64,000 nucleotides of DNA from Chryseobacterium sp. LJ668. Its GTDB lineage: Bacteria; Bacteroidota; Bacteroidia; Flavobacteriales; Weeksellaceae. The DNA lies in assembly GCF_019613955.1 (NCBI RefSeq), contig NZ_CP080443.1, forward strand, positions 2,465,001-2,529,000, written 5' to 3'. Under the pieces are notes generated by a model. The model was not told the origin of the DNA and did no database searches. It was given only the letters and a program-made list of their open reading frames with translations. Of this stretch, positions 1 to 64,000 are shown piece by piece. The number at the start of each line of letters is the position of its first letter. Position 1 is the first letter of the stretch. A program made the translations under genes and the position numbers.

Positions 1-118
1 AAATCACAAATATTAATATATGAAATACTAATTTCTTTATCGTTTGATTACAATTTTTTTCCGAAGTTAAATCATGCTTTGATTTTAAAAAAAAATTCTG
101 ATATAGTTCTCCGTGTAT

Positions 119-1048
119 TTACTCGTTTCCGGGCAGATTTTTGTTCTTCTTTTTATAGAAATGATAAACGATACCTGCAATCAGGAATAACGGCCAAAGC
201 GGGAGGATAAAAAGAAAGATTGAAGTGATGACACTCCATCCTGAAGAGACTGCGGCCAACGATTTTGACCCGAAACTTTGAGGCCTATTATTTATTATAT
301 AATTTTCATCAGTTCCGTACAGTGTAATTTCAACATCACATAAAGTATTGTTGATAAAATCCTGGCCAGAGACATCAATCCCTTTGTTTTCTACCTTTCC
401 TATGTGTTGGCTCAAATCTTCCATTAAATAATCAAATTTCTGAATAGGAACCTTTACCTTGAGATAAGCAATTTTTTTATCGTTGTTATTTAAAGAAATA
501 TTTTCACTTTTTATAAAACCGTCATATTTTTGTACCTGGTCCTTCACGATTTCTTTTGCAGTTTCAGCATCGTCAACAATCAATTCTAAGAGTCCGGTTT
601 TAGTCATCTTGTTTTTCGAAACTTTAGTTTCGAAGTTATCCTTTTTCGGGTAGTCTTTATAGATAACCTTAGTTTCTTTGATGATTTTGGGAGAAGGAAT
701 ATTTACGACAATCTTTTCTGAATTTTTCTTTGAAGAATCCTTTTTCTCAATTTTAGACTCCAGTTTCATGTTGGTTATTTTATCTGATAAAGAATCGATA
801 GTTTTTGAAGTAGACTCTATCTTTTCTGTGACTTCGGTTTTTGTTTTTTCGAAATCTTTAATTTTAATACTCGCAGAATCGAAAACAGCTTCTGCACTAT
901 TCTGAACGGCGTCTACTTTTTTACTTACATCTGCAACTGTATTGTCTGCCGAGTTAATCATGTTTTCCACCGGAGATTGGGTAGCTTCTCCTTTTTTACA
1001 CATGATAAAAGTGCTTGATACAGCAACTAATAAAAAATACTTTTTCAT
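119..1048 (-). CDS. DUF4349 domain lipoprotein
   Basis: 309-residue protein with a lipoprotein signal: a hydrophobic N-terminus ending in FIMC, lipidated Cys at about residue 17. Residues about 45-115 are rich in Lys, Glu and Ser and likely form a coiled coil. The segment at about 150-250 (TGLLELIVDDAETAKEIV, then a KVPIQKFD stretch) matches the DUF4349 family pattern. A single transmembrane helix lies near residues 270-293, followed by a basic tail. Known DUF4349 proteins are membrane-anchored and of unknown function. It stands alone and is divergent from the next gene. Confidence 0.8.
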   Translation of the reverse strand: MKKYFLLVAVSSTFIMCKKGEATQSPVENMINSADNTVADVSKKVDAVQNSAEAVFDSASIKIKDFEKTKTEVTEKIESTSKTIDSLSDKITNMKLESKIEKKDSSKKNSEKIVVNIPSPKIIKETKVIYKDYPKKDNFETKVSKNKMTKTGLLELIVDDAETAKEIVKDQVQKYDGFIKSENISLNNNDKKIAYLKVKVPIQKFDYLMEDLSQHIGKVENKGIDVSGQDFINNTLCDVEITLYGTDENYIINNRPQSFGSKSLAAVSSGWSVITSIFLFILPLWPLFLIAGIVYHFYKKKNKNLPGNE

Positions 1049-1151
1049 AAGACTATTTTTTTGTTGAAGTAAAATTAGACAGTTGGAAGATTCTTAATTT
1101 GTAAAAGAAATGTATGATTCGAGTAAATTTTTATCAGTTTGATAATCAGTA

Positions 1152-1183
1152 TTTTGTAAAATTGTTTTTTTAATTTTACAAAA
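1152..1183. repeat. 12-bp perfect inverted repeat in divergent intergenic region
   Basis: TTTTGTAAAATT (1152-1163) is the exact reverse complement of AATTTTACAAAA (1172-1183), with an 8-nt T-rich loop. It lies between two divergent genes, so it is not an obvious terminator. It could be an operator, but AT-rich DNA produces some such repeats by chance. Confidence 0.45.
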
Positions 1184-1222
1184 ATTTTAGTTAAATGTTA
1201 AAATAGTTAAAAAAAAATATTC

Positions 1223-1250
1223 TTTGGAAATATAATAATAATTACCTTTG
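1223..1250 (+). promoter_or_regulatory. Putative Bacteroidota promoter (TTTG-N16-TACCTTTG)
   Basis: TACCTTTG at 1243-1250 matches the -7 consensus TAnnTTTG. A TTTG at 1223-1226 sits somewhat closer than the usual -33 spacing. Transcription would begin near 1256, just before the lipoprotein start at 1269. Confidence 0.5.
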
Positions 1251-1268
1251 CCTATTGAGACTTTAATA

Positions 1269-1766
1269 ATGAAATGCACTTTATTGCTGGTATTATCATT
1301 TTTAATATCTGCTACTGGATTCAGTTGCAGAAATGTTCCCATGACAAAAGGTGAGCTTAAACCAGAATCATCCCGGAAAATGCAAGGTAATACAATCAGT
1401 TTTTCAGAAGTGAGGAGAGCCAACCGTAGTGTCAATCTAGGTGAATATTCAATCATTAAAGATTTCAGTGAGACCGTTAAGTTATACAGTCAGCTGGACG
1501 AAAAAAAGTTTTCAAGATCTGAACCCGTACCGACATTATCTGATGATGAGTATTTTCTTGTATTAAAGCCGAAATTGAAAAAAGAAAAATACGGAGATGT
1601 TGAAGTAATGAAAATGGAGCTTAAAAATAATATCCTGAATATATATTATAAAGAAGTAACTAACAGCGAATATATTTCAAACAAACAAAAGAACCCTATA
1701 CTGATACTAAGAGTCAGCGGAAAAGTACCCTTGTCTGCAAAACTTGTGTTAAATAAAAATAATTAA
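1269..1766 (+). CDS. Small putative lipoprotein, unknown function
   Basis: The ATG at 1269 is preferred over an upstream in-frame start at 1248, because it begins a clean signal (MKCTLLLVLSFLISATGFSC) ending in a Cys that could be lipidated, and because the earlier start would overlap the likely promoter. The remaining ~145 residues are polar and include a Lys-rich beta-type C-terminal half. I do not recognise the family. The stop is 7 nt before the M12B metalloprotease start, so the two are probably co-transcribed, which suggests a periplasmic or surface role linked to that protease (inference). Confidence 0.65.
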   Translation: MKCTLLLVLSFLISATGFSCRNVPMTKGELKPESSRKMQGNTISFSEVRRANRSVNLGEYSIIKDFSETVKLYSQLDEKKFSRSEPVPTLSDDEYFLVLKPKLKKEKYGDVEVMKMELKNNILNIYYKEVTNSEYISNKQKNPILILRVSGKVPLSAKLVLNKNN

Positions 1767-1773
1767 AAAAAAT

Positions 1774-4173
1774 ATGAAGAAAAAACTACTCCTTCTGAGC
1801 ACCCTGCTTGTATTTTCAGCTGCAGGATTTGCCCAGCAAAATAACTGGACGAAATTTACGTCACAAGTGGAGAGTGAAGTTCGTGAGAATAATGTTAGAA
1901 TAACAGGAGTTTCTCTATTTTCACTCAATATCACTGATATCAAAAATCAGCTTAAAAATGCTCCGGATAGAAATGCATACCCGTCAACAAAAGGTGTCCT
2001 TCTGAGTTTTCCGAATGCTTCGGGAAATTTCGACACCTATGAGGTATATGAATCATCCACAATGCATCCTGATCTTCAGAACAGATATTCTGAAGTAAGA
2101 TCTTACTTAGGATTTAAAAAAGGAGATCAATCATCAATGATCAGATTTACCATTGATCCTTACTTTGGATTTAACGGGATGATAAGAAATGATGATGGAA
2201 TTTCTTATATAGATTCTCATACTACTGACAATCAGGTTTATAAAGTATACGACAGAAAAAATGCTATATCTTTAGACCGTTTTGACTGTCTGTTTAATGG
2301 AAATAGTGAGTTAAAAGATGCTGTCAATGCACAAAAAACGGTGGTTGACGGCCTTAAAAGAACCTATCGATTAGCAATTTCCACAACAACCGAATATACT
2401 GCTTATATTGCAGGACAAGCCGGTGTAGGAACAGGAACAGATGCTCAGAAAAAAGCAGCAGTTCTTGCAGCTGTCAATTTAGTTGTTACACGTCTGAACG
2501 AAGTTTTTGAAAAAGATGTTTCTGTAAAGCTGCAGCTTATTGCCAATACAGATACATTATTCTTTATAAGCACCGATACATTTGATACACTGAATGCAAG
2601 CCAGATGCTTAATGAAAATATAACAGTTACCAATAATGTTATAGGTGCTGCAAATTATGACATTGGCCACTTGTTTTTCCGTGCAACTGCAGGAAATGAC
2701 AATGGGTTAGCGGCTACACCTTCAATATGCGGAAATAGTAAAGCTGGTGGAGTTACAGGTTCAGCAATTCCTGTAGGGGATCCTTTTGTTATAGATTTTG
2801 TTGCGCATGAGATGGGCCATCAGTTTGGAGCGATGCATACGCAGAATAATAACTGTAACAGAAATGTTCCTACCACGGTAGAACCTGGAAGCGCAAGTTC
2901 TATTATGGGTTATGCAGGTATCTGTCCTCCAAATGTTCAAAATAATAGTGATGCTTATTTCCATGCAGTAAGTATCAACGAAATGTACATAAGACTAACT
3001 ACAGGTTCTACAGCGGTCTGTGGTGTAAAAACCCCAACAACGAATGTAGAGCCGATTGTAAATGCTGGTTTGGATAAAAGTATTCCTAAAAGCACACCAT
3101 TTGTATTAACAGCTACTGCAACTGATGCTAATAATGATCCACTTACTTATACTTGGGAACAAATTGATGCAGGTGTTGCTACGATGCCTCCTGTTTCTAC
3201 AAACACTGTGGGTCCGTTATTCAGATCATTGAGTCCTACGACTTCTCCGTTAAGATATTTCCCGAAATTGTCAACGATTGTAAATCCTGCTCAGGTAACT
3301 ACGTGGGAGGTGCTTTCATCTATAGCAAGAACGCTTAATTTTTCAGTTTTGGTAAGAGATAATAATCCGGTAGGAGGACAAACTGGGCGTGACGATGTAA
3401 AACTTACAGTAGTAGATACTGCAGGACCTTTTATTGTTACCTCGCAAAATACTGCAGGTGTTGTCTGGAATGAAGGTCAGGTACAAACAATTACTTGGAA
3501 CGTTGCTAATACAACCGCAGCTCCCGTAAGTACGCCAAATGTAACCATATTATTATCAAAAGATGGTGGTCTTACATTCCCTACTGTTTTAGTGGCAAGT
3601 ACACCCAATAGTGGAAGCTATAGCTATACGGTTCCGGGTGGGCTTGGTACAGTCACTAATAATGCAAGAATTATGGTGAAAGCAGTGGACAATGTGTTTT
3701 TAAATGTTAATTCACAAAACTTCACAATCAATTCTTCGGCAGTTGTTATTCCTCCAGGCGGTGGTAATCCAGGCGGTGGTAATCCTGGTGGTGGTAATCC
3801 GGGCGGTCCTGGTAGTCCAGGAAGTCCAGGAAGTCCAGGTACACCTGGAAGCCCTCAATCTCCAATTTTCCAGGGTATGATGATTTATCCGGTTCCTTCA
3901 AATGACGGATACGTATACATTAAAACAGATTTCCCTCCGAAATTTGATGCAAACAGACTTCCTAGTCCTTACAAAGTGACGTATGAAATCTATGCAATGG
4001 ACGGAAGATTGGTTGTGCCAATGAGAACAAGACACATTTTCTCAAGAACGGTTGATAACAGAGCTGATGAGAAAATTGATTTAAGAACTCTTCCAACAGA
4101 AGCTTACATGATTCATGTAACAGTAGATGACGAGAAGATTGTTAAAAAATTATTGATGCTGCATAAGAAGTAG
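1774..4173 (+). CDS. Secreted reprolysin-like (M12B) metalloprotease with T9SS type A sorting domain
   Basis: 799 residues. The signal peptide ends at about residue 20 (SAAGFAQQ). A prodomain-like region runs to about 200, followed by a metzincin catalytic domain with HEMGHQFGAMH: zinc ligands His345, His349 and His355, catalytic Glu346, and a Met-turn in SSIMGYAG. Two Ig/REJ-like beta domains follow (about 425-545 and 550-650), then a low-complexity Gly/Pro linker (GGGNPGG repeats, then GSPGSPG) and a C-terminal T9SS type A sorting domain of about 95 residues beginning near MMIYPVPSNDG. It is predicted to be exported by the type IX system and to degrade extracellular protein. It probably shares a transcript with the preceding lipoprotein and ends at a strong terminator. 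Confidence 0.92.
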   Translation: MKKKLLLLSTLLVFSAAGFAQQNNWTKFTSQVESEVRENNVRITGVSLFSLNITDIKNQLKNAPDRNAYPSTKGVLLSFPNASGNFDTYEVYESSTMHPDLQNRYSEVRSYLGFKKGDQSSMIRFTIDPYFGFNGMIRNDDGISYIDSHTTDNQVYKVYDRKNAISLDRFDCLFNGNSELKDAVNAQKTVVDGLKRTYRLAISTTTEYTAYIAGQAGVGTGTDAQKKAAVLAAVNLVVTRLNEVFEKDVSVKLQLIANTDTLFFISTDTFDTLNASQMLNENITVTNNVIGAANYDIGHLFFRATAGNDNGLAATPSICGNSKAGGVTGSAIPVGDPFVIDFVAHEMGHQFGAMHTQNNNCNRNVPTTVEPGSASSIMGYAGICPPNVQNNSDAYFHAVSINEMYIRLTTGSTAVCGVKTPTTNVEPIVNAGLDKSIPKSTPFVLTATATDANNDPLTYTWEQIDAGVATMPPVSTNTVGPLFRSLSPTTSPLRYFPKLSTIVNPAQVTTWEVLSSIARTLNFSVLVRDNNPVGGQTGRDDVKLTVVDTAGPFIVTSQNTAGVVWNEGQVQTITWNVANTTAAPVSTPNVTILLSKDGGLTFPTVLVASTPNSGSYSYTVPGGLGTVTNNARIMVKAVDNVFLNVNSQNFTINSSAVVIPPGGGNPGGGNPGGGNPGGPGSPGSPGSPGTPGSPQSPIFQGMMIYPVPSNDGYVYIKTDFPPKFDANRLPSPYKVTYEIYAMDGRLVVPMRTRHIFSRTVDNRADEKIDLRTLPTEAYMIHVTVDDEKIVKKLLMLHKK

Positions 4174-4190
4174 TACATTAATATTCATAA

Positions 4191-4220
4191 AAAAACCGTT
4201 CAAGTGAACGGTTTTTTTTA
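4191..4220. terminator. Bidirectional intrinsic terminator
   Basis: A 12-bp perfect stem, AAAAACCGTTCA (4191-4202) with TGAACGGTTTTT (4205-4216), followed by T residues on both strands. It serves the metalloprotease on the plus strand and prfC, which ends at 4239, on the minus strand. Confidence 0.85.
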
Positions 4221-4238
4221 TGCTTAAAAATTGATATA

Positions 4239-5834
4239 TTAATTCTGTTTAAACTCACTGATGAAATGCAACTTCACATTTGGGAATTTTTCCTGTGTCA
4301 TATGAATCGTAAAAGAAGAATCAGCTAAAAACACCAACTGATTGTATTTGTCTCTTGCCATGAATCTCTGCTTTAATCTTGCAAACTCTTTAAATTCCTC
4401 AGATTTTTCATCAGCTTCTATCCAGCAAGCCTTATGCATAGAAAGTGGCTCATAAGTACATTTTGCTCCATATTCATGCTCCAAACGATATTGGATAACC
4501 TCATATTGAAGCGCACCTACTGTTCCGATAATTTTTCTGTTATTCATTTCAAGTGTAAATAACTGAGCAACACCTTCATCCATCAGCTGATCGATACCTT
4601 TCGCCAATTGTTTAGCCTTTAACGGATCATTATTATTAATATATCTGAAATGTTCAGGAGAGAAACTCGGAATTCCTTTGAAACTTATTTTTTCACCCCC
4701 CGTCAAAGTATCACCTATTCTGAAACTCCCCGTATCATGAAGTCCGACAATATCTCCGGGGAAACTTTCGTCTACCACTTCTTTTTTATCGGCAAAAAAT
4801 GCATTCGGAGATGAAAATTTCATCTTTTTACCTTCTCTTACCAGAAGATAATTTTCATTTCTTTTAAACGTTCCTGAAACAATTTTTACGAAAGCCAGAC
4901 GGTCTCTGTGTTTGGGATCCATATTGGCGTGAATTTTAAAAACAAATCCTGTAAAAGCATTTTCTTCAGGTTTTACCATACGTGTTTCGCTTTCTTTAGG
5001 CTGTGGCTTCGGAGCAATTTCAATGAAGGCATCCAATAATTCACGAACCCCAAAATTATTTAAAGCCGAACCAAAGAAAACAGGCTGAAGATCACCATTC
5101 AGATAATCTTCGCGGCTGAATTCCGGATAAACAGATTGTATTAATTCTAATTCTTCCCTTAAATTCTGTGCGGCTTTTGCACCGATGATTTCATCGATCG
5201 TAGGATCGTTGATGTCATCAAATTTGATTGCTTCACCAACTTTTTGTTTCTTTTCCTCTAAAAATAACTGAATATTGTTTTCCCAGATGTTATAAATTCC
5301 CTGAAAATCAGCTCCCATCCCAATCGGAAGTGAAAGAGGAATCACTCTTAAGCCTAATTTTTGCTCAACCTCATCCAAAAGATCAAAGGCATCTTTACCT
5401 TCACGGTCAAGCTTATTAATGAATACCAACATCGGGATATTCCTCATTCTGCAAACCTTTACCAGTTTTTCGGTTTGTTCCTCAACACCTTTAGCAACGT
5501 CAATCACAACGATTACAGAATCTACGGCAGTCAAAGTTCTATAAGTATCTTCGGCAAAATCTTTGTGGCCGGGTGTGTCGAGAATATTGATTTTATATCC
5601 CTTATATTCAAATGCCAATACGGAAGTCGCAACGGAGATTCCTCTCTGTCTTTCGATTTCCATAAAGTCGGAGGTAGCCCCTTTTTTAATTTTATTCGAT
5701 TTTACAGCTCCTGCTTCCTGAATAGCTCCACCAAAAAGAAGCAACTTTTCTGTAAGTGTAGTTTTTCCTGCATCGGGGTGAGAAATAATTCCGAATGTTT
5801 TTCTTTTCTCTATTTCTTTGAGTAAATCTGACAT
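4239..5834 (-). CDS. prfC: Peptide chain release factor 3
   Basis: 531 residues, close to the usual length for RF3. This is a translational GTPase that recycles RF1 and RF2 from post-termination ribosomes. The P-loop is seen in ISHPDAGKTTLTEK (G1), switch II in DTPGHKDF (G3), and NKLD (G4). The RF3-type domains II and III follow, including GTVGALQYEV and a C-terminal QEKFPN motif. The ATG at 5834 (MSDLLKEIEKRKTFG) fits the family N-terminus. The longer in-frame extension to 5936 would reach into the MFS gene and has no RF3 counterpart. It lies 49 nt downstream of that gene and may be co-transcribed. Confidence 0.97.
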   Translation of the reverse strand: MSDLLKEIEKRKTFGIISHPDAGKTTLTEKLLLFGGAIQEAGAVKSNKIKKGATSDFMEIERQRGISVATSVLAFEYKGYKINILDTPGHKDFAEDTYRTLTAVDSVIVVIDVAKGVEEQTEKLVKVCRMRNIPMLVFINKLDREGKDAFDLLDEVEQKLGLRVIPLSLPIGMGADFQGIYNIWENNIQLFLEEKKQKVGEAIKFDDINDPTIDEIIGAKAAQNLREELELIQSVYPEFSREDYLNGDLQPVFFGSALNNFGVRELLDAFIEIAPKPQPKESETRMVKPEENAFTGFVFKIHANMDPKHRDRLAFVKIVSGTFKRNENYLLVREGKKMKFSSPNAFFADKKEVVDESFPGDIVGLHDTGSFRIGDTLTGGEKISFKGIPSFSPEHFRYINNNDPLKAKQLAKGIDQLMDEGVAQLFTLEMNNRKIIGTVGALQYEVIQYRLEHEYGAKCTYEPLSMHKACWIEADEKSEEFKEFARLKQRFMARDKYNQLVFLADSSFTIHMTQEKFPNVKLHFISEFKQN

Positions 5835-5883
5835 AGTGTATTTTGAATTTGCAAAAATCGTTATTTTTATCGGATTCTGAAAA

Positions 5884-7083
5884 TCAGATTTGAGACTTGT
5901 TAAAACCGGTGATGGTTTTAAGATAATAAGCAACACATAAACCGATCACAACCATCACTGTACTGAATGGAAAGATATAGCTCATACCCCAAATATCCGC
6001 AACACCACCAATTAGCGGACCAGCAACACCCAGCGAAAGATCAATAAAAAGGCCGTAACCTGCCAATGCAGAACCCTGACTGGATGGCGAAACGCTTTTA
6101 ATAGCAACTACTCCCAGCGCAGGGAAAATTAAAGAAAACCCTAAACCCGTCACTCCGGCTCCTAAAAGTGCCATCTCAGAATTGGTGGCAAGTGAAATGA
6201 TTAAAAGTCCGATTGTTTCTACTACGAGACAGGCAATAGCAACCTTGATTCCTCCGAAATTATTGATTACATTACTGAAAACTAACCTTCCTGCAACAAA
6301 TAATCCTCCGAAAACGGTGAGACAAAGCGCTCCGTTATTCCAGTGAAAATAATTGTAATACAATGTAATGAACGTTGAGATGCTTGCAAAACCAATTCCA
6401 CCTAAAGCCAGACAAATTCCGAAAGGAGAAACTTTACCTAGAACTTTCCAAAACGATTGAGAATCATGAGTATGAGAATTGGTGTAGTTTAATTTCATTT
6501 TGGCAAAAACATAACCAAGAATTCCGATCAGAATAGAAATGATTCCAATGCCATAAAGACCAAATTTTTGTTCGATAAAGACTCCTGATGAAGCTCCGAT
6601 TGCCAAAGCACCATAACAGGCAACACCGTTGTACGAAATAATTTTTGCGGTATGCTTTTCGCCTAAGGCCATAATTGCCCAATTGATAGGACTTGCACCA
6701 ATCATTCCTTCTCCGCAACCAGTCAGCAGTCGTGTTATAATTAGAAAACCTAAACTAATCAATGGTGAAAGTTTAAAATAATATGCTGAAATTAGGAAAA
6801 TGCCGGTTACTGAAAAGCTAATCATGCTGAATAAGACAGCAGGTTTCGGACCTTTTCCATCGATGATTTTTCCGGAATAAGCTCTTAGAAAAAATGTTGC
6901 AATATATTGTAAGCTGATAACAAGTCCTGCAATAACCAGATTGAAACCTAGATTTTTACTAATGAAAATCGGTAAAACAGACAGCGATAAACCGATAATG
7001 AAATATCCTAAAAATGTGAAACCAACGTAAGAAAATAAAGATAAATTAACATTTGATGACTTGGCTGCATAACTCATATTCAT
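5884..7083 (-). CDS. MFS transporter (arabinose-efflux/multidrug type)
   Basis: About 399 residues with 12 predicted hydrophobic helices and a typical MFS layout: an early RAYSGKIIDGKGPKP loop between helices 2 and 3 (the MFS signature A region), and a second half beginning after the polar NSHTHDSQS loop. Substrate is not determinable. The furthest upstream in-frame ATG (7119) is rejected because a consensus -7 box at 7097-7104 lies between it and ATG 7083. ATG 7077 (MSYAAKSS) is an equally possible start. Likely an exporter in the inner membrane, possibly sharing a transcript with prfC. Confidence 0.85.
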   Translation of the reverse strand: MNMSYAAKSSNVNLSLFSYVGFTFLGYFIIGLSLSVLPIFISKNLGFNLVIAGLVISLQYIATFFLRAYSGKIIDGKGPKPAVLFSMISFSVTGIFLISAYYFKLSPLISLGFLIITRLLTGCGEGMIGASPINWAIMALGEKHTAKIISYNGVACYGALAIGASSGVFIEQKFGLYGIGIISILIGILGYVFAKMKLNYTNSHTHDSQSFWKVLGKVSPFGICLALGGIGFASISTFITLYYNYFHWNNGALCLTVFGGLFVAGRLVFSNVINNFGGIKVAIACLVVETIGLLIISLATNSEMALLGAGVTGLGFSLIFPALGVVAIKSVSPSSQGSALAGYGLFIDLSLGVAGPLIGGVADIWGMSYIFPFSTVMVVIGLCVAYYLKTITGFNKSQI

Positions 7084-7096
7084 AAAAATTAAGGTG

Positions 7097-7104
7097 CAAA
7101 GATA
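7097..7104 (-). promoter_or_regulatory. -7 promoter box for the MFS gene
   Basis: Read on the minus strand, the sequence is TATCTTTG, an exact TAnnTTTG match. Transcription would start near 7090, giving a very short leader. This box decides the start of the MFS gene. Confidence 0.55.
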
Positions 7105-7204
7105 CTGCGGAAAAATCATTTAAAACCGATTATAAGTTTTAATAGATAAGATTTATAACCAAAGATTTGAAGTAGCTTTACTATATCATATTCATAAAAT
7201 CAAT

Positions 7205-7212
7205 TATATTTG
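7205..7212 (+). promoter_or_regulatory. -7 promoter box for CPBP protease gene
   Basis: TATATTTG matches the TAnnTTTG consensus and lies 16 nt before the ATG at 7229. No clear -33 TTG was seen. Confidence 0.5.
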
Positions 7213-7228
7213 TTCCATAAATTTAAAC

Positions 7229-8059
7229 ATGGAAAGCAGCAAATATCCCAACTTCAAATTCACATGGCTTGGAGGTCTTATTTTATTCGCAGGTTTTGTG
7301 GTAGGTTCCGTGGCAGTAGGGTTTTTTAATGTTTTCTGGATGTTGGTTTTTAAAGAAAACCTGCAGTATAAAGACTGGTTTCTGATGGCTTCTAATGCAG
7401 TTGTATTTTTGTCTTCTATAGCTTTTTTTGATTTTTTTGTTGTCAGAATCACTACCAAAAAGAAACTGAATTTCAATTTTTCTCCTACTAATTTTTATAC
7501 ATATTTCCTTATATTTCCCATGATGCTTGGGATGATGTTCATTGGCGAATTTGTCACTTCTCAAATTCCAATTACAGGCCCGTTTTTCGGGAAATACTAT
7601 GATTTTTTTACGGATTTGATGAGTCAACTGACTGATAATCCTGTTGTTATGATTCTTACAGCAGTAATTATGGCGCCAATATTTGAAGAAATTATTTTCA
7701 GAGGAATTATTCAGAAAGGAATGATCAATAAAGGTGTTAAACCTTGGAAAGCAATCGTCATAGCCTCGATAATCTTCGGTCTGGTGCACGGAAATCCTTG
7801 GCAGTTCGTCGGCGCAATTCTTTTAGGTTGTGTGCTGGGTTTGGTATACTATAAAACCAAATCTCTGCTGTTACCAATGCTGCTTCATGGTTTCAACAAT
7901 CTTTGCTCTTCAATTTTAATATTGTATACAAAAAATGAAAGTTTTGGAGAAGCCTTTAAAGTTGCAGATTACATTATACTGATCATAGGAATCGTACTTT
8001 TTTCTCTGTTCTATTATTTATTTATGAAAAAATATAAAGTGCATTATTCTGAAATTTAA
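7229..8059 (+). CDS. CPBP family intramembrane glutamic endopeptidase
   Basis: 276-residue integral membrane protein with about eight hydrophobic segments. The CPBP (Abi/CAAX-protease-like) motifs are visible: EEIIFRG with the paired glutamates near residue 152, the FGLVHGN motif with His near residue 187, and the later LLLPMLLHGFNN. In this family the Glu and His residues form the intramembrane active site. Bacterial members are linked to processing of prenylated or other membrane proteins and to bacteriocin self-immunity. The specific substrate here is unknown. It is monocistronic by appearance. Confidence 0.88.
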   Translation: MESSKYPNFKFTWLGGLILFAGFVVGSVAVGFFNVFWMLVFKENLQYKDWFLMASNAVVFLSSIAFFDFFVVRITTKKKLNFNFSPTNFYTYFLIFPMMLGMMFIGEFVTSQIPITGPFFGKYYDFFTDLMSQLTDNPVVMILTAVIMAPIFEEIIFRGIIQKGMINKGVKPWKAIVIASIIFGLVHGNPWQFVGAILLGCVLGLVYYKTKSLLLPMLLHGFNNLCSSILILYTKNESFGEAFKVADYIILIIGIVLFSLFYYLFMKKYKVHYSEI

Positions 8060-8148
8060 TTTAATACAAACTTCACAAAGAATTGATGATGTAATTTGTA
8101 TGAAATCATTTCAGTCTGTACTTGAAATAAAAAAAATTAAAATCTATC

Positions 8149-8730
8149 ATGGAATTATTAGTTGCTACACACAACATACATAAAAAAGAAGAAATACAGC
8201 AGATTTTAAGCGATAGTTTTGTCGTTAAAAGCCTGACCGACTATAATATACACGATGAAATAGTAGAAGATGGTGATTCTTTCCACGCTAATGCATTAAT
8301 TAAAGCTAAATTTTGCTTTGAAAAAACAGGAATTCCAAGTTTGGGCGATGATAGCGGTTTGGTTGTAGAATCTCTTGACGGAAGACCGGGAATTTTTTCT
8401 GCACGTTATGCCGGAGATCATGATTTTGCAAAAAATATTGAAAAAGTTTTAAGCGAAATGGAAAATGTTGAAAACAGAAAAGCTTATTTCATTACTGTTT
8501 TATGTTATTACGACGAAAATGGTGCACAGTATTTTGAAGGCCGAGCTCCCGGAAATTTACTTACAGAAAATAAAGGCCAAAAAGGGTTTGGCTATGATCC
8601 TATTTTTGTTCCGGAAGGATATGAACTGACTTTTGCAGAGATGAATCCTGAAGATAAAAATCAAATCAGTCATAGAAAACAGGCTTTGGATTTGTTTCTA
8701 AAGTTCCTAAAATTGAAAGAAGATCTTTAG
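8149..8730 (+). CDS. rdgB: RdgB/HAM1 non-canonical purine NTP pyrophosphatase (dITP/XTP)
   Basis: 193 residues, matching the family length. It hydrolyses dITP, ITP and XTP to monophosphates, keeping deaminated purines out of DNA and RNA. Signature motifs are the N-terminal ATHNIHKKEEI, GDDSGLVVESLDGRPGIFSA (substrate pocket and catalytic acid), KGFGYDPIFVPEG and the C-terminal SHRKQAL. The ATG at 8149 gives the exact family start. A deoxyinosine glycosylase-like gene elsewhere in the window (54628) acts on the same type of lesion. Confidence 0.96.
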   Translation: MELLVATHNIHKKEEIQQILSDSFVVKSLTDYNIHDEIVEDGDSFHANALIKAKFCFEKTGIPSLGDDSGLVVESLDGRPGIFSARYAGDHDFAKNIEKVLSEMENVENRKAYFITVLCYYDENGAQYFEGRAPGNLLTENKGQKGFGYDPIFVPEGYELTFAEMNPEDKNQISHRKQALDLFLKFLKLKEDL

Positions 8731-8808
8731 TGCTAGATTAAAATTTAGATGATGCAAATCGCACAAAATAATGTCATTAATCTCAACATCAGCCTCAACC
8801 TTTTATCG

Positions 8809-8816
8809 TACATTTG
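8809..8816 (+). promoter_or_regulatory. -7 promoter box for rnz
   Basis: TACATTTG matches TAnnTTTG and lies 19 nt before the TTG start codon of rnz. Confidence 0.5.
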
Positions 8817-8835
8817 CCGGTAATAAACTTTTAAT

Positions 8836-9750
8836 TTGAGTACTTATTTAACCATTTTAGGCTTTAATTCAGCAATTCCTACCGTTAATACTTCACCCAC
8901 ATCTCAGCTTCTGGAAATGGAAGAAAGATGTTTTCTGATCGATTGCGGAGAAGGAACACAGGTGCAGCTGAGAAAAGCGAAAGCAAGATTTTCAAAAATC
9001 AATCATATATTTATTTCCCATCTTCACGGCGATCACTGCTTTGGTTTGCCGGGGCTAATTGCGTCTTTTCGTTTGTTGGGAAGAGATATTCCGCTTCATG
9101 TATACGGCCCGAAAGGAATAAAAAAAATGCTCGAAACCATTTTTACAATTACTGAAACCCATCGTGGTTTTGAGATCGTTTATCATGAGTTAGACAAAGA
9201 TTATTCCGAAAAAATTTACGAAGACAACAGAGTAGAAGTATACACAATTCCATTAGACCATAGAATTTACTGCAACGGTTATCTTTTTAAAGAAAAGCAA
9301 AAAGACAGGCATTTGAATATGCAAGAGATTTCAAAATATAAAGAAATTGAAACCTGCGATTATCATCATTTGAAAGCAGGGAAAGATTTTGAATTAAGTG
9401 ACGGATACATCCTTAAAAACGAAATTTTAACAACAGAACCTGCAGCGCCGGTCTCGTATGCATTTTGCAGTGATACCAGATATTTGGAGTCTGTAGTATC
9501 AATCATTAAAAATGTGACGGTTCTGTATCATGAGTCTACTTTCTTACATGATTTAAAAGAAATGGCAGATTACACAGGCCACACTACAGCACTGGAAGCT
9601 GCGAGAATTGCAAGAAAAGCACAGGTTGAAAAACTGATTCTGGGTCATTTCTCAAACAGATATAGTGATTTGACGGTCTTCACAGACGAAGCAAGAACGG
9701 TTTTTCCAAATACATTTTTACCAAAAGCCCTGGAAGTTGTAAAAATATAA
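8836..9750 (+). CDS. rnz: Ribonuclease Z (tRNA 3' endonuclease)
   Basis: 304 residues of the tRNase Z short form, which removes the 3' trailer from tRNA precursors. The metallo-beta-lactamase motif HLHGDH is at about residues 61-66, preceded by the GEGTQVQLRKA motif diagnostic of tRNase Z. Later metal ligands are visible in FCSDTRY, YHESTF and the C-terminal GHFSNRY. The start is TTG at 8836, giving MSTYLTILGFNSA, which aligns with the family start. The following TIGR02757 gene begins within 7 nt, so the two are likely co-transcribed. Confidence 0.95.
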   Translation: MSTYLTILGFNSAIPTVNTSPTSQLLEMEERCFLIDCGEGTQVQLRKAKARFSKINHIFISHLHGDHCFGLPGLIASFRLLGRDIPLHVYGPKGIKKMLETIFTITETHRGFEIVYHELDKDYSEKIYEDNRVEVYTIPLDHRIYCNGYLFKEKQKDRHLNMQEISKYKEIETCDYHHLKAGKDFELSDGYILKNEILTTEPAAPVSYAFCSDTRYLESVVSIIKNVTVLYHESTFLHDLKEMADYTGHTTALEAARIARKAQVEKLILGHFSNRYSDLTVFTDEARTVFPNTFLPKALEVVKI

Positions 9751-9756
9751 TTGAAT

Positions 9757-10524
9757 ATGAATTTTGAAGAATTAAAAGATTTTCTGGATGAAAAGACTGA
9801 TGTCTATAATAGTTCGGAATTCATTCAAGATGATCCTGTACAGATACCGCATCGTTTTTCTTTAGAGCAGGATATAGAAATTGCAGGCTTTCTGGCGGCC
9901 ACCATCTCATGGGGAAACAGAAAAGCCATTATTAAATCTGCTGACAAAATGCTCGATATGATGGGCAACTCTCCATATGATTTTGTGATGAATCATTCTG
10001 AAAACGATTTAAAATCAATTGAAGAAAAAAGTATTCACAGAACTTTCAACGGTGAAGATTTTGCATATTTTATCCGACAGTTTAATAGAATATATAAAGA
10101 AAATGAAAGTTTAGAAGACTTATTTATCATTAAAAATCCTGAGGCAAACTTCTATCATGCTATAGAAAGGTTCAGGGCAGATTTTTTGCAGGCTGAAAAA
10201 CACAGAAGTCATAAGCATGTCAGTTCGCCGTATAAAAATTCATCTTCAAAAAGGATCATCATGTTTCTGCGTTGGATGGTACGGAATGATAATCGTGGTG
10301 TAGATTTTGGAATCTGGAAAAACATAGATCCCAAATATTTATCAATACCTTTAGACGTTCACACCGGAAATATTTCAAGAAAATTAGGATTGATTTCTCG
10401 GACGCAAAACGACTGGAAAACTGTTTTGGAATTAGATGAAATCCTTAGGAAATTTGACGATAAAGATCCTGCCAAATATGATTTTGCATTGTTTGGTCTT
10501 GGCGTAACAAAAGAATTATTTTAA
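9757..10524 (+). CDS. TIGR02757 (DUF2400) family protein
   Basis: 255 residues from the ATG at 9757 (a TTG at 9751 is also in frame). The family is recognised from the N-terminal DxPVQIPHRFS stretch, the AATISWGNR motif, and the C-terminal block LDVHTGNISRKLGL...YDFALFGLG. The fold has been likened to helix-hairpin-helix DNA glycosylases (established for the family by similarity only). No catalytic role is proven. It sits directly behind rnz and in front of a small membrane protein, all in the same direction with short gaps. Confidence 0.82.
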   Translation: MNFEELKDFLDEKTDVYNSSEFIQDDPVQIPHRFSLEQDIEIAGFLAATISWGNRKAIIKSADKMLDMMGNSPYDFVMNHSENDLKSIEEKSIHRTFNGEDFAYFIRQFNRIYKENESLEDLFIIKNPEANFYHAIERFRADFLQAEKHRSHKHVSSPYKNSSSKRIIMFLRWMVRNDNRGVDFGIWKNIDPKYLSIPLDVHTGNISRKLGLISRTQNDWKTVLELDEILRKFDDKDPAKYDFALFGLGVTKELF

Positions 10525-10535
10525 ATAAAGTATTC

Positions 10536-11066
10536 ATGAAAACCTCACACGAAAAATTAGAGCTTTTAGAAAAAATAGCAAACGGAATCACATGGTGGAT
10601 CGGATCTATACCGTCTCTGGTTGTTCATACTCTGTTTTTTATCACTTCATTCCTTCTTCCGGCACTTCATATTGTTGAGTTTGATAAGATGCTGCTGATT
10701 TTGACGACGGTTGTTTCATTGGAAGCCATTTATTTAGCTATTTTCATCCAGATGTCAGTGAATAAAAGCCATGAAAAAATTGAAGATATTCAGGAAGATA
10801 TTGAGGAAATCAGCGAAGATATTGAAGATATCCAAGAGGATTTGGAAGAAATAAGTGAAGATATTGAGGAAATAACGGAAGATATTGAAGATATTCAGGA
10901 AGATATAGAAGAAATCAATGAGGATGAGGATGATGAAGATCATATTGAGAGGGCAAAAAATGTAATTTTGAAAAGCAATGTCAATTCAAACAAAAATGAA
11001 ATTAAATTTTTAAAAGATAAAATTCAGGAGCTTCAGAATATGATTGATCAGATGAAAAAAGATTAA
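10536..11066 (+). CDS. Membrane protein with acidic heptad-repeat coiled coil
   Basis: 176 residues. Two hydrophobic helices (about residues 22-42 and 50-72) are followed by a striking acidic region at about 82-135 built from repeated EDIEEI/EDIQEDIE heptads, about seven copies with Ile or Leu at the core positions, typical of a long coiled coil. A second Lys-rich helical segment closes the protein. The membrane part somewhat resembles DUF1003 or low-affinity iron permease-like small proteins, but I cannot assign it. The repeat is also visible as a GAAGATATTGA-like DNA repeat at about 10783-10915. It probably follows rnz and the TIGR02757 gene in one transcript (gap 11 nt). Confidence 0.7.
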   Translation: MKTSHEKLELLEKIANGITWWIGSIPSLVVHTLFFITSFLLPALHIVEFDKMLLILTTVVSLEAIYLAIFIQMSVNKSHEKIEDIQEDIEEISEDIEDIQEDLEEISEDIEEITEDIEDIQEDIEEINEDEDDEDHIERAKNVILKSNVNSNKNEIKFLKDKIQELQNMIDQMKKD

Positions 11067-11171
11067 GTTTAAGAATTTAAATTGATTTTAATTATTTTGA
11101 ATCATAGTACAGATTTATTATTAATTCAGAAATCTATTGATTAAACCTCAAGCAATTAGAATTATTTTTAT

Positions 11172-11179
11172 TATTTTTG
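11172..11179 (+). promoter_or_regulatory. -7 promoter box of first anchor-L gene
   Basis: TATTTTTG matches TAnnTTTG and lies 16 nt before the ATG at 11196. The identical box, at the same distance, precedes the second paralogue. Confidence 0.55.
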
Positions 11180-11195
11180 AACAAACAATTACAAA

Positions 11196-13562
11196 ATGTT
11201 AAAATATCGATCGAAAAATTACTTTAGATTTAGTCTTGTATTATTATTCCTTCTGAGTACTTTTTCTTCCGCACAAACTTTAAAGCAGCGAAGATCAGAA
11301 TCAGCAAAGAATAAAGTTCCATCTTCTTCAGCCAAAGCTGGTGATCTGATAGATGTAAATGTCACTCCTTACGTGGGGTCTACTTATACGCCCGCTCAAT
11401 TAGTTACCAATGTTTTGGTGGGAGGATCTGTTTCTTGTGGAACTCCAAATATTTCAAATGTTGTGATTTCACCAGTACAACCTGTTACAGATAACGAGAG
11501 ATTTTGGGGGTATTTTCATAAAGGTACTTCAAATTTTCCTTTTACAGAAGGTATTGTCTTAACTACGGGGACAGCACGTTTAGCGGGAAATAATCCGGAG
11601 GGACAATTGGGTGTTAATCTTACCACTGGTACTGATACCGATCTAGAAACAGCTTTAATAGGTAGCACGCTTAATCTGGAGGATGCGGTTATTTTAGAGT
11701 TTGATTTCGTTCCATCCAGTTCACAGATGACATTTAATTATATTTTTGCTTCGGAAGAATATGATGGCGGATTTCCTTGTTCAGGGTACGAAGATGCCTT
11801 TGCCCTTCTTTTGAAACCCAATACACCTGGAAGTACATATACCAACCTTGCAGTATTGCCGGGTGGTGCGGGGCTTGTAACTGCTACTAACATTGTACCT
11901 GCCAGTTTTACCTGCGGTCCGATCAACGCACAATATTATGAGACTTCATCACCTACTAATCAAACCAATCTGTTTGGAAGAACAGTTCCTTTAACAGCCC
12001 AGGCAACTGTAATACCGGGACAATCTTATCATATTAAAATGGTAATGGCCGATGATAATGACGGAACTCATGATTCAGCTGTTTTTTTAGAAGCCGGATC
12101 ATTTGATATCGGAATCAGTATCGTTGACAGTGCAGGAAATCCGTTACCGGAAACCCTGAATGTTTGTGATAATACCCCACAGATTTTAAAAGCTCAGGTA
12201 GTTGCAACTCCTGGTATGACATTTCAGTGGTTTAAAAACGATATAGCTATTCCGGGAGCTACCAGTATTACATATACAGCGACGTCACCGGGTGTCTATA
12301 CTGTAAAAGTTACAGTACCAGGCGGAGCTTGTCCGGGAGAGGCTAAAGTTACCATTATTGGAGGTACAAGTCCGGTTACTCAAAATGCTACGCTTAAACT
12401 TTGTACAACACCAAGTAATTTTACATTCAACCTTGATTCTGCAAAACCACTTATTAGTACAACAACCGGAGCCATTTTCAAATTTTATTTGGCACAGGCA
12501 GATGCAATAGCAGGAAATGCAAGTAATATAACCAATACAACTGCATTTAATGGAAACGACGGGCAGATTATCTATGTAAATGTTTCAAATGGAGCTTTCT
12601 GTTCAAAAGTGGCTACACTTACATTGAGAAAAGAAGCTACGCCGATAGCAGTTCTTGCAGCTTCAAAATTAAAAATATGTTCAGGAGAATCTGTAACCCT
12701 CACAGCATCAGGTGGAGCAACCTACCAATGGGATGGCTTTACAGGAACAGGAGCGGTTCGCACGGTTTCACCAACACAAAATACCACCTATACTGTATAT
12801 GCCATCGGAGCTCAGGGATGTAAATCTTTACAGCCGGCAACAGTTGTTGTAGAAGTGGTGCCTGCAATTACTTCAAATCTTAAAGGCGGATTTATCTGTT
12901 TAGGTGACAGAATTACTTTAGATGCAGGAGCAGGACCGAATTATACATACCAGTGGAACAACGGCGAAACAGCACAAACAGTAGCTGCAGCAACACCGGG
13001 AACTTATTCTGTGACTATTAGTAATGGCGTTTGTTCTAAAGTCTTTACAACGCAGGTTATTTTAGCGATAATTCCAGAGATCATCAATGTAGATTACAGT
13101 GAGGGCGGAACCATGGTCATTACAGCAAGCAATCCTAGTAACGGACAATTAGAATATTCTATTGATAACGGGGTGACTTGGCAGTCTTCAAATGTCTTTA
13201 CCAACGTTCCTAAAAATGTTATTGTTCCTATCAGAGTTAGGGTGAAAAACACGAGCTGTGTAGGTTTCGTAGAATATTTTACTTTCATCATGAAAAATGT
13301 AATTACTCCAAATGGTGATAATGTAAATGATATGATTGATTTCAGAGGAATCAGCGATCTTAAAGATTTCCAGGCAGTAATTTCAGACCGTTACGGAAAA
13401 GCAGTATTTAAAGCAGAAAAAATAAGACCTTTCTGGGACGGATATTTCCAGGGAAAAAAATTACCCACGTCTTCTTATTGGTATCAGGTAACATTTGAAG
13501 ACCCTGCAAGCAAAAAACTGACTGTAAAAACAGGATGGATTTTGTTAAAGAATTTTGAATAG
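11196..13562 (+). CDS. Choice-of-anchor L surface protein with T9SS type B sorting domain (paralogue 1)
   Basis: 788 residues. The signal peptide ends near FSSAQT (about residue 27). Residues about 50-310 form the choice-of-anchor L domain: start VNVTPYVGSTYTPAQLV, then FVPSSSQMTFNYIFASEEY and the closing AVFLEAGSFDIGI. Three or four Ig-like beta modules follow, including KICSGESVTLTASGGATYQW. The last ~85 residues (ITPNGDNVNDMIDF to TGWILLKNFE) are the gliding motility-associated/T9SS type B sorting domain. It is predicted to be carried across the outer membrane by type IX secretion and displayed or assembled on the surface. Ligand unknown. It is first of three tandem paralogues. Confidence 0.92.
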   Translation: MLKYRSKNYFRFSLVLLFLLSTFSSAQTLKQRRSESAKNKVPSSSAKAGDLIDVNVTPYVGSTYTPAQLVTNVLVGGSVSCGTPNISNVVISPVQPVTDNERFWGYFHKGTSNFPFTEGIVLTTGTARLAGNNPEGQLGVNLTTGTDTDLETALIGSTLNLEDAVILEFDFVPSSSQMTFNYIFASEEYDGGFPCSGYEDAFALLLKPNTPGSTYTNLAVLPGGAGLVTATNIVPASFTCGPINAQYYETSSPTNQTNLFGRTVPLTAQATVIPGQSYHIKMVMADDNDGTHDSAVFLEAGSFDIGISIVDSAGNPLPETLNVCDNTPQILKAQVVATPGMTFQWFKNDIAIPGATSITYTATSPGVYTVKVTVPGGACPGEAKVTIIGGTSPVTQNATLKLCTTPSNFTFNLDSAKPLISTTTGAIFKFYLAQADAIAGNASNITNTTAFNGNDGQIIYVNVSNGAFCSKVATLTLRKEATPIAVLAASKLKICSGESVTLTASGGATYQWDGFTGTGAVRTVSPTQNTTYTVYAIGAQGCKSLQPATVVVEVVPAITSNLKGGFICLGDRITLDAGAGPNYTYQWNNGETAQTVAAATPGTYSVTISNGVCSKVFTTQVILAIIPEIINVDYSEGGTMVITASNPSNGQLEYSIDNGVTWQSSNVFTNVPKNVIVPIRVRVKNTSCVGFVEYFTFIMKNVITPNGDNVNDMIDFRGISDLKDFQAVISDRYGKAVFKAEKIRPFWDGYFQGKKLPTSSYWYQVTFEDPASKKLTVKTGWILLKNFE

Positions 13563-13584
13563 AAAATATAATTCAGTATACCTT

Positions 13585-13616
13585 AAAAGACCGATAGCTT
13601 ATCGGTCTTTTTTTTC
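13585..13616 (+). terminator. Intrinsic terminator after paralogue 1
   Basis: Perfect 12-bp stem AAAAGACCGATA (13585-13596) with TATCGGTCTTTT (13600-13611), 3-nt loop, then a run of T. Confidence 0.9.
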
Positions 13617-13708
13617 CTGTTTTAGAGAAATTGTTGCTGTTAAAATATACAATTTATGTTAATAGTAATATATGTATGGGTGAATTAAATTTAAATCAAA
13701 AAAAATAG

Positions 13709-13716
13709 TATTTTTG
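13709..13716 (+). promoter_or_regulatory. -7 promoter box of second anchor-L gene
   Basis: TATTTTTG, identical to the box of paralogue 1 and also 16 nt before its ATG at 13733. Confidence 0.55.
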
Positions 13717-13732
13717 TTAGAAATAATACAAA

Positions 13733-16700
13733 ATGTTTAATAAAAGTGCAGGAAGTTTATTTTTGGCTTTATTTTTAGCTCTTCTTGGAAATTTTACATT
13801 TTCTCAGAACAGGGAAAAAGGTAAGAGTATCATGAAAGCTTCTTCTCAGACAATGAAAGCAGGCGCTTTTATTGATGTAAATACAGCCGGCTATCCGGAG
13901 TCTTCATATAGTATAACCCAATTGGTAAAAGATGTTCTTATTGCCGGCGGTTCAGCATGTTCTACAGCGAATGTAAGCAATGTTGTTGTATCACCTAATT
14001 TAGCAGTGAGCAATCAGGCAAGAACCTGGGGTTTCTTTAATAAAGGAACTACCAATTTCCCGTTTGCAAAAGGAATCGTTCTCACAACAGGTCATGCCAG
14101 AAAAGCTGGAAATACTTTTCAGTCATCAGAACTTAGTGATGGTGTCCCGACCCAAGGTGATACAGATCTGGCAACAGCTCTTGGTATTTCTAATGTCAAT
14201 TTAAAAGATGCAACTTACATAGAATTTGATTTTGTTCCGAGTTCCACAGAAGTTAAATTTAGGTATCTTTTTGCTTCAGAGGAGTATGAAAATAATTATC
14301 CTTGTACAATTGGTGATGGTTTTGCATTATTGCTGAAAAAAGTTGGAGACCCTAATTATATTAATTTGGCAGTATTGCCTGGTGGAGCAGGACCTGTAAG
14401 TGTTACCAATATTCACCCTGCTAATGAATTTGACGGCACACCTCTTGGCTGTGGAGCGGCGAATGCTTCATATTTCGGAGGCTATAATAATGCCGCGATC
14501 GAGACGAATTTCAGTGGCCGTACGGTTCCATTAACAGCACAAGCAACCGTAATTCCTGGCCAGACTTACCATTTTAAAATGGTTTTGGCAGATTTTCAAG
14601 ATGCTGCTTTCGATTCGGGGGTATTTTTAGAAGCGGGTTCGTTTGACATAGGAGTGCAAATTTTAGGACCTACTGGCGTTCAGCTTCCGCCGTCTATTAA
14701 TGTTTGTGATAATGCTCCGCAGACTTTCACGGCATCAGTTCAGATTCCAAATGCTACTTACCAGTGGTTTTTAGGAACAACGCCAATCCCTGGAGCAACC
14801 AGTGCATCTTATATTGCAACTCAGCCTGGAGTATACTCTGTTGAGGTTACCATTCCTGGAAATTCGTGTCCCGGAAAAGCTACAGTGACAATTGTTGGCG
14901 GAACTTCGCCGACTGTACAGAATGCTACATTGACGAGCTGTTATGCTGCAGGCAATGTGACTTTTAACTTAACTTCAGCACAAGCTTCTATAAGTACAAC
15001 GCCGGGAGCTACATTTTCATATTATGTCAATCAGGCTGATGCCAACGCAGGAAATGCAAGTACAATTGCTGTACCGACTGCCTTTTCCAGTGCAGGAAAT
15101 CAAACTATCTATGTTTTAGTTAAAAATGGTTTCTGCTCTAAAGTTGCACAGTTACAGCTGGTCAAAGCTGCTGAAATCACAGCTACGATAGCACCGCCGC
15201 AAGTATTGACGTGTACCAATTCTCAGATCATATTAAATGCTTCAGCATCTGTTTATCCTGCAGGATCTACATTTGCATGGACAACGACAGGAGGAAATAT
15301 AGTATCGGGTGGAACCACTCTAAACCCAGTCATTAATGCGGCAGGAACATATACATTAACGATCTCAAATACGTTTGCAGGAAACGTAACCTGTACCGGT
15401 GTTGCCAATGTCACAGTGACAGGAAACAGCGCGCCGCCAACTACTGGGCTTACAGCAAGTAAAATAATAATTTGCTCCGGAGAAACAGTTACTTTAACCG
15501 CTACTGGCGGAGTAACGTACAATTGGGGAGGCGGACTTCCCGGAAATGGTGCAACCCAGATTGTAACACCAACAGCAAACACAACGTATACAGTAACCGC
15601 AGTTGGTGCTAACGGTTGTGTTTCGACTACACCGGCTACAGTAACCATTCAGGTTTCTCAACCGTTTACCGCTCAGAATGCAAGTCTTATCAAATGTTTT
15701 CAGCAGGGAAATATTACATATGATTTAACTTTCGCACAAAGCCAGATCAGTACAGCATCCGGATTAACATTTACGTATTATGTAAACCAGGCTGATGCAA
15801 ATGCCGGAAACACAAATAATATAACGACCCCAACAACATTCTCAAGTGCAGGAAACCAAACAATTTATGTTCTTGTAACAAATGGAGGATGTAAATATGT
15901 TGTTACGTTACAATTATTGACAACTGCGCCGACAACATTGACCATCGCTGCACCACAAACAATAACATGTACAACCGCTCAGGTGACTTTAAATGCATCA
16001 GCATCTGTAATCCCTGCAGGATCTACAGTGGTGTGGACGACAACAGGAGGGAACATCGTATCTGGTGCGAATACGCTAAACCCTATCGTTAATGCTGCAG
16101 GAACGTATACTTTAACAGTAACTAATGTTACTCAACCCGCAAATTTAACATGTACATTTACGGCAACGGTAACAGTTATACAGGATAAGGTTTTACCTGT
16201 TGCAAATTTAACGTCTACTTTCCAGCAAATTTGTCCGGGAGAATCTGTTACCTTAACGGCTTCAGGAGGTGCAACATATAATTGGGGGAATGGTCTTACA
16301 GGAAATGGGCCTACACAAACTGTTTCACCAGCTACTACTACAATATACACTGTTTTTGCAGTTGGTGCCAATGGTTGTATTTCTACCAATCCTGCGTCTA
16401 TAACCATTGTCGTGGGTCCGCCAACAGCAATCGTTGCTGCTTCTAAAAGTAAAATATGTGCCGGCGAATCAGTTACTTTAACAGCGAGTGGAGGTTTCAC
16501 GTATAACTGGGTAGGATTACCGGGTAACGGAAATACACAAGTAGTTACACCAACAGTTACCACTACGTATTCAGTTTTTGCATTGGGAGGAAACGGATGC
16601 GTATCAACCACACCTGCAACGATAACTATTGAAGTTGTTCCGGCAATTGTTTCTACATTAAAAGATGTATATGCATGTGCTGGTGATGCAGGAATTCTAG

Positions 16701-17338
16701 ATGCAGGCGCGGGACCGAACTATACTTATTTATGGAGCACTGGTGCTACTACACAAACAATCTCAACAAATATCCCGGGATCTTATAGTGTAACCATCAG
16801 TAACGGAACCTGCTCTAAACTATTTACTGCTCAGCTAATTAATCCAGACCTTCCGCAATTTACCAACGTTGTCTTTGAAAACAATGTATTAACAATCACG
16901 GCTACCAATCCATCGGGTGGAGTGTTAGAATATTCTATTGACGGCGGTATCACTTGGCAGACATCTAATATTTTTTATAATATTTTAAATAATACCAATT
17001 ACAGTTTGATGGTTAAAGTGAAGGATGCAAAATGTGGTAACACGTTACAATTCTTTACATTTGTGATCAGCAATGCAATTACTCCGAACAGTGACGGTGT
17101 AAATGACTTTATAGATTTTACGGGGATCAGTAATTACAAAAATTTTGCAGCTTCTATTTTCGACAGATACGGGGCACTTTTGTTCAGAGCAGATAAATCG
17201 AGTGTTATATGGGATGGCTCATTAAAAGGGATCAACCTTCCTACTGCTACCTATTGGTATCAGGTACAATGGGAAAATCCTGCAAGCAAAAAGCTCGAAT
17301 TAAAATCGGGTTGGATTTTACTTAAAAACAGAAACTAA
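13733..17338 (+). CDS. Choice-of-anchor L surface protein with T9SS type B sorting domain (paralogue 2, expanded)
   Basis: 1201 residues. Signal peptide (to about FTFSQN), choice-of-anchor L domain at about 45-325 (FVPSSTEVKFRYLFASEEYE, FLEAGSFDIGV), then a longer stalk than its neighbours. The stalk holds a duplicated composite of about 245 residues: each copy has a YYVNQADANAG module, an LNASASVxPAGST module and a GESVTLTASGG-type module. Copies lie at about 14935-15660 and 15676-16410. More GESVTLTASGG modules follow. The C-terminus (ITPNSDGVNDFIDF to SGWILLKNRN) is a T9SS type B sorting domain. It probably forms a surface filament or adhesin; partner unknown. The size difference from its paralogues is explained by the internal duplication. 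Confidence 0.92.
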   Translation: MFNKSAGSLFLALFLALLGNFTFSQNREKGKSIMKASSQTMKAGAFIDVNTAGYPESSYSITQLVKDVLIAGGSACSTANVSNVVVSPNLAVSNQARTWGFFNKGTTNFPFAKGIVLTTGHARKAGNTFQSSELSDGVPTQGDTDLATALGISNVNLKDATYIEFDFVPSSTEVKFRYLFASEEYENNYPCTIGDGFALLLKKVGDPNYINLAVLPGGAGPVSVTNIHPANEFDGTPLGCGAANASYFGGYNNAAIETNFSGRTVPLTAQATVIPGQTYHFKMVLADFQDAAFDSGVFLEAGSFDIGVQILGPTGVQLPPSINVCDNAPQTFTASVQIPNATYQWFLGTTPIPGATSASYIATQPGVYSVEVTIPGNSCPGKATVTIVGGTSPTVQNATLTSCYAAGNVTFNLTSAQASISTTPGATFSYYVNQADANAGNASTIAVPTAFSSAGNQTIYVLVKNGFCSKVAQLQLVKAAEITATIAPPQVLTCTNSQIILNASASVYPAGSTFAWTTTGGNIVSGGTTLNPVINAAGTYTLTISNTFAGNVTCTGVANVTVTGNSAPPTTGLTASKIIICSGETVTLTATGGVTYNWGGGLPGNGATQIVTPTANTTYTVTAVGANGCVSTTPATVTIQVSQPFTAQNASLIKCFQQGNITYDLTFAQSQISTASGLTFTYYVNQADANAGNTNNITTPTTFSSAGNQTIYVLVTNGGCKYVVTLQLLTTAPTTLTIAAPQTITCTTAQVTLNASASVIPAGSTVVWTTTGGNIVSGANTLNPIVNAAGTYTLTVTNVTQPANLTCTFTATVTVIQDKVLPVANLTSTFQQICPGESVTLTASGGATYNWGNGLTGNGPTQTVSPATTTIYTVFAVGANGCISTNPASITIVVGPPTAIVAASKSKICAGESVTLTASGGFTYNWVGLPGNGNTQVVTPTVTTTYSVFALGGNGCVSTTPATITIEVVPAIVSTLKDVYACAGDAGILDAGAGPNYTYLWSTGATTQTISTNIPGSYSVTISNGTCSKLFTAQLINPDLPQFTNVVFENNVLTITATNPSGGVLEYSIDGGITWQTSNIFYNILNNTNYSLMVKVKDAKCGNTLQFFTFVISNAITPNSDGVNDFIDFTGISNYKNFAASIFDRYGALLFRADKSSVIWDGSLKGINLPTATYWYQVQWENPASKKLELKSGWILLKNRN

Positions 17339-17340
17339 AT

Positions 17341-17372
17341 AAAAAAGTCTCCAATTTTGGAGACTTTTTTTA
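17341..17372 (+). terminator. Intrinsic terminator after paralogue 2
   Basis: AAAAAAGTCTCCAA pairs with TTGGAGACTTTTTT around a 2-nt centre, followed by T residues. It begins 2 nt after the stop codon. Confidence 0.9.
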
Positions 17373-17416
17373 TATTAAAAATTTGACATATTTATATTAT
17401 TTATGTAAAAAAAAAC

Positions 17417-17424
17417 TAAATTTG
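17417..17424 (+). promoter_or_regulatory. -7 promoter box of third anchor-L gene
   Basis: TAAATTTG matches TAnnTTTG, 16 nt before the ATG at 17441, the same spacing as the two upstream paralogues. Confidence 0.55.
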
Positions 17425-17440
17425 TTGAAACAAAATTATT

Positions 17441-19801
17441 ATGAAGAGATATCTACTGTTGTTTTCATTATTTCTAGCTTCTACAAGTGTTTATTCACAA
17501 ACACTACAAACCAGGACACCACAAAAAGAAAAAATTTCAGCCGAATCAAAAAAGGCAGGTGTCTTTATTGATGTTAATACACCCACATATCCCGAATCTG
17601 CTTTTTCACCATTACAATTGGTGAAAGATGTTTTGATTTCATCAGGAACTAATACTTGTGTAACACCCACTGTTTCTAATGTTGTCGTTACTCCCAATCA
17701 AGCGGTAACATTTGCAGATAGAGCGTGGGGATATTTTCACAGAGGGACTACAAATTTCCCTTTCAAAGATGGAATCGTTTTGTCTTCAGGATTTGCCAGA
17801 AAGGCAGGAAATAGCGCAGAAGCATTTACTTTAAGTGATAGTAATACGGGTGGAAGTGATCCCGATTTGGCTACTGCAATCGGTGCATCTGGAGTACTTA
17901 CTAATGCTGCAATTTTAGAATTTGATTTTACACCTACTACTTCTCAGATAAAATTTAACTATTTATTGGCATCAGAAGAGTATACCGGTTCATTTCCCTG
18001 CAGTTATGCAGATGGTTTTGCATTGCTTTTACGTCCTTCATCGGGCGGGCCTTATGTAAATATGGCTGTTTTACCTGCAGGAGCTGGCCCTGTAAGTGTT
18101 ACAAATATACATCCTGCGATCGCTGGAAGTTGTGGAGCCGTTAATCCAACATATTTTGCAGGTTATAACACAGGAAATATTGAAACAAATTTTTATGGGA
18201 GAACCATTCCTCTTGAGGCAACGGCAACAGTAGTTCCTGGTCAGTCTTATCATTTCAAGATGGTAGTAGCAGATTTTGGTCCTGGTGGAGCCGATTCTTC
18301 TTATGATACCGCTGTATTTTTAGAAGGTGGCTCATTCAACATTGGGGTAGAATTGTTAGATCCATCAGGTGGTACGCTTCCTGCTGAAATTAATGTATGT
18401 GATAACGTTCCACAAGTAATCACGTCTTCAGTAAGTGATCCTAATTTGCTTTATCAATGGTTTTTTAACGGAAACCCGATTCCTGGAGCAACTACAAATG
18501 TAATTACAGCTGTGCAGCCCGGAAATTATACCATTGAAGTAAGTGTGCCGGGAAATCCTTGTCCAGGGACAGCAACAATAAAAATTAATGGCGGTACGAC
18601 ACCTGTAGCACAAGATGCTACATTCCGTTTATGCAGTACACCGGATATTACTACGTTTGATTTGAATAACGCAAAGCCACTAATCAGTCCGACAACAACT
18701 GCAACTTTCAGATTTTATGTAAATCAGGCAGATGCGATAGCTCAAAACGGTAATTTTATTCAGAATGTTGCCAATTATAACGGAACGAACGGACAGATTT
18801 TGTATGTTGTAGTTTCTGACGGTGGTTTCTGTAGTAAAACTGTTAAATTGACTCTTACAAGAGAAGTAACTCCTATTGCGGGTATTACCTCTTCAAAAAT
18901 AAGAGTTTGCCCGGGCGAATCTGTAACGCTTACTGCATCTGGAGGTGTAACTTATCTATGGGATAATTTTTCGGGATCTGGAAATACGCAAACAGTAACT
19001 GTAAATCAAACAACAACCTTCACAGTGTATGCTATTGGAGCATTAGGATGTAAATCTTTATTGCCGGCTAAAATCACAGTTGAGGTAGTTCCGGCTATAA
19101 CTTCTCCATTGCTTGATGTAGAAATGTGTATCGGTGATAAAATTACGCTTGATGCAGGTGGTACAGGTACCAATTATACCTATCTGTGGAACACAGGAGC
19201 TACAACTCAGACAATTGTAGCAACCCAATTGGGTATTTACACAGTTGTGATTGATAATGGTTTTTGTCAGAAGCTTTTTACAGTGAAAGTTCTTGGCGCA
19301 TCCTCACCATTCTTTACGAATCTTAGCTATGAAAACAATACGTTAACAGCTACTGCAACCAATCCTTCTATCAATAATATCTTCGGAACTCTGGAATATT
19401 CTATTGACGGAACAAACTGGCAGGAATCTAATATCTTCACCAATTTGCTGGATAATACAACATACAATGTTCAGGTGAGAATCAAAGGAACAACGTGTAT
19501 CGGAGGTGTTGAATTCTTTACCCTTCAGATCAACAATATCATTACGCCGAATCAGGATGGTGTGAATGATGTATTGGATCTTTCGGGCTTAAGAGATTTT
19601 AATAATTTCACAGGATCAATCTATGACAGATATGGTGTAGAAATGTTTAAATTCTCAAAAGAAAAGCCAATCTGGGATGGAACTGTAGGAGGTAAGAGAT
19701 TGCCCACTGCAACTTACTGGTACAAATTTAACTTCGAGTACAAGAAGTCTAAAGTACAAATGAACAGATCTGGTTGGATTATGTTGAAGAATAGAGAATA
19801 A
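17441..19801 (+). CDS. Choice-of-anchor L surface protein with T9SS type B sorting domain (paralogue 3)
   Basis: 786 residues, nearly the same length and module order as paralogue 1. Signal peptide ends near SVYSQT. The choice-of-anchor L domain spans about 42-305 (VNTPTYPESAFSPLQLV, YLLASEEYTGSFPC, VFLEGGSFNIGVE). Three Ig-like modules follow, including VCPGESVTLTASGGVTYLW, then the T9SS type B domain (ITPNQDGVNDVLDL to SGWIMLKNRE). Paired Cys residues in the anchor-L domain (for example EEYTGSFPCSYADG) are conserved in all three paralogues. Predicted surface-exposed, ligand unknown. Confidence 0.92.
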   Translation: MKRYLLLFSLFLASTSVYSQTLQTRTPQKEKISAESKKAGVFIDVNTPTYPESAFSPLQLVKDVLISSGTNTCVTPTVSNVVVTPNQAVTFADRAWGYFHRGTTNFPFKDGIVLSSGFARKAGNSAEAFTLSDSNTGGSDPDLATAIGASGVLTNAAILEFDFTPTTSQIKFNYLLASEEYTGSFPCSYADGFALLLRPSSGGPYVNMAVLPAGAGPVSVTNIHPAIAGSCGAVNPTYFAGYNTGNIETNFYGRTIPLEATATVVPGQSYHFKMVVADFGPGGADSSYDTAVFLEGGSFNIGVELLDPSGGTLPAEINVCDNVPQVITSSVSDPNLLYQWFFNGNPIPGATTNVITAVQPGNYTIEVSVPGNPCPGTATIKINGGTTPVAQDATFRLCSTPDITTFDLNNAKPLISPTTTATFRFYVNQADAIAQNGNFIQNVANYNGTNGQILYVVVSDGGFCSKTVKLTLTREVTPIAGITSSKIRVCPGESVTLTASGGVTYLWDNFSGSGNTQTVTVNQTTTFTVYAIGALGCKSLLPAKITVEVVPAITSPLLDVEMCIGDKITLDAGGTGTNYTYLWNTGATTQTIVATQLGIYTVVIDNGFCQKLFTVKVLGASSPFFTNLSYENNTLTATATNPSINNIFGTLEYSIDGTNWQESNIFTNLLDNTTYNVQVRIKGTTCIGGVEFFTLQINNIITPNQDGVNDVLDLSGLRDFNNFTGSIYDRYGVEMFKFSKEKPIWDGTVGGKRLPTATYWYKFNFEYKKSKVQMNRSGWIMLKNRE

Positions 19802-19818
19802 TCTTAGATTTATAAAAT

Positions 19819-19851
19819 AAAAAGCCTTTCAAAATCTGAAAGGCTTTTTTA
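19819..19851. terminator. Bidirectional intrinsic terminator
   Basis: AAAAAGCCTTTCA (19819-19831) pairs with TGAAAGGCTTTTT (19837-19849). T runs on both strands serve paralogue 3 and the convergent rsmA. Confidence 0.9.
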
Positions 19852-19877
19852 TTTAAAGTAAATGGAAGAAGTACAAG

Positions 19878-20648
19878 TTACATATTTTCTTTCCAGAGTT
19901 GAGTGAATGCTATGAAATCTTGAACGCTAAGTTCTTCAGCTCTTTTATCTAAAAATTCGTGGGTTTTTAAAGCTTCTGGTATATTGAGAACTTTCCATGA
20001 GTTGGAGAGTTTTTTTCTCCTCTGACCAAACCCGGCTTTCACAATTTGTTTAAAAAGCACTTCATTTCCAGCCAAGCCTTCTTTTGGGTTTCTGGTCAAT
20101 CTGATAACACCTGATTTTACTTTTGGCGGCGGATTAAACACATTTTCATGAACGGTAAAAAGATAAGTTACATCATAATATGCCTGTACCAATACGGAAA
20201 GAATTCCGTAATCTTTGGTTCTTGGTACTGCAGCAGTTCTTTCGGCAACTTCTTTCTGAAACATACCTACCATTTCCGGAACGAGCTGATAATAATCAAT
20301 AATTTTAAACAAAATCTGTGACGATATATTGTAAGGAAAATTCCCGATAATCGCAATTTGCTCACCATTGATAAAATTAAAATCCTGTTTCAGAAAGTCT
20401 CCCACGAAGGTTTCTTCGGTAGCTTTTGTATAGTTTTTTTTAAGATAATCGATAGATTCAGTATCTATTTCTGCCAGATATACGGTCTGTTCTTTTTCCA
20501 GAAGATATTTGGTGAGTACACCCATCCCGGGACCAACTTCCATGATGTTGTTGTAGTTTTCGTAGCTTAAGCCTTCTACAATATTTTTTGCGATGTTTTC
20601 ATCAGTCAAAAAGTGTTGACCCAGATGTTTTTTTGCTCTTACACTCAA
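19878..20648 (-). CDS. rsmA: 16S rRNA dimethyladenosine transferase
   Basis: 256 residues. RsmA (KsgA) dimethylates two adjacent adenosines in helix 45 of 16S rRNA late in small-subunit assembly. Visible motifs are the N-terminal KKHLGQHFLTDENIA, the SAM-binding EVGPGMGVLT, and the catalytic motif IV as GNFPYNIS (NLPY in many homologues). The C-terminal domain carries FGQRRKKLSN. The gene is transcribed divergently from ftsX, with about 90 nt between them. Confidence 0.96.
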   Translation of the reverse strand: MSVRAKKHLGQHFLTDENIAKNIVEGLSYENYNNIMEVGPGMGVLTKYLLEKEQTVYLAEIDTESIDYLKKNYTKATEETFVGDFLKQDFNFINGEQIAIIGNFPYNISSQILFKIIDYYQLVPEMVGMFQKEVAERTAAVPRTKDYGILSVLVQAYYDVTYLFTVHENVFNPPPKVKSGVIRLTRNPKEGLAGNEVLFKQIVKAGFGQRRKKLSNSWKVLNIPEALKTHEFLDKRAEELSVQDFIAFTQLWKENM

Positions 20649-20740
20649 AGTTTATTTATGATTTCGTTAACAATGATTTTCTCTTATTCGTTCCAAATTT
20701 CGGTAGAATTTTTCTATTTTAGCCAAAAATTTTAATATTA

Positions 20741-21637
20741 ATGGCGAAATCTGTAGAAGAGTTTAATAAGAAAAGACTTCGGTCTAGCAATATTACTGTA
20801 GTAATAAGTATTGCCTTAGTGTTATTTTTGTTGGGTTTGATGGGTTTGATTTTGATCAATGCACAAAAATATTCTGATTATCTTAAAGAACAACTCGTTG
20901 TGAATGCGTACTTTGACGAGAATTACGACGAAAAAGATTCGGCAAAAATTGTAAAGCAGGAAACCGAAGCGGTTCAGCAGATTCAAAAATTAGAATCAGT
21001 AAAACGTACAACGTATATTTCAAAGAAAATGGCTTCGGCTGAGGCTAAAAAAAGTCTGGGCGTAAACAGCGAAGCGCTTTTTGAAGATGATATTTTCCCC
21101 GCTTCTGTAGAAATTGCTTTAAAACCGGAATATACTGACTCTACAAAAATTGGTGCAGTTCTAACGCAGATCAAATCGGTGCCAGGAATTGTAGATGTAA
21201 AAAATGATTCAGATTCTCAAAAAATTTATGATAAACTGAATAAAATTCTAAAATGGATTTTGGCATTTTGTGTACTGTTTTTAGTGCTTGCGATTGTTTT
21301 AATCAACAATTCTATAAGACTGAAAGTCTTCTCAAAAAGATTTATTATCAAAACCATGCAGCTGGTAGGAGCGAAGAGAAGATTTATTCTGACTCCTTTT
21401 ATTAAAGAAGCTTTGGTTCTGGGTCTGTTGGGAGCAGTATTGGCTCTTCTGGCTTTATCAGGACTTTGGTACTATTTTACCACTACAATAAAAACTCCTT
21501 TTGTACAAGATACCAACCAATATTTCTGGTTAGTACTTTTGATTTTCGGAGTAGGTATTTTCATCACAATATTAAGCACAATTGTTGCGACATGGAGGTT
21601 CTTGAGATCTAATGTTGACGACCTATATTACTCTTAA
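20741..21637 (+). CDS. ftsX: Cell division protein FtsX (permease-like)
   Basis: 298 residues with the FtsX layout: a cytoplasmic N-terminus, TM1 at about residues 22-44, an extracytoplasmic domain of about 125 residues (VNAYFDENYDEKDSA to SVPGIVDVKND), then three C-terminal TM helices. FtsX pairs with the ATPase FtsE to activate cell-wall hydrolysis at the septum. No ftsE is adjacent in this window, as is usual in Bacteroidota. The next gene, a DUF3098 protein, starts 2 nt after the stop, so the two are an operon. Confidence 0.93.
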   Translation: MAKSVEEFNKKRLRSSNITVVISIALVLFLLGLMGLILINAQKYSDYLKEQLVVNAYFDENYDEKDSAKIVKQETEAVQQIQKLESVKRTTYISKKMASAEAKKSLGVNSEALFEDDIFPASVEIALKPEYTDSTKIGAVLTQIKSVPGIVDVKNDSDSQKIYDKLNKILKWILAFCVLFLVLAIVLINNSIRLKVFSKRFIIKTMQLVGAKRRFILTPFIKEALVLGLLGAVLALLALSGLWYYFTTTIKTPFVQDTNQYFWLVLLIFGVGIFITILSTIVATWRFLRSNVDDLYYS

Positions 21638-21639
21638 AA

Positions 21640-21939
21640 ATGGGCAAAAAAACACGTGAATTTTCCGCATCAGATTTTGGTACGGAAAGAGAAGTTTCAA
21701 AAGAACAGACTTTTTACTTCGGACAGCAGAATTATAAATGGATGTTAATAGGTTTGGCCTGCATCGTTGTAGGATTTCTATTAATGATGGGTTCGGATGC
21801 CAACACCATTGACGGAAAGCTGGATCCAAATTCCTGGAACGACGATATTTTTTCGATCAGAAGAATCAGAATCGCACCTTTACTCATCGTGATCGGTTTT
21901 ATAATTGAAGTGTATGCAATTTTGAAAAGAAAGAAATAA
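21640..21939 (+). CDS. DUF3098 family membrane protein
   Basis: 99 residues. A polar N-terminus is followed by two hydrophobic helices at about residues 33-50 and 76-94, the second next to a basic KRKK tail. Size, topology and location right behind ftsX match the DUF3098 family of Bacteroidota. Its function is unknown. The conserved placement suggests a role with FtsX in division or envelope work (inference). Confidence 0.85.
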   Translation: MGKKTREFSASDFGTEREVSKEQTFYFGQQNYKWMLIGLACIVVGFLLMMGSDANTIDGKLDPNSWNDDIFSIRRIRIAPLLIVIGFIIEVYAILKRKK

Positions 21940-21957
21940 GAAAACATAAATTAAAAA

Positions 21958-22010
21958 GAACCATATGAATGGTTCAGATAAAAGTCGATTGTTCATCAAT
22001 TGACTTTTTA
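21958..22010 (+). terminator. Tandem hairpins / intrinsic terminator after ftsX-DUF3098
   Basis: The first hairpin is GAACCAT/ATGGTTC (21958-21975). The second is AAAAGTCGATTG/CAATTGACTTTT (21980-22008, one mismatch), followed by TTTTTATTT. The second has the form of a terminator. Confidence 0.7.
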
Positions 22011-22054
22011 TTTAAGTTAAAACGCTGAGAAGCATTATTAATCATACATAAATT

Positions 22055-22876
22055 ATGGATTTAATTAAAGCAATCATTATTGCGATTGTAGAAGGACTTA
22101 CAGAATATCTACCCATTTCGTCAACAGCGCACATGGGTTTTGCGGCTAGTCTGATGGGCTTAGAGGAAACAGAATTTCTCAAAATGTTTCAGGTTTCTAT
22201 ACAGTTTGGAGCCATTTTATCGGTTGTGGTAGCGTATTGGAAAATGTTTTTTGACATTAAGAATCTTCAGTTTTATTTTAAATTGGGTTTTGCAGTGATT
22301 CCGGCTTTGGTTTTAGGATATATTTTTGATGACAAAATTGAGGCAGTTTTAGGAAATCAGATTGCAATTTCGTCAGTTTTAGTCCTCGGCGGAGTTGTTC
22401 TTCTCTTTGCAGACAAGTGGTTCAAAAGTCCTGTCATTCACGACGAAAAAGAATTATCAATAAAAAAGGCGGTAATCATCGGTTTTTGGCAATGTCTTGC
22501 AATGATGCCCGGAACAAGCAGAAGTGCAGCTTCTATCATTGGTGGAATGACGCAGGGTTTAACAAGAAAAGCAGCCGCAGAATTTTCATTTTTCCTTGCT
22601 GTTCCTACGATGTTGGCTGTTACAGTTTATTCAGTTTTTGTGAAAACTTGGGGCAAAGAAACTCCTAATCCAATGAAAGGTTACCAGATGATTCTTGAAT
22701 CTCAAGATCACATTATGATATTTATTGTTGGAAATATTGTAGCATTTATCACAGCTCTTATCGCAATCAAAGCGTTTATTGGTATTCTGAACAAATATGG
22801 TTTCAAACCGTGGGGTTGGTACAGAATTATCGTCGGAATTGCTTTATTGGTTTATTTTTACTTTTTCAAAATTTAA
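22055..22876 (+). CDS. uppP: Undecaprenyl-diphosphate phosphatase
   Basis: 273-residue integral membrane protein of the UppP/BacA family, which converts undecaprenyl diphosphate to the monophosphate carrier used for peptidoglycan and other envelope glycans. The active-site motifs are plain: EGLTEYLPISSTAH near residues 12-25 and MPGTSRSAASI near 152-162. About eight TM segments fill the rest. It heads a tightly packed run of genes (uppP, a membrane protein, truB, an outer-membrane-like protein, rluF). Confidence 0.96.
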   Translation: MDLIKAIIIAIVEGLTEYLPISSTAHMGFAASLMGLEETEFLKMFQVSIQFGAILSVVVAYWKMFFDIKNLQFYFKLGFAVIPALVLGYIFDDKIEAVLGNQIAISSVLVLGGVVLLFADKWFKSPVIHDEKELSIKKAVIIGFWQCLAMMPGTSRSAASIIGGMTQGLTRKAAAEFSFFLAVPTMLAVTVYSVFVKTWGKETPNPMKGYQMILESQDHIMIFIVGNIVAFITALIAIKAFIGILNKYGFKPWGWYRIIVGIALLVYFYFFKI

Positions 22877-22878
22877 AG

Positions 22879-23289
22879 GTGAAAAAAATAATCTTTAAGA
22901 ATAGAATCGTCTATTTGCTTTCTGTTGTTTTTTTTAGTCTTTCCAGTTTAGTCTTAATTACAAATTTAGCAATTCAAATTGGTGAAAATTTCTCTTTATT
23001 TAGTTTTTTATACTTATCAGTTTTGGCAATCTTGTCAATAATTGTCTGTATCAAATTATTTGAAAAAGAAAAAAATGCAATTACTTATATAAATGTATTG
23101 TTGCCTATATTAATTATTTCAGTAATATTTAATTCATTAAAAATTTATTCTACTCATTATATTTATGAACCTGAAGATATCATATTTGCTATTTTGATGA
23201 TAATTTTCTTAGTTATAATTAATAAAAATAAACTAGTATCAAGTGAAATTGCTAAAGAAGATGAAATTGACGAAATAGGTAAATCATGA
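22879..23289 (+). CDS. Small polytopic membrane protein, unknown function
   Basis: 136 residues, starting at the GTG at 22879, 2 nt after the uppP stop (the ATG at 22810 lies inside uppP and gives an out-of-family N-terminus). It has four hydrophobic segments separated by short basic loops and an acidic tail ending in DEIDEIGKS. The base composition is clearly richer in A and T than its neighbours. The stop overlaps the truB start as ATGA, indicating translational coupling. I do not recognise the family. Confidence 0.6.
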   Translation: MKKIIFKNRIVYLLSVVFFSLSSLVLITNLAIQIGENFSLFSFLYLSVLAILSIIVCIKLFEKEKNAITYINVLLPILIISVIFNSLKIYSTHYIYEPEDIIFAILMIIFLVIINKNKLVSSEIAKEDEIDEIGKS

Positions 23290-23984
23290 CATCAGAAAAA
23301 TTACAAACCGGACATATTTTTTTATTAGATAAACCTCTGGACTGGACTTCCTTTCAGGCGGTCAATAAAATGAAATACAAGCTCAAAAGTGAGTTTGGTC
23401 TTCCCAAAAAATTTAAAATCGGTCATGCAGGAACTTTGGATCCGAGAGCAACCGGTCTTTTGATTGTCTGCACAGGAAAATTCACAAAGAAAATTCCGGA
23501 AATACAGGATGCTCCAAAAGAATATTGGACAGAAATTAAAATCGGAGTACGAACAGAATCTTACGATACCGAAAAACCTGAAATTCTTCAGCAGGATATT
23601 TCTCACATTACACAAACAAACGTTAAAGAAGCTTTAGAAAAATTTTTAGGTGAAATCGAACAGACTCCACCAATCTTCTCTGCCATTAAAATCGACGGGA
23701 AAAGAGCTTATGATATGGCGAGAGCTGGACAGGAGGTTGAAATGAAATCCAGAAAAACGACAATTAATTACATTACAGAGATAGAAATTAATTTTCCGTT
23801 GGTTAGTTTTGTGGTTGGCTGTTCAAAAGGAACCTATATTCGCAGTCTTGCTCATGACATTGGTCAGGAATTAGGAGTTGGTGCTTATTTAACACAATTG
23901 AGAAGAACAAAAATCGGTGATTATAAAGTAGAAGATGCTACTACAGATTTTTTAGAAAACGAATACAGATTCGAAAATTTATGA
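23286..23984 (+). CDS. truB: tRNA pseudouridine(55) synthase
   Basis: 232 residues. TruB makes the near-universal pseudouridine 55 in the T loop of tRNA. Visible motifs are the N-terminal LDKPLDWTSFQAVN, the catalytic aspartate block KIGHAGTLDPRATGLL, PPIFSAIKIDGKRAYDMAR and CSKGTYIRSLAHDIG. It lacks a long C-terminal PUA extension, as in the short bacterial forms. It overlaps both neighbours by 4 nt. Confidence 0.96.
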   Translation: MTSEKLQTGHIFLLDKPLDWTSFQAVNKMKYKLKSEFGLPKKFKIGHAGTLDPRATGLLIVCTGKFTKKIPEIQDAPKEYWTEIKIGVRTESYDTEKPEILQQDISHITQTNVKEALEKFLGEIEQTPPIFSAIKIDGKRAYDMARAGQEVEMKSRKTTINYITEIEINFPLVSFVVGCSKGTYIRSLAHDIGQELGVGAYLTQLRRTKIGDYKVEDATTDFLENEYRFENL

Positions 23985-24574
23985 TGAGAAATTTATTACT
24001 ATTGTCATTTTTATTGATTTCACTACAATCATTTTCACAGGTCGATCAATCGAAGAAGCCAAAAATGAATTTTTATTTTAATCCAAACATTAATGTTGGA
24101 TATAATTTGGGAAACAGAATTAAAGAAAATCAAAACAAAGATTCTTACGATTATCAGCAGAATGTTGCTCCTTTTCTACCAAATGATTTTACTTACGGAA
24201 TCTCAGCAGTAGGAGGTTATCAATTTCTTCCTAACTTTGCAATCGGAACGGGATTGAAATACAGTTATATTGATCCCAATTTTCATATCATGTATTGGAT
24301 GATTCAGCCAAAAATTATTTTTAATCCGGGAGACGAGGCTTTTTTTATTGATTTTACTTACGGAAAACAATTTAATAAGTCTGTGGTTTCAAATGCTGAT
24401 TTCTGGAGTTTAAAAGCGGGTCTTCAGGTTTCTTATTCGAAAAGACTAAGTCAGGAAGGCGGTTTGTTTTTAGAGGGAGCTCAACTTGGAAATACTGGTG
24501 CTGTATTTATAGGATTAAGCTACGGAATTACGATTTTCAGTAATAAAAATTATACGATAGAAGGAATAGAATAA
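23981..24574 (+). CDS. Outer-membrane beta-barrel-like secreted protein
   Basis: 197 residues. A signal peptide ends at about residue 20 (SLQSFSQ). The rest alternates polar and aromatic residues and Gly in a beta-barrel pattern (YGISAVGGYQFLPNFAIGTGLKYSY), ending in a hydrophobic strand. No specific family was recognised. It begins at ATG 23981, which overlaps the truB stop (a second ATG follows at once), and its stop shares a base with the rluF start. Confidence 0.65.
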   Translation: MMRNLLLLSFLLISLQSFSQVDQSKKPKMNFYFNPNINVGYNLGNRIKENQNKDSYDYQQNVAPFLPNDFTYGISAVGGYQFLPNFAIGTGLKYSYIDPNFHIMYWMIQPKIIFNPGDEAFFIDFTYGKQFNKSVVSNADFWSLKAGLQVSYSKRLSQEGGLFLEGAQLGNTGAVFIGLSYGITIFSNKNYTIEGIE

Positions 24575-25296
24575 TGGAAAAAACACGTATCAATAAATAT
24601 CTTTCGGAAGTTGGTTACTGCTCAAGACGTTCGGCCGACAAACTTTTGGAAGAAGGCAGAATAACGATCAACGGAAAAGTTCCCGAAATGGGAACGAAAG
24701 TTTCTGACGAAGATGTTGTGGAGGTTGACGGAAAACCGATCCGTGAATCCGAAGAAAAGCCAATTTATATTGCTTTCAACAAACCTGTAGGAATTGTTTG
24801 TACTACAGATACGAAACGTGAGATTGATAATATCATTGAATATATTAACCATCCTAAAAGAATTTTCCCAATCGGACGATTAGATAAACCAAGTGAAGGT
24901 TTGATTTTATTGACGAATGACGGCGACATTGTAAATAAAATTCTTAGAGGAAAAAATAATCACGAAAAAGAATATTTGGTAAGAGTTGATAAGCCACTCA
25001 ATACAAAATTTCTTGAAAAAATGCGAAACGGTGTGCCTATTTTAGATACCGTTACCAAAAAATGTGAGGTTGAGAGAATTGATGATATGACTTTCCGAAT
25101 TGTTTTGACGCAGGGTTTGAACAGACAGATCAGAAGAATGTGTGAATTTCTGGGCTATGAAGTGAAAAAACTGAAACGTATAAGAATTATGAATATTAAA
25201 CTTGATCTTCCTTTAGGAAAATGGAGAGAGCTGACTTCTGAAGAATTATCAGAACTTAACAACATGCTTGATGGATCCTCAAAAACTTTTGACTAA
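24574..25296 (+). CDS. rluF: RNA pseudouridine synthase, RluF-like
   Basis: 240 residues. An N-terminal S4 RNA-binding domain (about 1-60: INKYLSEVGYCSRRSADKLL) is followed by an RsuA/RluB/RluE/RluF catalytic domain: FNKPVGIVCT, the active-site aspartate in GRLDKPSEGLILLTNDG, and GLNRQIRRMCEFLGYEVKKL. Length and the IVCTT block fit RluF, which modifies 23S rRNA position 2604, better than RluB. It is the last gene of the uppP-truB cluster. Confidence 0.85.
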   Translation: MEKTRINKYLSEVGYCSRRSADKLLEEGRITINGKVPEMGTKVSDEDVVEVDGKPIRESEEKPIYIAFNKPVGIVCTTDTKREIDNIIEYINHPKRIFPIGRLDKPSEGLILLTNDGDIVNKILRGKNNHEKEYLVRVDKPLNTKFLEKMRNGVPILDTVTKKCEVERIDDMTFRIVLTQGLNRQIRRMCEFLGYEVKKLKRIRIMNIKLDLPLGKWRELTSEELSELNNMLDGSSKTFD

Positions 25297-25395
25297 GATA
25301 GTACAATGCAGTATGTTTAAATACTGTAAACATAATACCTCAATCTTTTAAATAAAAAAAGAAATTAACTTTATTCAGATTTAAAATTCTTGATA

Positions 25396-25425
25396 TTGTT
25401 ATTTGATGAAAATTTCGTACTTTTG
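25396..25425 (+). promoter_or_regulatory. rpsA promoter
   Basis: TTG at 25396-25398, then 19 nt, then TACTTTTG at 25418-25425, an exact -7 box. Transcription would start near 25431, leaving a leader of about 118 nt. Confidence 0.65.
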
Positions 25426-25435
25426 CACTCACTTT

Positions 25436-25515
25436 TGTGAACGTACTTTCGGCGAAGTAAAACATTAACAATTAACAACTTCCATATTTTTCAGGATTCA
25501 CAGCAAAGCCGAAGT
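25436..25515 (+). promoter_or_regulatory. Structured rpsA leader, possible H-type pseudoknot
   Basis: Two interleaved complementary pairs lie in the leader. TGTGAA (25436-25441) pairs with TTCACA (25497-25502). ACTTTCGGC (25445-25453) pairs with GCCGAAGT (25508-25515) with one bulged base. The order a-b-a'-b' is that of a pseudoknot. A small local hairpin CTTTCGGCGAAG competes with it. S1 is autoregulated in other bacteria through structured leaders, so this may be a regulatory site (inference). Confidence 0.4.
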
Positions 25516-25548
25516 CTGTAAGAATTGGAATACAAATTTTATTAGAAA

Positions 25549-27363
25549 ATGTCAAAAGAGACAAATTCAGCAGAGGTTATTCTTAACCAAAACGTAGCAC
25601 CAGAACAATTTGACTGGGATTCTTTCGAATCTGGTCTTGATGCAGATGCTAGAAAAGAAAAAAGCGATCTTGAAGAAATCTATAACGGATCTCTTAGCAG
25701 CTTAAATGATAACGACGTTATCACTGGTAAAGTTGTAAGATTGACTGACAAAGAAGCTATCGTAGACATCGATTTCAAATCTGAAGGTGTTATTTCTCTT
25801 AACGAATTCCGTTACAACCCAGGCCTTAAAGTAGGTGATGATGTTGAAGTAATGGTAGACAGAAGAGAAGACAAAACTGGTCAGTTACAATTATCTCACA
25901 GAAAAGCTAGAACGCTTAAAGCTTGGGATAGAGTAAACGAACTTCACGAAACTGGAGAAATCGTTAACGGTTTTGTAAAATCTAGAACTAAAGGAGGTAT
26001 GATCGTTGACGTACACGGTATCGAAGCATTCTTACCAGGTTCTCAAATCGACGTTAAGCCAATTAAAGATTACGATCAGTTCGTAGGTAAAACTATGGAG
26101 TTCAAAGTTGTGAAAATCAACCCTGAGTTCAAAAACGTAGTAGTATCTCACAAAGCACTGATCGAAGCAGATATCGAAGGTCAGAAAAAAGAAATCATCG
26201 CACAGCTTGAAAAAGGTCAGGTTCTTGAAGGTACTGTTAAGAATATTACTTCTTACGGTGTATTCGTAGATCTTGGTGGTGTAGACGGATTGATCCACAT
26301 TACAGACCTTTCTTGGTCTAGAGTGAACCATCCATCTGAAATCTTAGAAGACGGACAAACTGTGAAAGTGGTTATCCTTGACTTTGATGACGAGAAAACA
26401 AGAATCCAATTGGGTATGAAGCAATTAGAAGCTCATCCTTGGGATGCTCTTTCTGCTGATATGAAAGTTGGTGATAAAGTAAAAGGAAAAGTAGTAGTTC
26501 TTGCTGACTATGGTGCATTCGTTGAGATCGCTCCAGGTGTAGAAGGATTAATACACGTTTCTGAAATGTCTTGGTCTACTCATTTGAGAAGTGCAGGAGA
26601 TTTCGTAAAAGTAGGTGATGAAGTAGAAGCTGAAGTACTTACTTTGGATAGAGAAGACAGAAAAATCTCTCTAGGTATGAAACAATTATCTAAAGATCCT
26701 TGGGAAAATATCGAAGCTAAATATCCGGTAGGTTCTGAGCACGTTGGAACTGTAAGAAACTTTACAAACTTCGGTGTATTCGTAGAATTGGAAGAAGGTA
26801 TCGACGGATTGATCTATATCTCAGACCTTTCTTGGACTAAGAAAATCAAGCATCCATCAGAATTCTGTGCAGTTGGTGATAAATTGAATGTTATCGTTCT
26901 TGAACTAGACATCCAGGCTAGAAGATTATCTCTAGGTCACAAACAATTGACAGAAAACCCATGGGATAAATTTGAAACTAAATATGCTGAAGGAACTGTA
27001 CACGCTGGTAAAGCTGTAGAAGTGCACGATAAAGGTGCTTCTGTACAATTCGAAGATGCTGAAGTAGAAGCTTTCTGCCCTTCAAGATTATTAGAGAAAG
27101 AAGATGGATCTAAAATCAAAAAAGGTGAAGATGCTCAGTTCAAAGTAATCGAATTCAACAAAGAATTCAAGAGAGTTGTAGTTTCTCACACAGGTATCTT
27201 CAGAGACGAAGAGAAAAAGAATGCAAGAGAAGCTTCTAATAATAGATCTAACAATAACAACAATAGTAACACATCTTCTTCATCAAATAATGAAGAAAGA
27301 TCAACTCTTGGTGATATCGATGTATTAGCAGAATTGAAAAGAAAAATGGAAGGAGGTAAATAA
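25549..27363 (+). CDS. rpsA: 30S ribosomal protein S1
   Basis: 604 residues with an acidic N-terminal segment and six S1 RNA-binding repeats, the characteristic LGMKQLxxxPW connectors appearing several times (for example LGMKQLEAHPWDAL, LGMKQLSKDPWENI, LGHKQLTENPWDKF). S1 brings mRNA to the 30S subunit. The C-terminus has an Asn/Ser-rich linker and a short helix ending KRKMEGGK. Codon choice is strongly biased, consistent with high expression. A leader and promoter lie upstream and a clear terminator downstream. Confidence 0.97.
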   Translation: MSKETNSAEVILNQNVAPEQFDWDSFESGLDADARKEKSDLEEIYNGSLSSLNDNDVITGKVVRLTDKEAIVDIDFKSEGVISLNEFRYNPGLKVGDDVEVMVDRREDKTGQLQLSHRKARTLKAWDRVNELHETGEIVNGFVKSRTKGGMIVDVHGIEAFLPGSQIDVKPIKDYDQFVGKTMEFKVVKINPEFKNVVVSHKALIEADIEGQKKEIIAQLEKGQVLEGTVKNITSYGVFVDLGGVDGLIHITDLSWSRVNHPSEILEDGQTVKVVILDFDDEKTRIQLGMKQLEAHPWDALSADMKVGDKVKGKVVVLADYGAFVEIAPGVEGLIHVSEMSWSTHLRSAGDFVKVGDEVEAEVLTLDREDRKISLGMKQLSKDPWENIEAKYPVGSEHVGTVRNFTNFGVFVELEEGIDGLIYISDLSWTKKIKHPSEFCAVGDKLNVIVLELDIQARRLSLGHKQLTENPWDKFETKYAEGTVHAGKAVEVHDKGASVQFEDAEVEAFCPSRLLEKEDGSKIKKGEDAQFKVIEFNKEFKRVVVSHTGIFRDEEKKNAREASNNRSNNNNNSNTSSSSNNEERSTLGDIDVLAELKRKMEGGK

Positions 27364-27387
27364 TCTCAAATCATTTTGATACATATG

Positions 27388-27416
27388 AAGCCACTCGTAA
27401 GAGTGGCTTTTTTGTT
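27388..27416 (+). terminator. rpsA intrinsic terminator
   Basis: AAGCCACTC pairs with GAGTGGCTT around a GTAA tetraloop, followed by TTTTTGTTTTT. Confidence 0.9.
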
Positions 27417-27518
27417 TTTAGGTTTATTAATATTTTTACTAAACAATCATATTTGATCAAAATTTAGACAAAATTTACAAAAATGTTCCTATTTTTATAA
27501 AGTATTAACAATTAAATC

Positions 27519-30128
27519 ATGGATGATAATTTTACTCATAAAATAAAAACAAAAAGCATTCAAATTCTGTTAGTGCTTTTAATTCCTTTTTTTGTTTTTT
27601 CTCAACAGCATAAGCGATTGATTACAAATTATATTCTTACCAATCAAATTCAGGATTTTAAAAAATCAGATTTGATAGACTTCGAAATTGATAATGTAGA
27701 TCAATCAGAATCTTTAAACGGTGAAATTGTAAAAATTCAGCAAAAATTTAAAGGCTTCCCAATATACAATGCAGTCGGAACAGCTTTAATTAAAAATGAA
27801 AAAATTGTTTATTTTTCAGATTCTTTTATTAAAAATTACAATATTTCAACATCAAATATTGCAATAGTAAGTAAGGAACAAGCACTTGAAAAAATTGCGT
27901 CAGCTTTAGATAAAAAAGATGTGGCTAAATTTCAAATCATCGAAAATTCTGAAGCCGAACCTACACATAAAAATTTTGCGAGGCAAAACTTGACTTTTGT
28001 AGAAATCAATAATAATTTAAAACTAGCTTACCAGTTTTCCCTAAAAGAACCAAATTCTAAGAATTTCTGGAATATTTTGGTTGATGCGCATTCAGGAGAA
28101 ATTCTAAATACAGATAATCTTACCGTTTCATGTAGTTTTCATCCCGGAGCATATGGTCATGATCATTCAAATGAAAACTTGGCTGATCCTTCAGACAAAA
28201 CATACACATCACCAACTTTTCTACCTGATAATGCTTCTTACAATATATTTCCTCTTCCTATAGAAGCTCCCACTTTCGGAAGCAGATCAGTTCTTATGAA
28301 TCCATGGATATTAGCCTCTTCTCCTGAAGGATGGCATTCTGATGGAGCAAATCATTACACAAGCACCCGAGGGAATAATGTCTATGCATACGAAGATACT
28401 GCAAACTCAGATCAGCCCGGTTATTCTCCTGACGGAGGATTAAGCAGAAATTTCAACTTCCCTTTTTCTGTTAACGGCACTCCTCTGTTCAACCAAAATG
28501 CAGCCATTACCAATTTATTTTATGTCAATAACAGGGTACACGATATTTTTTATCAATTCGGGTTCACAGAGTCTGCAAGAAATTTTCAGCAAAACAATTT
28601 TGGTAAAGGTGGTGCAGGAAATGATTATGTAAAAGCTGAAGCACAGGACGGCGGTGGTTTAAACAATGCAAACTTTACAACACCTTCCGATGGAAATAGA
28701 CCTTTGATGCAGATGTATCTTTGGTCAACAGCCAACAGATATTTTTTCTACAATGCTCCTTTATCAGCGGTTTTACGTGTTCCTCAGGCAAATCCCGCTC
28801 AGTTTGGTCCGCAACTTAATGGAACAGGAGTGACAGCAGATGTTGCTTTAGCGGGTAATATCAATGCTTGCTCTCCGTTACCAGCAGGATCTTTATCCGG
28901 AAAAATTGGCCTTATTGAAAGAGGTGGTCCTTCTACCTGCACATTTGTTGTTAAAGTAAAAAATGCTCAGAATGCGGGAGCTGTTGCGGCGATCATTTAT
29001 AATAACCCTGCTGCTATCAATTTCCCTTCTTCAATGGGCGGAATAGATGCAACGATAACAATACCTTCTGTTCTGATTACGAATGATGAAGGAGAATATA
29101 TTAAAAATCAATTAAACAATTCGGCAACAGTAAATGTAACATTAAAAAGTGATCCTGCAACTGCAGTTAAACCAGATGGAAGCTTTGATAACGGAATTAT
29201 CACCCACGAATACGGTCACGGAATTTCAAACAGATTGACAGGAAACGGATCTACTTGTCTTCTAAAATCTCAAAGCAAAGAACAAATGGGGGAAGGCTGG
29301 TCAGATTTTTTTGCATTGATGTTGACCAACAGTCCTGGCGATAATGCCAATGTTCCGAGAAGTATCGGATCTTATACAAGCGGACAGCTGCCTGGTGGTA
29401 TGGGATTTAGGCCAGCAAAGTACTCTCCGGATTTTTCAATCAATGATTACACTTACGGTGATACAAACGGAATGGAGATTGAAGAAGATTCTGAGATTGT
29501 GCCCGATGTTCACAGAATAGGATTTGTCTGGGCAAGTATGCTTTGGGATTTGCATTGGCAATATGCGGCGAAATATGGTTATTCGTCTGATGTAACTTCA
29601 AATATGACCAGCGGAAGCGCACGGGTCTTACAGTTGATAACCAATGCTCTCAAACTTCAGGCTTGTAATCCTACATTTATTGATGGTCGTAACGCGATAT
29701 TATCCGCTGAAATGATTACCACGAAAGGTGAAGACCGATGTGTGATCTGGAAAACTTTTGCAAAAAGAGGTTTAGGCCTGAATGCATTAGCGGGAAACAA
29801 AATGAATATCAGTGATCAGGTGGAAGATTTTTCGATTCCTAAAGACTGTACTGATGGAAATTCAAATATACCTGTTGATAAAAATTTGATAGCAATCTAT
29901 CCTAATCCTACAAAAGATGAATTTTTTATTTATCTAAAAGATTATACCATAGGGAATGTTCATGTTCAGGTATATGATATGTCAGGCAAATTGGTTTTGT
30001 CTGAAAACAGATCTTCTCCCGATTCTAGAATTCCTGTTTCTACAAAAGATTTTGAAAATGGAGTGTATGTTGTAAAATTAGAGGGAGTAGGAATTAATAT
30101 TACTTCGAAAATAATTGTCAAAAAATAA
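27519..30128 (+). CDS. Secreted M36 (fungalysin) metallopeptidase with PA and T9SS type A domains
   Basis: 869 residues. The signal sequence lies within the first ~35 residues and ends near VFSQQ; MDDNFTHKIKTKSI is an unusually long polar n-region. An FTP/PepSY-type propeptide runs to about 200. The M36 catalytic domain has HEYGHGISNR with zinc ligands His563 and His567, catalytic Glu564, and a third ligand Glu592 in GEGWSD. A protease-associated (PA) domain is inserted at about 440-545 (GLIERGGPSTCTF). The last ~80 residues (IYPNPTKDEFFIYL) are a T9SS type A sorting domain. It is predicted to be a secreted broad-specificity endopeptidase. It appears monocistronic. Confidence 0.94.
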   Translation: MDDNFTHKIKTKSIQILLVLLIPFFVFSQQHKRLITNYILTNQIQDFKKSDLIDFEIDNVDQSESLNGEIVKIQQKFKGFPIYNAVGTALIKNEKIVYFSDSFIKNYNISTSNIAIVSKEQALEKIASALDKKDVAKFQIIENSEAEPTHKNFARQNLTFVEINNNLKLAYQFSLKEPNSKNFWNILVDAHSGEILNTDNLTVSCSFHPGAYGHDHSNENLADPSDKTYTSPTFLPDNASYNIFPLPIEAPTFGSRSVLMNPWILASSPEGWHSDGANHYTSTRGNNVYAYEDTANSDQPGYSPDGGLSRNFNFPFSVNGTPLFNQNAAITNLFYVNNRVHDIFYQFGFTESARNFQQNNFGKGGAGNDYVKAEAQDGGGLNNANFTTPSDGNRPLMQMYLWSTANRYFFYNAPLSAVLRVPQANPAQFGPQLNGTGVTADVALAGNINACSPLPAGSLSGKIGLIERGGPSTCTFVVKVKNAQNAGAVAAIIYNNPAAINFPSSMGGIDATITIPSVLITNDEGEYIKNQLNNSATVNVTLKSDPATAVKPDGSFDNGIITHEYGHGISNRLTGNGSTCLLKSQSKEQMGEGWSDFFALMLTNSPGDNANVPRSIGSYTSGQLPGGMGFRPAKYSPDFSINDYTYGDTNGMEIEEDSEIVPDVHRIGFVWASMLWDLHWQYAAKYGYSSDVTSNMTSGSARVLQLITNALKLQACNPTFIDGRNAILSAEMITTKGEDRCVIWKTFAKRGLGLNALAGNKMNISDQVEDFSIPKDCTDGNSNIPVDKNLIAIYPNPTKDEFFIYLKDYTIGNVHVQVYDMSGKLVLSENRSSPDSRIPVSTKDFENGVYVVKLEGVGINITSKIIVKK

Positions 30129-30217
30129 GGCTTAAAAGATTCTGCGATTTTATCATTTCAGATTTCTAGGTTGATTTAATTTAATATTGAAACTGATTCC
30201 GATAAATTTTTATATTG

Positions 30218-30225
30218 TAACTTTG
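30218..30225 (+). promoter_or_regulatory. -7 promoter box for DMT transporter
   Basis: TAACTTTG matches TAnnTTTG and lies 18 nt before the ATG at 30244. Confidence 0.5.
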
Positions 30226-30243
30226 CCGGCTGAAAAATAGGGT

Positions 30244-31224
30244 ATGGGGAAGAAGAATATTTTAAAAGGAGTTTTATTTGTCGGGGTCGGAGCAAGTATT
30301 TATGGTATGTTGGCAACCTTTGTGAAGATGTCTTACAAGGATGGTTTTACAACTTCTGAAGTTACAACCGCACAGTTTGTGATGGGATTTGTAGGTTTAT
30401 TGATCTTAAATTTCATACAGACCATCACATCAAAAAAAACATTGATATCACCGAGCCGGAAAGAATTTAAGATGCTGATGTTAGCCGGAACCTCTTTGGG
30501 ATGTACAAGTCTGTTCTACTACATTTCAGTGCAATATATCAATGTTTCTATTGCTATTGTTTTGCTGATGCAGTCCGTTTGGTTCAGTGTTGTTGCCGAA
30601 AGTTTTTTAACCAAAAAATTACCTAATCTTAGAAAAGTAATCTCAGTTTGTATAGTGCTGCTGGGAACGATTTTAGCAACCAATATAATCAATCTGGAAG
30701 TAAAGATTGACTGGCATGGTGTATTTTGGGGGCTTTTAGCTGCAGCTTCATTCACGATGACGATGTTTACATCCAATACTCTGGCAACGGGTTTGCCGGT
30801 ACTTAGAAAAAGTATTATTATGCTTTCGGGAGGTTCGGTTATTATCTTTTTATTTTTATTTTTTGCGCAGATCGGCCCTCTTTATTCTGATGAATTAAAA
30901 TCATTTTATTTAAATTTTACCGAAAATACAGAGCATATTCGGCCGTTTGAGTATTCGATTTTCTGGACGTATGGTTTTGTTCTGGCTTTATTCGGAACCA
31001 TAATTCCGCCTATTTTATTTAATTTAGGCTTTCCGAGTACAGGTTTGGGATTGGGTAGTATTATTTCGTCTTTAGAGCTTCCTGTTTCGGTAACGATGGC
31101 TTACGTTCTTTTAGGAGAAGAGGTGCTTATGATCCAATGGTTCGGGATCGTATTGATATTATTTGCCATTGTTTTGATGAACTTACCTCCGAAAAGCCAA
31201 AACATTGCAACAGAACTTTCTTAA
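30244..31224 (+). CDS. EamA/DMT family transporter
   Basis: 326 residues, ten predicted TM helices in two EamA halves. The duplicated pattern shows in the first-half stretch SVQYINVSIAIVLLMQSVWF and the second-half ISSLELPVSVTMAYVLLGEE. The family exports or imports small metabolites such as amino acids; the substrate cannot be read from sequence. It has its own promoter and a terminator just after it. Confidence 0.85.
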   Translation: MGKKNILKGVLFVGVGASIYGMLATFVKMSYKDGFTTSEVTTAQFVMGFVGLLILNFIQTITSKKTLISPSRKEFKMLMLAGTSLGCTSLFYYISVQYINVSIAIVLLMQSVWFSVVAESFLTKKLPNLRKVISVCIVLLGTILATNIINLEVKIDWHGVFWGLLAAASFTMTMFTSNTLATGLPVLRKSIIMLSGGSVIIFLFLFFAQIGPLYSDELKSFYLNFTENTEHIRPFEYSIFWTYGFVLALFGTIIPPILFNLGFPSTGLGLGSIISSLELPVSVTMAYVLLGEEVLMIQWFGIVLILFAIVLMNLPPKSQNIATELS

Positions 31225-31254
31225 AAAGTATAATTAAATCATAAATAATAACAG

Positions 31255-31285
31255 AAACCGTTTCCTTTGAAGCGGTTTTTTTAAA
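31255..31285 (+). terminator. Intrinsic terminator
   Basis: AAACCGTTTC pairs with GAAGCGGTTT (one G-U pair) around CTTT, followed by seven T residues in all. Confidence 0.85.
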
Positions 31286-31307
31286 TTTATATCTAAAATA
31301 AATTTTC

Positions 31308-32303
31308 ATGAAATATCTAAAGAGTACTGCAGTTATCATGTTTTTTTCATTTGCATCAATTTCCGTGTTTTCTCAGATAAAACCTTTAGATGCAATGCTT
31401 TTAAACTACCAATATCCTTTTGAGGTTTATTATAAAAATCTAAATTCTCAAAAGCAAAGTCTCAAAATGGCGTATATGGATGTTGCTCCAAAAAAATCCA
31501 ACGGCAAAACAATCATGCTCCTTCATGGGAAAAATTTTAACGGAGCCTATTGGGAAAAAACGGCAAAAAATTTATCAGATAAAGGTTGTCGAGTGATTAT
31601 TCCTGATCAGATTGGCTTCGGAAAATCTTCAAAACCGCAAAGTTATCAGTTTTCATTTGCGCAGTTGGCAGAAAATACCAAAACAATTTTAGATGATCTA
31701 AAAATTGATAAATTGATTGTTTTAGGCCATTCAATGGGTGGAATGCTCGCAACAAGATTTACCTTAATGTATCCTGAATCGGTAGAAAAATTAATTCTTG
31801 AAAACCCGATCGGATTAGAAGACTACAAAGTTTTAGCAAAATATCAAACTGTTGACGAAGCATATCAATCTGAATTAAAAAATACAGCAGAAAGCTATAA
31901 AAATTATCAGTTAAAATTTTATTATGACAACAAATGGAAAGCAGAATATCAGCCGTGGCTTGATCTCATTGCCGGCTGGACTTTACACAAAGACTATCCA
32001 AAAGTTGCATGGAATGCGGCACTAACGAGTGATATGATCATCAATCAGCCTGTAGTCTATGAATTCAAAAACATCAAAACTCCAACCTTACTGATTATCG
32101 GCACAGGAGATCGTACAGCGATCGGAAAAGACCGTGCTCCCAAAGAAATTCAGCCAACTATGGGACAGTATCAGGAATTAGGCAAAATGACACAACATCA
32201 AATCACTGGCTCAAAACTGGTTGAATTAGATAATGTCGGTCACCTTCCTCATATTGAAGTTTATGACAAATTTTGGAACGCGTTATATGACTTTATTAAA
32301 TAG
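31308..32303 (+). CDS. Secreted or periplasmic alpha/beta hydrolase
   Basis: 331 residues with a signal peptide ending near SVFSQ. The alpha/beta-hydrolase fold is shown by the oxyanion-hole region LLHGKNFNGAYW, the DQIGFGKSSKP motif, the nucleophile elbow GHSMGG (Ser142), the acid region IGTGDRTA and a late catalytic His312 in VGHLPH. Substrate unknown; its closest functional types are esterases and haloalkane dehalogenase-like hydrolases. Its downstream region has dispersed repeats before the convergent rplS terminator. Confidence 0.88.
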   Translation: MKYLKSTAVIMFFSFASISVFSQIKPLDAMLLNYQYPFEVYYKNLNSQKQSLKMAYMDVAPKKSNGKTIMLLHGKNFNGAYWEKTAKNLSDKGCRVIIPDQIGFGKSSKPQSYQFSFAQLAENTKTILDDLKIDKLIVLGHSMGGMLATRFTLMYPESVEKLILENPIGLEDYKVLAKYQTVDEAYQSELKNTAESYKNYQLKFYYDNKWKAEYQPWLDLIAGWTLHKDYPKVAWNAALTSDMIINQPVVYEFKNIKTPTLLIIGTGDRTAIGKDRAPKEIQPTMGQYQELGKMTQHQITGSKLVELDNVGHLPHIEVYDKFWNALYDFIK

Positions 32304-32307
32304 GATA

Positions 32308-32335
32308 GAAGATGGAAGCTGGGTGCTGGAAATCT
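32308..32335. repeat. GAAGATGGAAGCTGG-type dispersed repeat
   Basis: This stretch just after the hydrolase stop shares GAAGATGG and GAAGCTGG words with the inverted-repeat element at 43898-44025 in the window, suggesting a dispersed intergenic repeat family. Confidence 0.45.
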
Positions 32336-32412
32336 ATAATCTTGAAAATAATTCAAGTTTAAGATACATTACTCAAATATTATAAACCCAACAAAAATTC
32401 TCATCCTTTGTA

Positions 32413-32449
32413 GGGGTGGCAAAAATTCAAAGAATTTTTGCCGGGGTGG
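32413..32449. repeat. Palindromic repeat flanked by GGGGTGG direct repeats
   Basis: GGCAAAAATTC (32418-32428) and GAATTTTTGCC (32432-32442) are perfect 11-bp inverted repeats with an AAA centre. They are flanked by direct copies of GGGGTGG at 32413-32419 and 32443-32449. The design looks like a REP-type element rather than a terminator. Confidence 0.6.
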
Positions 32450-32465
32450 TTTTAAATCGTCTTCT

Positions 32466-32540
32466 TTTTCCTAGCCCCGATTGCAGAGAAAATCCTTTTT
32501 TGAAAAAAAAGATTGCAACGAAAAGCGGGAAAAAGCTCCT
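32466..32540. repeat. REP-like element (CTAGCCCCGATTG ... AAGCGGGAAAAAGCTCCT)
   Basis: The element begins with CTAGCCCCGATTGCA and ends with AAGCGGGAAAAAGCTCCT. A central hairpin pairs AATCCTTTTTT with AAAAAAAAGATT, and ATTGCAnnGAAAA occurs twice. I recall similar AGCCCCGATTG/AAGCGGGA/GCTCCT units dispersed in Flavobacteriia genomes; that link is from memory and unchecked. With the neighbouring palindrome it fills most of the 314-bp gap between the hydrolase and rplS. Confidence 0.5.
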
Positions 32541-32561
32541 TAAAAACAAAAACACACTCCA

Positions 32562-32596
32562 AATAAAGAGAGACCACTAAAATTAGCGGTCTCTCT
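32562..32596 (-). terminator. rplS intrinsic terminator
   Basis: GAGAGACC (32568-32575) and GGTCTCTC (32588-32595) pair over a short imperfect inner stem. On the minus strand the hairpin is followed by a T-rich tail. Confidence 0.75.
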
Positions 32597-32617
32597 TCGT
32601 ATGTGTTGTTGTCTGAA

Positions 32618-32971
32618 TTATTTCTTCTTGTAAGCAGCGTCTTTAATTCTCGCTTTTTTACCTCTAAGGTCTCTGAAGTAGTAAATTCTAGATCTTCTAA
32701 CTTTACCTCTTCTGTCAACTTCGATTTTTTGAAGAGCTGGCATGTTGATAGGGAAAACTCTCTCTACCCCTACATCACCACTCATTTTTCTGATTGTAAA
32801 AGTCTTAGTAGAACCTGTTCCTCTCAATTGGATTACAGTTCCTTTAAAGAACTGAGTTCTTGTTTTTTGACCTTCCTTAATCTCGTAATACACCGTGATG
32901 GTATCACCAGCTTTGAATTCTGGGAATTCTTTTTTTGTAATGTACTTGTCTTGTACGTACTTTAATAAATC
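32618..32971 (-). CDS. rplS: 50S ribosomal protein L19
   Basis: 117 residues from the ATG at 32971 (MDLLKYVQDKYI); the longer in-frame start at 33007 is rejected because bL19 proteins begin like this. Diagnostic features are FKAGDTITVYYEIKEG, QFFKGTVIQLRGTGSTKTF, GVGVERVFP-like positions and the basic VRRSRIYYFRDLRGKKARIKD tail. L19 sits at the subunit interface. It is a single gene with a strong promoter and terminator. Confidence 0.97.
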   Translation of the reverse strand, partial: DLLKYVQDKYITKKEFPEFKAGDTITVYYEIKEGQKTRTQFFKGTVIQLRGTGSTKTFTIRKMSGDVGVERVFPINMPALQKIEVDRRGKVRRSRIYYFRDLRGKKARIKDAAYKKK

Positions 32972-33044
32972 CATTATTAATAAAATAAAATGTGTTACGC
33001 TAAGCAACTTACACGGACTTCGTCAGAGGTTGAATAACAGGTTG

Positions 33045-33076
33045 CAAATATATGAATACTTTTTGAATATCCCAAA
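33045..33076 (-). promoter_or_regulatory. rplS promoter (TTTG-N20-TATATTTG)
   Basis: On the minus strand TTTG (33076-33073) is followed after 20 nt by TATATTTG (33052-33045), a near-ideal Bacteroidota promoter. The leader to rplS is about 65 nt. Confidence 0.75.
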
Positions 33077-33172
33077 CAATTTTACATCGTTAAAATGTGT
33101 TTTTCAGACCCTTTCAACAAAAAGTTAATAGTTGTTTATCATTAAAGTCATTTTCAGTTTATAAGTGAAATT

Positions 33173-33180
33173 TATATTTG
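33173..33180 (+). promoter_or_regulatory. -7 promoter box for metallophosphoesterase gene
   Basis: TATATTTG, exact TAnnTTTG match, 49 nt before the ATG at 33230. Confidence 0.5.
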
Positions 33181-33229
33181 CCGCATTGTAAATGATCACT
33201 CTTAAAAAATTAACTCAAGAAAAATTACC

Positions 33230-35977
33230 ATGAGGCATTATCTATTATTCTTTTTTTTCGTCGTCCAGATTACTTATGCTCAGGTTTTGTACCCTTATTT
33301 ACAAAATCCTGCTCATAATTCTATGATTGTCAATTGGAAGACAGGTTCAAACAGCGAAACCACTGTTCTGTACGGAAATTCTCCGACAAACCTTAATGTA
33401 ACAGTAACAGGAACTACCAATATTTTTTCTGATACAGGATATAACAACAATTATTATTATCACACAGCAAAGATTCCCAACCTACAGCCAAATACCAAGT
33501 ATTATTATAAAATAAAAACGGGAACCAGCGAATCTGATGTATATAATTTTAGAACTCTTCCGCTTCCCGGTCAGCCGGTAACTTTGGATGGTAAAATCAG
33601 GTTTTTGATCATGGGAGACAACCAGATCAAAGCAGAACCAAGATACGATTCGTTAAATTACAAAGCGTATAAAAAACTAAAGGAAAAGTTTGGAGTCAAT
33701 TCAGATCCTTCAGACAATATTGCTTTAACGTTTATGGTGGGAGATCAGGTAGATGTAGGAACGCTCGATCATTATGAAAATGTTCATTTCAAAAAAAATA
33801 GAAAATTGTCACCTTATCTTCCGATTTTGACCACAGTGGGAAATCACGAGACATATGGTACTTTAGGAATGAATTCTTATTACGCACATTTTAATATTGA
33901 TGAAATCAGCTATAAAAATATCACGTCCGGTAACGAAAACTATTACGCACAGCAAGCCGGAAACGTTTTATTTATCAGCTTAAGTTCAGAGCACACCGGT
34001 GCAGCACAGCAAACATGGCTTCAGCAGATTTTAAATGCAGCCAATACCGATTCTACAGTCGACTGGATTATTTCTTTGAGTCACAGACCATATCAGGCAG
34101 AGCAATATGTAGGGGATATTTCTACATGGGTAAGGAATAATGCAGTGCCCCTTTTAGCAGGATCTGATAAATATTTGATGCACGTAGGAGCGCATCATCA
34201 CCTTTATCATAGAGGACAGCTAAAAAACACTCCGAATTATCAGATCATTTCCGGTGGAACGGCTTGGGATCAATATTGGGGAATGTCAACTGAGCAGGAT
34301 TTTGACGACGTGCAGAAAACCTTGACAGATTGGACATATCAGATCATCGAGGTCGATGTCACCAACGGAAAAGTAGATATCGAAAGTTATTCTATCGGAG
34401 GTATTTATACCCAAAAAGACAACGTTTTGATAGATTCATTCCACCGTTATAAAAACAAGCCAAAACCTCTGAAGCCCTCAATTACCAACATTTTTACAGC
34501 ACCTGTTACTTTACCTTTAACGCTGAATGGAAGTACATTCTCTTCACCGGCGAACGAACTTTTAAATACTACTCAGTTTTTAGTGAGTAAAGTCGCTGAC
34601 TTTTCAGTGATCGAAAAAGATTTTTATAGGGATTATGAAAACTGGTTCGGAAAAGATGGAAACGGGAATCCGGATCTTACTAAAAATCTTAACGCTGGTG
34701 TTGATATTACGAAAATTACATTTGCAGCAAATTCAATCACCAATGGTACATATTATGTGAAAACCCGCTACAGAGACAGAAATATGGAGTGGAGCGACTG
34801 GAGCGATGTGAAACAATTTCAGGTCATAGGAAGTGTAGTTTCAAACCCTAGTTTTTCTTTAGATAAAACAGAATATTTACAGAACGAAGCGATCACAGCT
34901 ACTTTCAATGACGGACCAGGAAACCAGCAAGATTGGATAGGGATTTACAAAAAAGGTCAAAACCCGGCAACTGCTACTTCTCAAAGTTTTGTTTATACCA
35001 ACGGACAAACTTCAGGAGTAAAAACTTTTGCAAACGGTTTACCTACTAAAGGCCAATATTTTGCAGGATTTTTTGCTAACAATGGTTATACAGAGATTGC
35101 ACCTAAGAAAAACTTCTACGTAGGGCCAAAAGTTGTACTTCAGACAACCGCTGATGCTTATCCGGTAGGTGGGACAGTTGTAGTTAATTTTAATAACGGA
35201 CCAAATTTAGTAAAAGACTGGATCGGTATTTACAAAATGGGGCAGGTTCCGGGGCCGACTCCTTCCGCTAAATGGAGTTATGTAACGACTGCAGCAGGAA
35301 CATTGAGCTTTACGGGACTTCCGAAAGGATATTATTATGCGCAGTATTTTCTTGAAGACGGCTATTCAACCGTGGGAGAAAAGGTCTTTTTCAAGGTGGG
35401 CGATATTGTTACAGAGTTATGGATCAATAAGCCGGTGTATACTTTAGGTGAAAATATTACTGCCTCATGGACGGACTCTCCGGGAATTATAAAAGATTGG
35501 TTAGGTATTTATCCTCAAAGTGTTACAGTTCCGGATGATAATTTTGTTTCATATACCTATTTTGATGGGGTTACTCAAGGTACAAAAACTATTACAGGAA
35601 ATGTAAATGGAGTACCAACCACTGCAGGTAATTATTACATGGTGATGTTTACCAACGATTCTTACACAGAAGTTTCAAACAGAGTACAGTTTCAGGTAAC
35701 CTCAGGAACTTTAGGAACAGAAGAAACGAAAAATAAAACTGAGAAAAATGTAGTGTTATATCCCAACCCGACAAAACCGGGACAGCCAACTTTCATTAAG
35801 AGTGACTATCCTATTGAAAAGATTGAGCTGTTATCGGCAGCAGGTCAACTGCTATACAAATCTGAAAACGTACAAAACCAGCGTTTTTCTTTAGTAAATG
35901 AAAACCTTCCGAAAGGCGTTTATTTTGTAAAAGTATACACCAGAAAATTATTTACTCTAAAATTAATTGTCGAATAA
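33230..35977 (+). CDS. Secreted metallophosphoesterase with repeated beta domains and T9SS type A sorting
   Basis: 915 residues. Signal peptide ends near ITYAQ. An N-terminal fibronectin type III/purple acid phosphatase-like domain (about 20-110) precedes a calcineurin-like phosphoesterase domain with MGDNQ, VGDQVD, GNHETYG, SLSHRPY and GAHHHLYH metal-ligand motifs (about 120-330). After a linker domain come three repeats of about 85 residues, each with a D-W-(I/L)-G-I-Y motif (near residues 564, 663 and 760). A T9SS type A sorting domain closes the protein (LYPNPTKPGQPTF). Predicted secreted or surface phosphatase or phosphodiesterase. Confidence 0.9.
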   Translation: MRHYLLFFFFVVQITYAQVLYPYLQNPAHNSMIVNWKTGSNSETTVLYGNSPTNLNVTVTGTTNIFSDTGYNNNYYYHTAKIPNLQPNTKYYYKIKTGTSESDVYNFRTLPLPGQPVTLDGKIRFLIMGDNQIKAEPRYDSLNYKAYKKLKEKFGVNSDPSDNIALTFMVGDQVDVGTLDHYENVHFKKNRKLSPYLPILTTVGNHETYGTLGMNSYYAHFNIDEISYKNITSGNENYYAQQAGNVLFISLSSEHTGAAQQTWLQQILNAANTDSTVDWIISLSHRPYQAEQYVGDISTWVRNNAVPLLAGSDKYLMHVGAHHHLYHRGQLKNTPNYQIISGGTAWDQYWGMSTEQDFDDVQKTLTDWTYQIIEVDVTNGKVDIESYSIGGIYTQKDNVLIDSFHRYKNKPKPLKPSITNIFTAPVTLPLTLNGSTFSSPANELLNTTQFLVSKVADFSVIEKDFYRDYENWFGKDGNGNPDLTKNLNAGVDITKITFAANSITNGTYYVKTRYRDRNMEWSDWSDVKQFQVIGSVVSNPSFSLDKTEYLQNEAITATFNDGPGNQQDWIGIYKKGQNPATATSQSFVYTNGQTSGVKTFANGLPTKGQYFAGFFANNGYTEIAPKKNFYVGPKVVLQTTADAYPVGGTVVVNFNNGPNLVKDWIGIYKMGQVPGPTPSAKWSYVTTAAGTLSFTGLPKGYYYAQYFLEDGYSTVGEKVFFKVGDIVTELWINKPVYTLGENITASWTDSPGIIKDWLGIYPQSVTVPDDNFVSYTYFDGVTQGTKTITGNVNGVPTTAGNYYMVMFTNDSYTEVSNRVQFQVTSGTLGTEETKNKTEKNVVLYPNPTKPGQPTFIKSDYPIEKIELLSAAGQLLYKSENVQNQRFSLVNENLPKGVYFVKVYTRKLFTLKLIVE

Positions 35978-36002
35978 TACGATTCACAACTTACTGATAA
36001 AG

Positions 36003-36027
36003 AGCGGAACTTGTTTCCGCTTTTTTG
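36003..36027 (+). terminator. Intrinsic terminator
   Basis: AGCGGAA (36003-36009) pairs with TTCCGCT (36015-36021), followed by TTTTTGTTTTT. Confidence 0.85.
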
Positions 36028-36152
36028 TTTTTAATCCTATCGAAAATTAAATCAATACAGTGTAAATTTTTAATCTGTTTCAAAATTAAATTGAAATACC
36101 GCGGATGTAATAAAAATGTTTAAATTTAAAACTGAAAAAATTCAAATATTTC

Positions 36153-36857
36153 ATGATAGATAAAAGAGTAAAAAATGCTGCTGCAGCTATTGAAGGAATC
36201 AAAGACGGGATGACCCTTATGCTTGGAGGATTTGGTCTTTGCGGAATACCCGAAAATTCAATTAATGCTTTGGTAGAAAGTGATGTAAAAGATCTGACCT
36301 GCATTTCAAATAATGCAGGTGTTGATGATTTCGGGTTAGGATTATTGCTTCACAAAAGGCAGATCAAAAAAATGATTTCTTCTTACGTAGGAGAAAATGC
36401 AGAATTCGAAAGACAAATGCTTTCGGGCGAATTAGATGTTGAATTGACACCACAAGGAACTTTAGCAGAAAAATGCCGTGCCGCACAAGCCGGAATTCCT
36501 GCTTTCTACACACCTGCCGGTTTCGGAACAGAAGTCGCACAGGGAAAAGAGGTAAAAGAGTTTAAAGGAAAACCTCATATTTTGGAGCATGCTTATGAAG
36601 CCGATTATTCTATTGTAAAGGCCTGGAAAGGAGATCATGCCGGAAATTTAATTTTCAAAGGATCAGCAAGAAACTTTAACCATCCGATGGCGGGTGCAGG
36701 GAAAATTACCATTGCTGAAGTAGAAGAATTAGTAGCTCCGGGAGAATTAGATCCCAACCAGATTCACATTCCCGGAATTATGATTCAGAGAATCTTTCAG
36801 GGAGAAAAATTCGAAAAAAGAATTGAGCAGCGCACTGTCAGAAAGAAAGATAATTAA
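36153..36857 (+). CDS. scoA: 3-oxoacid CoA-transferase subunit A
   Basis: 234 residues of the CoA-transferase family I, alpha subunit. With subunit B it moves CoA between succinyl-CoA and a 3-oxoacid such as acetoacetate, for use of ketone bodies and related acids. Motifs: [17 protein letters not shown] near residues 19-35, [15 protein letters not shown], and the C-terminal [21 protein letters not shown]. Subunit B follows 138 nt downstream, an unusually long gap for this pair, filled by a hairpin element. Confidence 0.93.
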
Positions 36858-36908
36858 GAATTATTATTTAAACAATTTGAATAATAAAATTTGTATGACT
36901 TGCTGAGT

Positions 36909-36960
36909 GGGAAGCCTTTGCGAACGTAAAAGCAGGATCAATCTAAAAAAGGCTTGTCCC
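36909..36960. repeat. Hairpin-forming insert between the CoA-transferase subunits
   Basis: GGGA-AGCCTTT (36910-36919) is complementary to AAAGGCTTGTCCC (36948-36960) with a 2-nt bulge, enclosing a GCGAACGTAAAAGCAGG loop. There is no T run, so a terminator is unlikely. It sits between two genes that are usually adjacent, so it may be a REP-like insertion or an mRNA processing or stability site. Confidence 0.5.
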
Positions 36961-36995
36961 GAAAATTCAGGATTATAAAAATCAAATTTAAAAAA

Positions 36996-37649
36996 ATGTT
37001 AAGTAAAGAAGATATAGCAAAACGTATTTCAAAAGAAGTGAAAGACGGATATTACGTAAACTTAGGAATCGGGATCCCGACTTTAGTGGCAAACTATGTC
37101 CCGGATAATCTTTCGGTAGAGTTTCAAAGTGAAAACGGAGTTTTAGGAATGGGCCCTTTTCCGTACGAAGGTGAAGAAGATGCAGATGTCATTAACGCAG
37201 GAAAACAGACGATTACCATTTTAGAAGGCGGTTCCTTTTTCGATTCTGCATTCAGTTTCGGAATGATCAGAAGCCAGAAAGTTGATCTGACTATTCTCGG
37301 AGCCATGGAAGTTTCAGAAAACGGAGATATCGCCAACTGGAAAATCCCTGGCAAAATGGTAAAAGGCATGGGTGGCGCCATGGATTTGGTAGCTTCTGCC
37401 GAAAACATTATCGTAGCAATGATGCATGTCAACAAAGCCGGCGAGAGTAAAATCCTGAAAAAATGTACACTCCCTCTTACAGGAATCAACTGCGTGAAAA
37501 AAGTAGTTACAGAACTGGCTGTTTTAGATGTAACTCCAGCCGGATTCAAGCTTGTCGAGAGAGCTCCAGGTGTTTCGGTAGAGCATATCATCAAATCTAC
37601 AGAAGCAGATTTAATTATTGAAGGCGATATTCCTGAAATGTCAATCTGA
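36996..37649 (+). CDS. scoB: 3-oxoacid CoA-transferase subunit B
   Basis: 217 residues from the ATG at 36996 (MLSKEDIAKRIS), which aligns with family starts better than the upstream 36954 codon. The beta-subunit signature is clear: LGIGIPTLVANYV, and SENGVLGMGP with the catalytic Glu of the EN-G motif. Later AMEVSENGDIANWKIPGKMVKG and CTLPLTG are also typical. It is translated from the same transcript as subunit A and followed by a strong terminator. Confidence 0.94.
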   Translation: MLSKEDIAKRISKEVKDGYYVNLGIGIPTLVANYVPDNLSVEFQSENGVLGMGPFPYEGEEDADVINAGKQTITILEGGSFFDSAFSFGMIRSQKVDLTILGAMEVSENGDIANWKIPGKMVKGMGGAMDLVASAENIIVAMMHVNKAGESKILKKCTLPLTGINCVKKVVTELAVLDVTPAGFKLVERAPGVSVEHIIKSTEADLIIEGDIPEMSI

Positions 37650-37657
37650 TAAAATAA

Positions 37658-37688
37658 AAAGGCTGTCTAAGAAAGACAGCTTTTTTTT
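37658..37688. terminator. Bidirectional intrinsic terminator
   Basis: GGCTGTCT (37661-37668) pairs with AGACAGC(T), followed by eight T residues. The A run at the other side gives T residues on the minus strand, serving metQ. Confidence 0.85.
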
Positions 37689-37721
37689 AAGAATAAATAG
37701 GTTTCGAAACAAATTTTTGTT

Positions 37722-38531
37722 TCAAAACCCCCGCACTGCACCACCTTTAAATATTTCATCGGCTTTTTTAGCAACTTCTTCAGACTGATAAGATTTTAAA
37801 AAATTTTTAACATTTTCATTATTCTTATTATCTTCCCTAGAAACCACCACATTCATGTATGGTGAATCTTTATCTTCTTTAAATAGTCCAAATTTATCAG
37901 CATCTAATCCTGCTTGCGCAGCAAAATTATTGTTGATAATAGCAATTACCACCTCTTTATCGTCCAAAACTCTCGGCAGTTGAGGTGCTTCAATTTCTAA
38001 AATCTTTAAGTGCTTTTGATTGCCAATAATGTCAGTCACTTTTGGTAATAAGCCAACTTCACTTTTAAGCTTTAATAAACCGTTTTTCTGAAGCAGAAGC
38101 AAGGATCTTCCCCCATTTGTCGGATCGTTTGGAATCACGATTGTGCTTCCATTCTGAAGCTCGGAAATATTTTTAATCTTTTTTGAATAAGCGATAATTG
38201 GATACACAAAAGTATTTCCAATCACAGCCAATTTATAACCACGCTGTTTTGATTGTTCGTTTAAATAAGGAACATGCTGAAAAGCATTTGCATCAATATC
38301 CCCGTTATTAAGTGCTTCGTTTGGAATTACATAATCATTGAAAGAGATGAGTTCTACTTCCAGATTATATTTTTCTTTGGCTACTTTTTTCGCAGTTTCG
38401 GCAATTTCCTGCTCAGGACCAGAAGTGATCCCGACTTTAATATAATTCGGATTATCTTTTTTTGGCGAATTACACGCATTCAATAAAAGCAAACCTGCTG
38501 CTACAAAACTTAGAATTTTTATTTTTTTCAT
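37722..38531 (-). CDS. metQ: Methionine ABC transporter substrate-binding lipoprotein
   Basis: 269 residues. Lipoprotein signal ending LLLLNAC (Cys about residue 20). The NlpA/MetQ family is shown by KVGITSGPEQEIAETAKKVA, DIDANAFQHVPYLNEQ, and the later SVVIAIINNNFAAQAG-type region (VVIAIINNNFAAQAGLD). It binds D/L-methionine and related compounds at the outer face of the membrane for MetNI. It is last in the operon, after metI, with a 45-nt gap. Confidence 0.94.
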   Translation of the reverse strand: MKKIKILSFVAAGLLLLNACNSPKKDNPNYIKVGITSGPEQEIAETAKKVAKEKYNLEVELISFNDYVIPNEALNNGDIDANAFQHVPYLNEQSKQRGYKLAVIGNTFVYPIIAYSKKIKNISELQNGSTIVIPNDPTNGGRSLLLLQKNGLLKLKSEVGLLPKVTDIIGNQKHLKILEIEAPQLPRVLDDKEVVIAIINNNFAAQAGLDADKFGLFKEDKDSPYMNVVVSREDNKNNENVKNFLKSYQSEEVAKKADEIFKGGAVRGF

Positions 38532-38576
38532 TGTAAATTATTTTTTTAACTATATAACTATAAAACTGCAGTAAAC

Positions 38577-39233
38577 TTATCGATGATCAAACCTCTTTGC
38601 CAAGCGATCCCCTGCAAACTGAATGATAAACACCAAAGCCACGAGAAGACCTAGAACCAGATTCATAATCACAGCATCATAACCGATATATCCGTACTGA
38701 TAGCCGATCTGTCCCAATCCACCTGCACCGACTGCTCCTCCCATTGCAGAATAACCCACCAATGTAATCAGCGTAATACTCGCGTTGTTAATGAGCGATG
38801 GTAATGCTTCTGGCAATAAAACTTTTCTGATAATTTGAAATGGACTCGCTCCCAAAGCTCTTGCAGTTTCAATCAAGCCTTGCGGAATTTCGAGCAGACT
38901 GTTTTCAACCAATCTTGCAATAAAAGGAGCCGCACCGATACTTAAAGGAACCAATGCAGCATTGACGCCGATTGAAGTTCCCACTAAAGATCTGGTGAAA
39001 GGGATCATCCACACAATAAGAATAATAAAAGGAATAGACCTGAAAATATTCACTAAAACAGACAGAATTCTGTTGTAAATAATATTCTCTAAAAGCTGGC
39101 CTTTTTTAGTTAAAAATAAAAGAATTCCTACTGGTAATCCTAATGAAAAACCAAATAATCCCGAAGCAAAAGTCATGTATATCGTTTCCCAAAGTCCTTT
39201 AGATAAAAGGGAAATCACGTTTTCATTAAGCAT
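38577..39233 (-). CDS. metI: Methionine ABC transporter permease
   Basis: 218 residues, five predicted TM helices. The permease coupling motif near residues 120-150 (LIETARALGASPFQIIRKVLLPEALPSL) contains the EAA-type loop that meets MetN. MetI with MetN forms the inner-membrane methionine importer. The start overlaps the metN stop by 8 nt, so the pair is translationally coupled. Confidence 0.94.
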   Translation of the reverse strand: MLNENVISLLSKGLWETIYMTFASGLFGFSLGLPVGILLFLTKKGQLLENIIYNRILSVLVNIFRSIPFIILIVWMIPFTRSLVGTSIGVNAALVPLSIGAAPFIARLVENSLLEIPQGLIETARALGASPFQIIRKVLLPEALPSLINNASITLITLVGYSAMGGAVGAGGLGQIGYQYGYIGYDAVIMNLVLGLLVALVFIIQFAGDRLAKRFDHR

Positions 39234-40254
39234 ATCCTCTTAGTGTATTTTGAATTTTATTTTGATTGAAATAATAGAATGCTTTTTGGTTTTCTTCGTA
39301 TTTTCCTTTTAATTGAAGCAATAGCGTTCCAATGTTTGCATTCCCCAAATATTCCACATCTGCTTTCAAAAGCTGGTAAGGAATTTTATATTCGTTGTAT
39401 ATTTTCGAAAGCAAATTTTCTACACTTATGTCTTCGTTAAGTTCAACTTCAACCAATGGAAATAAGCCGTCCTGTGGTTCTTTCTGAAGTGTTTTTGTGA
39501 ATTCCTGAGGTATTGTCATGTTTCCTGAGTTTATAAATTTTTTGATGATCGGATGATCTCTGTTTGAGATAATCTCTTTGAGTGTTCCCTTTACAACCAA
39601 TTTTCCTTCATCAATGACAGAAACGTGGTTGCAAATGGCTTTGATAACATCCATTTCGTGTGTAATAAGCAAAATGGTGATTCCTAAACGATGATTGATG
39701 TCTTTTAAAAGTTCTAAAATAGATTTCGTTGTTGCAGGATCCAGTGCACTCGTCGCTTCGTCGCAAAGCAGCAAGTAAGGATCATTGGCTAAAGCTCTCG
39801 CAATCGCAACCCTCTGTTTTTGTCCACCCGACAGACTTTTAGGATAATCATTAGCTTTATCTTCCAACCCGACAATTTTTAAAAGTTCATTGACTTTCTC
39901 ACGAATTTGATCTTTTTTAAGCTGATCCAATTCCAAAGGAAGCGCTACATTTTCAAAAACTGTTCTTGAAGAAAGCAGATTAAAATGCTGGAAAATCATC
40001 CCGATCTTTTTACGCTCTTTGGCCAGTTGTTTTGAATTTAATGTTGTGAAATCTGTTCCGTTGATGATGATTTGTCCCTGATCCGGTCTTTCCAAAAGAT
40101 TGACGGTTCGGATCAATGTACTTTTTCCAGCTCCGGAAAAACCGATGATTCCTACAATATCTCCCTCCTCAATGTTGAGGCTTATGTCATCCAAAGCCTT
40201 GAAAGACTGTTTCTTCTGATGGAATGTTTTTGAAATGTTTATAATTTCTATCAT
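39226..40254 (-). CDS. metN: Methionine ABC transporter ATP-binding protein
   Basis: 342 residues. Walker A GFSGAGKST near residues 37-45, the Q-loop IFQHFNLL, ABC signature LSGGQKQR, Walker B LLLCDEATSALD and switch His in LLITHEMD. A C-terminal NIL domain (about 265-342, PLVEVELNEDISVENLLSKI) is present; in MetN this domain binds methionine and inhibits transport when the amino acid is abundant. It lies 12 nt downstream of the DMT transporter gene, in the same operon. Confidence 0.95.
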   Translation of the reverse strand: MIEIINISKTFHQKKQSFKALDDISLNIEEGDIVGIIGFSGAGKSTLIRTVNLLERPDQGQIIINGTDFTTLNSKQLAKERKKIGMIFQHFNLLSSRTVFENVALPLELDQLKKDQIREKVNELLKIVGLEDKANDYPKSLSGGQKQRVAIARALANDPYLLLCDEATSALDPATTKSILELLKDINHRLGITILLITHEMDVIKAICNHVSVIDEGKLVVKGTLKEIISNRDHPIIKKFINSGNMTIPQEFTKTLQKEPQDGLFPLVEVELNEDISVENLLSKIYNEYKIPYQLLKADVEYLGNANIGTLLLQLKGKYEENQKAFYYFNQNKIQNTLRGYA

Positions 40255-40266
40255 TATTTATTTTAA

Positions 40267-41265
40267 TTACATGGGTTGATAAGGTCTGCTGATTTTGTTA
40301 AACTGTCTTACAGCTCTTCTGATCTTTGTTTTTGATCTTTTAGAAAGTTTAAAATATTTGGTGACGTTCGTTAAAAGAACTCCAATTAGGATGATAAGTA
40401 ATCCGTACAGCTGATTTCCGTTGATTGTCTGATTGGCAATGATAAATCCTGAAATAACGGTAACGATCGGATTGATATAAGTATGCGTACTAACAATGGC
40501 TGCAGGTTTTACTGATAAAAGCCAGATATAAGATATATACGCAATAATAGATCCGAAGAAAATCAAAAATAATAAACCTAACCAAGCCGAAAGGGGAACT
40601 GCTGTGATTGAAAAACCGGTCCATTCATTTCTAAAAAATGCAACAAGAAATGCAACAAGACCTGCAATGATCAACTGCTGCGAAATATTCATAAAGGTTG
40701 AATGATCGGCCGGGTTTTTCTTTGAATATAAAGATCCCAAAACCCATGCTACCGAACTTAATGCGAGAACAATAAAGGCGATTATTCTGAGAGAGGCATT
40801 TGCATTTGCAGTATGAGTATTTACACTTCCGTTTAAAAATAAAATCAGTCCTGCAAATCCTAACAGTAACCCAATCGGAATAAATTTGTCTGAAAAGTAA
40901 TAGCTCCAGTTCTTTTTGTCGATGGCAATGAACCAAAACGGTCCGGTTGCAATAGCGATGGCAGCTTCGGAAGCAGTAACGTATTGTTCACCCCACGCAA
41001 CAAGACCTGTTCCTCCGGTCAGAATCAGAATTCCTGTTACTGCATTTTTCCACCAGTTTTTCAGTGAATTTGCTTTTTCACCTTTTGCTGTAAGATAACC
41101 GATGAGTAAAATTCCGGCAGCAAAGAATCTGAATCCCGAAAGTATAAAGGGCGGAAATCCTGTCAATCCGAATGAGATGGCGAGGAAAGTAATTCCCCAG
41201 ATGATATAAATGTTGGCAAAGGCTACGGGAACCAGCCACTTGTTTTTAAAATCAGTTGTTTTCAT
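40267..41265 (-). CDS. EamA/DMT family transporter, first gene of the met operon
   Basis: 332 residues with ten predicted TM helices in two EamA halves (IIWGITFLAISFGLTGFPPF; later VKPAAIVSTHTYINPIVTVISGF) and a very basic C-terminal tail (SKRSKTKIRRAVRQ). Similar DMT proteins export amino acids such as cysteine or threonine. Here the gene is co-transcribed with metN (12 nt gap) and is controlled by the upstream leader, which suggests a sulfur amino acid or related metabolite as substrate (inference). The next listed upstream region is a leader, not another gene. Confidence 0.86.
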   Translation of the reverse strand: MKTTDFKNKWLVPVAFANIYIIWGITFLAISFGLTGFPPFILSGFRFFAAGILLIGYLTAKGEKANSLKNWWKNAVTGILILTGGTGLVAWGEQYVTASEAAIAIATGPFWFIAIDKKNWSYYFSDKFIPIGLLLGFAGLILFLNGSVNTHTANANASLRIIAFIVLALSSVAWVLGSLYSKKNPADHSTFMNISQQLIIAGLVAFLVAFFRNEWTGFSITAVPLSAWLGLLFLIFFGSIIAYISYIWLLSVKPAAIVSTHTYINPIVTVISGFIIANQTINGNQLYGLLIILIGVLLTNVTKYFKLSKRSKTKIRRAVRQFNKISRPYQPM

Positions 41266-41289
41266 ATTGTTTTATTCACTTGTTTTTTC

Positions 41290-41325
41290 AAATAAAAAAG
41301 GCTCTACAACGTGGTAAAGCCTTTA
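41290..41325 (-). terminator. Leader attenuator terminator of the DMT-metNIQ operon
   Basis: On the minus strand AAAGGCTTTAC (41324-41314) pairs with GTAGAGCCTTT (41307-41297) in an 11-bp stem (one G-U) around a 6-nt loop, followed by TTTTTTATTT. It sits 27 nt after the leader-peptide stop and about 30 nt before the DMT transporter start, inside the presumed transcript. Its 5' arm TAAAGGC (41325-41319) is complementary to GCCTTTA inside the leader ORF (41379-41373), which would form a competing antiterminator. Confidence 0.8.
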
Positions 41326-41351
41326 AAAAATATGTCATAATAAAAGTAAGG

Positions 41352-41423
41352 TCATCCACTAAAATATATATATAAAGGCATACAGCAATACATCATCATA
41401 TGCATGATGTTGATCTTCTTCAT
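41352..41423 (-). CDS. Met/Cys-rich leader peptide (candidate attenuator ORF)
   Basis: A 23-codon ORF, ATG at 41423 and TGA at 41352-41354, beginning MKKINIMHMMMYCCM. Six of 23 residues are Met and two adjacent are Cys, far from background composition. It lies about 48 nt downstream of a consensus promoter and 27 nt upstream of an intrinsic terminator, ahead of a methionine-transporter operon. This is the layout of amino-acid leader peptides whose translation senses charged tRNA. Its product is probably only a sensor with no function of its own. Sequence facts are direct; the regulatory role is inferred. Confidence 0.75.
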   Translation of the reverse strand: MKKINIMHMMMYCCMPLYIYFSG

Positions 41424-41477
41424 AGAATTGTATCTGAATTTTGTTTTCATTTTCATTTCCAAACCTGATTACGGTTG

Positions 41478-41485
41478 CAAATATA
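41478..41485 (-). promoter_or_regulatory. -7 promoter box of leader peptide and met operon
   Basis: On the minus strand the sequence is TATATTTG, an exact TAnnTTTG match. The transcript would begin near 41471 and reach the leader ATG after about 48 nt. No clear -33 TTTG was seen; an inverted repeat occupies that place. Confidence 0.6.
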
Positions 41486-41502
41486 AAACATAAATTTTTA
41501 TT

Positions 41503-41523
41503 AGTCTACTTTTTTAGTAGACT
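41503..41523. promoter_or_regulatory. 8-bp inverted repeat at the -35 region of the met leader promoter
   Basis: AGTCTACT (41503-41510) and AGTAGACT (41516-41523) are perfect inverted repeats with a 5-nt T spacer. The centre is about 42 nt upstream of the expected start site, where an activator or repressor could bind. It also has a T run on the plus strand, but no gene upstream would need that terminator. Confidence 0.45.
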
Positions 41524-41565
41524 TTTTAATGATTTCTTTTTAAGTATTTGATTTTTAGATGTTTA

Positions 41566-41611
41566 TTTTAAGAAATTAATCAATATTTCTGTTGTATTTA
41601 ATTTCTTAAAA
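41566..41611. repeat. 14-bp perfect inverted repeat between met operon and topB
   Basis: TTTTAAGAAATTAA (41566-41579) and TTAATTTCTTAAAA (41598-41611) are exact reverse complements separated by 18 nt. The region between the two divergent genes (505 bp including the leader) holds no further ORF that I can support. Confidence 0.5.
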
Positions 41612-41770
41612 ATGAAAATTTAAAAAAGCTATTCGAAGAGAGTTTTCTATATGTAATGAAGTCATAAAACTTTTGTAATTAGAAATATTAACTGATAATC
41701 TTTCAAATCCCACACCATTAAGTCAAAAAAAATCCCGAATTTTGCACCCCTTTCTATAACCCGATTATTC

Positions 41771-43894
41771 ATGAAGCTTTGTATTGCCGAAAAACCCAGT
41801 GTTGCCAGAGATATTGCCAAAGTTTTGGGCGCAACCATGCTGAAACAAGGCTATATGGAAGGGAATGGCTATTGTGTGACATGGACTTTCGGACATCTCT
41901 GTACCCTCAAAGAACCTCACGATTACGGTCCGCAATACAAATCATGGAATCTGTTTTTGCTGCCGATTATTCCAAATAATTTCGGGATTAAATTAATTCC
42001 AAACAAAGGCGTTGAAAATCAGTTTAAAGTTATTGAAAAACTGGTTGCAGAATGTGATGAAGTGATCAATTGCGGGGATGCGGGACAAGAAGGAGAGCTT
42101 ATTCAGCGTTGGGTTTTGCAGAAAGCAAAATGTGATAAACCGGTGCAGCGTTTGTGGATTTCCTCCCTGACTGAAGAAGCGATTAAAGAAGGTTTTGAAA
42201 AATTAAGACCTGCCGAAGATTACAAAAATCTCTACCTCGCAGGAAATGCAAGAGCAATAGGAGATTGGTTGTTGGGAATCAATGCCACAAGACTTTTTAC
42301 GAAGAAATTTGGCGGAAATAAAGCGGTTTTATCCATCGGAAGAGTGCAGACTCCGACTTTGGCGATGCTCGTTCAGCGTCAGAAAGAAATTGATACGTTT
42401 TCAACCGAAGAATATTGGGAATTGAAAACCAAGTACCGTGATGTTATTTTCAACGCAGCAATCGATCGTTTGAAAACATTAGATCGTGCAGAAAAAGGTT
42501 TGGAATATTTAAAAGTCAATCCTTTTGAAATTCTTTCATTTGAGATTAAAGAAGGGAAAGAAAAAAATCCAAGATTGTTTGATCTGACCGGACTTCAGGT
42601 GGAGGCCAATAAAAAATACGGCTACTCTGCAGACAGCACTTTAAAATATATTCAAAGTCTTTACGAGAAAAAACACGTCACTTATCCGCGTGTTGATACA
42701 ACGTATTTATCAGAAAGTCTATATCCGAAAATTGGTGGAATTCTTCAAAGTATGGTCATTTATAAAGAATTGATTTCGCCTTTGCTTGAACAGCCGATTC
42801 CAAAATCTAAAGCGGTTTTTGATGATGCTAAAGTGACAGATCACCATGCGATTATTCCGACTGAAATTCCGCCGACTCAGAATTTAATCAGAGAAGAAAA
42901 ACTGATTTATGATCTGATTGCGAAACGTTTTATCGCCGTTTTTTATCCTGAATGTAAAATTTCAAATACATTGGTAGAAGCGCAAGTTGGAACGATTGCG
43001 TTTAAAACAAGCGGTAGACAGATTCTTGAACCTGGTTGGAGAGCCGTTTATGCCAAAGACGCCAAAGAAGAACCGACCGATAAAGAAAAGGATAAGGAAG
43101 AGGAACAGACGATTCCTGAATTTAAAGTTGGAGAAACAGGTCCTCACGAACCGATGATTCATCAGGGAAAAACTTCACCACCAAAAGCGTATACGGAAGC
43201 AACTTTGCTTCGTGCCATGGAAACTGCAGGAAAACAGGTCGATGATGAAGAACTTCGTGAAATGTTGAAAAATAACGGTATCGGAAGACCTTCAACCCGT
43301 GCAAATATTATCGAAACGCTTTTCAAGAGAAAATATATCGAAAGAAAAAAGAAAAATCTTGTGGCGACTTCTACAGGAATTCAGCTGATCGACACCATTG
43401 AAGATGAGTTGCTGAAAAGCCCGGAACTGACAGGGGAGTGGGAATTAAAGCTTCGTAAAATCGAAAGTGGTGAATATGAAGCCAATCAATTCAAAGACGA
43501 ATTGATTCAGATGATCAGAGAACTTACCAAAAAAGTGGTTGACGGAAAAGCAAAAGTTTTCACTCTACACGAAGAAAAAGATGAGGTCAAAGAAAAGAAA
43601 AAACGTGAACCGGCTGTAAAAAAAGAACTGCAGTCTTGGGAAGAAACAAAATGCCCGAAATGCAAAGAACACCATCTGATGAAGGGAAAAACCGCAGTCG
43701 GATGTTCAGATTTTAAAAATTGCGGCTTTAAAGTTTCATTTGATATTTTCGGAAAAAAACTTTCCGATAAACAGCTAATGGATTTGGTTTTAAAAGGAAA
43801 AACCTCAAAATTAAAAGGTTTTACCACGCACCCTGAAAGTTTAACTGAAGGAATTGTTTCGCTTTCTCCTGAATTTGTGACAGTCTTAATTTAA
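41771..43894 (+). CDS. topB: DNA topoisomerase III
   Basis: 707 residues, type IA topoisomerase. The N-terminal TOPRIM domain shows CIAEKPSVARDIAK and DAGQEGELIQR (metal-binding acids). The catalytic Tyr lies in HVTYPRVDTTYLS near residue 310; GRVQTPTLAMLV is the family 5Y-type region. A zinc-binding C4 motif (CPKCKEHHL...VGCSDFKNCGF) lies near residues 632-660. Top III decatenates DNA and resolves recombination intermediates. A short acidic and Lys-rich insert near residue 440 (TDKEKDKEEEQ) is a species-specific loop. Confidence 0.95.
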   Translation: MKLCIAEKPSVARDIAKVLGATMLKQGYMEGNGYCVTWTFGHLCTLKEPHDYGPQYKSWNLFLLPIIPNNFGIKLIPNKGVENQFKVIEKLVAECDEVINCGDAGQEGELIQRWVLQKAKCDKPVQRLWISSLTEEAIKEGFEKLRPAEDYKNLYLAGNARAIGDWLLGINATRLFTKKFGGNKAVLSIGRVQTPTLAMLVQRQKEIDTFSTEEYWELKTKYRDVIFNAAIDRLKTLDRAEKGLEYLKVNPFEILSFEIKEGKEKNPRLFDLTGLQVEANKKYGYSADSTLKYIQSLYEKKHVTYPRVDTTYLSESLYPKIGGILQSMVIYKELISPLLEQPIPKSKAVFDDAKVTDHHAIIPTEIPPTQNLIREEKLIYDLIAKRFIAVFYPECKISNTLVEAQVGTIAFKTSGRQILEPGWRAVYAKDAKEEPTDKEKDKEEEQTIPEFKVGETGPHEPMIHQGKTSPPKAYTEATLLRAMETAGKQVDDEELREMLKNNGIGRPSTRANIIETLFKRKYIERKKKNLVATSTGIQLIDTIEDELLKSPELTGEWELKLRKIESGEYEANQFKDELIQMIRELTKKVVDGKAKVFTLHEEKDEVKEKKKREPAVKKELQSWEETKCPKCKEHHLMKGKTAVGCSDFKNCGFKVSFDIFGKKLSDKQLMDLVLKGKTSKLKGFTTHPESLTEGIVSLSPEFVTVLI

Positions 43895-43897
43895 TTG

Positions 43898-44025
43898 GCT
43901 GGAAGATGGATGTCTGAAGCTGGATGTTTATTTAGACATCAAATCAGAGATTGTTCAAATAGTGAAAGCTTTGGGCTACCTATGACAATAATCCTTATCA
44001 AACATCTATCATCCAGCTTCCAACA
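43898..44025. repeat. Inverted repeat with GAAGCTGGATG words between topB and the HhH gene
   Basis: GAAGCTGGATG (43916-43926) and CATCCAGCTTC (44010-44020) are perfect 11-bp inverted repeats about 83 nt apart. GGAAGATGGATG is repeated beside them. The same words occur at 32308-32335. The two flanking genes are convergent, so it may act as a terminator or be a mobile repeat. Confidence 0.5.
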
Positions 44026-44027
44026 TC

Positions 44028-45338
44028 CTACTTTATATAAAGCCTCATCCTCGCTTCATACTCAGGTTTTGTTTTGAGGAATTTCCAAATTTTCTTATCA
44101 TCAGGATTGCTTAGCCGGTAAAAAATAATTTTATCTGCAGAATATTTAAAGTATGGATGATTTTTAAGCCATTCTTCAGGTGCATCCACCAAAGAATATC
44201 TTTCGACTTTAGAATTGTCAAGCGGAGCGATGGCTAACAATTTTTGAACTAATTCTTTGTCGATATTATAGGTTTCAAGAATCTGTTCTTTCGTCATAAA
44301 ACCACCCAGTTTTTTTCTGAAACCAATCATAGAACCGGCACTTTTTTCATCCAGACCAAATTCAATAAGCTGCTTAAATGTAATTGAATTCATATCAACC
44401 TTGGAGAAATCTGTTTTTTCTTGTTTTGGCTCAGGTTTTTTATCAGCAGAATTTTTTGCCATGGTGGAAGAATTTAATCTGATAAATGGCTTCAGTTCTT
44501 CAAATTTTTCTGCTGAAATCACAAAACAGTTTTTAATGTCTTCTAAAGTTTTAAAGCTTCCTTTCAGATTTCTGTCACGGTAATTGACAATCACATTCGC
44601 TTGCTTTTCAGAAAATCCCAAAGCCATCCAGCCATTCACATCCAAAGTATTGGGGTCAAAAGAAGTTTGCGGAGCTTTAGATTTAAATGAATGAGATTTT
44701 CCTGCATAAGAATTAAAATTATCCGGAGTTTTAGCTGGAAGAAGCAGATAAGGTTGGAGTGTGGCATAATTTTTTTCACTGATGATGAAGCATTCTTTGA
44801 ATTTCTCTTTACTGACAAAACTTCCGCCGAGATAACTTTTGTATTTTAAAATCGCTGCGGCCTGTTTCTCAGAAAATCCCATCTTTTCCCAATCATTTTG
44901 AGAAAGCTGATCGGGATTAAATTTCTTTGTGATGTTTAAAGATTTCTTTTCGTAATTTTTAAATGCTAAATTTTCCGGTTTTGCATCAGAATTCGTTTCG
45001 GGAAGCAAAAGAAATGTTTCAAGCTGCGAGAATTTTTCTTCAGAAATTGCATAGCATTTTTTAAACTGTTCTTTGGATAGAAATTTTCCGCCGACAATTT
45101 TCTTGTATTTTAAAATAGTTGTGGTTTGTTTCTCAGAGAATCCAAGCTTTTGCCATTGGTTTTCATCTAAATCGTTTGGATCAAATTCAGATAATGATTC
45201 TAACGGTAAACTCTCAGAAATAAAAGTGACAGTAGGAAATGAGTTATCAGATTTTTCGGTATATTTTTGAAATGCAAGCAATATGAGAAGCAGCATACCA
45301 AGTATTGCCAGCTTCTGGTAATAATTTTTTTTCATCAT
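44028..45338 (-). CDS. Helix-hairpin-helix (ComEA-like) repeat protein
   Basis: 436 residues. One N-terminal TM helix (about 10-25), then four helix-hairpin-helix units, three of about 75-105 residues with the pattern FDPN.LD..W..LGFSEKQ...I..Y (near residues 53, 135 and 227) and a last ML(E)FGLDEKSAGSM unit near 328. HhH motifs of this type bind DNA and occur in ComEA, the competence DNA receptor, but the exact role here is unknown. It is the last gene of a minus-strand run following the MerR and small membrane genes. Either ATG of MMKK can start it. Confidence 0.8.
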   Translation of the reverse strand: MMKKNYYQKLAILGMLLLILLAFQKYTEKSDNSFPTVTFISESLPLESLSEFDPNDLDENQWQKLGFSEKQTTTILKYKKIVGGKFLSKEQFKKCYAISEEKFSQLETFLLLPETNSDAKPENLAFKNYEKKSLNITKKFNPDQLSQNDWEKMGFSEKQAAAILKYKSYLGGSFVSKEKFKECFIISEKNYATLQPYLLLPAKTPDNFNSYAGKSHSFKSKAPQTSFDPNTLDVNGWMALGFSEKQANVIVNYRDRNLKGSFKTLEDIKNCFVISAEKFEELKPFIRLNSSTMAKNSADKKPEPKQEKTDFSKVDMNSITFKQLIEFGLDEKSAGSMIGFRKKLGGFMTKEQILETYNIDKELVQKLLAIAPLDNSKVERYSLVDAPEEWLKNHPYFKYSADKIIFYRLSNPDDKKIWKFLKTKPEYEARMRLYIK

Positions 45339-45398
45339 TTAGTAAAATTAAAGATAAAATTTAATAATAAAAAATGATTTATAAGAAAATTATTAAAC

Positions 45399-45566
45399 TT
45401 ATTTACTTCTGTTATTATATACAAATAACTGTATAAAAGAACCTGCTGATAATCCTATCAAAGCACTCATCGCAATTGTATTGGCATCATAAATATAACC
45501 AAGGATCAGCAAAATAAGCATAATCCCACTCATGATAAAAAGATATTTTCTTTCGATTTTTATCAT
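45399..45566 (-). CDS. Small two-helix membrane protein (55 aa)
   Basis: A short ORF not usually called by length-based tools: 55 residues, starting MIKIERKYLFIMSGIMLILL at 45566 and ending NNRSK at 45402. Two hydrophobic helices (about 9-25 and 32-51) are joined by a short loop YDANT. Its start is 9 nt after the MerR stop, so it is almost certainly in the same transcript. No family recognised. Codon use is like its neighbours, which supports it as a true gene. Confidence 0.6.
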   Translation of the reverse strand: MIKIERKYLFIMSGIMLILLILGYIYDANTIAMSALIGLSAGSFIQLFVYNNRSK

Positions 45567-45575
45567 TTATTGATT

Positions 45576-45920
45576 TTATTCTGAATCTTTTTCTACCAAA
45601 GAATCCTTCAGCTTTATCAATTCTGCTTTTACAAACTCCAGTCGGTCGATTAAAGTTACGGTTTCAGAAATCTTCGAATTGGTAGTGAGTGCAATTCTCG
45701 CTCCATCCAGGGTATAACCTTTTTCTTTCACCAAATGATAAATGATTTTCAGGTTTTTAATATCTTCCGGAGTGAAATATCGGTTTCCTTTTTTGTTTTT
45801 CTTAGGTTTGATAATTGGAAATTCCTGTTCCCAATATCGCAATAATGAAGCGTTTACGTCGAAGGCCTTGGCAACTTCTCCTATCGAATAATACAGTTTG
45901 TCGGGTAAATTTGTCTTCAT
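45576..45920 (-). CDS. MerR family transcriptional regulator
   Basis: 114 residues with an N-terminal winged-helix DNA-binding domain: YYSIGEVAKAFDVNASLLRYWEQEFPIIKPKKNKKGNRYFTPEDI (I give the pattern; key residues are in RYWE and RYFT). The C-terminal part is short and has no Cys pairs for metal sensing. Similar MerR proteins are found in most Flavobacteriia next to HhH genes. Its target is unknown; the promoter of this operon is a possible site. It starts 21 nt after its -7 box. Confidence 0.9.
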   Translation of the reverse strand: MKTNLPDKLYYSIGEVAKAFDVNASLLRYWEQEFPIIKPKKNKKGNRYFTPEDIKNLKIIYHLVKEKGYTLDGARIALTTNSKISETVTLIDRLEFVKAELIKLKDSLVEKDSE

Positions 45921-45940
45921 TATAGATGATCCTGAAAATT

Positions 45941-45973
45941 CAAAGATAAATATTTTTTAAACCACTTCGCAAA
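45941..45973 (-). promoter_or_regulatory. Promoter of the MerR operon
   Basis: On the minus strand TTTG (45973-45970) is followed after 21 nt by TATCTTTG (45948-45941), matching the Bacteroidota consensus well. Confidence 0.6.
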
Positions 45974-46002
45974 TCGTAAATTGTAAACTTTAAATTATAA
46001 GA

Positions 46003-46893
46003 ATGAAAAATATTCTGAATGCAGGTATTCTTGGTTTGGTTTTGGCATTTCTCAGTTGCAAATCACAAAATTATAATGCTATGTTTGAAAATACAGAACC
46101 AAAATTAATTTCAGACCAATTTGCGTTTACGGAAGGTCCTTCGGCTGATAAAGAAGGAAATGTATACTTCACCGATCAGCCGAATGATAAAATTTATTTC
46201 TGGGATTGGAAAAACAACAAAATATCTTTATTTTTAGATAAAACAGGCCGTGCGAACGGAACATATTTCGATCAAAATGATAACTTAATTACTTGCTCAG
46301 ACAACGACGGCGAAATCTGGAAAATCTCTAAAGATAAGTCTATTCAAGTTTTATCTAAAGGTTTTGAAGGTAAAAGATTAAACGGCCCCAACGACCTCTG
46401 GCTTGATGGAAATGGCGGAATTTACTTCACTGATCCTTTATATGAAAGAGATTACTGGAAAAATTTCAAGGTTGAAATTCCTGAGAAAAATCTGTATTAC
46501 AGAAATAAAAACGGCAAAATTTCAAAGTTGGAAACGTTTACACAACCGAATGGAATTATCGGAAGTATTCAGTTGAAAAAATTGTACGTGTCAGATATTG
46601 ATGCCGGAAAAACCTATGTTTACGATATTTTAGACGAAGGAAAACTTTCAGAAAAAAAGTTGTTTTGCGAAATGGGTTCAGACGGAATGACGCTCGACAA
46701 AGAAGGAAATGTCTACTTAACAGGAGACGGTGTGATAGTTTTTAATTCAAAAGGTGAAAAAGTTCATCACATCAAAATTCCTGAAGACTGGACAGGAAAT
46801 GTGACGTTTGGCGGAGAAAAAAATAATGTTTTATTTATCACCGCTTCAAAATCAGTCTACATTTTACCAACAAAAACGGGTAGAATAAAATGA
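46003..46893 (+). CDS. SMP-30/gluconolactonase family lipoprotein
   Basis: 296 residues with a lipoprotein signal ending FLSC (Cys near 19). The six-bladed beta-propeller of the SMP-30/gluconolactonase/LRE-like family is seen in EGPSADKEGNVYFTDQPND, NGPNDLWLDGNGGIYFTDP and DGMTLDKEGNVYLTG; residues near Glu (EGP), Asn (NGPND) and Asp (SDIDAGKT) are the likely metal ligands. It is predicted to hydrolyse a sugar lactone or similar ester in the periplasm or at the surface. A bidirectional terminator follows. Confidence 0.87.
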   Translation: MKNILNAGILGLVLAFLSCKSQNYNAMFENTEPKLISDQFAFTEGPSADKEGNVYFTDQPNDKIYFWDWKNNKISLFLDKTGRANGTYFDQNDNLITCSDNDGEIWKISKDKSIQVLSKGFEGKRLNGPNDLWLDGNGGIYFTDPLYERDYWKNFKVEIPEKNLYYRNKNGKISKLETFTQPNGIIGSIQLKKLYVSDIDAGKTYVYDILDEGKLSEKKLFCEMGSDGMTLDKEGNVYLTGDGVIVFNSKGEKVHHIKIPEDWTGNVTFGGEKNNVLFITASKSVYILPTKTGRIK

Positions 46894-46902
46894 TTTAAAG
46901 TT

Positions 46903-46947
46903 GAGGCTAAGGTTGAGTTTGAATTTTTCCAACTCAAACTTAGCTCC
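46903..46947. terminator. Bidirectional terminator between convergent genes
   Basis: GAGGCTAAGGTTGAGTT (46903-46919) pairs with AACTCAAACTTAGCTC (46931-46946), with a bulge and one G-U-type mismatch. The loop is T-rich. It lies between the gluconolactonase and the convergent helicase. Confidence 0.65.
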
Positions 46948-46955
46948 ATCAGAAT

Positions 46956-48263
46956 TTAGTATGCAACCTCCATTTTCACTTTCTTACCTTTCAGCTTTTC
47001 AGTGCTCAGTTTTTTCAATAATTCTCTTACTTTAGTTCTGGAAACAGCAACATAAGAAGTCGTATCTTTCACTTCAATCAAACCTAAATCTTCTTTCTGC
47101 AATTCGCCTTTTTTCAATAAATATCCTACAATATCCACTTTATTCACCTTATCTTTTTTTCCGGCACTAATGTAAATCGTCTGAAATGGCGGATTAGCGG
47201 GAACTTTAGAAAATTCTTTTACAGATTCTTCAGGAGTATCTTTTTTAATGAACGGAAATTTTTCATCTTCCGTCATCACCAAATAAGCAAAACCTTTGGC
47301 GTTCATTCTTGCTGTACGGCCGTTTCTGTGAATGAATGCATCTTCTGTTGTCGGCAGCTGATAATGTACAATCGACTCAACTTCCGGAACATCCAAACCT
47401 CGTGCAGCCAGATCCGTAGTGATCAAAACTCTCGCGGTATCATTTCTGAATTTCAAAAGAGCGCGCTCTCTTTCATCCTGTTCCATACCGCCGTGGAAGG
47501 TTTCTCTCGCAATACCTTTATCTAAAAGCAGATCAGCAATACGGTCAACGGTCTCTCTGTGATTGCAAAAAATCAAGGTTCTTTTGTTCCCGATTTTACA
47601 GATTAAATGAAATAAAGTGTCGAGTTTTTCCTCTGAAATCGTCATTACTTTTCTTAATTGAATATCAGGTTTATTTTCGCCTAATTTTAAGAAATCGACT
47701 ATTTTTTCATCTTTCAGACCCGTAAACTTCGGAATTTCATCCATTGAAGTTGCTGAGGTCAGGATTCTCTGAAAAAGATTGTACATATTTTCAATAATAT
47801 ATTCCATATCATCATGAAAACCTAATTCTAAAGCCTTATCAAATTCGTCTAAAACTAAATTTTTGATTGTTTTCACATCAAGATTTTTATTTCTCATGTG
47901 ATAGGCGATTCTTCCCGGAGTTCCGATCAATACAGCGGGAGCTTCCTTAAGATTGTTGATCTCAATTTTTTTATCGTGACCACCGTAGCAAACCGTAACT
48001 TTGAAATCACTTCCCATTGATTTGAAAACCTGCTCGATCTGCAAAGCCAGTTCTCTCGCCGGAACCACAATCAGAGCCTGAATTCCTGTAGATTCTTTTT
48101 GAAGATTTCTAAGAACCGGAAATAAAAATGCAAGTGTTTTTCCTGAACCTGTAGGAGAAAGTAAAACAACATCTGTGTTGTTTTCCGTAGTTTTGTATGT
48201 AGATTTCTGCATTTGATTCATATCCTGAATCTGCAGTTTTTTGTAAATAGATTCTAATTCCAT
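46956..48263 (-). CDS. DbpA-like DEAD-box RNA helicase (variant DEFD motif)
   Basis: 435 residues. The Q-motif region is at the N-terminus (MNQMQKSTYKT), then motif I SPTGSGKT near residue 37, Ia PARELA, motif II LDEFD (DEFD rather than DEAD), motif III TSATS, the recombinase-A-like second half with ITTDLAARGLDVPEV, and HRNGRTAR motif VI. The final ~75 residues (NKVDIVGYLLKKGELQKED, VPRTKVRELLKKL-like) match the DbpA RNA-binding domain. It probably remodels rRNA during 50S assembly. Its promoter box lies 4 nt before the ATG, so the mRNA may be leaderless. Confidence 0.88.
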   Translation of the reverse strand: MELESIYKKLQIQDMNQMQKSTYKTTENNTDVVLLSPTGSGKTLAFLFPVLRNLQKESTGIQALIVVPARELALQIEQVFKSMGSDFKVTVCYGGHDKKIEINNLKEAPAVLIGTPGRIAYHMRNKNLDVKTIKNLVLDEFDKALELGFHDDMEYIIENMYNLFQRILTSATSMDEIPKFTGLKDEKIVDFLKLGENKPDIQLRKVMTISEEKLDTLFHLICKIGNKRTLIFCNHRETVDRIADLLLDKGIARETFHGGMEQDERERALLKFRNDTARVLITTDLAARGLDVPEVESIVHYQLPTTEDAFIHRNGRTARMNAKGFAYLVMTEDEKFPFIKKDTPEESVKEFSKVPANPPFQTIYISAGKKDKVNKVDIVGYLLKKGELQKEDLGLIEVKDTTSYVAVSRTKVRELLKKLSTEKLKGKKVKMEVAY

Positions 48264-48267
48264 TTTG

Positions 48268-48275
48268 CAAAGGTA
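48268..48275 (-). promoter_or_regulatory. -7 box unusually close to the helicase start codon
   Basis: On the minus strand TACCTTTG is followed by CAAA and then ATG. An exact TAnnTTTG match so close implies transcription from about the A of the start codon. Confidence 0.5.
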
Positions 48276-48330
48276 GGGGATTTTTTAAATAGCCTTAAAA
48301 ACACTTATTTTTGTTGATCGTTTATACATA

Positions 48331-48457
48331 AGCTAAGAGAACTAAACGTTTCAACTATTACCGAAGGCTGGGATTTTAGAGCAAAAGGTGAATCGAAAAT
48401 GAAAAGTTGAAACGGCACCACAATATCCAATCGTCGCGGTTTAGTTTCACTTTTAGC
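48331..48457. repeat. Structured intergenic element with nested inverted repeats
   Basis: CGTTTCAACT (48347-48356) and AGTTGAAACG (48405-48414) are perfect; AACTAAAC (48340-48347) pairs with GTTTAGTT (48439-48446); GCTAAGAG (48332-48339) pairs with CTTTTAGC (48450-48457) with a G-U. The nested arms form a branched stem of about 127 nt downstream of the SUKH-like gene. No classical integron attC consensus was found. Confidence 0.5.
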
Positions 48458-48479
48458 AATACCTTGTTGTCAGCAGATT

Positions 48480-49292
48480 TTATTTAAAAAGATTAAAAAA
48501 TTTTTCTAAAAGTGTTTGTTTTTTTTCAGGAATGTACTCTTTAACTTGTCTTTTGTTTTCTTCCGCAATATCTTTTTCTTCTCGTTTATTATTTTGCTTA
48601 GATTTACTATCACTCAAAATTTTAGTAAAAGCGCTTATATTTGGTATATAATAATCAAGAAAATATTGGTTAAGTTGATTAACGAGATTATTTTCAATTT
48701 TATCATCATCAATTTTTTGCTTTATTTCATTTAGTCCTTTTACCCAAGATATATATTTATTCTCGATATATTTTTCAGTATCTTTTATTTTACTTGATAC
48801 AAAATGAAAAGATGATGTATGGTTTTGTAACGTTTGCCTAAAAAATTCGTTCATTAAATCAGTAAATGATTTTGTTCTAATAGATAAATTTTCTCCCTTA
48901 CTTTCATCCCAATATTCACTCATAATCCAAACTGCAGGGTTTTCCTCTTTTGTAAAGATTATAGAAATATAATCATTTCTTCTTTCGGAAAGTACTAAAA
49001 ATTCATTTTCTAATCTCAGAGAATTGTTTTCAAATACATCATTTGCAAATTCATTTATATAATCTAAATCTTCAAATGCCATATCTTCTGCATCCATAAA
49101 TTCAAACAGGAATTTTTTTCCAATACTTCGCAAATATTCTTCATATGCAAGTGGGAAATTATCTTTTTTAGATTTTATACTATCTATTTCTTCCTCTGAA
49201 CAACCAATCAATCCTTTATCTTTATCAATATTAAGGACTGTAAGATAATATTTTAGAGTTTTAAAATATTCTTTGTATAAATTTTTTTCCAA
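48480..49292 (-). CDS. SMI1/KNR4 (SUKH)-like protein, possibly an immunity protein
   Basis: 270 residues. The N-terminal half has the SUKH pattern: G-C-S-E-E-E-I near residue 31, a P-L-A-Y-E-E-Y-L-R-S-I-G segment, then DAEDMAFEDLDYINEF and SERRNDYISIIFTKEE-type beta strands, and WIMSEYW. The C-terminal half is a polar, Lys/Glu/Asn-rich helical tail ending FFNLFK. SUKH proteins commonly act as immunity proteins for polymorphic toxins, but no toxin gene is adjacent here. The gene is very AT-rich for the window and is followed by the structured element at 48331-48457, suggesting recent acquisition. Family assignment is by pattern only. Confidence 0.6.
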   Translation of the reverse strand: MEKNLYKEYFKTLKYYLTVLNIDKDKGLIGCSEEEIDSIKSKKDNFPLAYEEYLRSIGKKFLFEFMDAEDMAFEDLDYINEFANDVFENNSLRLENEFLVLSERRNDYISIIFTKEENPAVWIMSEYWDESKGENLSIRTKSFTDLMNEFFRQTLQNHTSSFHFVSSKIKDTEKYIENKYISWVKGLNEIKQKIDDDKIENNLVNQLNQYFLDYYIPNISAFTKILSDSKSKQNNKREEKDIAEENKRQVKEYIPEKKQTLLEKFFNLFK

Positions 49293-49454
49293 ATTTTTAA
49301 ATTTTGTTATTTATGTGAAAATTGCAGACTTTATCTTTACAGAATGTGTAAATCCAAACTATAAGTTGCTTAGCTTTCAAATATAAAAAAAATCCTATCA
49401 CAACGACTTGAAAATATTAGATAAAATCTCTTTAGAAAAAAATCATTAGTTAAG

Positions 49455-49474
49455 AAGCAGTGCTACTGCTTTTG
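49455..49474. repeat. Short hairpin in divergent intergenic region
   Basis: AAGCAGT (49455-49461) pairs with ACTGCTT (49465-49471) and T residues follow. It lies between divergent genes, so its function as a terminator is not explained by the gene order. Confidence 0.4.
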
Positions 49475-49578
49475 ACTTTCCAAAATTTTGATAGTGAAGC
49501 ATTGCTCTAAGATTTTGATTAAATTAGCCAAAAGAAATGGGATCTCTGACCCTATTTTCAAATCTCAAATTAAATTCC

Positions 49579-50001
49579 ATGACTCCTGAAAAAAGAAAAC
49601 TCATGACCGACAGTTTCAACCGTTCAGAAACTTTGAAATTTTACAGCGCCGAACTTTTAGAAGTGGAAACCGATTTCGTCTCCATTAAAATCCCAAAAAT
49701 GGAAATGATGACAAGAACCGCAGGAATGTTCAATGGTGCAATGATTGCTTCATTGGTAGATGTTTCGTCTGGTTATGCAGCTGTCAGTCATTACGAACAG
49801 GATTGCTATGTGGTGACTGTTGAATTAAAAGTAAATTATTTGCGACCTGCAATTGGTGATGCATTAGTTTCAAAAGCGTATGTGGTAAAAGGCGGAAGTA
49901 AGATCAGCGTAATCAGAACAGAAATTTATACGGTGAGCAACGATCGTACTTCAGAAAGCCATGTGGCAACTTCTTTGGTGACGATGATGAAAATTAGATA
50001 A
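49579..50001 (+). CDS. PaaI-type hotdog thioesterase
   Basis: 140 residues from the ATG at 49579 (MTPEKRKLMTDSFNRSETL); the 49537 start adds a hydrophobic run not expected in the family. The hotdog core is recognised from GMFNGAMIASLVDVSSGYAAV (acyl-CoA thioesterase signature with the catalytic Asp in LVDV), then VTVELKVNYLRPAIGD. It probably hydrolyses acyl- or phenylacetyl-type CoA thioesters; substrate unknown. Confidence 0.82.
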   Translation: MTPEKRKLMTDSFNRSETLKFYSAELLEVETDFVSIKIPKMEMMTRTAGMFNGAMIASLVDVSSGYAAVSHYEQDCYVVTVELKVNYLRPAIGDALVSKAYVVKGGSKISVIRTEIYTVSNDRTSESHVATSLVTMMKIR

Positions 50002-50075
50002 AATTCTTATTCACTAACAATTCAGTTGCATTGGAATAAGTTTTGTTTCTTTAGCAACATTAAAAAATTAACACT

Positions 50076-50423
50076 ATGAATTTACTATTTCGTTTGCTGA
50101 TCACTGCTATTGTAGCATTTTTACTGACCAAACTTTTACCGGGAGTACATTTCGATGGTTTTTCCACAGCCATCATTTTCGCAGTTGTTTTGGCACTTTT
50201 AAATTTAATTGTAAAACCCATTTTAAATCTTTTTGGTCTTCCTCTGACCATCATTACATTGGGCTTCTTTGCATTAGTAATTAATGCTCTGATTATTCTC
50301 ATTGCAGATTATTTTATCAACAGCATGGTTGTTGATGGTTTCTGGTGGGCATTTTTATTCAGTATTTTACTCTCTGTAATCACATCATTGGCCAATTCAA
50401 TGATATCCGATGGAGATAAATAA
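50076..50423 (+). CDS. Phage holin family/DUF360-like small membrane protein
   Basis: 115 residues with four predicted TM helices, beginning MNLLFRLLITAIVAFLLTK. The pattern LNLIVKPILNLFGLPLTIITLGFFALVINAL is typical of the phage holin family (type IV) proteins that are chromosomal housekeeping genes in many bacteria. There is no adjacent lysis or phage gene, so a phage role is not supported. A strong terminator follows. Confidence 0.85.
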   Translation: MNLLFRLLITAIVAFLLTKLLPGVHFDGFSTAIIFAVVLALLNLIVKPILNLFGLPLTIITLGFFALVINALIILIADYFINSMVVDGFWWAFLFSILLSVITSLANSMISDGDK

Positions 50424-50440
50424 CTCGATATTCTAGATAC

Positions 50441-50471
50441 AATCGCCAGTTTTTAGCTGGCGATTTTTTAT
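50441..50471. terminator. Bidirectional intrinsic terminator
   Basis: AATCGCCAG pairs with CTGGCGATT (50457-50465), then TTTTTATTTTTT. It separates the holin-like gene from the convergent T9SS gene. Confidence 0.85.
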
Positions 50472-51334
50472 TTTTTCAGAAATTTCAGTAAAGTTTCATT
50501 TCCTTTTCCATCCTTCAGTTTTATAAAATAATTTCCTGAAATAATATGGGTGACAGATATTTCTTTTGAAGAAAATTTGTTTGAACTAATGATTTTTCCG
50601 CTTATATCCACAATTTCATATGCTCTAAAATCTATATTAGAATTGATCTTTAAAATATCTGTAACTGGATTTGGATAAATTTTAACCATCATAAAATTTC
50701 TGCTCTTGTTTTCTGAGGTACTTAAAAATAAGCATGAAGGCGGATTGCTGATTGCTCCATTAGTAAAGTCGTAATATATTATACTTCCTGCAGGAATTGT
50801 GTTGGTACTGATAGCTGCTGGAGGAATATTCATCATAAAACAATTGGTAAAAGTCAAATTAGCATTTTCATAATAACCTCCAAACTTATACCAACCGTCA
50901 CATCCTGTATTCTGCATTTGGGGTCCGGGCCAGAAAATATCAACAACTCCTCCGTTTACAGAATTGGGATTCACCATATCAGTTATTACACAAGCTCCGT
51001 TAGTCCATGTAGAAGGAGGTTTAAAGTAAATGGTAGCGAGTGGGAGAGTTCCGGTATAATATTTTCTGGCGAACACAGGTGAAACATTTCCCTGTCCGTC
51101 CATCAAAAATGCTTTAATTTCTTTATTTTGATTAATAGTGATCTGCACATTGTTTGTTCCTGAGCTGGAACTGAATGTCGGTGTGCTTCCGTCTGTCGTG
51201 TAATAAATTGTTCCGTTTCCGGAAATAGTTACCGGATAAGCATTGTCATAATGCGTCCCAGCAGGAATCATATTGATTTGTGAAGAACAGAAAATAGAAA
51301 TGAAAATGAATACAGAAAATAATTTTTTTTTCAT
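50468..51334 (-). CDS. T9SS type A secreted protein with chitobiase-type beta domain
   Basis: 288 residues. Signal peptide ends near IFCSSQ. Residues about 22-90 resemble the chitobiase/beta-hexosaminidase C-terminal beta domain (IYYTTDGSTPTFSSS, KEIKAFLMDGQGNVSP). The next segment has paired Cys and aromatic residues (GACVITDMVNP, TGCDGWYKFGGYY) that may be carbohydrate-facing. The C-terminus (MVKIYPNPVTDILKI to ETLLKFLKK) is a T9SS type A sorting domain. No catalytic domain was seen, so a binding role is more likely than an enzyme. Confidence 0.82.
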   Translation of the reverse strand: MKKKLFSVFIFISIFCSSQINMIPAGTHYDNAYPVTISGNGTIYYTTDGSTPTFSSSSGTNNVQITINQNKEIKAFLMDGQGNVSPVFARKYYTGTLPLATIYFKPPSTWTNGACVITDMVNPNSVNGGVVDIFWPGPQMQNTGCDGWYKFGGYYENANLTFTNCFMMNIPPAAISTNTIPAGSIIYYDFTNGAISNPPSCLFLSTSENKSRNFMMVKIYPNPVTDILKINSNIDFRAYEIVDISGKIISSNKFSSKEISVTHIISGNYFIKLKDGKGNETLLKFLKK

Positions 51335-51481
51335 AGAAATTTAATTGTAAGAAACGAAATTAATAAAAAATTATAAAGGTTTCATTAATTAATATAAACA
51401 CATTTACATAACTTTGGCAATCTTTGAATTAAATTAAGACTTTAAGATATACAATTCTGAAGTCGTAAAAACGAATCATAT

Positions 51482-53476
51482 ATGAAACTTAAGCACAGTC
51501 TGCTCGCTTTGGCAGCTCCGTTTTTAATGAATGCACAACAATTAATGACCCCAGAGATTCTTTGGACTTTAAAAAAAGTCGGAGTACAGGCTGTTTCACC
51601 CGATCGGTCATCACTAATTTATAAAGTTGGACAAGTTGACTTAAAAACTGAAAAGACGAAAAACGAAAATTATTTTCTGAACGTACTCAATAATCAGTCT
51701 TCTAAAATTGATTTAGGCAAAAAAGCATTAATTCAATGGGATAAAAATGGATTGTATGCTCAGGAAGATGATAAAATCTATCTTTCGAAAGACAGCGGAA
51801 AAACCTGGATGGACTTTTACACAATCGGCGAGGTTGATAACGTCGTAATTTCTCCTGATGGAAAGAAAATAGCATTCAGCAAGCAGGTTTTGGTTGAAAA
51901 ACTGATGGGCAAGGATAAATATTCAGATACTCCAAAAACCACGGCACAGGTTTATACCGATTTGAATCACAGACATTGGGACTATTTTAATGAAGGAAAA
52001 TACAATCACGTTTTTCTAGTTGATACTTCTTCAAATATCGATTCTGCTAAAGATTTACTGGAAGGAAAAACATGGGATTCTCCTCAAAGGCCTTTCGGCG
52101 GAGCGGAAGATTTCGTTTTCAGCCCAGATTCTACACAACTTTTATATGTAACAAAACCAAAAAGTGGAAAGGAGTATTCAACAAGCACGAATACCGATAT
52201 TTTTGCTTACGATTTGGCTTCAGGAACAACGAAAAATTTAACGGAAACCAATAAAGGATATGACGTAAATCCGAAATTCAGCCCCGATGGAAAATCTCTG
52301 CTTTGGCAAAGTATGGAAAGAGACGGTTACGAAGCGGATAAAAATGACATCAAACTGATGGACTGGAAATCTGGAAAATTATCAAACCTTACAAAAACAT
52401 GGGACGAAAGCGTTTCTGGAGATGTTTTCTGGAGCGGGGATTCCAAAAATATTTATTTCACGGCAGCTTTCAAAGGGACAAAACAATTGTTTTCTGTAGA
52501 TACTAGATCTTCAAAAGTTCAGCAGATTACAAAAGGGGATTTTGATGTTAATGAGATTTTTGCTGACCAAAAAAATTCACTTTTAGTTTCAAAAACAGAT
52601 ATCAATCATGCATCAGAAATATTCTCTGTAAATCTTAAAACCGGTGAGCTAATGCCGGTTACAGAAGCTAATAAAGATATGTATTCGAAATTGGCTCAGG
52701 GAAAATCTGAATTAAAGATGGTAAAAACTTCGGATGGAAAACAAATGGGAGTATGGTTTCATTATCCACCCAACTTTGACCCGAATAAAAAATATCCGAC
52801 TTTGGTATATTGTCAAGGTGGTCCACAATCTGCTCTAACGCAGTTTTTCAGTACAAGATGGAACTTTGCTTTAATGGCTGCGAATGGATACATTGTCGTA
52901 GCACCCAACCGTCGCGGAATGCCGGGTTGGGGAACAAAATGGAATGAAGAAATTTCAAAAGACTGGGGCGGCCAGCCAATAAGAGATTATCTTGCTGCAA
53001 CAGATTTTGCGAAAACCTTACCGTATGTGGATGGTGATAGAGTAGCGGCTGTCGGCGCAAGTTATGGGGGTTATAGTGTTTTTATGCTGGCTGGAGTTCA
53101 TAACAACAGATTCAAAACATTCATTGCTCACGACGGGTTATTTGATATGAAATCTTGGTATCTTACAACAGAAGAGCTTTGGTTTGCCAATTGGGATTTG
53201 GGTTCGCCTTGGGAAAAGCCTCTTCCAAAAGCATACACAGATTTTAATCCGAGTAATTTTGTTGATAAATGGAATAAGCCGATCATGATTGTGCAAGGCG
53301 GAATTGATTTCCGTGTCCCTTACGAGCAAGGTCAGGAAGCTTTCCAAGCGGCAAAATTGAAAGGCTTAAAATCTAAATTGGTATATTTTCCAAATGAAAA
53401 TCATTGGGTTCTTCACCCGCAAAACGGTCTTGTTTGGCAGAGAGAATTCTTTGATTGGCTGAAAGAAACTTTGTAA
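51482..53476 (+). CDS. S9 family peptidase (prolyl oligopeptidase-type)
   Basis: 664 residues. Signal peptide (residues 1-18, ending AQQ-type site), an N-terminal beta-propeller of about 380 residues with repeated SPDG/SGDSK motifs (VVISPDGKKIAFSK, NPKFSPDGKSLLW), then the alpha/beta-hydrolase catalytic domain. The nucleophile is Ser527 in GASYGG, Asp609 in GGIDFRVP and His641 in NENHWVL. It resembles dipeptidyl or acyl aminoacyl peptidases that cleave after Pro or release terminal residues, acting in the periplasm. It appears monocistronic, but the next gene starts only 9 nt later. Confidence 0.93.
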   Translation: MKLKHSLLALAAPFLMNAQQLMTPEILWTLKKVGVQAVSPDRSSLIYKVGQVDLKTEKTKNENYFLNVLNNQSSKIDLGKKALIQWDKNGLYAQEDDKIYLSKDSGKTWMDFYTIGEVDNVVISPDGKKIAFSKQVLVEKLMGKDKYSDTPKTTAQVYTDLNHRHWDYFNEGKYNHVFLVDTSSNIDSAKDLLEGKTWDSPQRPFGGAEDFVFSPDSTQLLYVTKPKSGKEYSTSTNTDIFAYDLASGTTKNLTETNKGYDVNPKFSPDGKSLLWQSMERDGYEADKNDIKLMDWKSGKLSNLTKTWDESVSGDVFWSGDSKNIYFTAAFKGTKQLFSVDTRSSKVQQITKGDFDVNEIFADQKNSLLVSKTDINHASEIFSVNLKTGELMPVTEANKDMYSKLAQGKSELKMVKTSDGKQMGVWFHYPPNFDPNKKYPTLVYCQGGPQSALTQFFSTRWNFALMAANGYIVVAPNRRGMPGWGTKWNEEISKDWGGQPIRDYLAATDFAKTLPYVDGDRVAAVGASYGGYSVFMLAGVHNNRFKTFIAHDGLFDMKSWYLTTEELWFANWDLGSPWEKPLPKAYTDFNPSNFVDKWNKPIMIVQGGIDFRVPYEQGQEAFQAAKLKGLKSKLVYFPNENHWVLHPQNGLVWQREFFDWLKETL

Positions 53477-53485
53477 AGAAAAATT

Positions 53486-54631
53486 ATGAACAGACTTTTT
53501 AATAATTCAATAACTAAAAATTCACCAATTGTTATAGATAATCAAGGTTATCCTAGGCTGTCACAACAACAAACAGATGAACTTTTAAGCAGTTTTTTCG
53601 AACAATTATTAATATTCGATGAGATAATAGTTAGTACTGATAAGGATAATTTTGCGTTATATTTTTTAATCAAAAATTTAGGAATTAAAACTATAGAAAG
53701 GTTAATAAAGAATGATTATTTGAAATTTGAAGTTAGTAAATCATTAATTTTTTCACTTGAAGGAAAAAAAGGGGTAAGGAAAGCAGATTTTGAAAAAGAA
53801 CTATTGGGAAGGCCTCCTTTGGCGTCTGGAAGTTTAAGTGAATCTGACTTTGATCCTGAAAATAACGTCGCAAAAGCATTAGAAAATTTTAATTTTCAAA
53901 GAAACTATAAGAGAATATTAATTAGAGATATATCAAAAGCTTATGTAAATGTTAAAGAAAATCAACTTGCAGCAAATACTGTTCAAATAATTATCGACTC
54001 TTACAGAAATAATTTATTAGAAGATTTAGGCTTACCTTTTATTAAAGAAGAAAATATGTTGAATCTTGATGAAAGGAGAAGGTTATTTGACGTTAGTAGA
54101 AAAGTTTTAAATGCATCAAATATTCTTGAAAATAATTACAAAAGTATGAATAGTTTTGATGAGTTGGAAATTTTAAAGAAAGGATATGAAGGTATTGAAA
54201 AAGCATATAAAATTACTGAGAATACCACTGAAATATTGAATGTTGAGAATGTTCCTGATTTGAAACAACTTTATCTTTTAAAAAAATATGATATTGATGA
54301 TGTATTCAGATTGAGACATTTAAAGAATGCGAAATTATTTAGAGAATGGATCAATAATTTTAATCAAGAAATTGATTCAAAAGAACTAACCGAAGAGTAT
54401 ATTAAAGAAGCAACTGGCTCAAAATCATTTTGGGAATCATATAAAGGAAAGCTCTTTAAAGAATTTAGTGTCTTTGGTTTAACCACTTCTGCGAGCTTTT
54501 TAATAGGAGGTCCAGCAGGATTAGTAGTAGGTTTGCCTTTAAGTATCATTGCAAATAAAGCATTTGATAGTGTTGTTAAAGGACAAAACCCTAGAATTTA
54601 TATTGATAATTTGAAAAAAGATATAAGTTGA
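53486..54631 (+). CDS. Hypothetical AT-rich protein, unknown function
   Basis: 381 residues, mostly helical, rich in Lys, Asn, Leu and Glu, and without a signal peptide. The C-terminal part has a hydrophobic stretch FSVFGLTTSASFLIGG (about 328-343) and GPAGLVVGLPLSII, which could be one or two membrane helices. I do not recognise any domain. It lies 9 nt after the S9 peptidase and its last bases overlap the start of the glycosylase. Its base composition is poorer in GC than the neighbours, pointing to acquired origin. Any defence or stress role would be speculation. Confidence 0.55.
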   Translation: MNRLFNNSITKNSPIVIDNQGYPRLSQQQTDELLSSFFEQLLIFDEIIVSTDKDNFALYFLIKNLGIKTIERLIKNDYLKFEVSKSLIFSLEGKKGVRKADFEKELLGRPPLASGSLSESDFDPENNVAKALENFNFQRNYKRILIRDISKAYVNVKENQLAANTVQIIIDSYRNNLLEDLGLPFIKEENMLNLDERRRLFDVSRKVLNASNILENNYKSMNSFDELEILKKGYEGIEKAYKITENTTEILNVENVPDLKQLYLLKKYDIDDVFRLRHLKNAKLFREWINNFNQEIDSKELTEEYIKEATGSKSFWESYKGKLFKEFSVFGLTTSASFLIGGPAGLVVGLPLSIIANKAFDSVVKGQNPRIYIDNLKKDIS

Positions 54632-55110
54632 GAATCTCATCATTTCCGCCAATAATTGATACGAATTCTAAAATATTAATTCTAGGCTCTATTCCCGGAG
54701 TGAAATCTTTAGAAAAACAACAATATTACGGTCATCCTCAAAATAAATTCTGGAAAATTATTTTTGAACTATTTCATGAAGAATTTACTGAAGATTACAT
54801 TGAAAGAATTGCTGTTTTAAAGAAATATCATCTTGCACTTTGGGACACCATCGATTCTTGTGAAAGAAAAGGAAGCCTGGATTCTGAAATTAAAAATGAA
54901 GAAGCCAATCAGATCGCTGAACTTTTAGAAGAATATCCAAATATACAAGCAATCTTTTGTAATGGTGGGAAGTCTTATAAAAATTTACAGAAGATTTTAG
55001 GCAAAAATTTTAAAATTCCAATGAATTTATTGCCCTCAACAAGTCCGCTTCACACGGTTTCCTTTGAAAAGAAACTAGAAGACTGGAAAAAGATTTTAGA
55101 ATTTATTTAA
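54628..55110 (+). CDS. DNA-deoxyinosine/uracil glycosylase family protein
   Basis: 160 residues starting with TTG at 54628, which overlaps the preceding stop by 4 nt and gives MRISSFPPIIDTNSKILILGSIPG. The Mug/UDG fold is indicated by LILGSIPGVKSLEKQQYYGHPQNKFWK (the G-S-x-P-G motif and Tyr-x-x-x-x-N), ALWDTIDSCERKGSLD and a late STSPLHT motif. These enzymes remove hypoxanthine or uracil from DNA. The overlap means it is translated with the hypothetical protein before it. Confidence 0.87.
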   Translation: MRISSFPPIIDTNSKILILGSIPGVKSLEKQQYYGHPQNKFWKIIFELFHEEFTEDYIERIAVLKKYHLALWDTIDSCERKGSLDSEIKNEEANQIAELLEEYPNIQAIFCNGGKSYKNLQKILGKNFKIPMNLLPSTSPLHTVSFEKKLEDWKKILEFI

Positions 55111-55113
55111 ATC

Positions 55114-55146
55114 AAAAAGCAAGGATCTAATTCCTTGCTTTTATTT
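55114..55146. terminator. Bidirectional intrinsic terminator
   Basis: AAAAGCAAGGA (55115-55125) pairs with TCCTTGCTTTT (55132-55142), then TATTTTAT. It separates the glycosylase from AIM24. Confidence 0.8.
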
Positions 55147-55170
55147 TATAATTAAAGATGTCAAAGATTA

Positions 55171-55866
55171 TTACTTTGCCACCACATAAATCTCCTCAAA
55201 AGGCTGTATCAACACCCATCCATTTCCGGAAAATTTCATCTGGAATTCTTCGCCGCTTCCTCTTCCCATCAAACTTTTAAAAGAAACGTTGGTTTTTAGT
55301 TCAGGACTTAAATTTCCAGACCAGGCAACTGTTGCATTGGGATCAGTAAAAACAGGAGCATCTGGAGTAACCATTAAAGTCAAAGGTTCGCCGTGGGTAG
55401 TGATTGCAATGTGTCCTGTTCCGGAAAGTTTTACCTGAAATAATCCACCAGACATCATTCCTGCAATGCTTTTTAACATGGTAATGTCACTTTTGATACT
55501 TTGCTCATGCGCTAAAACATCGTTCCCATTCACGAAAAGCGTTTCGTTATTTAAATAAAGAATTCTGACTTTTTTACCAGAATCTGCAACGTACAATTTG
55601 CCGGTGCCTTCAGCTTTCATCAGTTTTGAACCTTCCCCGCTGAGTGCTTTTTTTAAGAGATTTCCAAGTCCGCCGGCAAGCATTCCCTGTCTTTCAAAAT
55701 TAATATTTCCAATATATCCAACCATGCTTCCTGTTTTTGTCCAGACTGCCTGATTGTTGAGGTTAATTTCTAATAGTGCAGGTTTTTCCAGTTCGAAATA
55801 GTCTCTTTCAAATGGATTTTCTTTCGTTTCTTTTACGAATTCTTCTAAAGAATATTTGCTCATCAA
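55171..55866 (-). CDS. AIM24 family protein
   Basis: 231 residues. The AIM24/TIM-barrel-like beta-rich fold is seen in TKTGSMVGYIGNINFERQGM, GKLYVADSGKKVRILYLN and the Gly-rich GLGNLLKKALSGEGSKLMK region (a mitochondrial biogenesis family in yeast; function in bacteria is not established). It is a cytoplasmic protein with no signal. It is single and faces queA across a 194-nt gap. Confidence 0.87.
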   Translation of the reverse strand: MMSKYSLEEFVKETKENPFERDYFELEKPALLEINLNNQAVWTKTGSMVGYIGNINFERQGMLAGGLGNLLKKALSGEGSKLMKAEGTGKLYVADSGKKVRILYLNNETLFVNGNDVLAHEQSIKSDITMLKSIAGMMSGGLFQVKLSGTGHIAITTHGEPLTLMVTPDAPVFTDPNATVAWSGNLSPELKTNVSFKSLMGRGSGEEFQMKFSGNGWVLIQPFEEIYVVAK

Positions 55867-55973
55867 TGTAATTTTTTATCAGACTAAAATACTGTTTTTT
55901 TTCCAAATAATTTTATGAATAAAAAAATGTCATGCTTTGGGGTCCCTTCCAGTAACGATTGTAAAATAAAGAC

Positions 55974-56005
55974 TTGACAAAGGGGTATTGAATGTTGTAT
56001 ATTTG
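55974..56005 (+). promoter_or_regulatory. queA promoter
   Basis: TTG at 55974-55976, then 21 nt, then TATATTTG at 55998-56005, a good TAnnTTTG match. The transcript starts near 56012. Confidence 0.6.
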
Positions 56006-56012
56006 CAATCCG

Positions 56013-56034
56013 AAAATTACATCCGTAATTTTTT
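56013..56034 (+). promoter_or_regulatory. Hairpin at the 5' end of the queA leader
   Basis: AAAATTAC (56013-56020) pairs with GTAATTTT (56025-56032) around ATCC, followed by TTATAATTTTT. It begins at the expected transcript start, so it may protect the 5' end of the mRNA or act as a weak attenuator. No preQ1 riboswitch motif was seen. Confidence 0.45.
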
Positions 56035-56060
56035 ATAATTTTTAAACCGTAATTTAAAAA

Positions 56061-57110
56061 ATGAAGACATCCGATTTTAATTTTGATCTCCCTGAAGAAT
56101 TATTGGCAGAACATCCGTCTGAACACAGAGACGAGTCGAGGCTGATGGTTCTTGATAGAAAAACTCAAACGATAGAGCACAAAACATTCAAAGATGTTGT
56201 AGATTATTTTGATGAAAAAGATTTGTTCATTTTCAATAATACTAAAGTTTTCCCGGCACGTCTTTACGGAAATAAAGAAAAAACAGGAGCTAAAATCGAA
56301 GTTTTTCTTTTAAGAGAGCTTGATAAAGAAACCCGCGTTTGGGATGTTTTGGTAGATCCTGCAAGAAAAATAAGAATTGGTAATAAATTATTCTTTACTG
56401 AAGACGAATCTTTAGTGGCTGAGGTAATCGATAATACCACCTCAAGAGGTAGAACGCTAAGGTTTTTATTCGACGGTTCGTACGAAGAATTCAGAACTAA
56501 ATTGAAAGAATTAGGAGAAACTCCGCTTCCAAAATATATCAAAAGAGATGTTGAGCCTGAAGATGCTGAAAGATATCAGACGATTTATGCAAAAGTAGAA
56601 GGAGCTGTTGCGGCGCCAACTGCAGGTCTGCATTTCTCAAGACATTTGATGAAAAGACTTGAAATTAAGGGAATTGATTTCGCTGAAGTAACGCTGCATG
56701 TAGGCTTGGGAACGTTCAACCCGATCGAAGTAGAAGATCTTTCAAAACACAAAATGGAATCTGAAGAAATCATTATCGATGAGGTAAATGCTGAAATCAT
56801 TAACAAAGCTGTTCAGGAAAACAGAAGAGTATGTGCAGTAGGTACTACAACGATGAGAGCAATTGAAACTTCAGTTTCTTCTAACAGAAAAATATCTGCA
56901 TTTAATGGCTGGACGAATAAATTTATTTATCCGCCTCACGATTTTGGAGTTGCCAATACTATGATCACCAATTTCCATACGCCAAAATCTACTCTGATGA
57001 TGATGATTGCAGCGTTTGCAGGAAAAGATTTCTTAATGCAGGCATACGAAGAAGCAGTAAGAGAAAAGTACAAATTCTATTCTTACGGTGACGCAATGCT
57101 GATCCTTTAA
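56061..57110 (+). CDS. queA: S-adenosylmethionine:tRNA ribosyltransferase-isomerase
   Basis: 349 residues, usual QueA length. It transfers the ribosyl part of SAM to preQ1 in tRNA anticodons to form epoxyqueuosine. Motifs: [26 protein letters not shown] at the start, [12 protein letters not shown], the central APTAGLHFS, and the C-terminal [23 protein letters not shown]. The ATG at 56061 ([13 protein letters not shown]) matches the family. Its product can be used by QueG, which is not in this window. Confidence 0.97.
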
Positions 57111-57126
57111 TAAGATATAAGGCGAA

Positions 57127-57155
57127 GGGTTGCAGGTTTAATTTGCCTGCAACCC
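57127..57155 (+). terminator. Stable hairpin after queA
   Basis: GGGTTGCAGG (57127-57136) pairs perfectly with CCTGCAACCC (57146-57155). There is no T run, so it may not terminate transcription, and queA and rlmN could be expressed together. Confidence 0.5.
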
Positions 57156-57181
57156 TCAACCTAACATCTACAACCTTACAA

Positions 57182-58216
57182 ATGAAAGACATCCGTACAT
57201 TATCACTCGACCAACTCAAAGATTACTTTGGTACTATTGGTGAAAAACCTTTCCGTGCCAAACAGGTCTATGACTGGATCTGGAGTAAAAATCTTCATTC
57301 ATTTGAAGAGATGACGAATCTTTCAAAAGATCTGAGAGAGCATCTTATCCGGGACTTTATCATGAATCCTGCAGCAGTAGATCAATTTCAGAAATCTACA
57401 GACGGAACGATAAAAAATGGAGTGAAGCTTCATGACGGTCTTATGGTGGAATCTGTTCTTATACCAACAGAAACCAGAACTACAGCTTGTGTTTCTTCGC
57501 AAGTGGGTTGCTCGTTAAACTGTGAATTTTGTGCTACAGCAAAACTCAAAAGAATGAGAAATCTTGAGGTTGCAGAAATCGTAGATCAGGTTGCTTTAAT
57601 TGACAGACAAAGTAAAGAATATTATAACCGTCCGCTTACCAACATTGTTTTTATGGGAATGGGTGAGCCGATGATGAACTATAAAAATGTAGTTGAAGCC
57701 ATCAGAAAAATAACTCAACCTGAAGGTTTAGGAATGTCACCAAGAAGAATTACCGTTTCTACATCAGGAATTCCCAAGATGATTAAAATGCTGGCTGATG
57801 ACGAGTTAAAAGTAAAGCTCGCCTTATCATTACATTCTGCGGTTGAACAAACCCGTAATGAGATTATGCCGTTTTCAGATAAATTTCCTCTGACGGATAT
57901 CATGGAAGCACTTCAATACTGGTACAAAAAAACAGGTTCTGTTGTTACTTTTGAATATTGCGTGTGGAAAGGAATCAATGACAAAGATGAAGATATCAAA
58001 GCTTTGATTAAATATTGCCGACAGATTCCTTCTAAAGTTAATTTAATCCAATATAATCCGATTGGGGAAGGAAAATTTGATCATCGAAGTATTGCTGCTG
58101 AAGAAAAGTATGTTCGTGAACTTGAAAAAGCAGGAATTACAGTAATGGTTAGAAAAAGTCGTGGCGGTGACATTGATGCAGCTTGTGGTCAGTTGGCCAA
58201 CAAAAACGCTGAATAA
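57182..58216 (+). CDS. rlmN: 23S rRNA (adenine(2503)-C(2))-methyltransferase RlmN
   Basis: 344 residues from the ATG at 57182; the start at 57143 falls inside a hairpin and has no family counterpart. It is a radical SAM enzyme methylating A2503 of 23S rRNA and A37 of some tRNAs. The 4Fe-4S cluster motif CSLNCEFC is at about residues 110-117. Other RlmN features are GMGEPMMNYKNV, STSGIPKMI, SLHSAVEQTRNEIMP and the late Cys in DIDAACGQL that forms the intermediate. Confidence 0.97.
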   Translation: MKDIRTLSLDQLKDYFGTIGEKPFRAKQVYDWIWSKNLHSFEEMTNLSKDLREHLIRDFIMNPAAVDQFQKSTDGTIKNGVKLHDGLMVESVLIPTETRTTACVSSQVGCSLNCEFCATAKLKRMRNLEVAEIVDQVALIDRQSKEYYNRPLTNIVFMGMGEPMMNYKNVVEAIRKITQPEGLGMSPRRITVSTSGIPKMIKMLADDELKVKLALSLHSAVEQTRNEIMPFSDKFPLTDIMEALQYWYKKTGSVVTFEYCVWKGINDKDEDIKALIKYCRQIPSKVNLIQYNPIGEGKFDHRSIAAEEKYVRELEKAGITVMVRKSRGGDIDAACGQLANKNAE

Positions 58217-58266
58217 TTCCTTTAATTTATCTCTAAATATTAATAATCCATTCATACCCAAATTCC

Positions 58267-58274
58267 TAATTTTG
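58267..58274 (+). promoter_or_regulatory. -7 box unusually close to the start of the downstream secreted gene
   Basis: TAATTTTG is followed by CGAT and then ATG at 58279, the same 4-nt gap seen at the helicase gene. This would give a nearly leaderless mRNA. Confidence 0.45.
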
Positions 58275-58278
58275 CGAT

Positions 58279-59157
58279 ATGAAAAAGGTTTTTCAATTAT
58301 TGATCATTTTTACTTTTCAAACTGCTTTTTCTCAACAGGCAGAAATTTTTAAGCTTAAAAAATTCAGAGTTTCAGTTTTAAATGATTCCATTCAGGAAAC
58401 TTCCGGATTGAATTTCTTTGATGGAAAACTCTACACTTTCAACGACAGCGGAAATCCTGCAGAATTGTATGAAATCGAAAAAAATTCAGGAAAAATTCTC
58501 AAAGCTTTAAAAGTTAATACTGAAAATAAAGACTGGGAAGCTTTAACCAATGATGGAGAAAATTTCTACATCGGAGATTTTGGCAATAACGCAGGAACCC
58601 GAAAAGATTTAAAAATTTATAAGATTCCTTTTCAGAATAATCAATTGGAAAATGATTTGATGAAAACCATTTCATTTTATTATCCCGAACAAAAGGATTT
58701 CACATCAAAAAATATTTCAACAGATTATGATTTGGAATCGATGATTTATCTCGATGGTAAAATTCATATTTTCACTAAAGAATGGGCTTCAAAAGCGACA
58801 AGTCATTACATAGTTGATCCTGAAAAATTTGAAAATCAGGTTGCTCAAAAAGTAGAATCTTACAAGACAGGGTTTGTCGTTACTGATGCATGTTATTATA
58901 ATAAAAAACTTTATATAGTCGGCTATACAAAAAAAACCGAAGTATTTTTAGATATTTTCAGCGAAACCGAACCGGGAATCTTTTTTACCAAAAACCCCAC
59001 ACATTATTATTTGGGAAGTGCGCTTTCAGTAGGGCAGATTGAAGGAATTGCGGTGGATGAAAACGGAGTGTATATTTCCGGGGAAAAATTTAATTCTCCA
59101 ATCAAGAGGACACAGCCTTCTCTATATTTTATTCCTAAAGAAAAACTCAAATTTTAA
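58279..59157 (+). CDS. Secreted beta-propeller-like protein, unknown function
   Basis: 292 residues. The signal peptide ends near TAFSQQ. The body has repeated short beta motifs (LNFFDGKLYTFNDSGN, NFYIGDFGNNAG, GIAVDENGVYISG) that look like a propeller of the SdiA-regulated/T9SS-associated hypothetical type. No sorting domain is present, so it is probably periplasmic or a lipid-free outer-membrane protein. The exact function is unknown. It follows rlmN and has its own possible promoter. Confidence 0.65.
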   Translation: MKKVFQLLIIFTFQTAFSQQAEIFKLKKFRVSVLNDSIQETSGLNFFDGKLYTFNDSGNPAELYEIEKNSGKILKALKVNTENKDWEALTNDGENFYIGDFGNNAGTRKDLKIYKIPFQNNQLENDLMKTISFYYPEQKDFTSKNISTDYDLESMIYLDGKIHIFTKEWASKATSHYIVDPEKFENQVAQKVESYKTGFVVTDACYYNKKLYIVGYTKKTEVFLDIFSETEPGIFFTKNPTHYYLGSALSVGQIEGIAVDENGVYISGEKFNSPIKRTQPSLYFIPKEKLKF

Positions 59158-59184
59158 TTTTTGTTAAAATTGGTTTAAAAAAAT

Positions 59185-59192
59185 TATCTTTG
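59185..59192 (+). promoter_or_regulatory. -7 promoter box for polyprenyl synthase
   Basis: TATCTTTG, exact TAnnTTTG match, 36 nt before the GTG at 59229. A TTG at 59161-59163 may be the -33 element (21 nt spacing). Confidence 0.55.
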
Positions 59193-59228
59193 TGAGAATA
59201 ATAAATACTCACCCATCATTCTCAGATA

Positions 59229-60206
59229 GTGGCCAACATTGTAGAAGAAATCAAACGACCGATCAATGAGGAAATGAAACTTTTCGAACAGAAGTTTTAT
59301 GAATCTATGCAGAGCAAAGTCGCATTACTCGATAAAGTTACCCGTTTTATTGTTACGACAAAGGGAAAGCAAATGCGCCCGATGTTTGTCTTCTTGTGTG
59401 CAAAACTTACAGGAGAAGTCAATGAAAAAACATATCGTGGAGCTTCAATGATCGAGCTGATTCACACGGCAACTTTGGTGCATGATGATGTGGTTGATGA
59501 GAGTTTTAAGAGACGTGATTTTTTTTCTATCAATGCTTTATGGAAAAATAAAATTGCTGTTTTGGTAGGTGATTTTCTTTTATCTAAAGCAGTTTTGCTT
59601 TCTACAGACCATAAAGATTACGATCTACTTTCCGTCATTTCTAGAACCATCAGAGAAATGTCTGAAGGTGAACTTCTCCAGTTGGAAAAAGCCAGAAAAC
59701 TCGATATCACCGAAGATGTATATTACGAAATCATCCGTCAGAAAACAGCTACGTTAATTGCTGCCTGCTGCGAGATTGGGGCCCTCTCAAACGATGCAGA
59801 TGAAGCTTTAGCCAAGAAAATGATGCAGTTTGGGACCTACACAGGAATGGCTTTCCAGATCAAAGATGACTTATTCGATTACTTAAGTTCAAATGTTATC
59901 GGAAAACCGGTTGGAATTGATATCAAAGAGCAGAAAATGACTTTGCCTTTAATTCATACTTTAAAAATTGCCGGCGAAACAGATAGGAAATACTATTTCA
60001 ATACCATAAAACGTTACAATAACAACCAAAAACGTGTAAAAGAGCTGATCGCTTTTGTGAAAAGTTCAGGAGGTTTAGATTACGCGATGACAAAAATGAA
60101 AGATTTTCAGCAGAAAGCTAAAGATATTCTTGATGAATTTCCTGATTCTGAAGTAAGAAAATCACTACACATGATGTTGGATTATGTAATTGAAAGAAAA
60201 TTTTAG
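59229..60206 (+). CDS. Polyprenyl diphosphate synthase
   Basis: 325 residues, GTG start giving MANIVEEIKRPINEE. It is a trans-prenyltransferase that builds long isoprenoid chains, likely for the menaquinone side chain. First aspartate-rich motif in LVHDDVVDES near residue 85, and second in IKDDLFDYL near residue 215. GKQMRPMFVFL is the substrate-binding region. Chain length (often C40 or C35) cannot be read safely. The stop overlaps the convergent small membrane gene by 4 nt. Confidence 0.94.
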   Translation: MANIVEEIKRPINEEMKLFEQKFYESMQSKVALLDKVTRFIVTTKGKQMRPMFVFLCAKLTGEVNEKTYRGASMIELIHTATLVHDDVVDESFKRRDFFSINALWKNKIAVLVGDFLLSKAVLLSTDHKDYDLLSVISRTIREMSEGELLQLEKARKLDITEDVYYEIIRQKTATLIAACCEIGALSNDADEALAKKMMQFGTYTGMAFQIKDDLFDYLSSNVIGKPVGIDIKEQKMTLPLIHTLKIAGETDRKYYFNTIKRYNNNQKRVKELIAFVKSSGGLDYAMTKMKDFQQKAKDILDEFPDSEVRKSLHMMLDYVIERKF

Positions 60207-60499
60207 TCAATTATTGTCGTTGTTATAATAATTACAGACAGAACAATACAAAATAAAGCGATTAAAAATAAATAATCCGCAATACTCTCATATCTGTTTT
60301 CCAGATTTTCTTTCTTTGATCGTATGGCCATAAACGAAAAGAAACTGCTGCAGGCAAAAAACACACATGCAATCGCCGCAAATTCGTCTAAAAATGTATG
60401 ATGGCTCGTTTTAGTGATTTTTAATGAGGTGATTATGATCATAGAAAATCCCAGAAGATTAGTCGATGCATTTAGAATATGAGTAGACTTTTTTGCCAT
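60203..60499 (-). CDS. Small three-helix membrane protein
   Basis: 98 residues with three hydrophobic helices (about 13-25, 36-60 and 75-97) separated by short polar loops, including a KSKKENLENRYESI loop. No family was recognised. Its stop overlaps the polyprenyl synthase stop by 4 nt on the opposite strand, so the genes converge. It is divergent from the dehydrogenase gene. Confidence 0.6.
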   Translation of the reverse strand: MAKKSTHILNASTNLLGFSMIIITSLKITKTSHHTFLDEFAAIACVFFACSSFFSFMAIRSKKENLENRYESIADYLFLIALFCIVLSVIIITTTIID

Positions 60500-60637
60500 A
60501 ATACATAGTTTTATTCAAAGTAAATACATTTTTTCTCATTATCAAATTTATAAAAATCATTCTTGAAAATTAAAATTAATATAAAAAGTGTATATTAGCA
60601 AAATACTTCATTAATAAAAAATATTTAATATTTGGCT

Positions 60638-63070
60638 ATGCAGACAACCTATATTGAAACTCAGCAGATATCCTTTCAAGACTTTAAAAATCAGATACTT
60701 GAAGATTATAAATTAGGAAGAATTTCTCGTGAAATGTCTTATCTGGGCAGAAGAGAAGTGCTTACCGGAAAAGCCAAATTCGGAATCTTTGGAGACGGAA
60801 AAGAGCTGCCTCAGTTAGCCATGGCGAAAGTATTTAAAAACGGAGATTTCCGTTCTGGATATTACAGAGATCAGACATTTGCGCTTGCTGTAGATGCTTT
60901 GTCGGTTGAAAGTTTTTTTGCTCAGTTATATGCAGATACAAGTGTCGAAAGAGAACCAGCATCTGCAGGAAGACAGATGAACGGCCACTTTGCCACAAGA
61001 AGTTTAAACGAAGACGGCAGCTGGAAAGATTTGATGGCTCAGAAAAATATTTCTTCAGACATTTCTCCGACTGCAGGGCAAATGCCGAGATTATTAGGTC
61101 TGGCTCAGGCTTCAAAAATATACAAATCAGTAAAATTTGACGGTTCCGATAAGTTTTCCAACGAAGGAAATGAAATTGCTTTTGGAACCATTGGTGATGC
61201 TTCAACAGCAGAAGGCCATTTTTGGGAAACTTTAAACGCCGCTTGTGCGCTTCAGGTTCCTATGATCGTTTCGATTTGGGATGACGGATACGGAATTTCG
61301 GTGCCGACGATGAAGCAGCGAGCAAAAGCTGACATTTCTGAAATGTTGAGCGGTTTCCAAAGAAAAGAAGGCGAAAATCAGGGTTGTGAAATCATTCAGG
61401 TGAAAGCCTGGGATTATCCGGCTTTATTGGATGCTTATGCTAGAGCTGAACATTTTGCAAGAACAGAATCTGTTCCTGTGGTTGTTCACGTTATTGAAGT
61501 TACGCAACCTCAAGGTCACTCAACATCAGGATCGCACGAAAGATATAAAAATGAAGACCGTTTATCTTGGGAAGCTGATTTTGACGGATTGGTAAAATTC
61601 AGAGAGTGGATTTTAAATTATTCCATCGAAATTGAAGGAAACGAGGAAATTATTGCAAGCATTGAAGAATTAGACGCTATTGATGAAGAAGCAAAGAAAA
61701 AAGTAAAAGCCGGACAGAAAACTGCGTGGGAAAATTATCAGAAATCACTGACTGAATTGGCTTTTTCAGTATTACCTCTGGTTGAAAATCTAAAAGGAAA
61801 ACATTCTGAAATTGAAGAGTTTGTAAATCAATACAATAAATTAGTTTCTAAAGCGAAAAAAGATGTCTTTCATTTAATCAGAAAGTCGTTATTAGCAACA
61901 AGAGGGACTCAATCTGCGGAAAGAACTCAGTTGATGAACAAATACAACGAAGTTTTTGAAGTTGAAAAAGACAATTATTCTTCTCATTTATATTCGCAGT
62001 CTCAATGGAAGGCTGAAAACATTAAAGAAATCAAGCCCATCTATTCTGAAACTTCTGAAGATGTAGACGGAAGAGTGGTGGTAAGAAATAATTTTGACAA
62101 AATATTTGAAAAATATCCTCAGACTTTGGTTTTTGGTGAAGATGCCGGAAATATCGGTGACGTCAACCAGGGTCTTGAAGGAATGCAGGAAAAATACGGT
62201 GAAATTCGTGTTGCCGATACAGGAATCCGTGAAGCGACTATTCTTGGTCAGGGAATCGGGATGGCGATGAGAGGTTTAAGACCAATCGCTGAAATCCAAT
62301 ATTTAGACTATATCTTATACTGTTTACAGGGAATGAGCGATGATTTGGCAACTGTTCAGTACAGAACAAAAGGCGGTCAGAAAGCTCCTGTAATTATCAG
62401 AACGAGAGGCCACAGACTGGAAGGTGTTTGGCATTCAGGTTCGCCGATGGCGGGGATCTTAAACCTGTCAAAAGGTATTTTGGTTTTAGTTCCGAGAAAC
62501 TTAACCAAAGCTGCCGGATTCTACAATACCATGCTTCAAAGTGACGATCCTGCTGTGATTGTTGAATGTTTGAACGGATACCGATTGAAAGAAAAACAAC
62601 CGGATAATTTAGGCGAATTCACCGTTCCTGTCGGGAAAATTGAGGTTACAAAAGAAGGAAAAGATGTTACTTTGGTAACATACGGTTCGACTTGGAGAAT
62701 TGTCATGGAAGCAGCGGAAGAACTTGAAAAACTAGGAATTTCTGCGGAAGTTATTGACGTTCAGTCATTAATTCCATTCGATTTAACGCATGAAATAGCT
62801 GAATCTGTGAAGAAAACCAACCGTTTGGTCGTGATCGACGAAGATGTGGAAGGTGGAACATCAGCGTTTATTCTTCAGCAGATTTTAGAAAAGCAAAAAG
62901 CGTTCAGATATTTAGATTCTGATCCGGTGACGATTGCGGCAAACGATCACAGACCTGCGTATGCAAGTGACGGAGATTATTTCAGCAAGCCATCTTCTGA
63001 TGATATGGTTGAAAGAATTTATGCTTTATTTAATGAAACAAATCCTCAGAAATATCCTGCGATATTTTAA
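60638..63070 (+). CDS. Fused 2-oxoacid dehydrogenase E1 (alpha plus beta)
   Basis: 810 residues from the ATG at 60638 (a TTG at 60632 is also in frame). The N-terminal half (to about 400) is an E1-alpha with the thiamine-diphosphate motif GDASTAEGHFWETLNAA and DGYGISVPT. The second half (about 460-810) is an E1-beta (FGEDAGNIGDVNQGLEGM, ADTGIREATILGQGIGMAMRG, and EGGTSAFI). In other bacteria the halves are separate genes. It most likely acts on branched-chain 2-oxoacids (2-oxoisovalerate) or pyruvate; substrate is not certain. E2 and E3 are not in this window. Confidence 0.92.
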   Translation: MQTTYIETQQISFQDFKNQILEDYKLGRISREMSYLGRREVLTGKAKFGIFGDGKELPQLAMAKVFKNGDFRSGYYRDQTFALAVDALSVESFFAQLYADTSVEREPASAGRQMNGHFATRSLNEDGSWKDLMAQKNISSDISPTAGQMPRLLGLAQASKIYKSVKFDGSDKFSNEGNEIAFGTIGDASTAEGHFWETLNAACALQVPMIVSIWDDGYGISVPTMKQRAKADISEMLSGFQRKEGENQGCEIIQVKAWDYPALLDAYARAEHFARTESVPVVVHVIEVTQPQGHSTSGSHERYKNEDRLSWEADFDGLVKFREWILNYSIEIEGNEEIIASIEELDAIDEEAKKKVKAGQKTAWENYQKSLTELAFSVLPLVENLKGKHSEIEEFVNQYNKLVSKAKKDVFHLIRKSLLATRGTQSAERTQLMNKYNEVFEVEKDNYSSHLYSQSQWKAENIKEIKPIYSETSEDVDGRVVVRNNFDKIFEKYPQTLVFGEDAGNIGDVNQGLEGMQEKYGEIRVADTGIREATILGQGIGMAMRGLRPIAEIQYLDYILYCLQGMSDDLATVQYRTKGGQKAPVIIRTRGHRLEGVWHSGSPMAGILNLSKGILVLVPRNLTKAAGFYNTMLQSDDPAVIVECLNGYRLKEKQPDNLGEFTVPVGKIEVTKEGKDVTLVTYGSTWRIVMEAAEELEKLGISAEVIDVQSLIPFDLTHEIAESVKKTNRLVVIDEDVEGGTSAFILQQILEKQKAFRYLDSDPVTIAANDHRPAYASDGDYFSKPSSDDMVERIYALFNETNPQKYPAIF

Positions 63071-63125
63071 TTGAGATTCAAATTATATGTTTTTTCTAAA
63101 ATAAAAAATTTCAAAACATAAAAAA

Positions 63126-63695
63126 TTGTTAGAAGTTTTAAAAAATCATACTATAAATAAATTAGGAAATGACCTTGACAATCTAGACGAGGTCATTTCT
63201 AATTTTACTTATATCAGAACCAAAAGAAACGAGCAGCTTTTACAACAAGGTGAGATTTGTAAATATGTTTATTTTGTTGCGAAAGGATGTTTGCAAGTTT
63301 ACGTTCATGATAAAGATTTTAACGAGACTACCAGAGACCTTGTGATTGAAGACAATTGGTGTTCAGAATTGATTAGTTTCGGCAGCGGTAATCCAGCAAA
63401 TGAAAATATAAGAACAGTAGAGCCGTGTGAACTTTTTGCCATTGACAGAAGATCTTTTCAGACCATGATGGAAACCATTCCTCAGTTTGATAAAGTGTAT
63501 AAACAAATTCTTGAAGCGTCTTACGCGAATTCTGTTTATCGTATCAATACTTTTGTGTCACTTTCAGCATTAGACAGAATAAGATGGCTCATGCATAACA
63601 GACCCACTTTAATGACGAGACTTTCCAGCAAACTTATTGCATCTTACCTGGGTATTAACAAAGATGTTTTTAGCAGATTGAAAGCTAAATTGTAA
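63126..63695 (+). CDS. Crp/Fnr-type transcriptional regulator
   Basis: 189 residues starting at TTG 63126 (MLEVLKNHTINKLG). The cyclic nucleotide-binding domain lies at about 20-130 (KRNEQLLQQGEICKYVYFVAKGCLQVYV, EPCELFAIDRRSFQTM). The C-terminal part has one helix-turn-helix type region (TRLSSKLIASYLGINKDVFSRLKAKL). Bacteroidota Crp-like proteins of this short type lack classical cAMP-binding residues, and the ligand is unknown. The next gene is a YCII-type protein on the same strand. Confidence 0.88.
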   Translation: MLEVLKNHTINKLGNDLDNLDEVISNFTYIRTKRNEQLLQQGEICKYVYFVAKGCLQVYVHDKDFNETTRDLVIEDNWCSELISFGSGNPANENIRTVEPCELFAIDRRSFQTMMETIPQFDKVYKQILEASYANSVYRINTFVSLSALDRIRWLMHNRPTLMTRLSSKLIASYLGINKDVFSRLKAKL

Positions 63696-63720
63696 AATAT
63701 CGATTTTTGTCATCATTCAA

Positions 63721-63768
63721 AGAATTTTAATTGATGAATTTTGCTTCATTATTAACAATTAAAATTCT
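63721..63768. repeat. 13-bp inverted repeat before the YCII gene
   Basis: AGAATTTTAATTG (63721-63733) and CAATTAAAATTCT (63756-63768) are exact reverse complements around a 22-nt loop that holds a possible promoter-like ATGAATTTTG. It could be an operator for the adjacent Crp-type regulator or an RNA hairpin. Confidence 0.45.
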
Positions 63769-63773
63769 ACAAA

Positions 63774-64000
63774 ATGAAAGAGTACTTATTATTATTTCGC
63801 AATGAAAGCAACGAAAATGGTTACTTGGCAACTTCTCAAGACATGGCAGAAGATATGCCTAAATGGGAATCTTGGATTGGTAACATCGCTATGCAGGGCA
63901 AATTGGTTCATACAGCACCCATAGAATACGAAGCCTTAATTATAAAAAATGATGGAATAACTGCCGGTCCATATAAGGAAACAAATCGTGTTTTAGTTTC
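63774..64000 (+). CDS. YCII-related (YciI/DGPF) protein, truncated by window end
   Basis: The ORF starts at ATG 63774 and runs off the window end, so only about 75 residues are visible. The start MKEYLLLFRNESNENGY and the later SWIGNIAMQGKLVHTAP and DGITAGPYKE match the YCII/DGPF-domain family, which has a dimeric alpha-beta-barrel fold of mostly unknown activity. It follows the Crp-type regulator by 78 nt, and in some Bacteroidota such genes sit together with sigma factors. Confidence 0.8.
   Translation, partial: MKEYLLLFRNESNENGYLATSQDMAEDMPKWESWIGNIAMQGKLVHTAPIEYEALIIKNDGITAGPYKETNRVLV

Follow-up and report, generated by a model that had tools for sequence, protein, structure and literature searches.

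The methionine import operon metNIQ of Chryseobacterium sp. LJ668 is very probably governed by a ribosome-mediated transcription attenuator that senses methionine and perhaps cysteine. This reading is based on the conservation of the element, its spacing, its linkage to the operon and compensatory changes in its antiterminator. The locus lies on the minus strand of the window, the 64,000-nucleotide stretch of DNA analysed here (Table 1). An earlier note, made from the sequence alone, had described a promoter box, a short ORF, a gap, a terminator and an operon there, and every one of these is in place: the TATATTTG box, the 27-nt gap, the 11-bp terminator with its T run and the order DMT-metN-metI-metQ were all confirmed. 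The Met/Cys-rich ORF ending at 41352 also stands, but not its proposed length of 23 codons: the start codon that agrees with the relatives is ATG 41456, so the leader has 34 codons. The locus shows features of an attenuator, with a translatable ORF between promoter and first gene, a codon cluster at a set place and an intrinsic terminator. The best NCBIfam model for MetN is TIGR02314, at 437 bits against a cut-off of 499.7. Elsewhere in the window, Rfam matches a Flavo-1 RNA (32469-32536, plus strand, 67 bits) and an L19-Flavobacteria ribosomal protein leader (33005-33032, minus strand, 36 bits).

Table 1. The metNIQ leader locus and its operator-like palindrome. Positions are those of the window, except in the last two lines, which give genome positions.
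Feature	Position	Strand	Remarks
Palindromic operator-like site AGTCTACTAAAAAAGTAGACTAAT	41500-41523	-	Directly upstream of the promoter
Promoter box TATATTTG	41478-41485	-	Bacteroidota TAnnTTTG type
Leader ORF MKMKTKFRYNSMKKINIMHMMMYCCMPLYIYFSG	41352-41456	-	34 codons + TGA; start ATG 41456
Shorter in-frame ORF	ATG 41423 to TGA 41354-41352	-	23 codons, six Met, two adjacent Cys
Core Met-Met-Met-Tyr-Cys-Cys-Met-Pro	41376-41399	-	Proposed stalling zone; 45 to 24 nt ahead of the stop
GCCTTTA, 5' strand of the alternative pairing	41373-41379	-	Without covariation support
Antiterminator 5' strand GTGGATGACCTT	41348-41359	-	Leader stop codon inside; compensated cells and duplex swap test
Leader stop TGA	41354-41352	-	27 nt ahead of the terminator
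TAAAGGC, 3' strand of the alternative pairing	41325-41319	-	
Intrinsic terminator	41294-41324	-	11-bp stem 41324-41297, loop of 6, T run
Antiterminator 3' strand AAGGCTTTACCAC	41311-41323	-	Terminator 5' arm and loop
EamA/DMT-family transporter	40267-41265	-	Optional first operon gene; PF00892
metN, methionine ABC transporter ATPase with NIL domain	39226-40254	-	TIGR02314, PF00005, PF09383
metI, methionine ABC transporter permease	38577-39233	-	NF008049, above cut-off
metQ, methionine-binding lipoprotein	37722-38531	-	NF008285, above cut-off; PF03180
Genome palindrome site	G000:C1:2005793 (L352)		
Genome palindrome site	C1:2088505 (L367)		

The leader element in front of metNIQ is real and not a product of chance. 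Full-length orthologs of the DMT gene (77-82% identity) occur in 19 of the 35 other genus members searched, with a broken one in G017, and the Met-Cys core, the spacer and the terminator lie upstream of it in all 20 relatives and in the window. A covariance model, R1, built from 19 of those 21 copies finds a single strong copy in the 3.47-Mb genome of the window (121 bits; runner-up 28.6) and matches 141 of 148 Chryseobacterium genomes at E <= 0.001. The seven genus genomes without a match have metN only as partial matches of 41-44% identity, with the C-terminal third missing. Aligning the region upstream of the operon in relatives, as the earlier note had suggested, shows that the Met codons and the terminator are conserved and, less strictly, the Cys codons. 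The TAnnTTTG box, a promoter consensus in Bacteroidota (PMC9723704), is present in 113 of 116 unique leaders and absent from L166, L173 and L170, the last of which is cut by a contig end. Beyond the genus, 27 genomes in a sample of 148 family genomes match R1 at E <= 0.1; among the four inspected, the match in G284 (60 bits, L173) is a real copy, and those in G248, G232 and G218 (L174-L176) proved to be plain terminators and were excluded from every count. In named genomes, the pattern GTGGNTGACCTTACTTTTA retrieves 65 stretches from Chryseobacterium or Weeksellaceae and four others, 69 in all; those four, in Clostridiales, Enterovibrio, Clostridia and Eubacterium records, are presumed to be chance. 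By sequence comparison, the arrangement is conserved through most of the genus, with counterparts in related genera.

The terminator alone is unremarkable, with six terminator-like sites in 36500-44000 against 6.3 expected in shuffles, and its significance therefore comes from conservation. Across 19 aligned copies 99% of the cells in its stem are paired and the covariation score was matched by 2 of 500 shuffles, with two-sided change at just one pair. A perfect stem with a T run was detected automatically at 122 of 131 loci (misplaced at L167); the nine loci missed are five from the genus and four from g42.

We tried 128 loci, which give 116 unique leader sequences, L171-L173 and the contig-cut L170 included. 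An ORF whose translation is predicted is present at all 128 loci. Its length is 29-35 codons in 111 of the unique leaders, the others having 44 (two) or 45 codons (two) from an upstream ATG, or 13 (one) at a contig end. MM occurs in 114 of the 116, MMM in 68, CMP in 96 and CC in 61; the leaders without MM are L112, which reads MIM, and L170. In 94 of the 114 leaders with MM, the distance from the first of these Met codons to the stop is 45 nt. Methionine makes up 14.7% of leader residues, the start excluded, against 1.9% in the 32 window ORFs of at least 250 amino acids, and cysteine 7.8% against 0.8% in the same ORFs. Cys codons vary more than Met codons from leader to leader. The C-terminal part is variable as well (HQEYCG, LYVNFSG, EIEHCGD, LYRNFRS), and its free variation, together with the other Met/Cys-rich sequences found in g42 and in family f3, makes it very unlikely that the leader is a nascent-chain arrest peptide sensing a small molecule such as Met or SAM instead of tRNA shortage, even though CMP is conserved in part at the codon level. 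A version of that idea in which arrest depends on a conserved C-terminal Gly was dropped, as leaders ending in GD and RS exist.

We further analysed the genes that the leader serves, using 85 R1 matches fetched with up to 4.5 kb of downstream sequence. Of these, 79 (L092-L170) are the main genus matches, and the remaining six are L171, L172, L173 and the false positives L174-L176. In all 79 divergent genus loci metN lies downstream of the leader, and metI and metQ are also present in 78, the stretch at L168 ending too early. A DMT gene intervenes between leader and metN in 30 loci and is absent from 49. Since the leader precedes metN at every locus, with or without DMT, the element belongs to metNIQ, and DMT as the regulated gene was rejected on the 49 loci that lack it. 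The leader and metNIQ therefore go together and DMT is optional, with G121 as a decayed exception. In L173, from another genus, the leader stands upstream of DMT and metN.

Two further copies differ from this pattern. In G121 (L172), a leader remnant, MMRCGVPLYTDF, precedes a frame that resembles only the C-terminal part of MetN, and metI and metQ are absent, which is probably operon decay. G103 carries a second, degenerate copy of the leader (L171), which reads MMMQYYMCRSM and is followed by a gene for an amino-acid permease; among the NCBIfam models this permease matches BcaP best, though below cut-off. Here a second transporter may have acquired a copy of the attenuator.

Compensatory changes are seen in a pairing of GTGGNTGACCTT, which spans the leader stop codon, with AAGGCYYTACCAC in the 5' arm and loop of the terminator; the first of these strands has the form GTGGN-stop-CCTT. 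Across 112 leaders (L171, L172, L170 and L134 left out), and with kinship ignored, 90.8% of cells are paired against 89.6% in shuffles, and 8 cells are compensated against 0.8; neither value was reached in any of 1000 shuffles. Sliding the 3' strand by 1-3 positions lowers the share paired to 35-55%. Two-sided changes alone are no higher than in these slid controls (1-14), so that only the share paired exceeds them. Five genomes, representing about three events, supply all 8 compensated cells: a GGAGU:ACUCC compensation (from GUGGU:ACCAC) accounts for six cells in three related genomes, and the rest are AUGGU:ACCAU in L160 (also from GUGGU:ACCAC) and the UUUGG:CCAAG region of L043. In a shifted register, L117 pairs UGUAG with CUACA, and L173, from another genus, UGUCGUA with UACGACA. 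Native duplexes average -11.2 kcal/mol against -10.3 for strands swapped between species (0 of 5000 permutations; 84 unique strand pairs, kinship ignored, with L070, L074 and L128 included under a wrong stop from the automatic choice). The locus thus has an antiterminator that excludes the terminator and covaries, through few independent events, and equivalent stop-region pairings occur in three further lineages.

This covariation also bears on the idea that the ORF encodes a functional Met/Cys/His small protein, for instance a metal-binding one, with its own terminator, metNIQ being expressed from elsewhere. A conserved ORF could yield a stable peptide, and the leader peptide of the window matched no Pfam or NCBIfam family. 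However, a plain terminator would not need its 5' arm and loop to covary with the stop-codon region, and the constant presence of metN downstream argues against a stand-alone small protein, which we regard as barely plausible.

We then asked how the position of a ribosome would affect this pairing. In a fold scan of 113 leaders (L170-L172 left out), a footprint assumed to begin 15 nt behind the first base of the P-site codon and to end 16 nt ahead of it was blocked, codon by codon, and the RNA was folded up to the terminator loop. As long as the A site lies between 48 and 21 nt ahead of the stop, the stop-spanning antiterminator is predicted to form 8.5 to 9.5 pairs; at 18 nt there are 5.1, from 15 nt on 1.5 or fewer, and at the stop 0. 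The conserved core, 45 to 24 nt before the stop, falls within this permissive zone. Stalls at 66-48 nt give nearly as many pairs (8.3-8.9), hence the scan does not single out the core, and a leader without a ribosome should read through. When the ribosome is near the stop, the RNA behind it forms 3.3-5.6 pairs with the terminator arm. A ribosome on MM leaves at least five antiterminator pairs in 84 of 114 leaders and fails to do so in 30, of which 27 end like the leader of the window; in that leader, stalls on MMM favour an upstream pairing and stalls at 36 to 21 nt the stop-spanning one. With the full hairpin present, a stalled ribosome leaves 0.14 antiterminator against 10.6 terminator pairs, and the terminator dominates in either state. 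A stalled ribosome does not keep the terminator from winning at equilibrium, which means that antitermination must be kinetic. That ribosome position decides the switch is predicted by the scan of truncated RNA and not by equilibrium folding of the full RNA.

The earlier note had placed the antiterminator elsewhere, in GCCTTTA (the Met-Pro-Leu codons) pairing with TAAAGGC. Covariation does not bear this out. Across the 112 leaders there are 0 compensated cells against 1.8 in shuffles, and the pairing is no commoner than in shuffles (79.2% against 80.4%), although slid versions reach only 27-59%. The GCCT:AGGC portion is itself kept in most leaders, being lost from L162, L137, L138, L140 and L059, but the position following GCCT is paired in only 32 of 112, and only 10 of the 116 unique leaders have the full GCCTTTA at most 30 nt from the stop. 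The folding model of the window's leader with a ribosome on MMM does draw GCCTTTA:TAAAGGC, so the pairing may be an addition peculiar to this locus. When the ribosome stands at the stop of that leader, the truncated RNA still shows 10.3 pairs between the terminator arm and the RNA behind the ribosome, presumably those of GCCTTTA:TAAAGGC, and full translation would therefore not abolish it. One further point suggests a constraint at the RNA level: the CMP codons (window 41376-41384) are unusually constant at synonymous sites, with TGT in 89 and the Pro codon CCT in 94 of the 96 CMP leaders, against CCT for 243 of 630 Pro codons in window ORFs, and the stop-spanning antiterminator does not explain this constancy. 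Altogether, an attenuator of the same kind working through GCCTTTA:TAAAGGC is improbable. The original reading of a Met/Cys leader attenuator of metNIQ with a conserved terminator is thus retained, with its antiterminator and its ORF start replaced.

In the preferred, stop-spanning version, RNA polymerase would start at the TATATTTG promoter and a ribosome would follow on the 34-codon leader. With sufficient charged Met-tRNA (and Cys-tRNA), the ribosome would reach the stop codon and cover GTGGATGACCTT; the terminator hairpin would then form and transcription would end ahead of the operon. Under a shortage of elongator Met-tRNA (or Cys-tRNA), it would stall on MMMxCCM, 45 to 27 nt before the stop, leaving the stop-codon strand free to capture AAGGCTTTACCAC before the 3' arm of the terminator is made, and polymerase would continue into metNIQ. 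We infer the translation of the leader, the stalling and the termination in vivo, as well as the tRNA that is sensed, which is more likely that for Met than that for Cys, or both.

Control by a riboswitch, of the SAM type or of another kind, with an accidental ORF, is highly improbable; in its favour is the use of SAM-I riboswitches in the same genomes. SAM-I riboswitches (RF00162) occur in 31 of the 39 relatives searched, and the genome of the window has one, in front of a MetX-like gene that scores under the cut-off for MetX. At metNIQ itself there is no SAM-I and no match to an Rfam SAM family; Rfam gives no match at all in 41200-41720, even at E up to 1. The conservation of the Met codons and of their spacing also argues against an accidental ORF. 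As SAM-I lies elsewhere in these genomes, SAM-I control and leader control of metNIQ coexist.

Other lineages carry comparable leaders. In a sample of the order, metN was found in 37 of 246 genomes at E <= 1e-85. The four metN loci found in genus g42 all have a leader of another sequence, either MNKTIIRYNNKSTMIMCLCMAMPCPVVSGD or MDRIIIRKSNCKSKKVTMIMCYQMAMPFSIVSGD and forms close to it, of the type MIMCLCMAMPC, and a different terminator. There the stop region again pairs with the terminator arm (GTATCAG:CTGATAC; GTATCGG:CCGATGC), and exchanging the strands of L195 and L196 weakens the pairing by 2.4 and 0.8 kcal/mol. In family f3, where seven loci were inspected out of nine genomes with metN, the leaders before metN read, for example, NMMMCCGPVM and CSMMCCDAIM, with CC in 7/7 and MM in 5/7; a GGCTT:AAGCC pairing is found in six of the seven, L333 being a poor fit. 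By eye, six loci from the 16 genomes of genus g28 with metN have short CC leaders before that gene, with few inner Met, perhaps a cysteine-only version. Also by eye, an inverted repeat, AACACTAT ... ATAGTGTGTT, encloses the ORF in these g28 loci (L201-L206), with a terminator in addition. One g40 locus, L212, reads MVMNCNGMHSLV by eye; no clear Met/Cys leader was seen by eye upstream of metN in g35 (one locus), g36 (four) and the other three of the four g40 loci, and the stretch printed for the single g29 locus reached only a DMT-like gene.

These leaders raise the question of whether cysteine, and not methionine, is sensed, with stalling at Cys codons setting the switch and the Met codons incidental. 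The CC leaders of f3 and g28 fit such a reading, as do the presence of at least one Cys in all 116 unique leaders and the Cys carried likewise by the Streptomyces metL leader (PMC8079986). However, the operon is by family a methionine importer, Met is denser than Cys (means of 4.7 and 2.5 per leader) and MM is far more widespread than CC, and the g42 leaders L196-L198 have a single core Cys and several Met. Sensing of cysteine alone is therefore unlikely, though less so than the other alternatives, and we retain methionine, perhaps together with cysteine, as the signal.

Of the 113 unique leaders in which a TAnnTTTG box was found, 94 also have a match to the operator-like site. When up to one mismatch is allowed, the palindrome CTAY-N7-RTRGACTAATA occurs three times in the genome, each time exactly, against two sites for the reversed control pattern. 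One of the three belongs to metNIQ, another precedes a peroxiredoxin gene by 35 nt, and the third lies between two ORFs. The site also occurs within 100 nt of 13 of 34 SAM-I riboswitches, in 10 of 15 genus genomes. We regard the palindrome as a candidate operator for a sulfur regulator. By eye, a related form was also seen before metN in family f3, and at L372 and L373 genes that by eye resemble those for TonB-dependent receptors are preceded by the operator-like site and a SAM-I riboswitch in tandem.

Tentatively, and with doubt and plausibility nearly in balance, Flavobacteriales may share an old two-amino-acid attenuator for sulfur nutrition, in which one zone senses the charging of both Met- and Cys-tRNA. 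Its antiterminator would contain the stop codon or its close neighbourhood, so that arrival at the stop means OFF. The RNA sequence would have drifted beyond recognition (MMMxCCMP, MIMCLCMAMP, MMMCCGPVM) while the codons and the logic were kept, and the operator, which is also found near many SAM-riboswitch promoters, would be layered on top.

Bacterial methionine supply is usually ascribed to SAM riboswitches, T-boxes or MetJ/MetR-type proteins. As is proposed for the leader described here, SAM-I (RF00162) controls methionine-related genes, but it does so through a ligand-binding aptamer without translation. T-boxes read tRNA charging by attenuation, binding the tRNA directly, and leader translation is not needed. 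Control of a methionine transporter by tRNA charging would be common to both systems, and a T-box differs in needing no translated leader. One T-box leader precedes a methionine transporter in Lactobacillus sakei (PMC2965389). The Rfam T-box model has no match in 41200-41720.

Leader-peptide transcription attenuators are established for the trp, his, leu, thr, ilv and phe operons. The metNIQ leader resembles these classical cases in its short ORF with control codons, its mutually exclusive antiterminator and terminator and its genes for the same amino acid; unlike them, it combines Met with Cys control codons, serves transporter genes, has the stop codon in the 5' strand of the antiterminator and belongs to Flavobacteriales. 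Leader peptides are discussed in PMC2965389. The closest parallel is the predicted metL leader of Streptomyces lividans TK24, MSTTSDRTPATEATTTPGARCMCRRMCAF, which lies before the same operon and has Met and Cys near its end (PMC8079986). Compared by description, the two differ: a typical Rho-independent terminator was reported missing for metL in the available text of PMC8079986, whereas the Chryseobacterium leader has a terminator, an antiterminator and comparative support. Actinobacterial cys operons have leader peptides with cysteine codons and lack terminators (PMC1262725, available text). What they have in common with metNIQ is a short ORF upstream in which codons for sulfur amino acids occur in runs; for methionine operons of Actinobacteria, the same text reports no conserved RNA structure upstream. 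In Flavobacterium psychrophilum, clues for leader-peptide attenuation were described upstream of amino-acid biosynthesis operons (PMC9723704), in a main text where the word methionine does not occur. We found no Met attenuator of this type in the available text of PMC1262725 and PMC2965389, nor any methionine attenuator in Bacteroidota in the main texts of the open-access literature.

The class of mechanism is already known and is well supported in silico here; unusual are the amino-acid specificity and an antiterminator that contains the stop codon. Through a translated Met/Cys leader whose attenuator is complete and covaries, methionine, and perhaps cysteine, would join the amino acids sensed in this way. 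As its codons, both of its strands and natural compensated variants are defined, the element is a ready experimental system. Leader-peptide attenuation would thereby extend to uptake in Bacteroidota.
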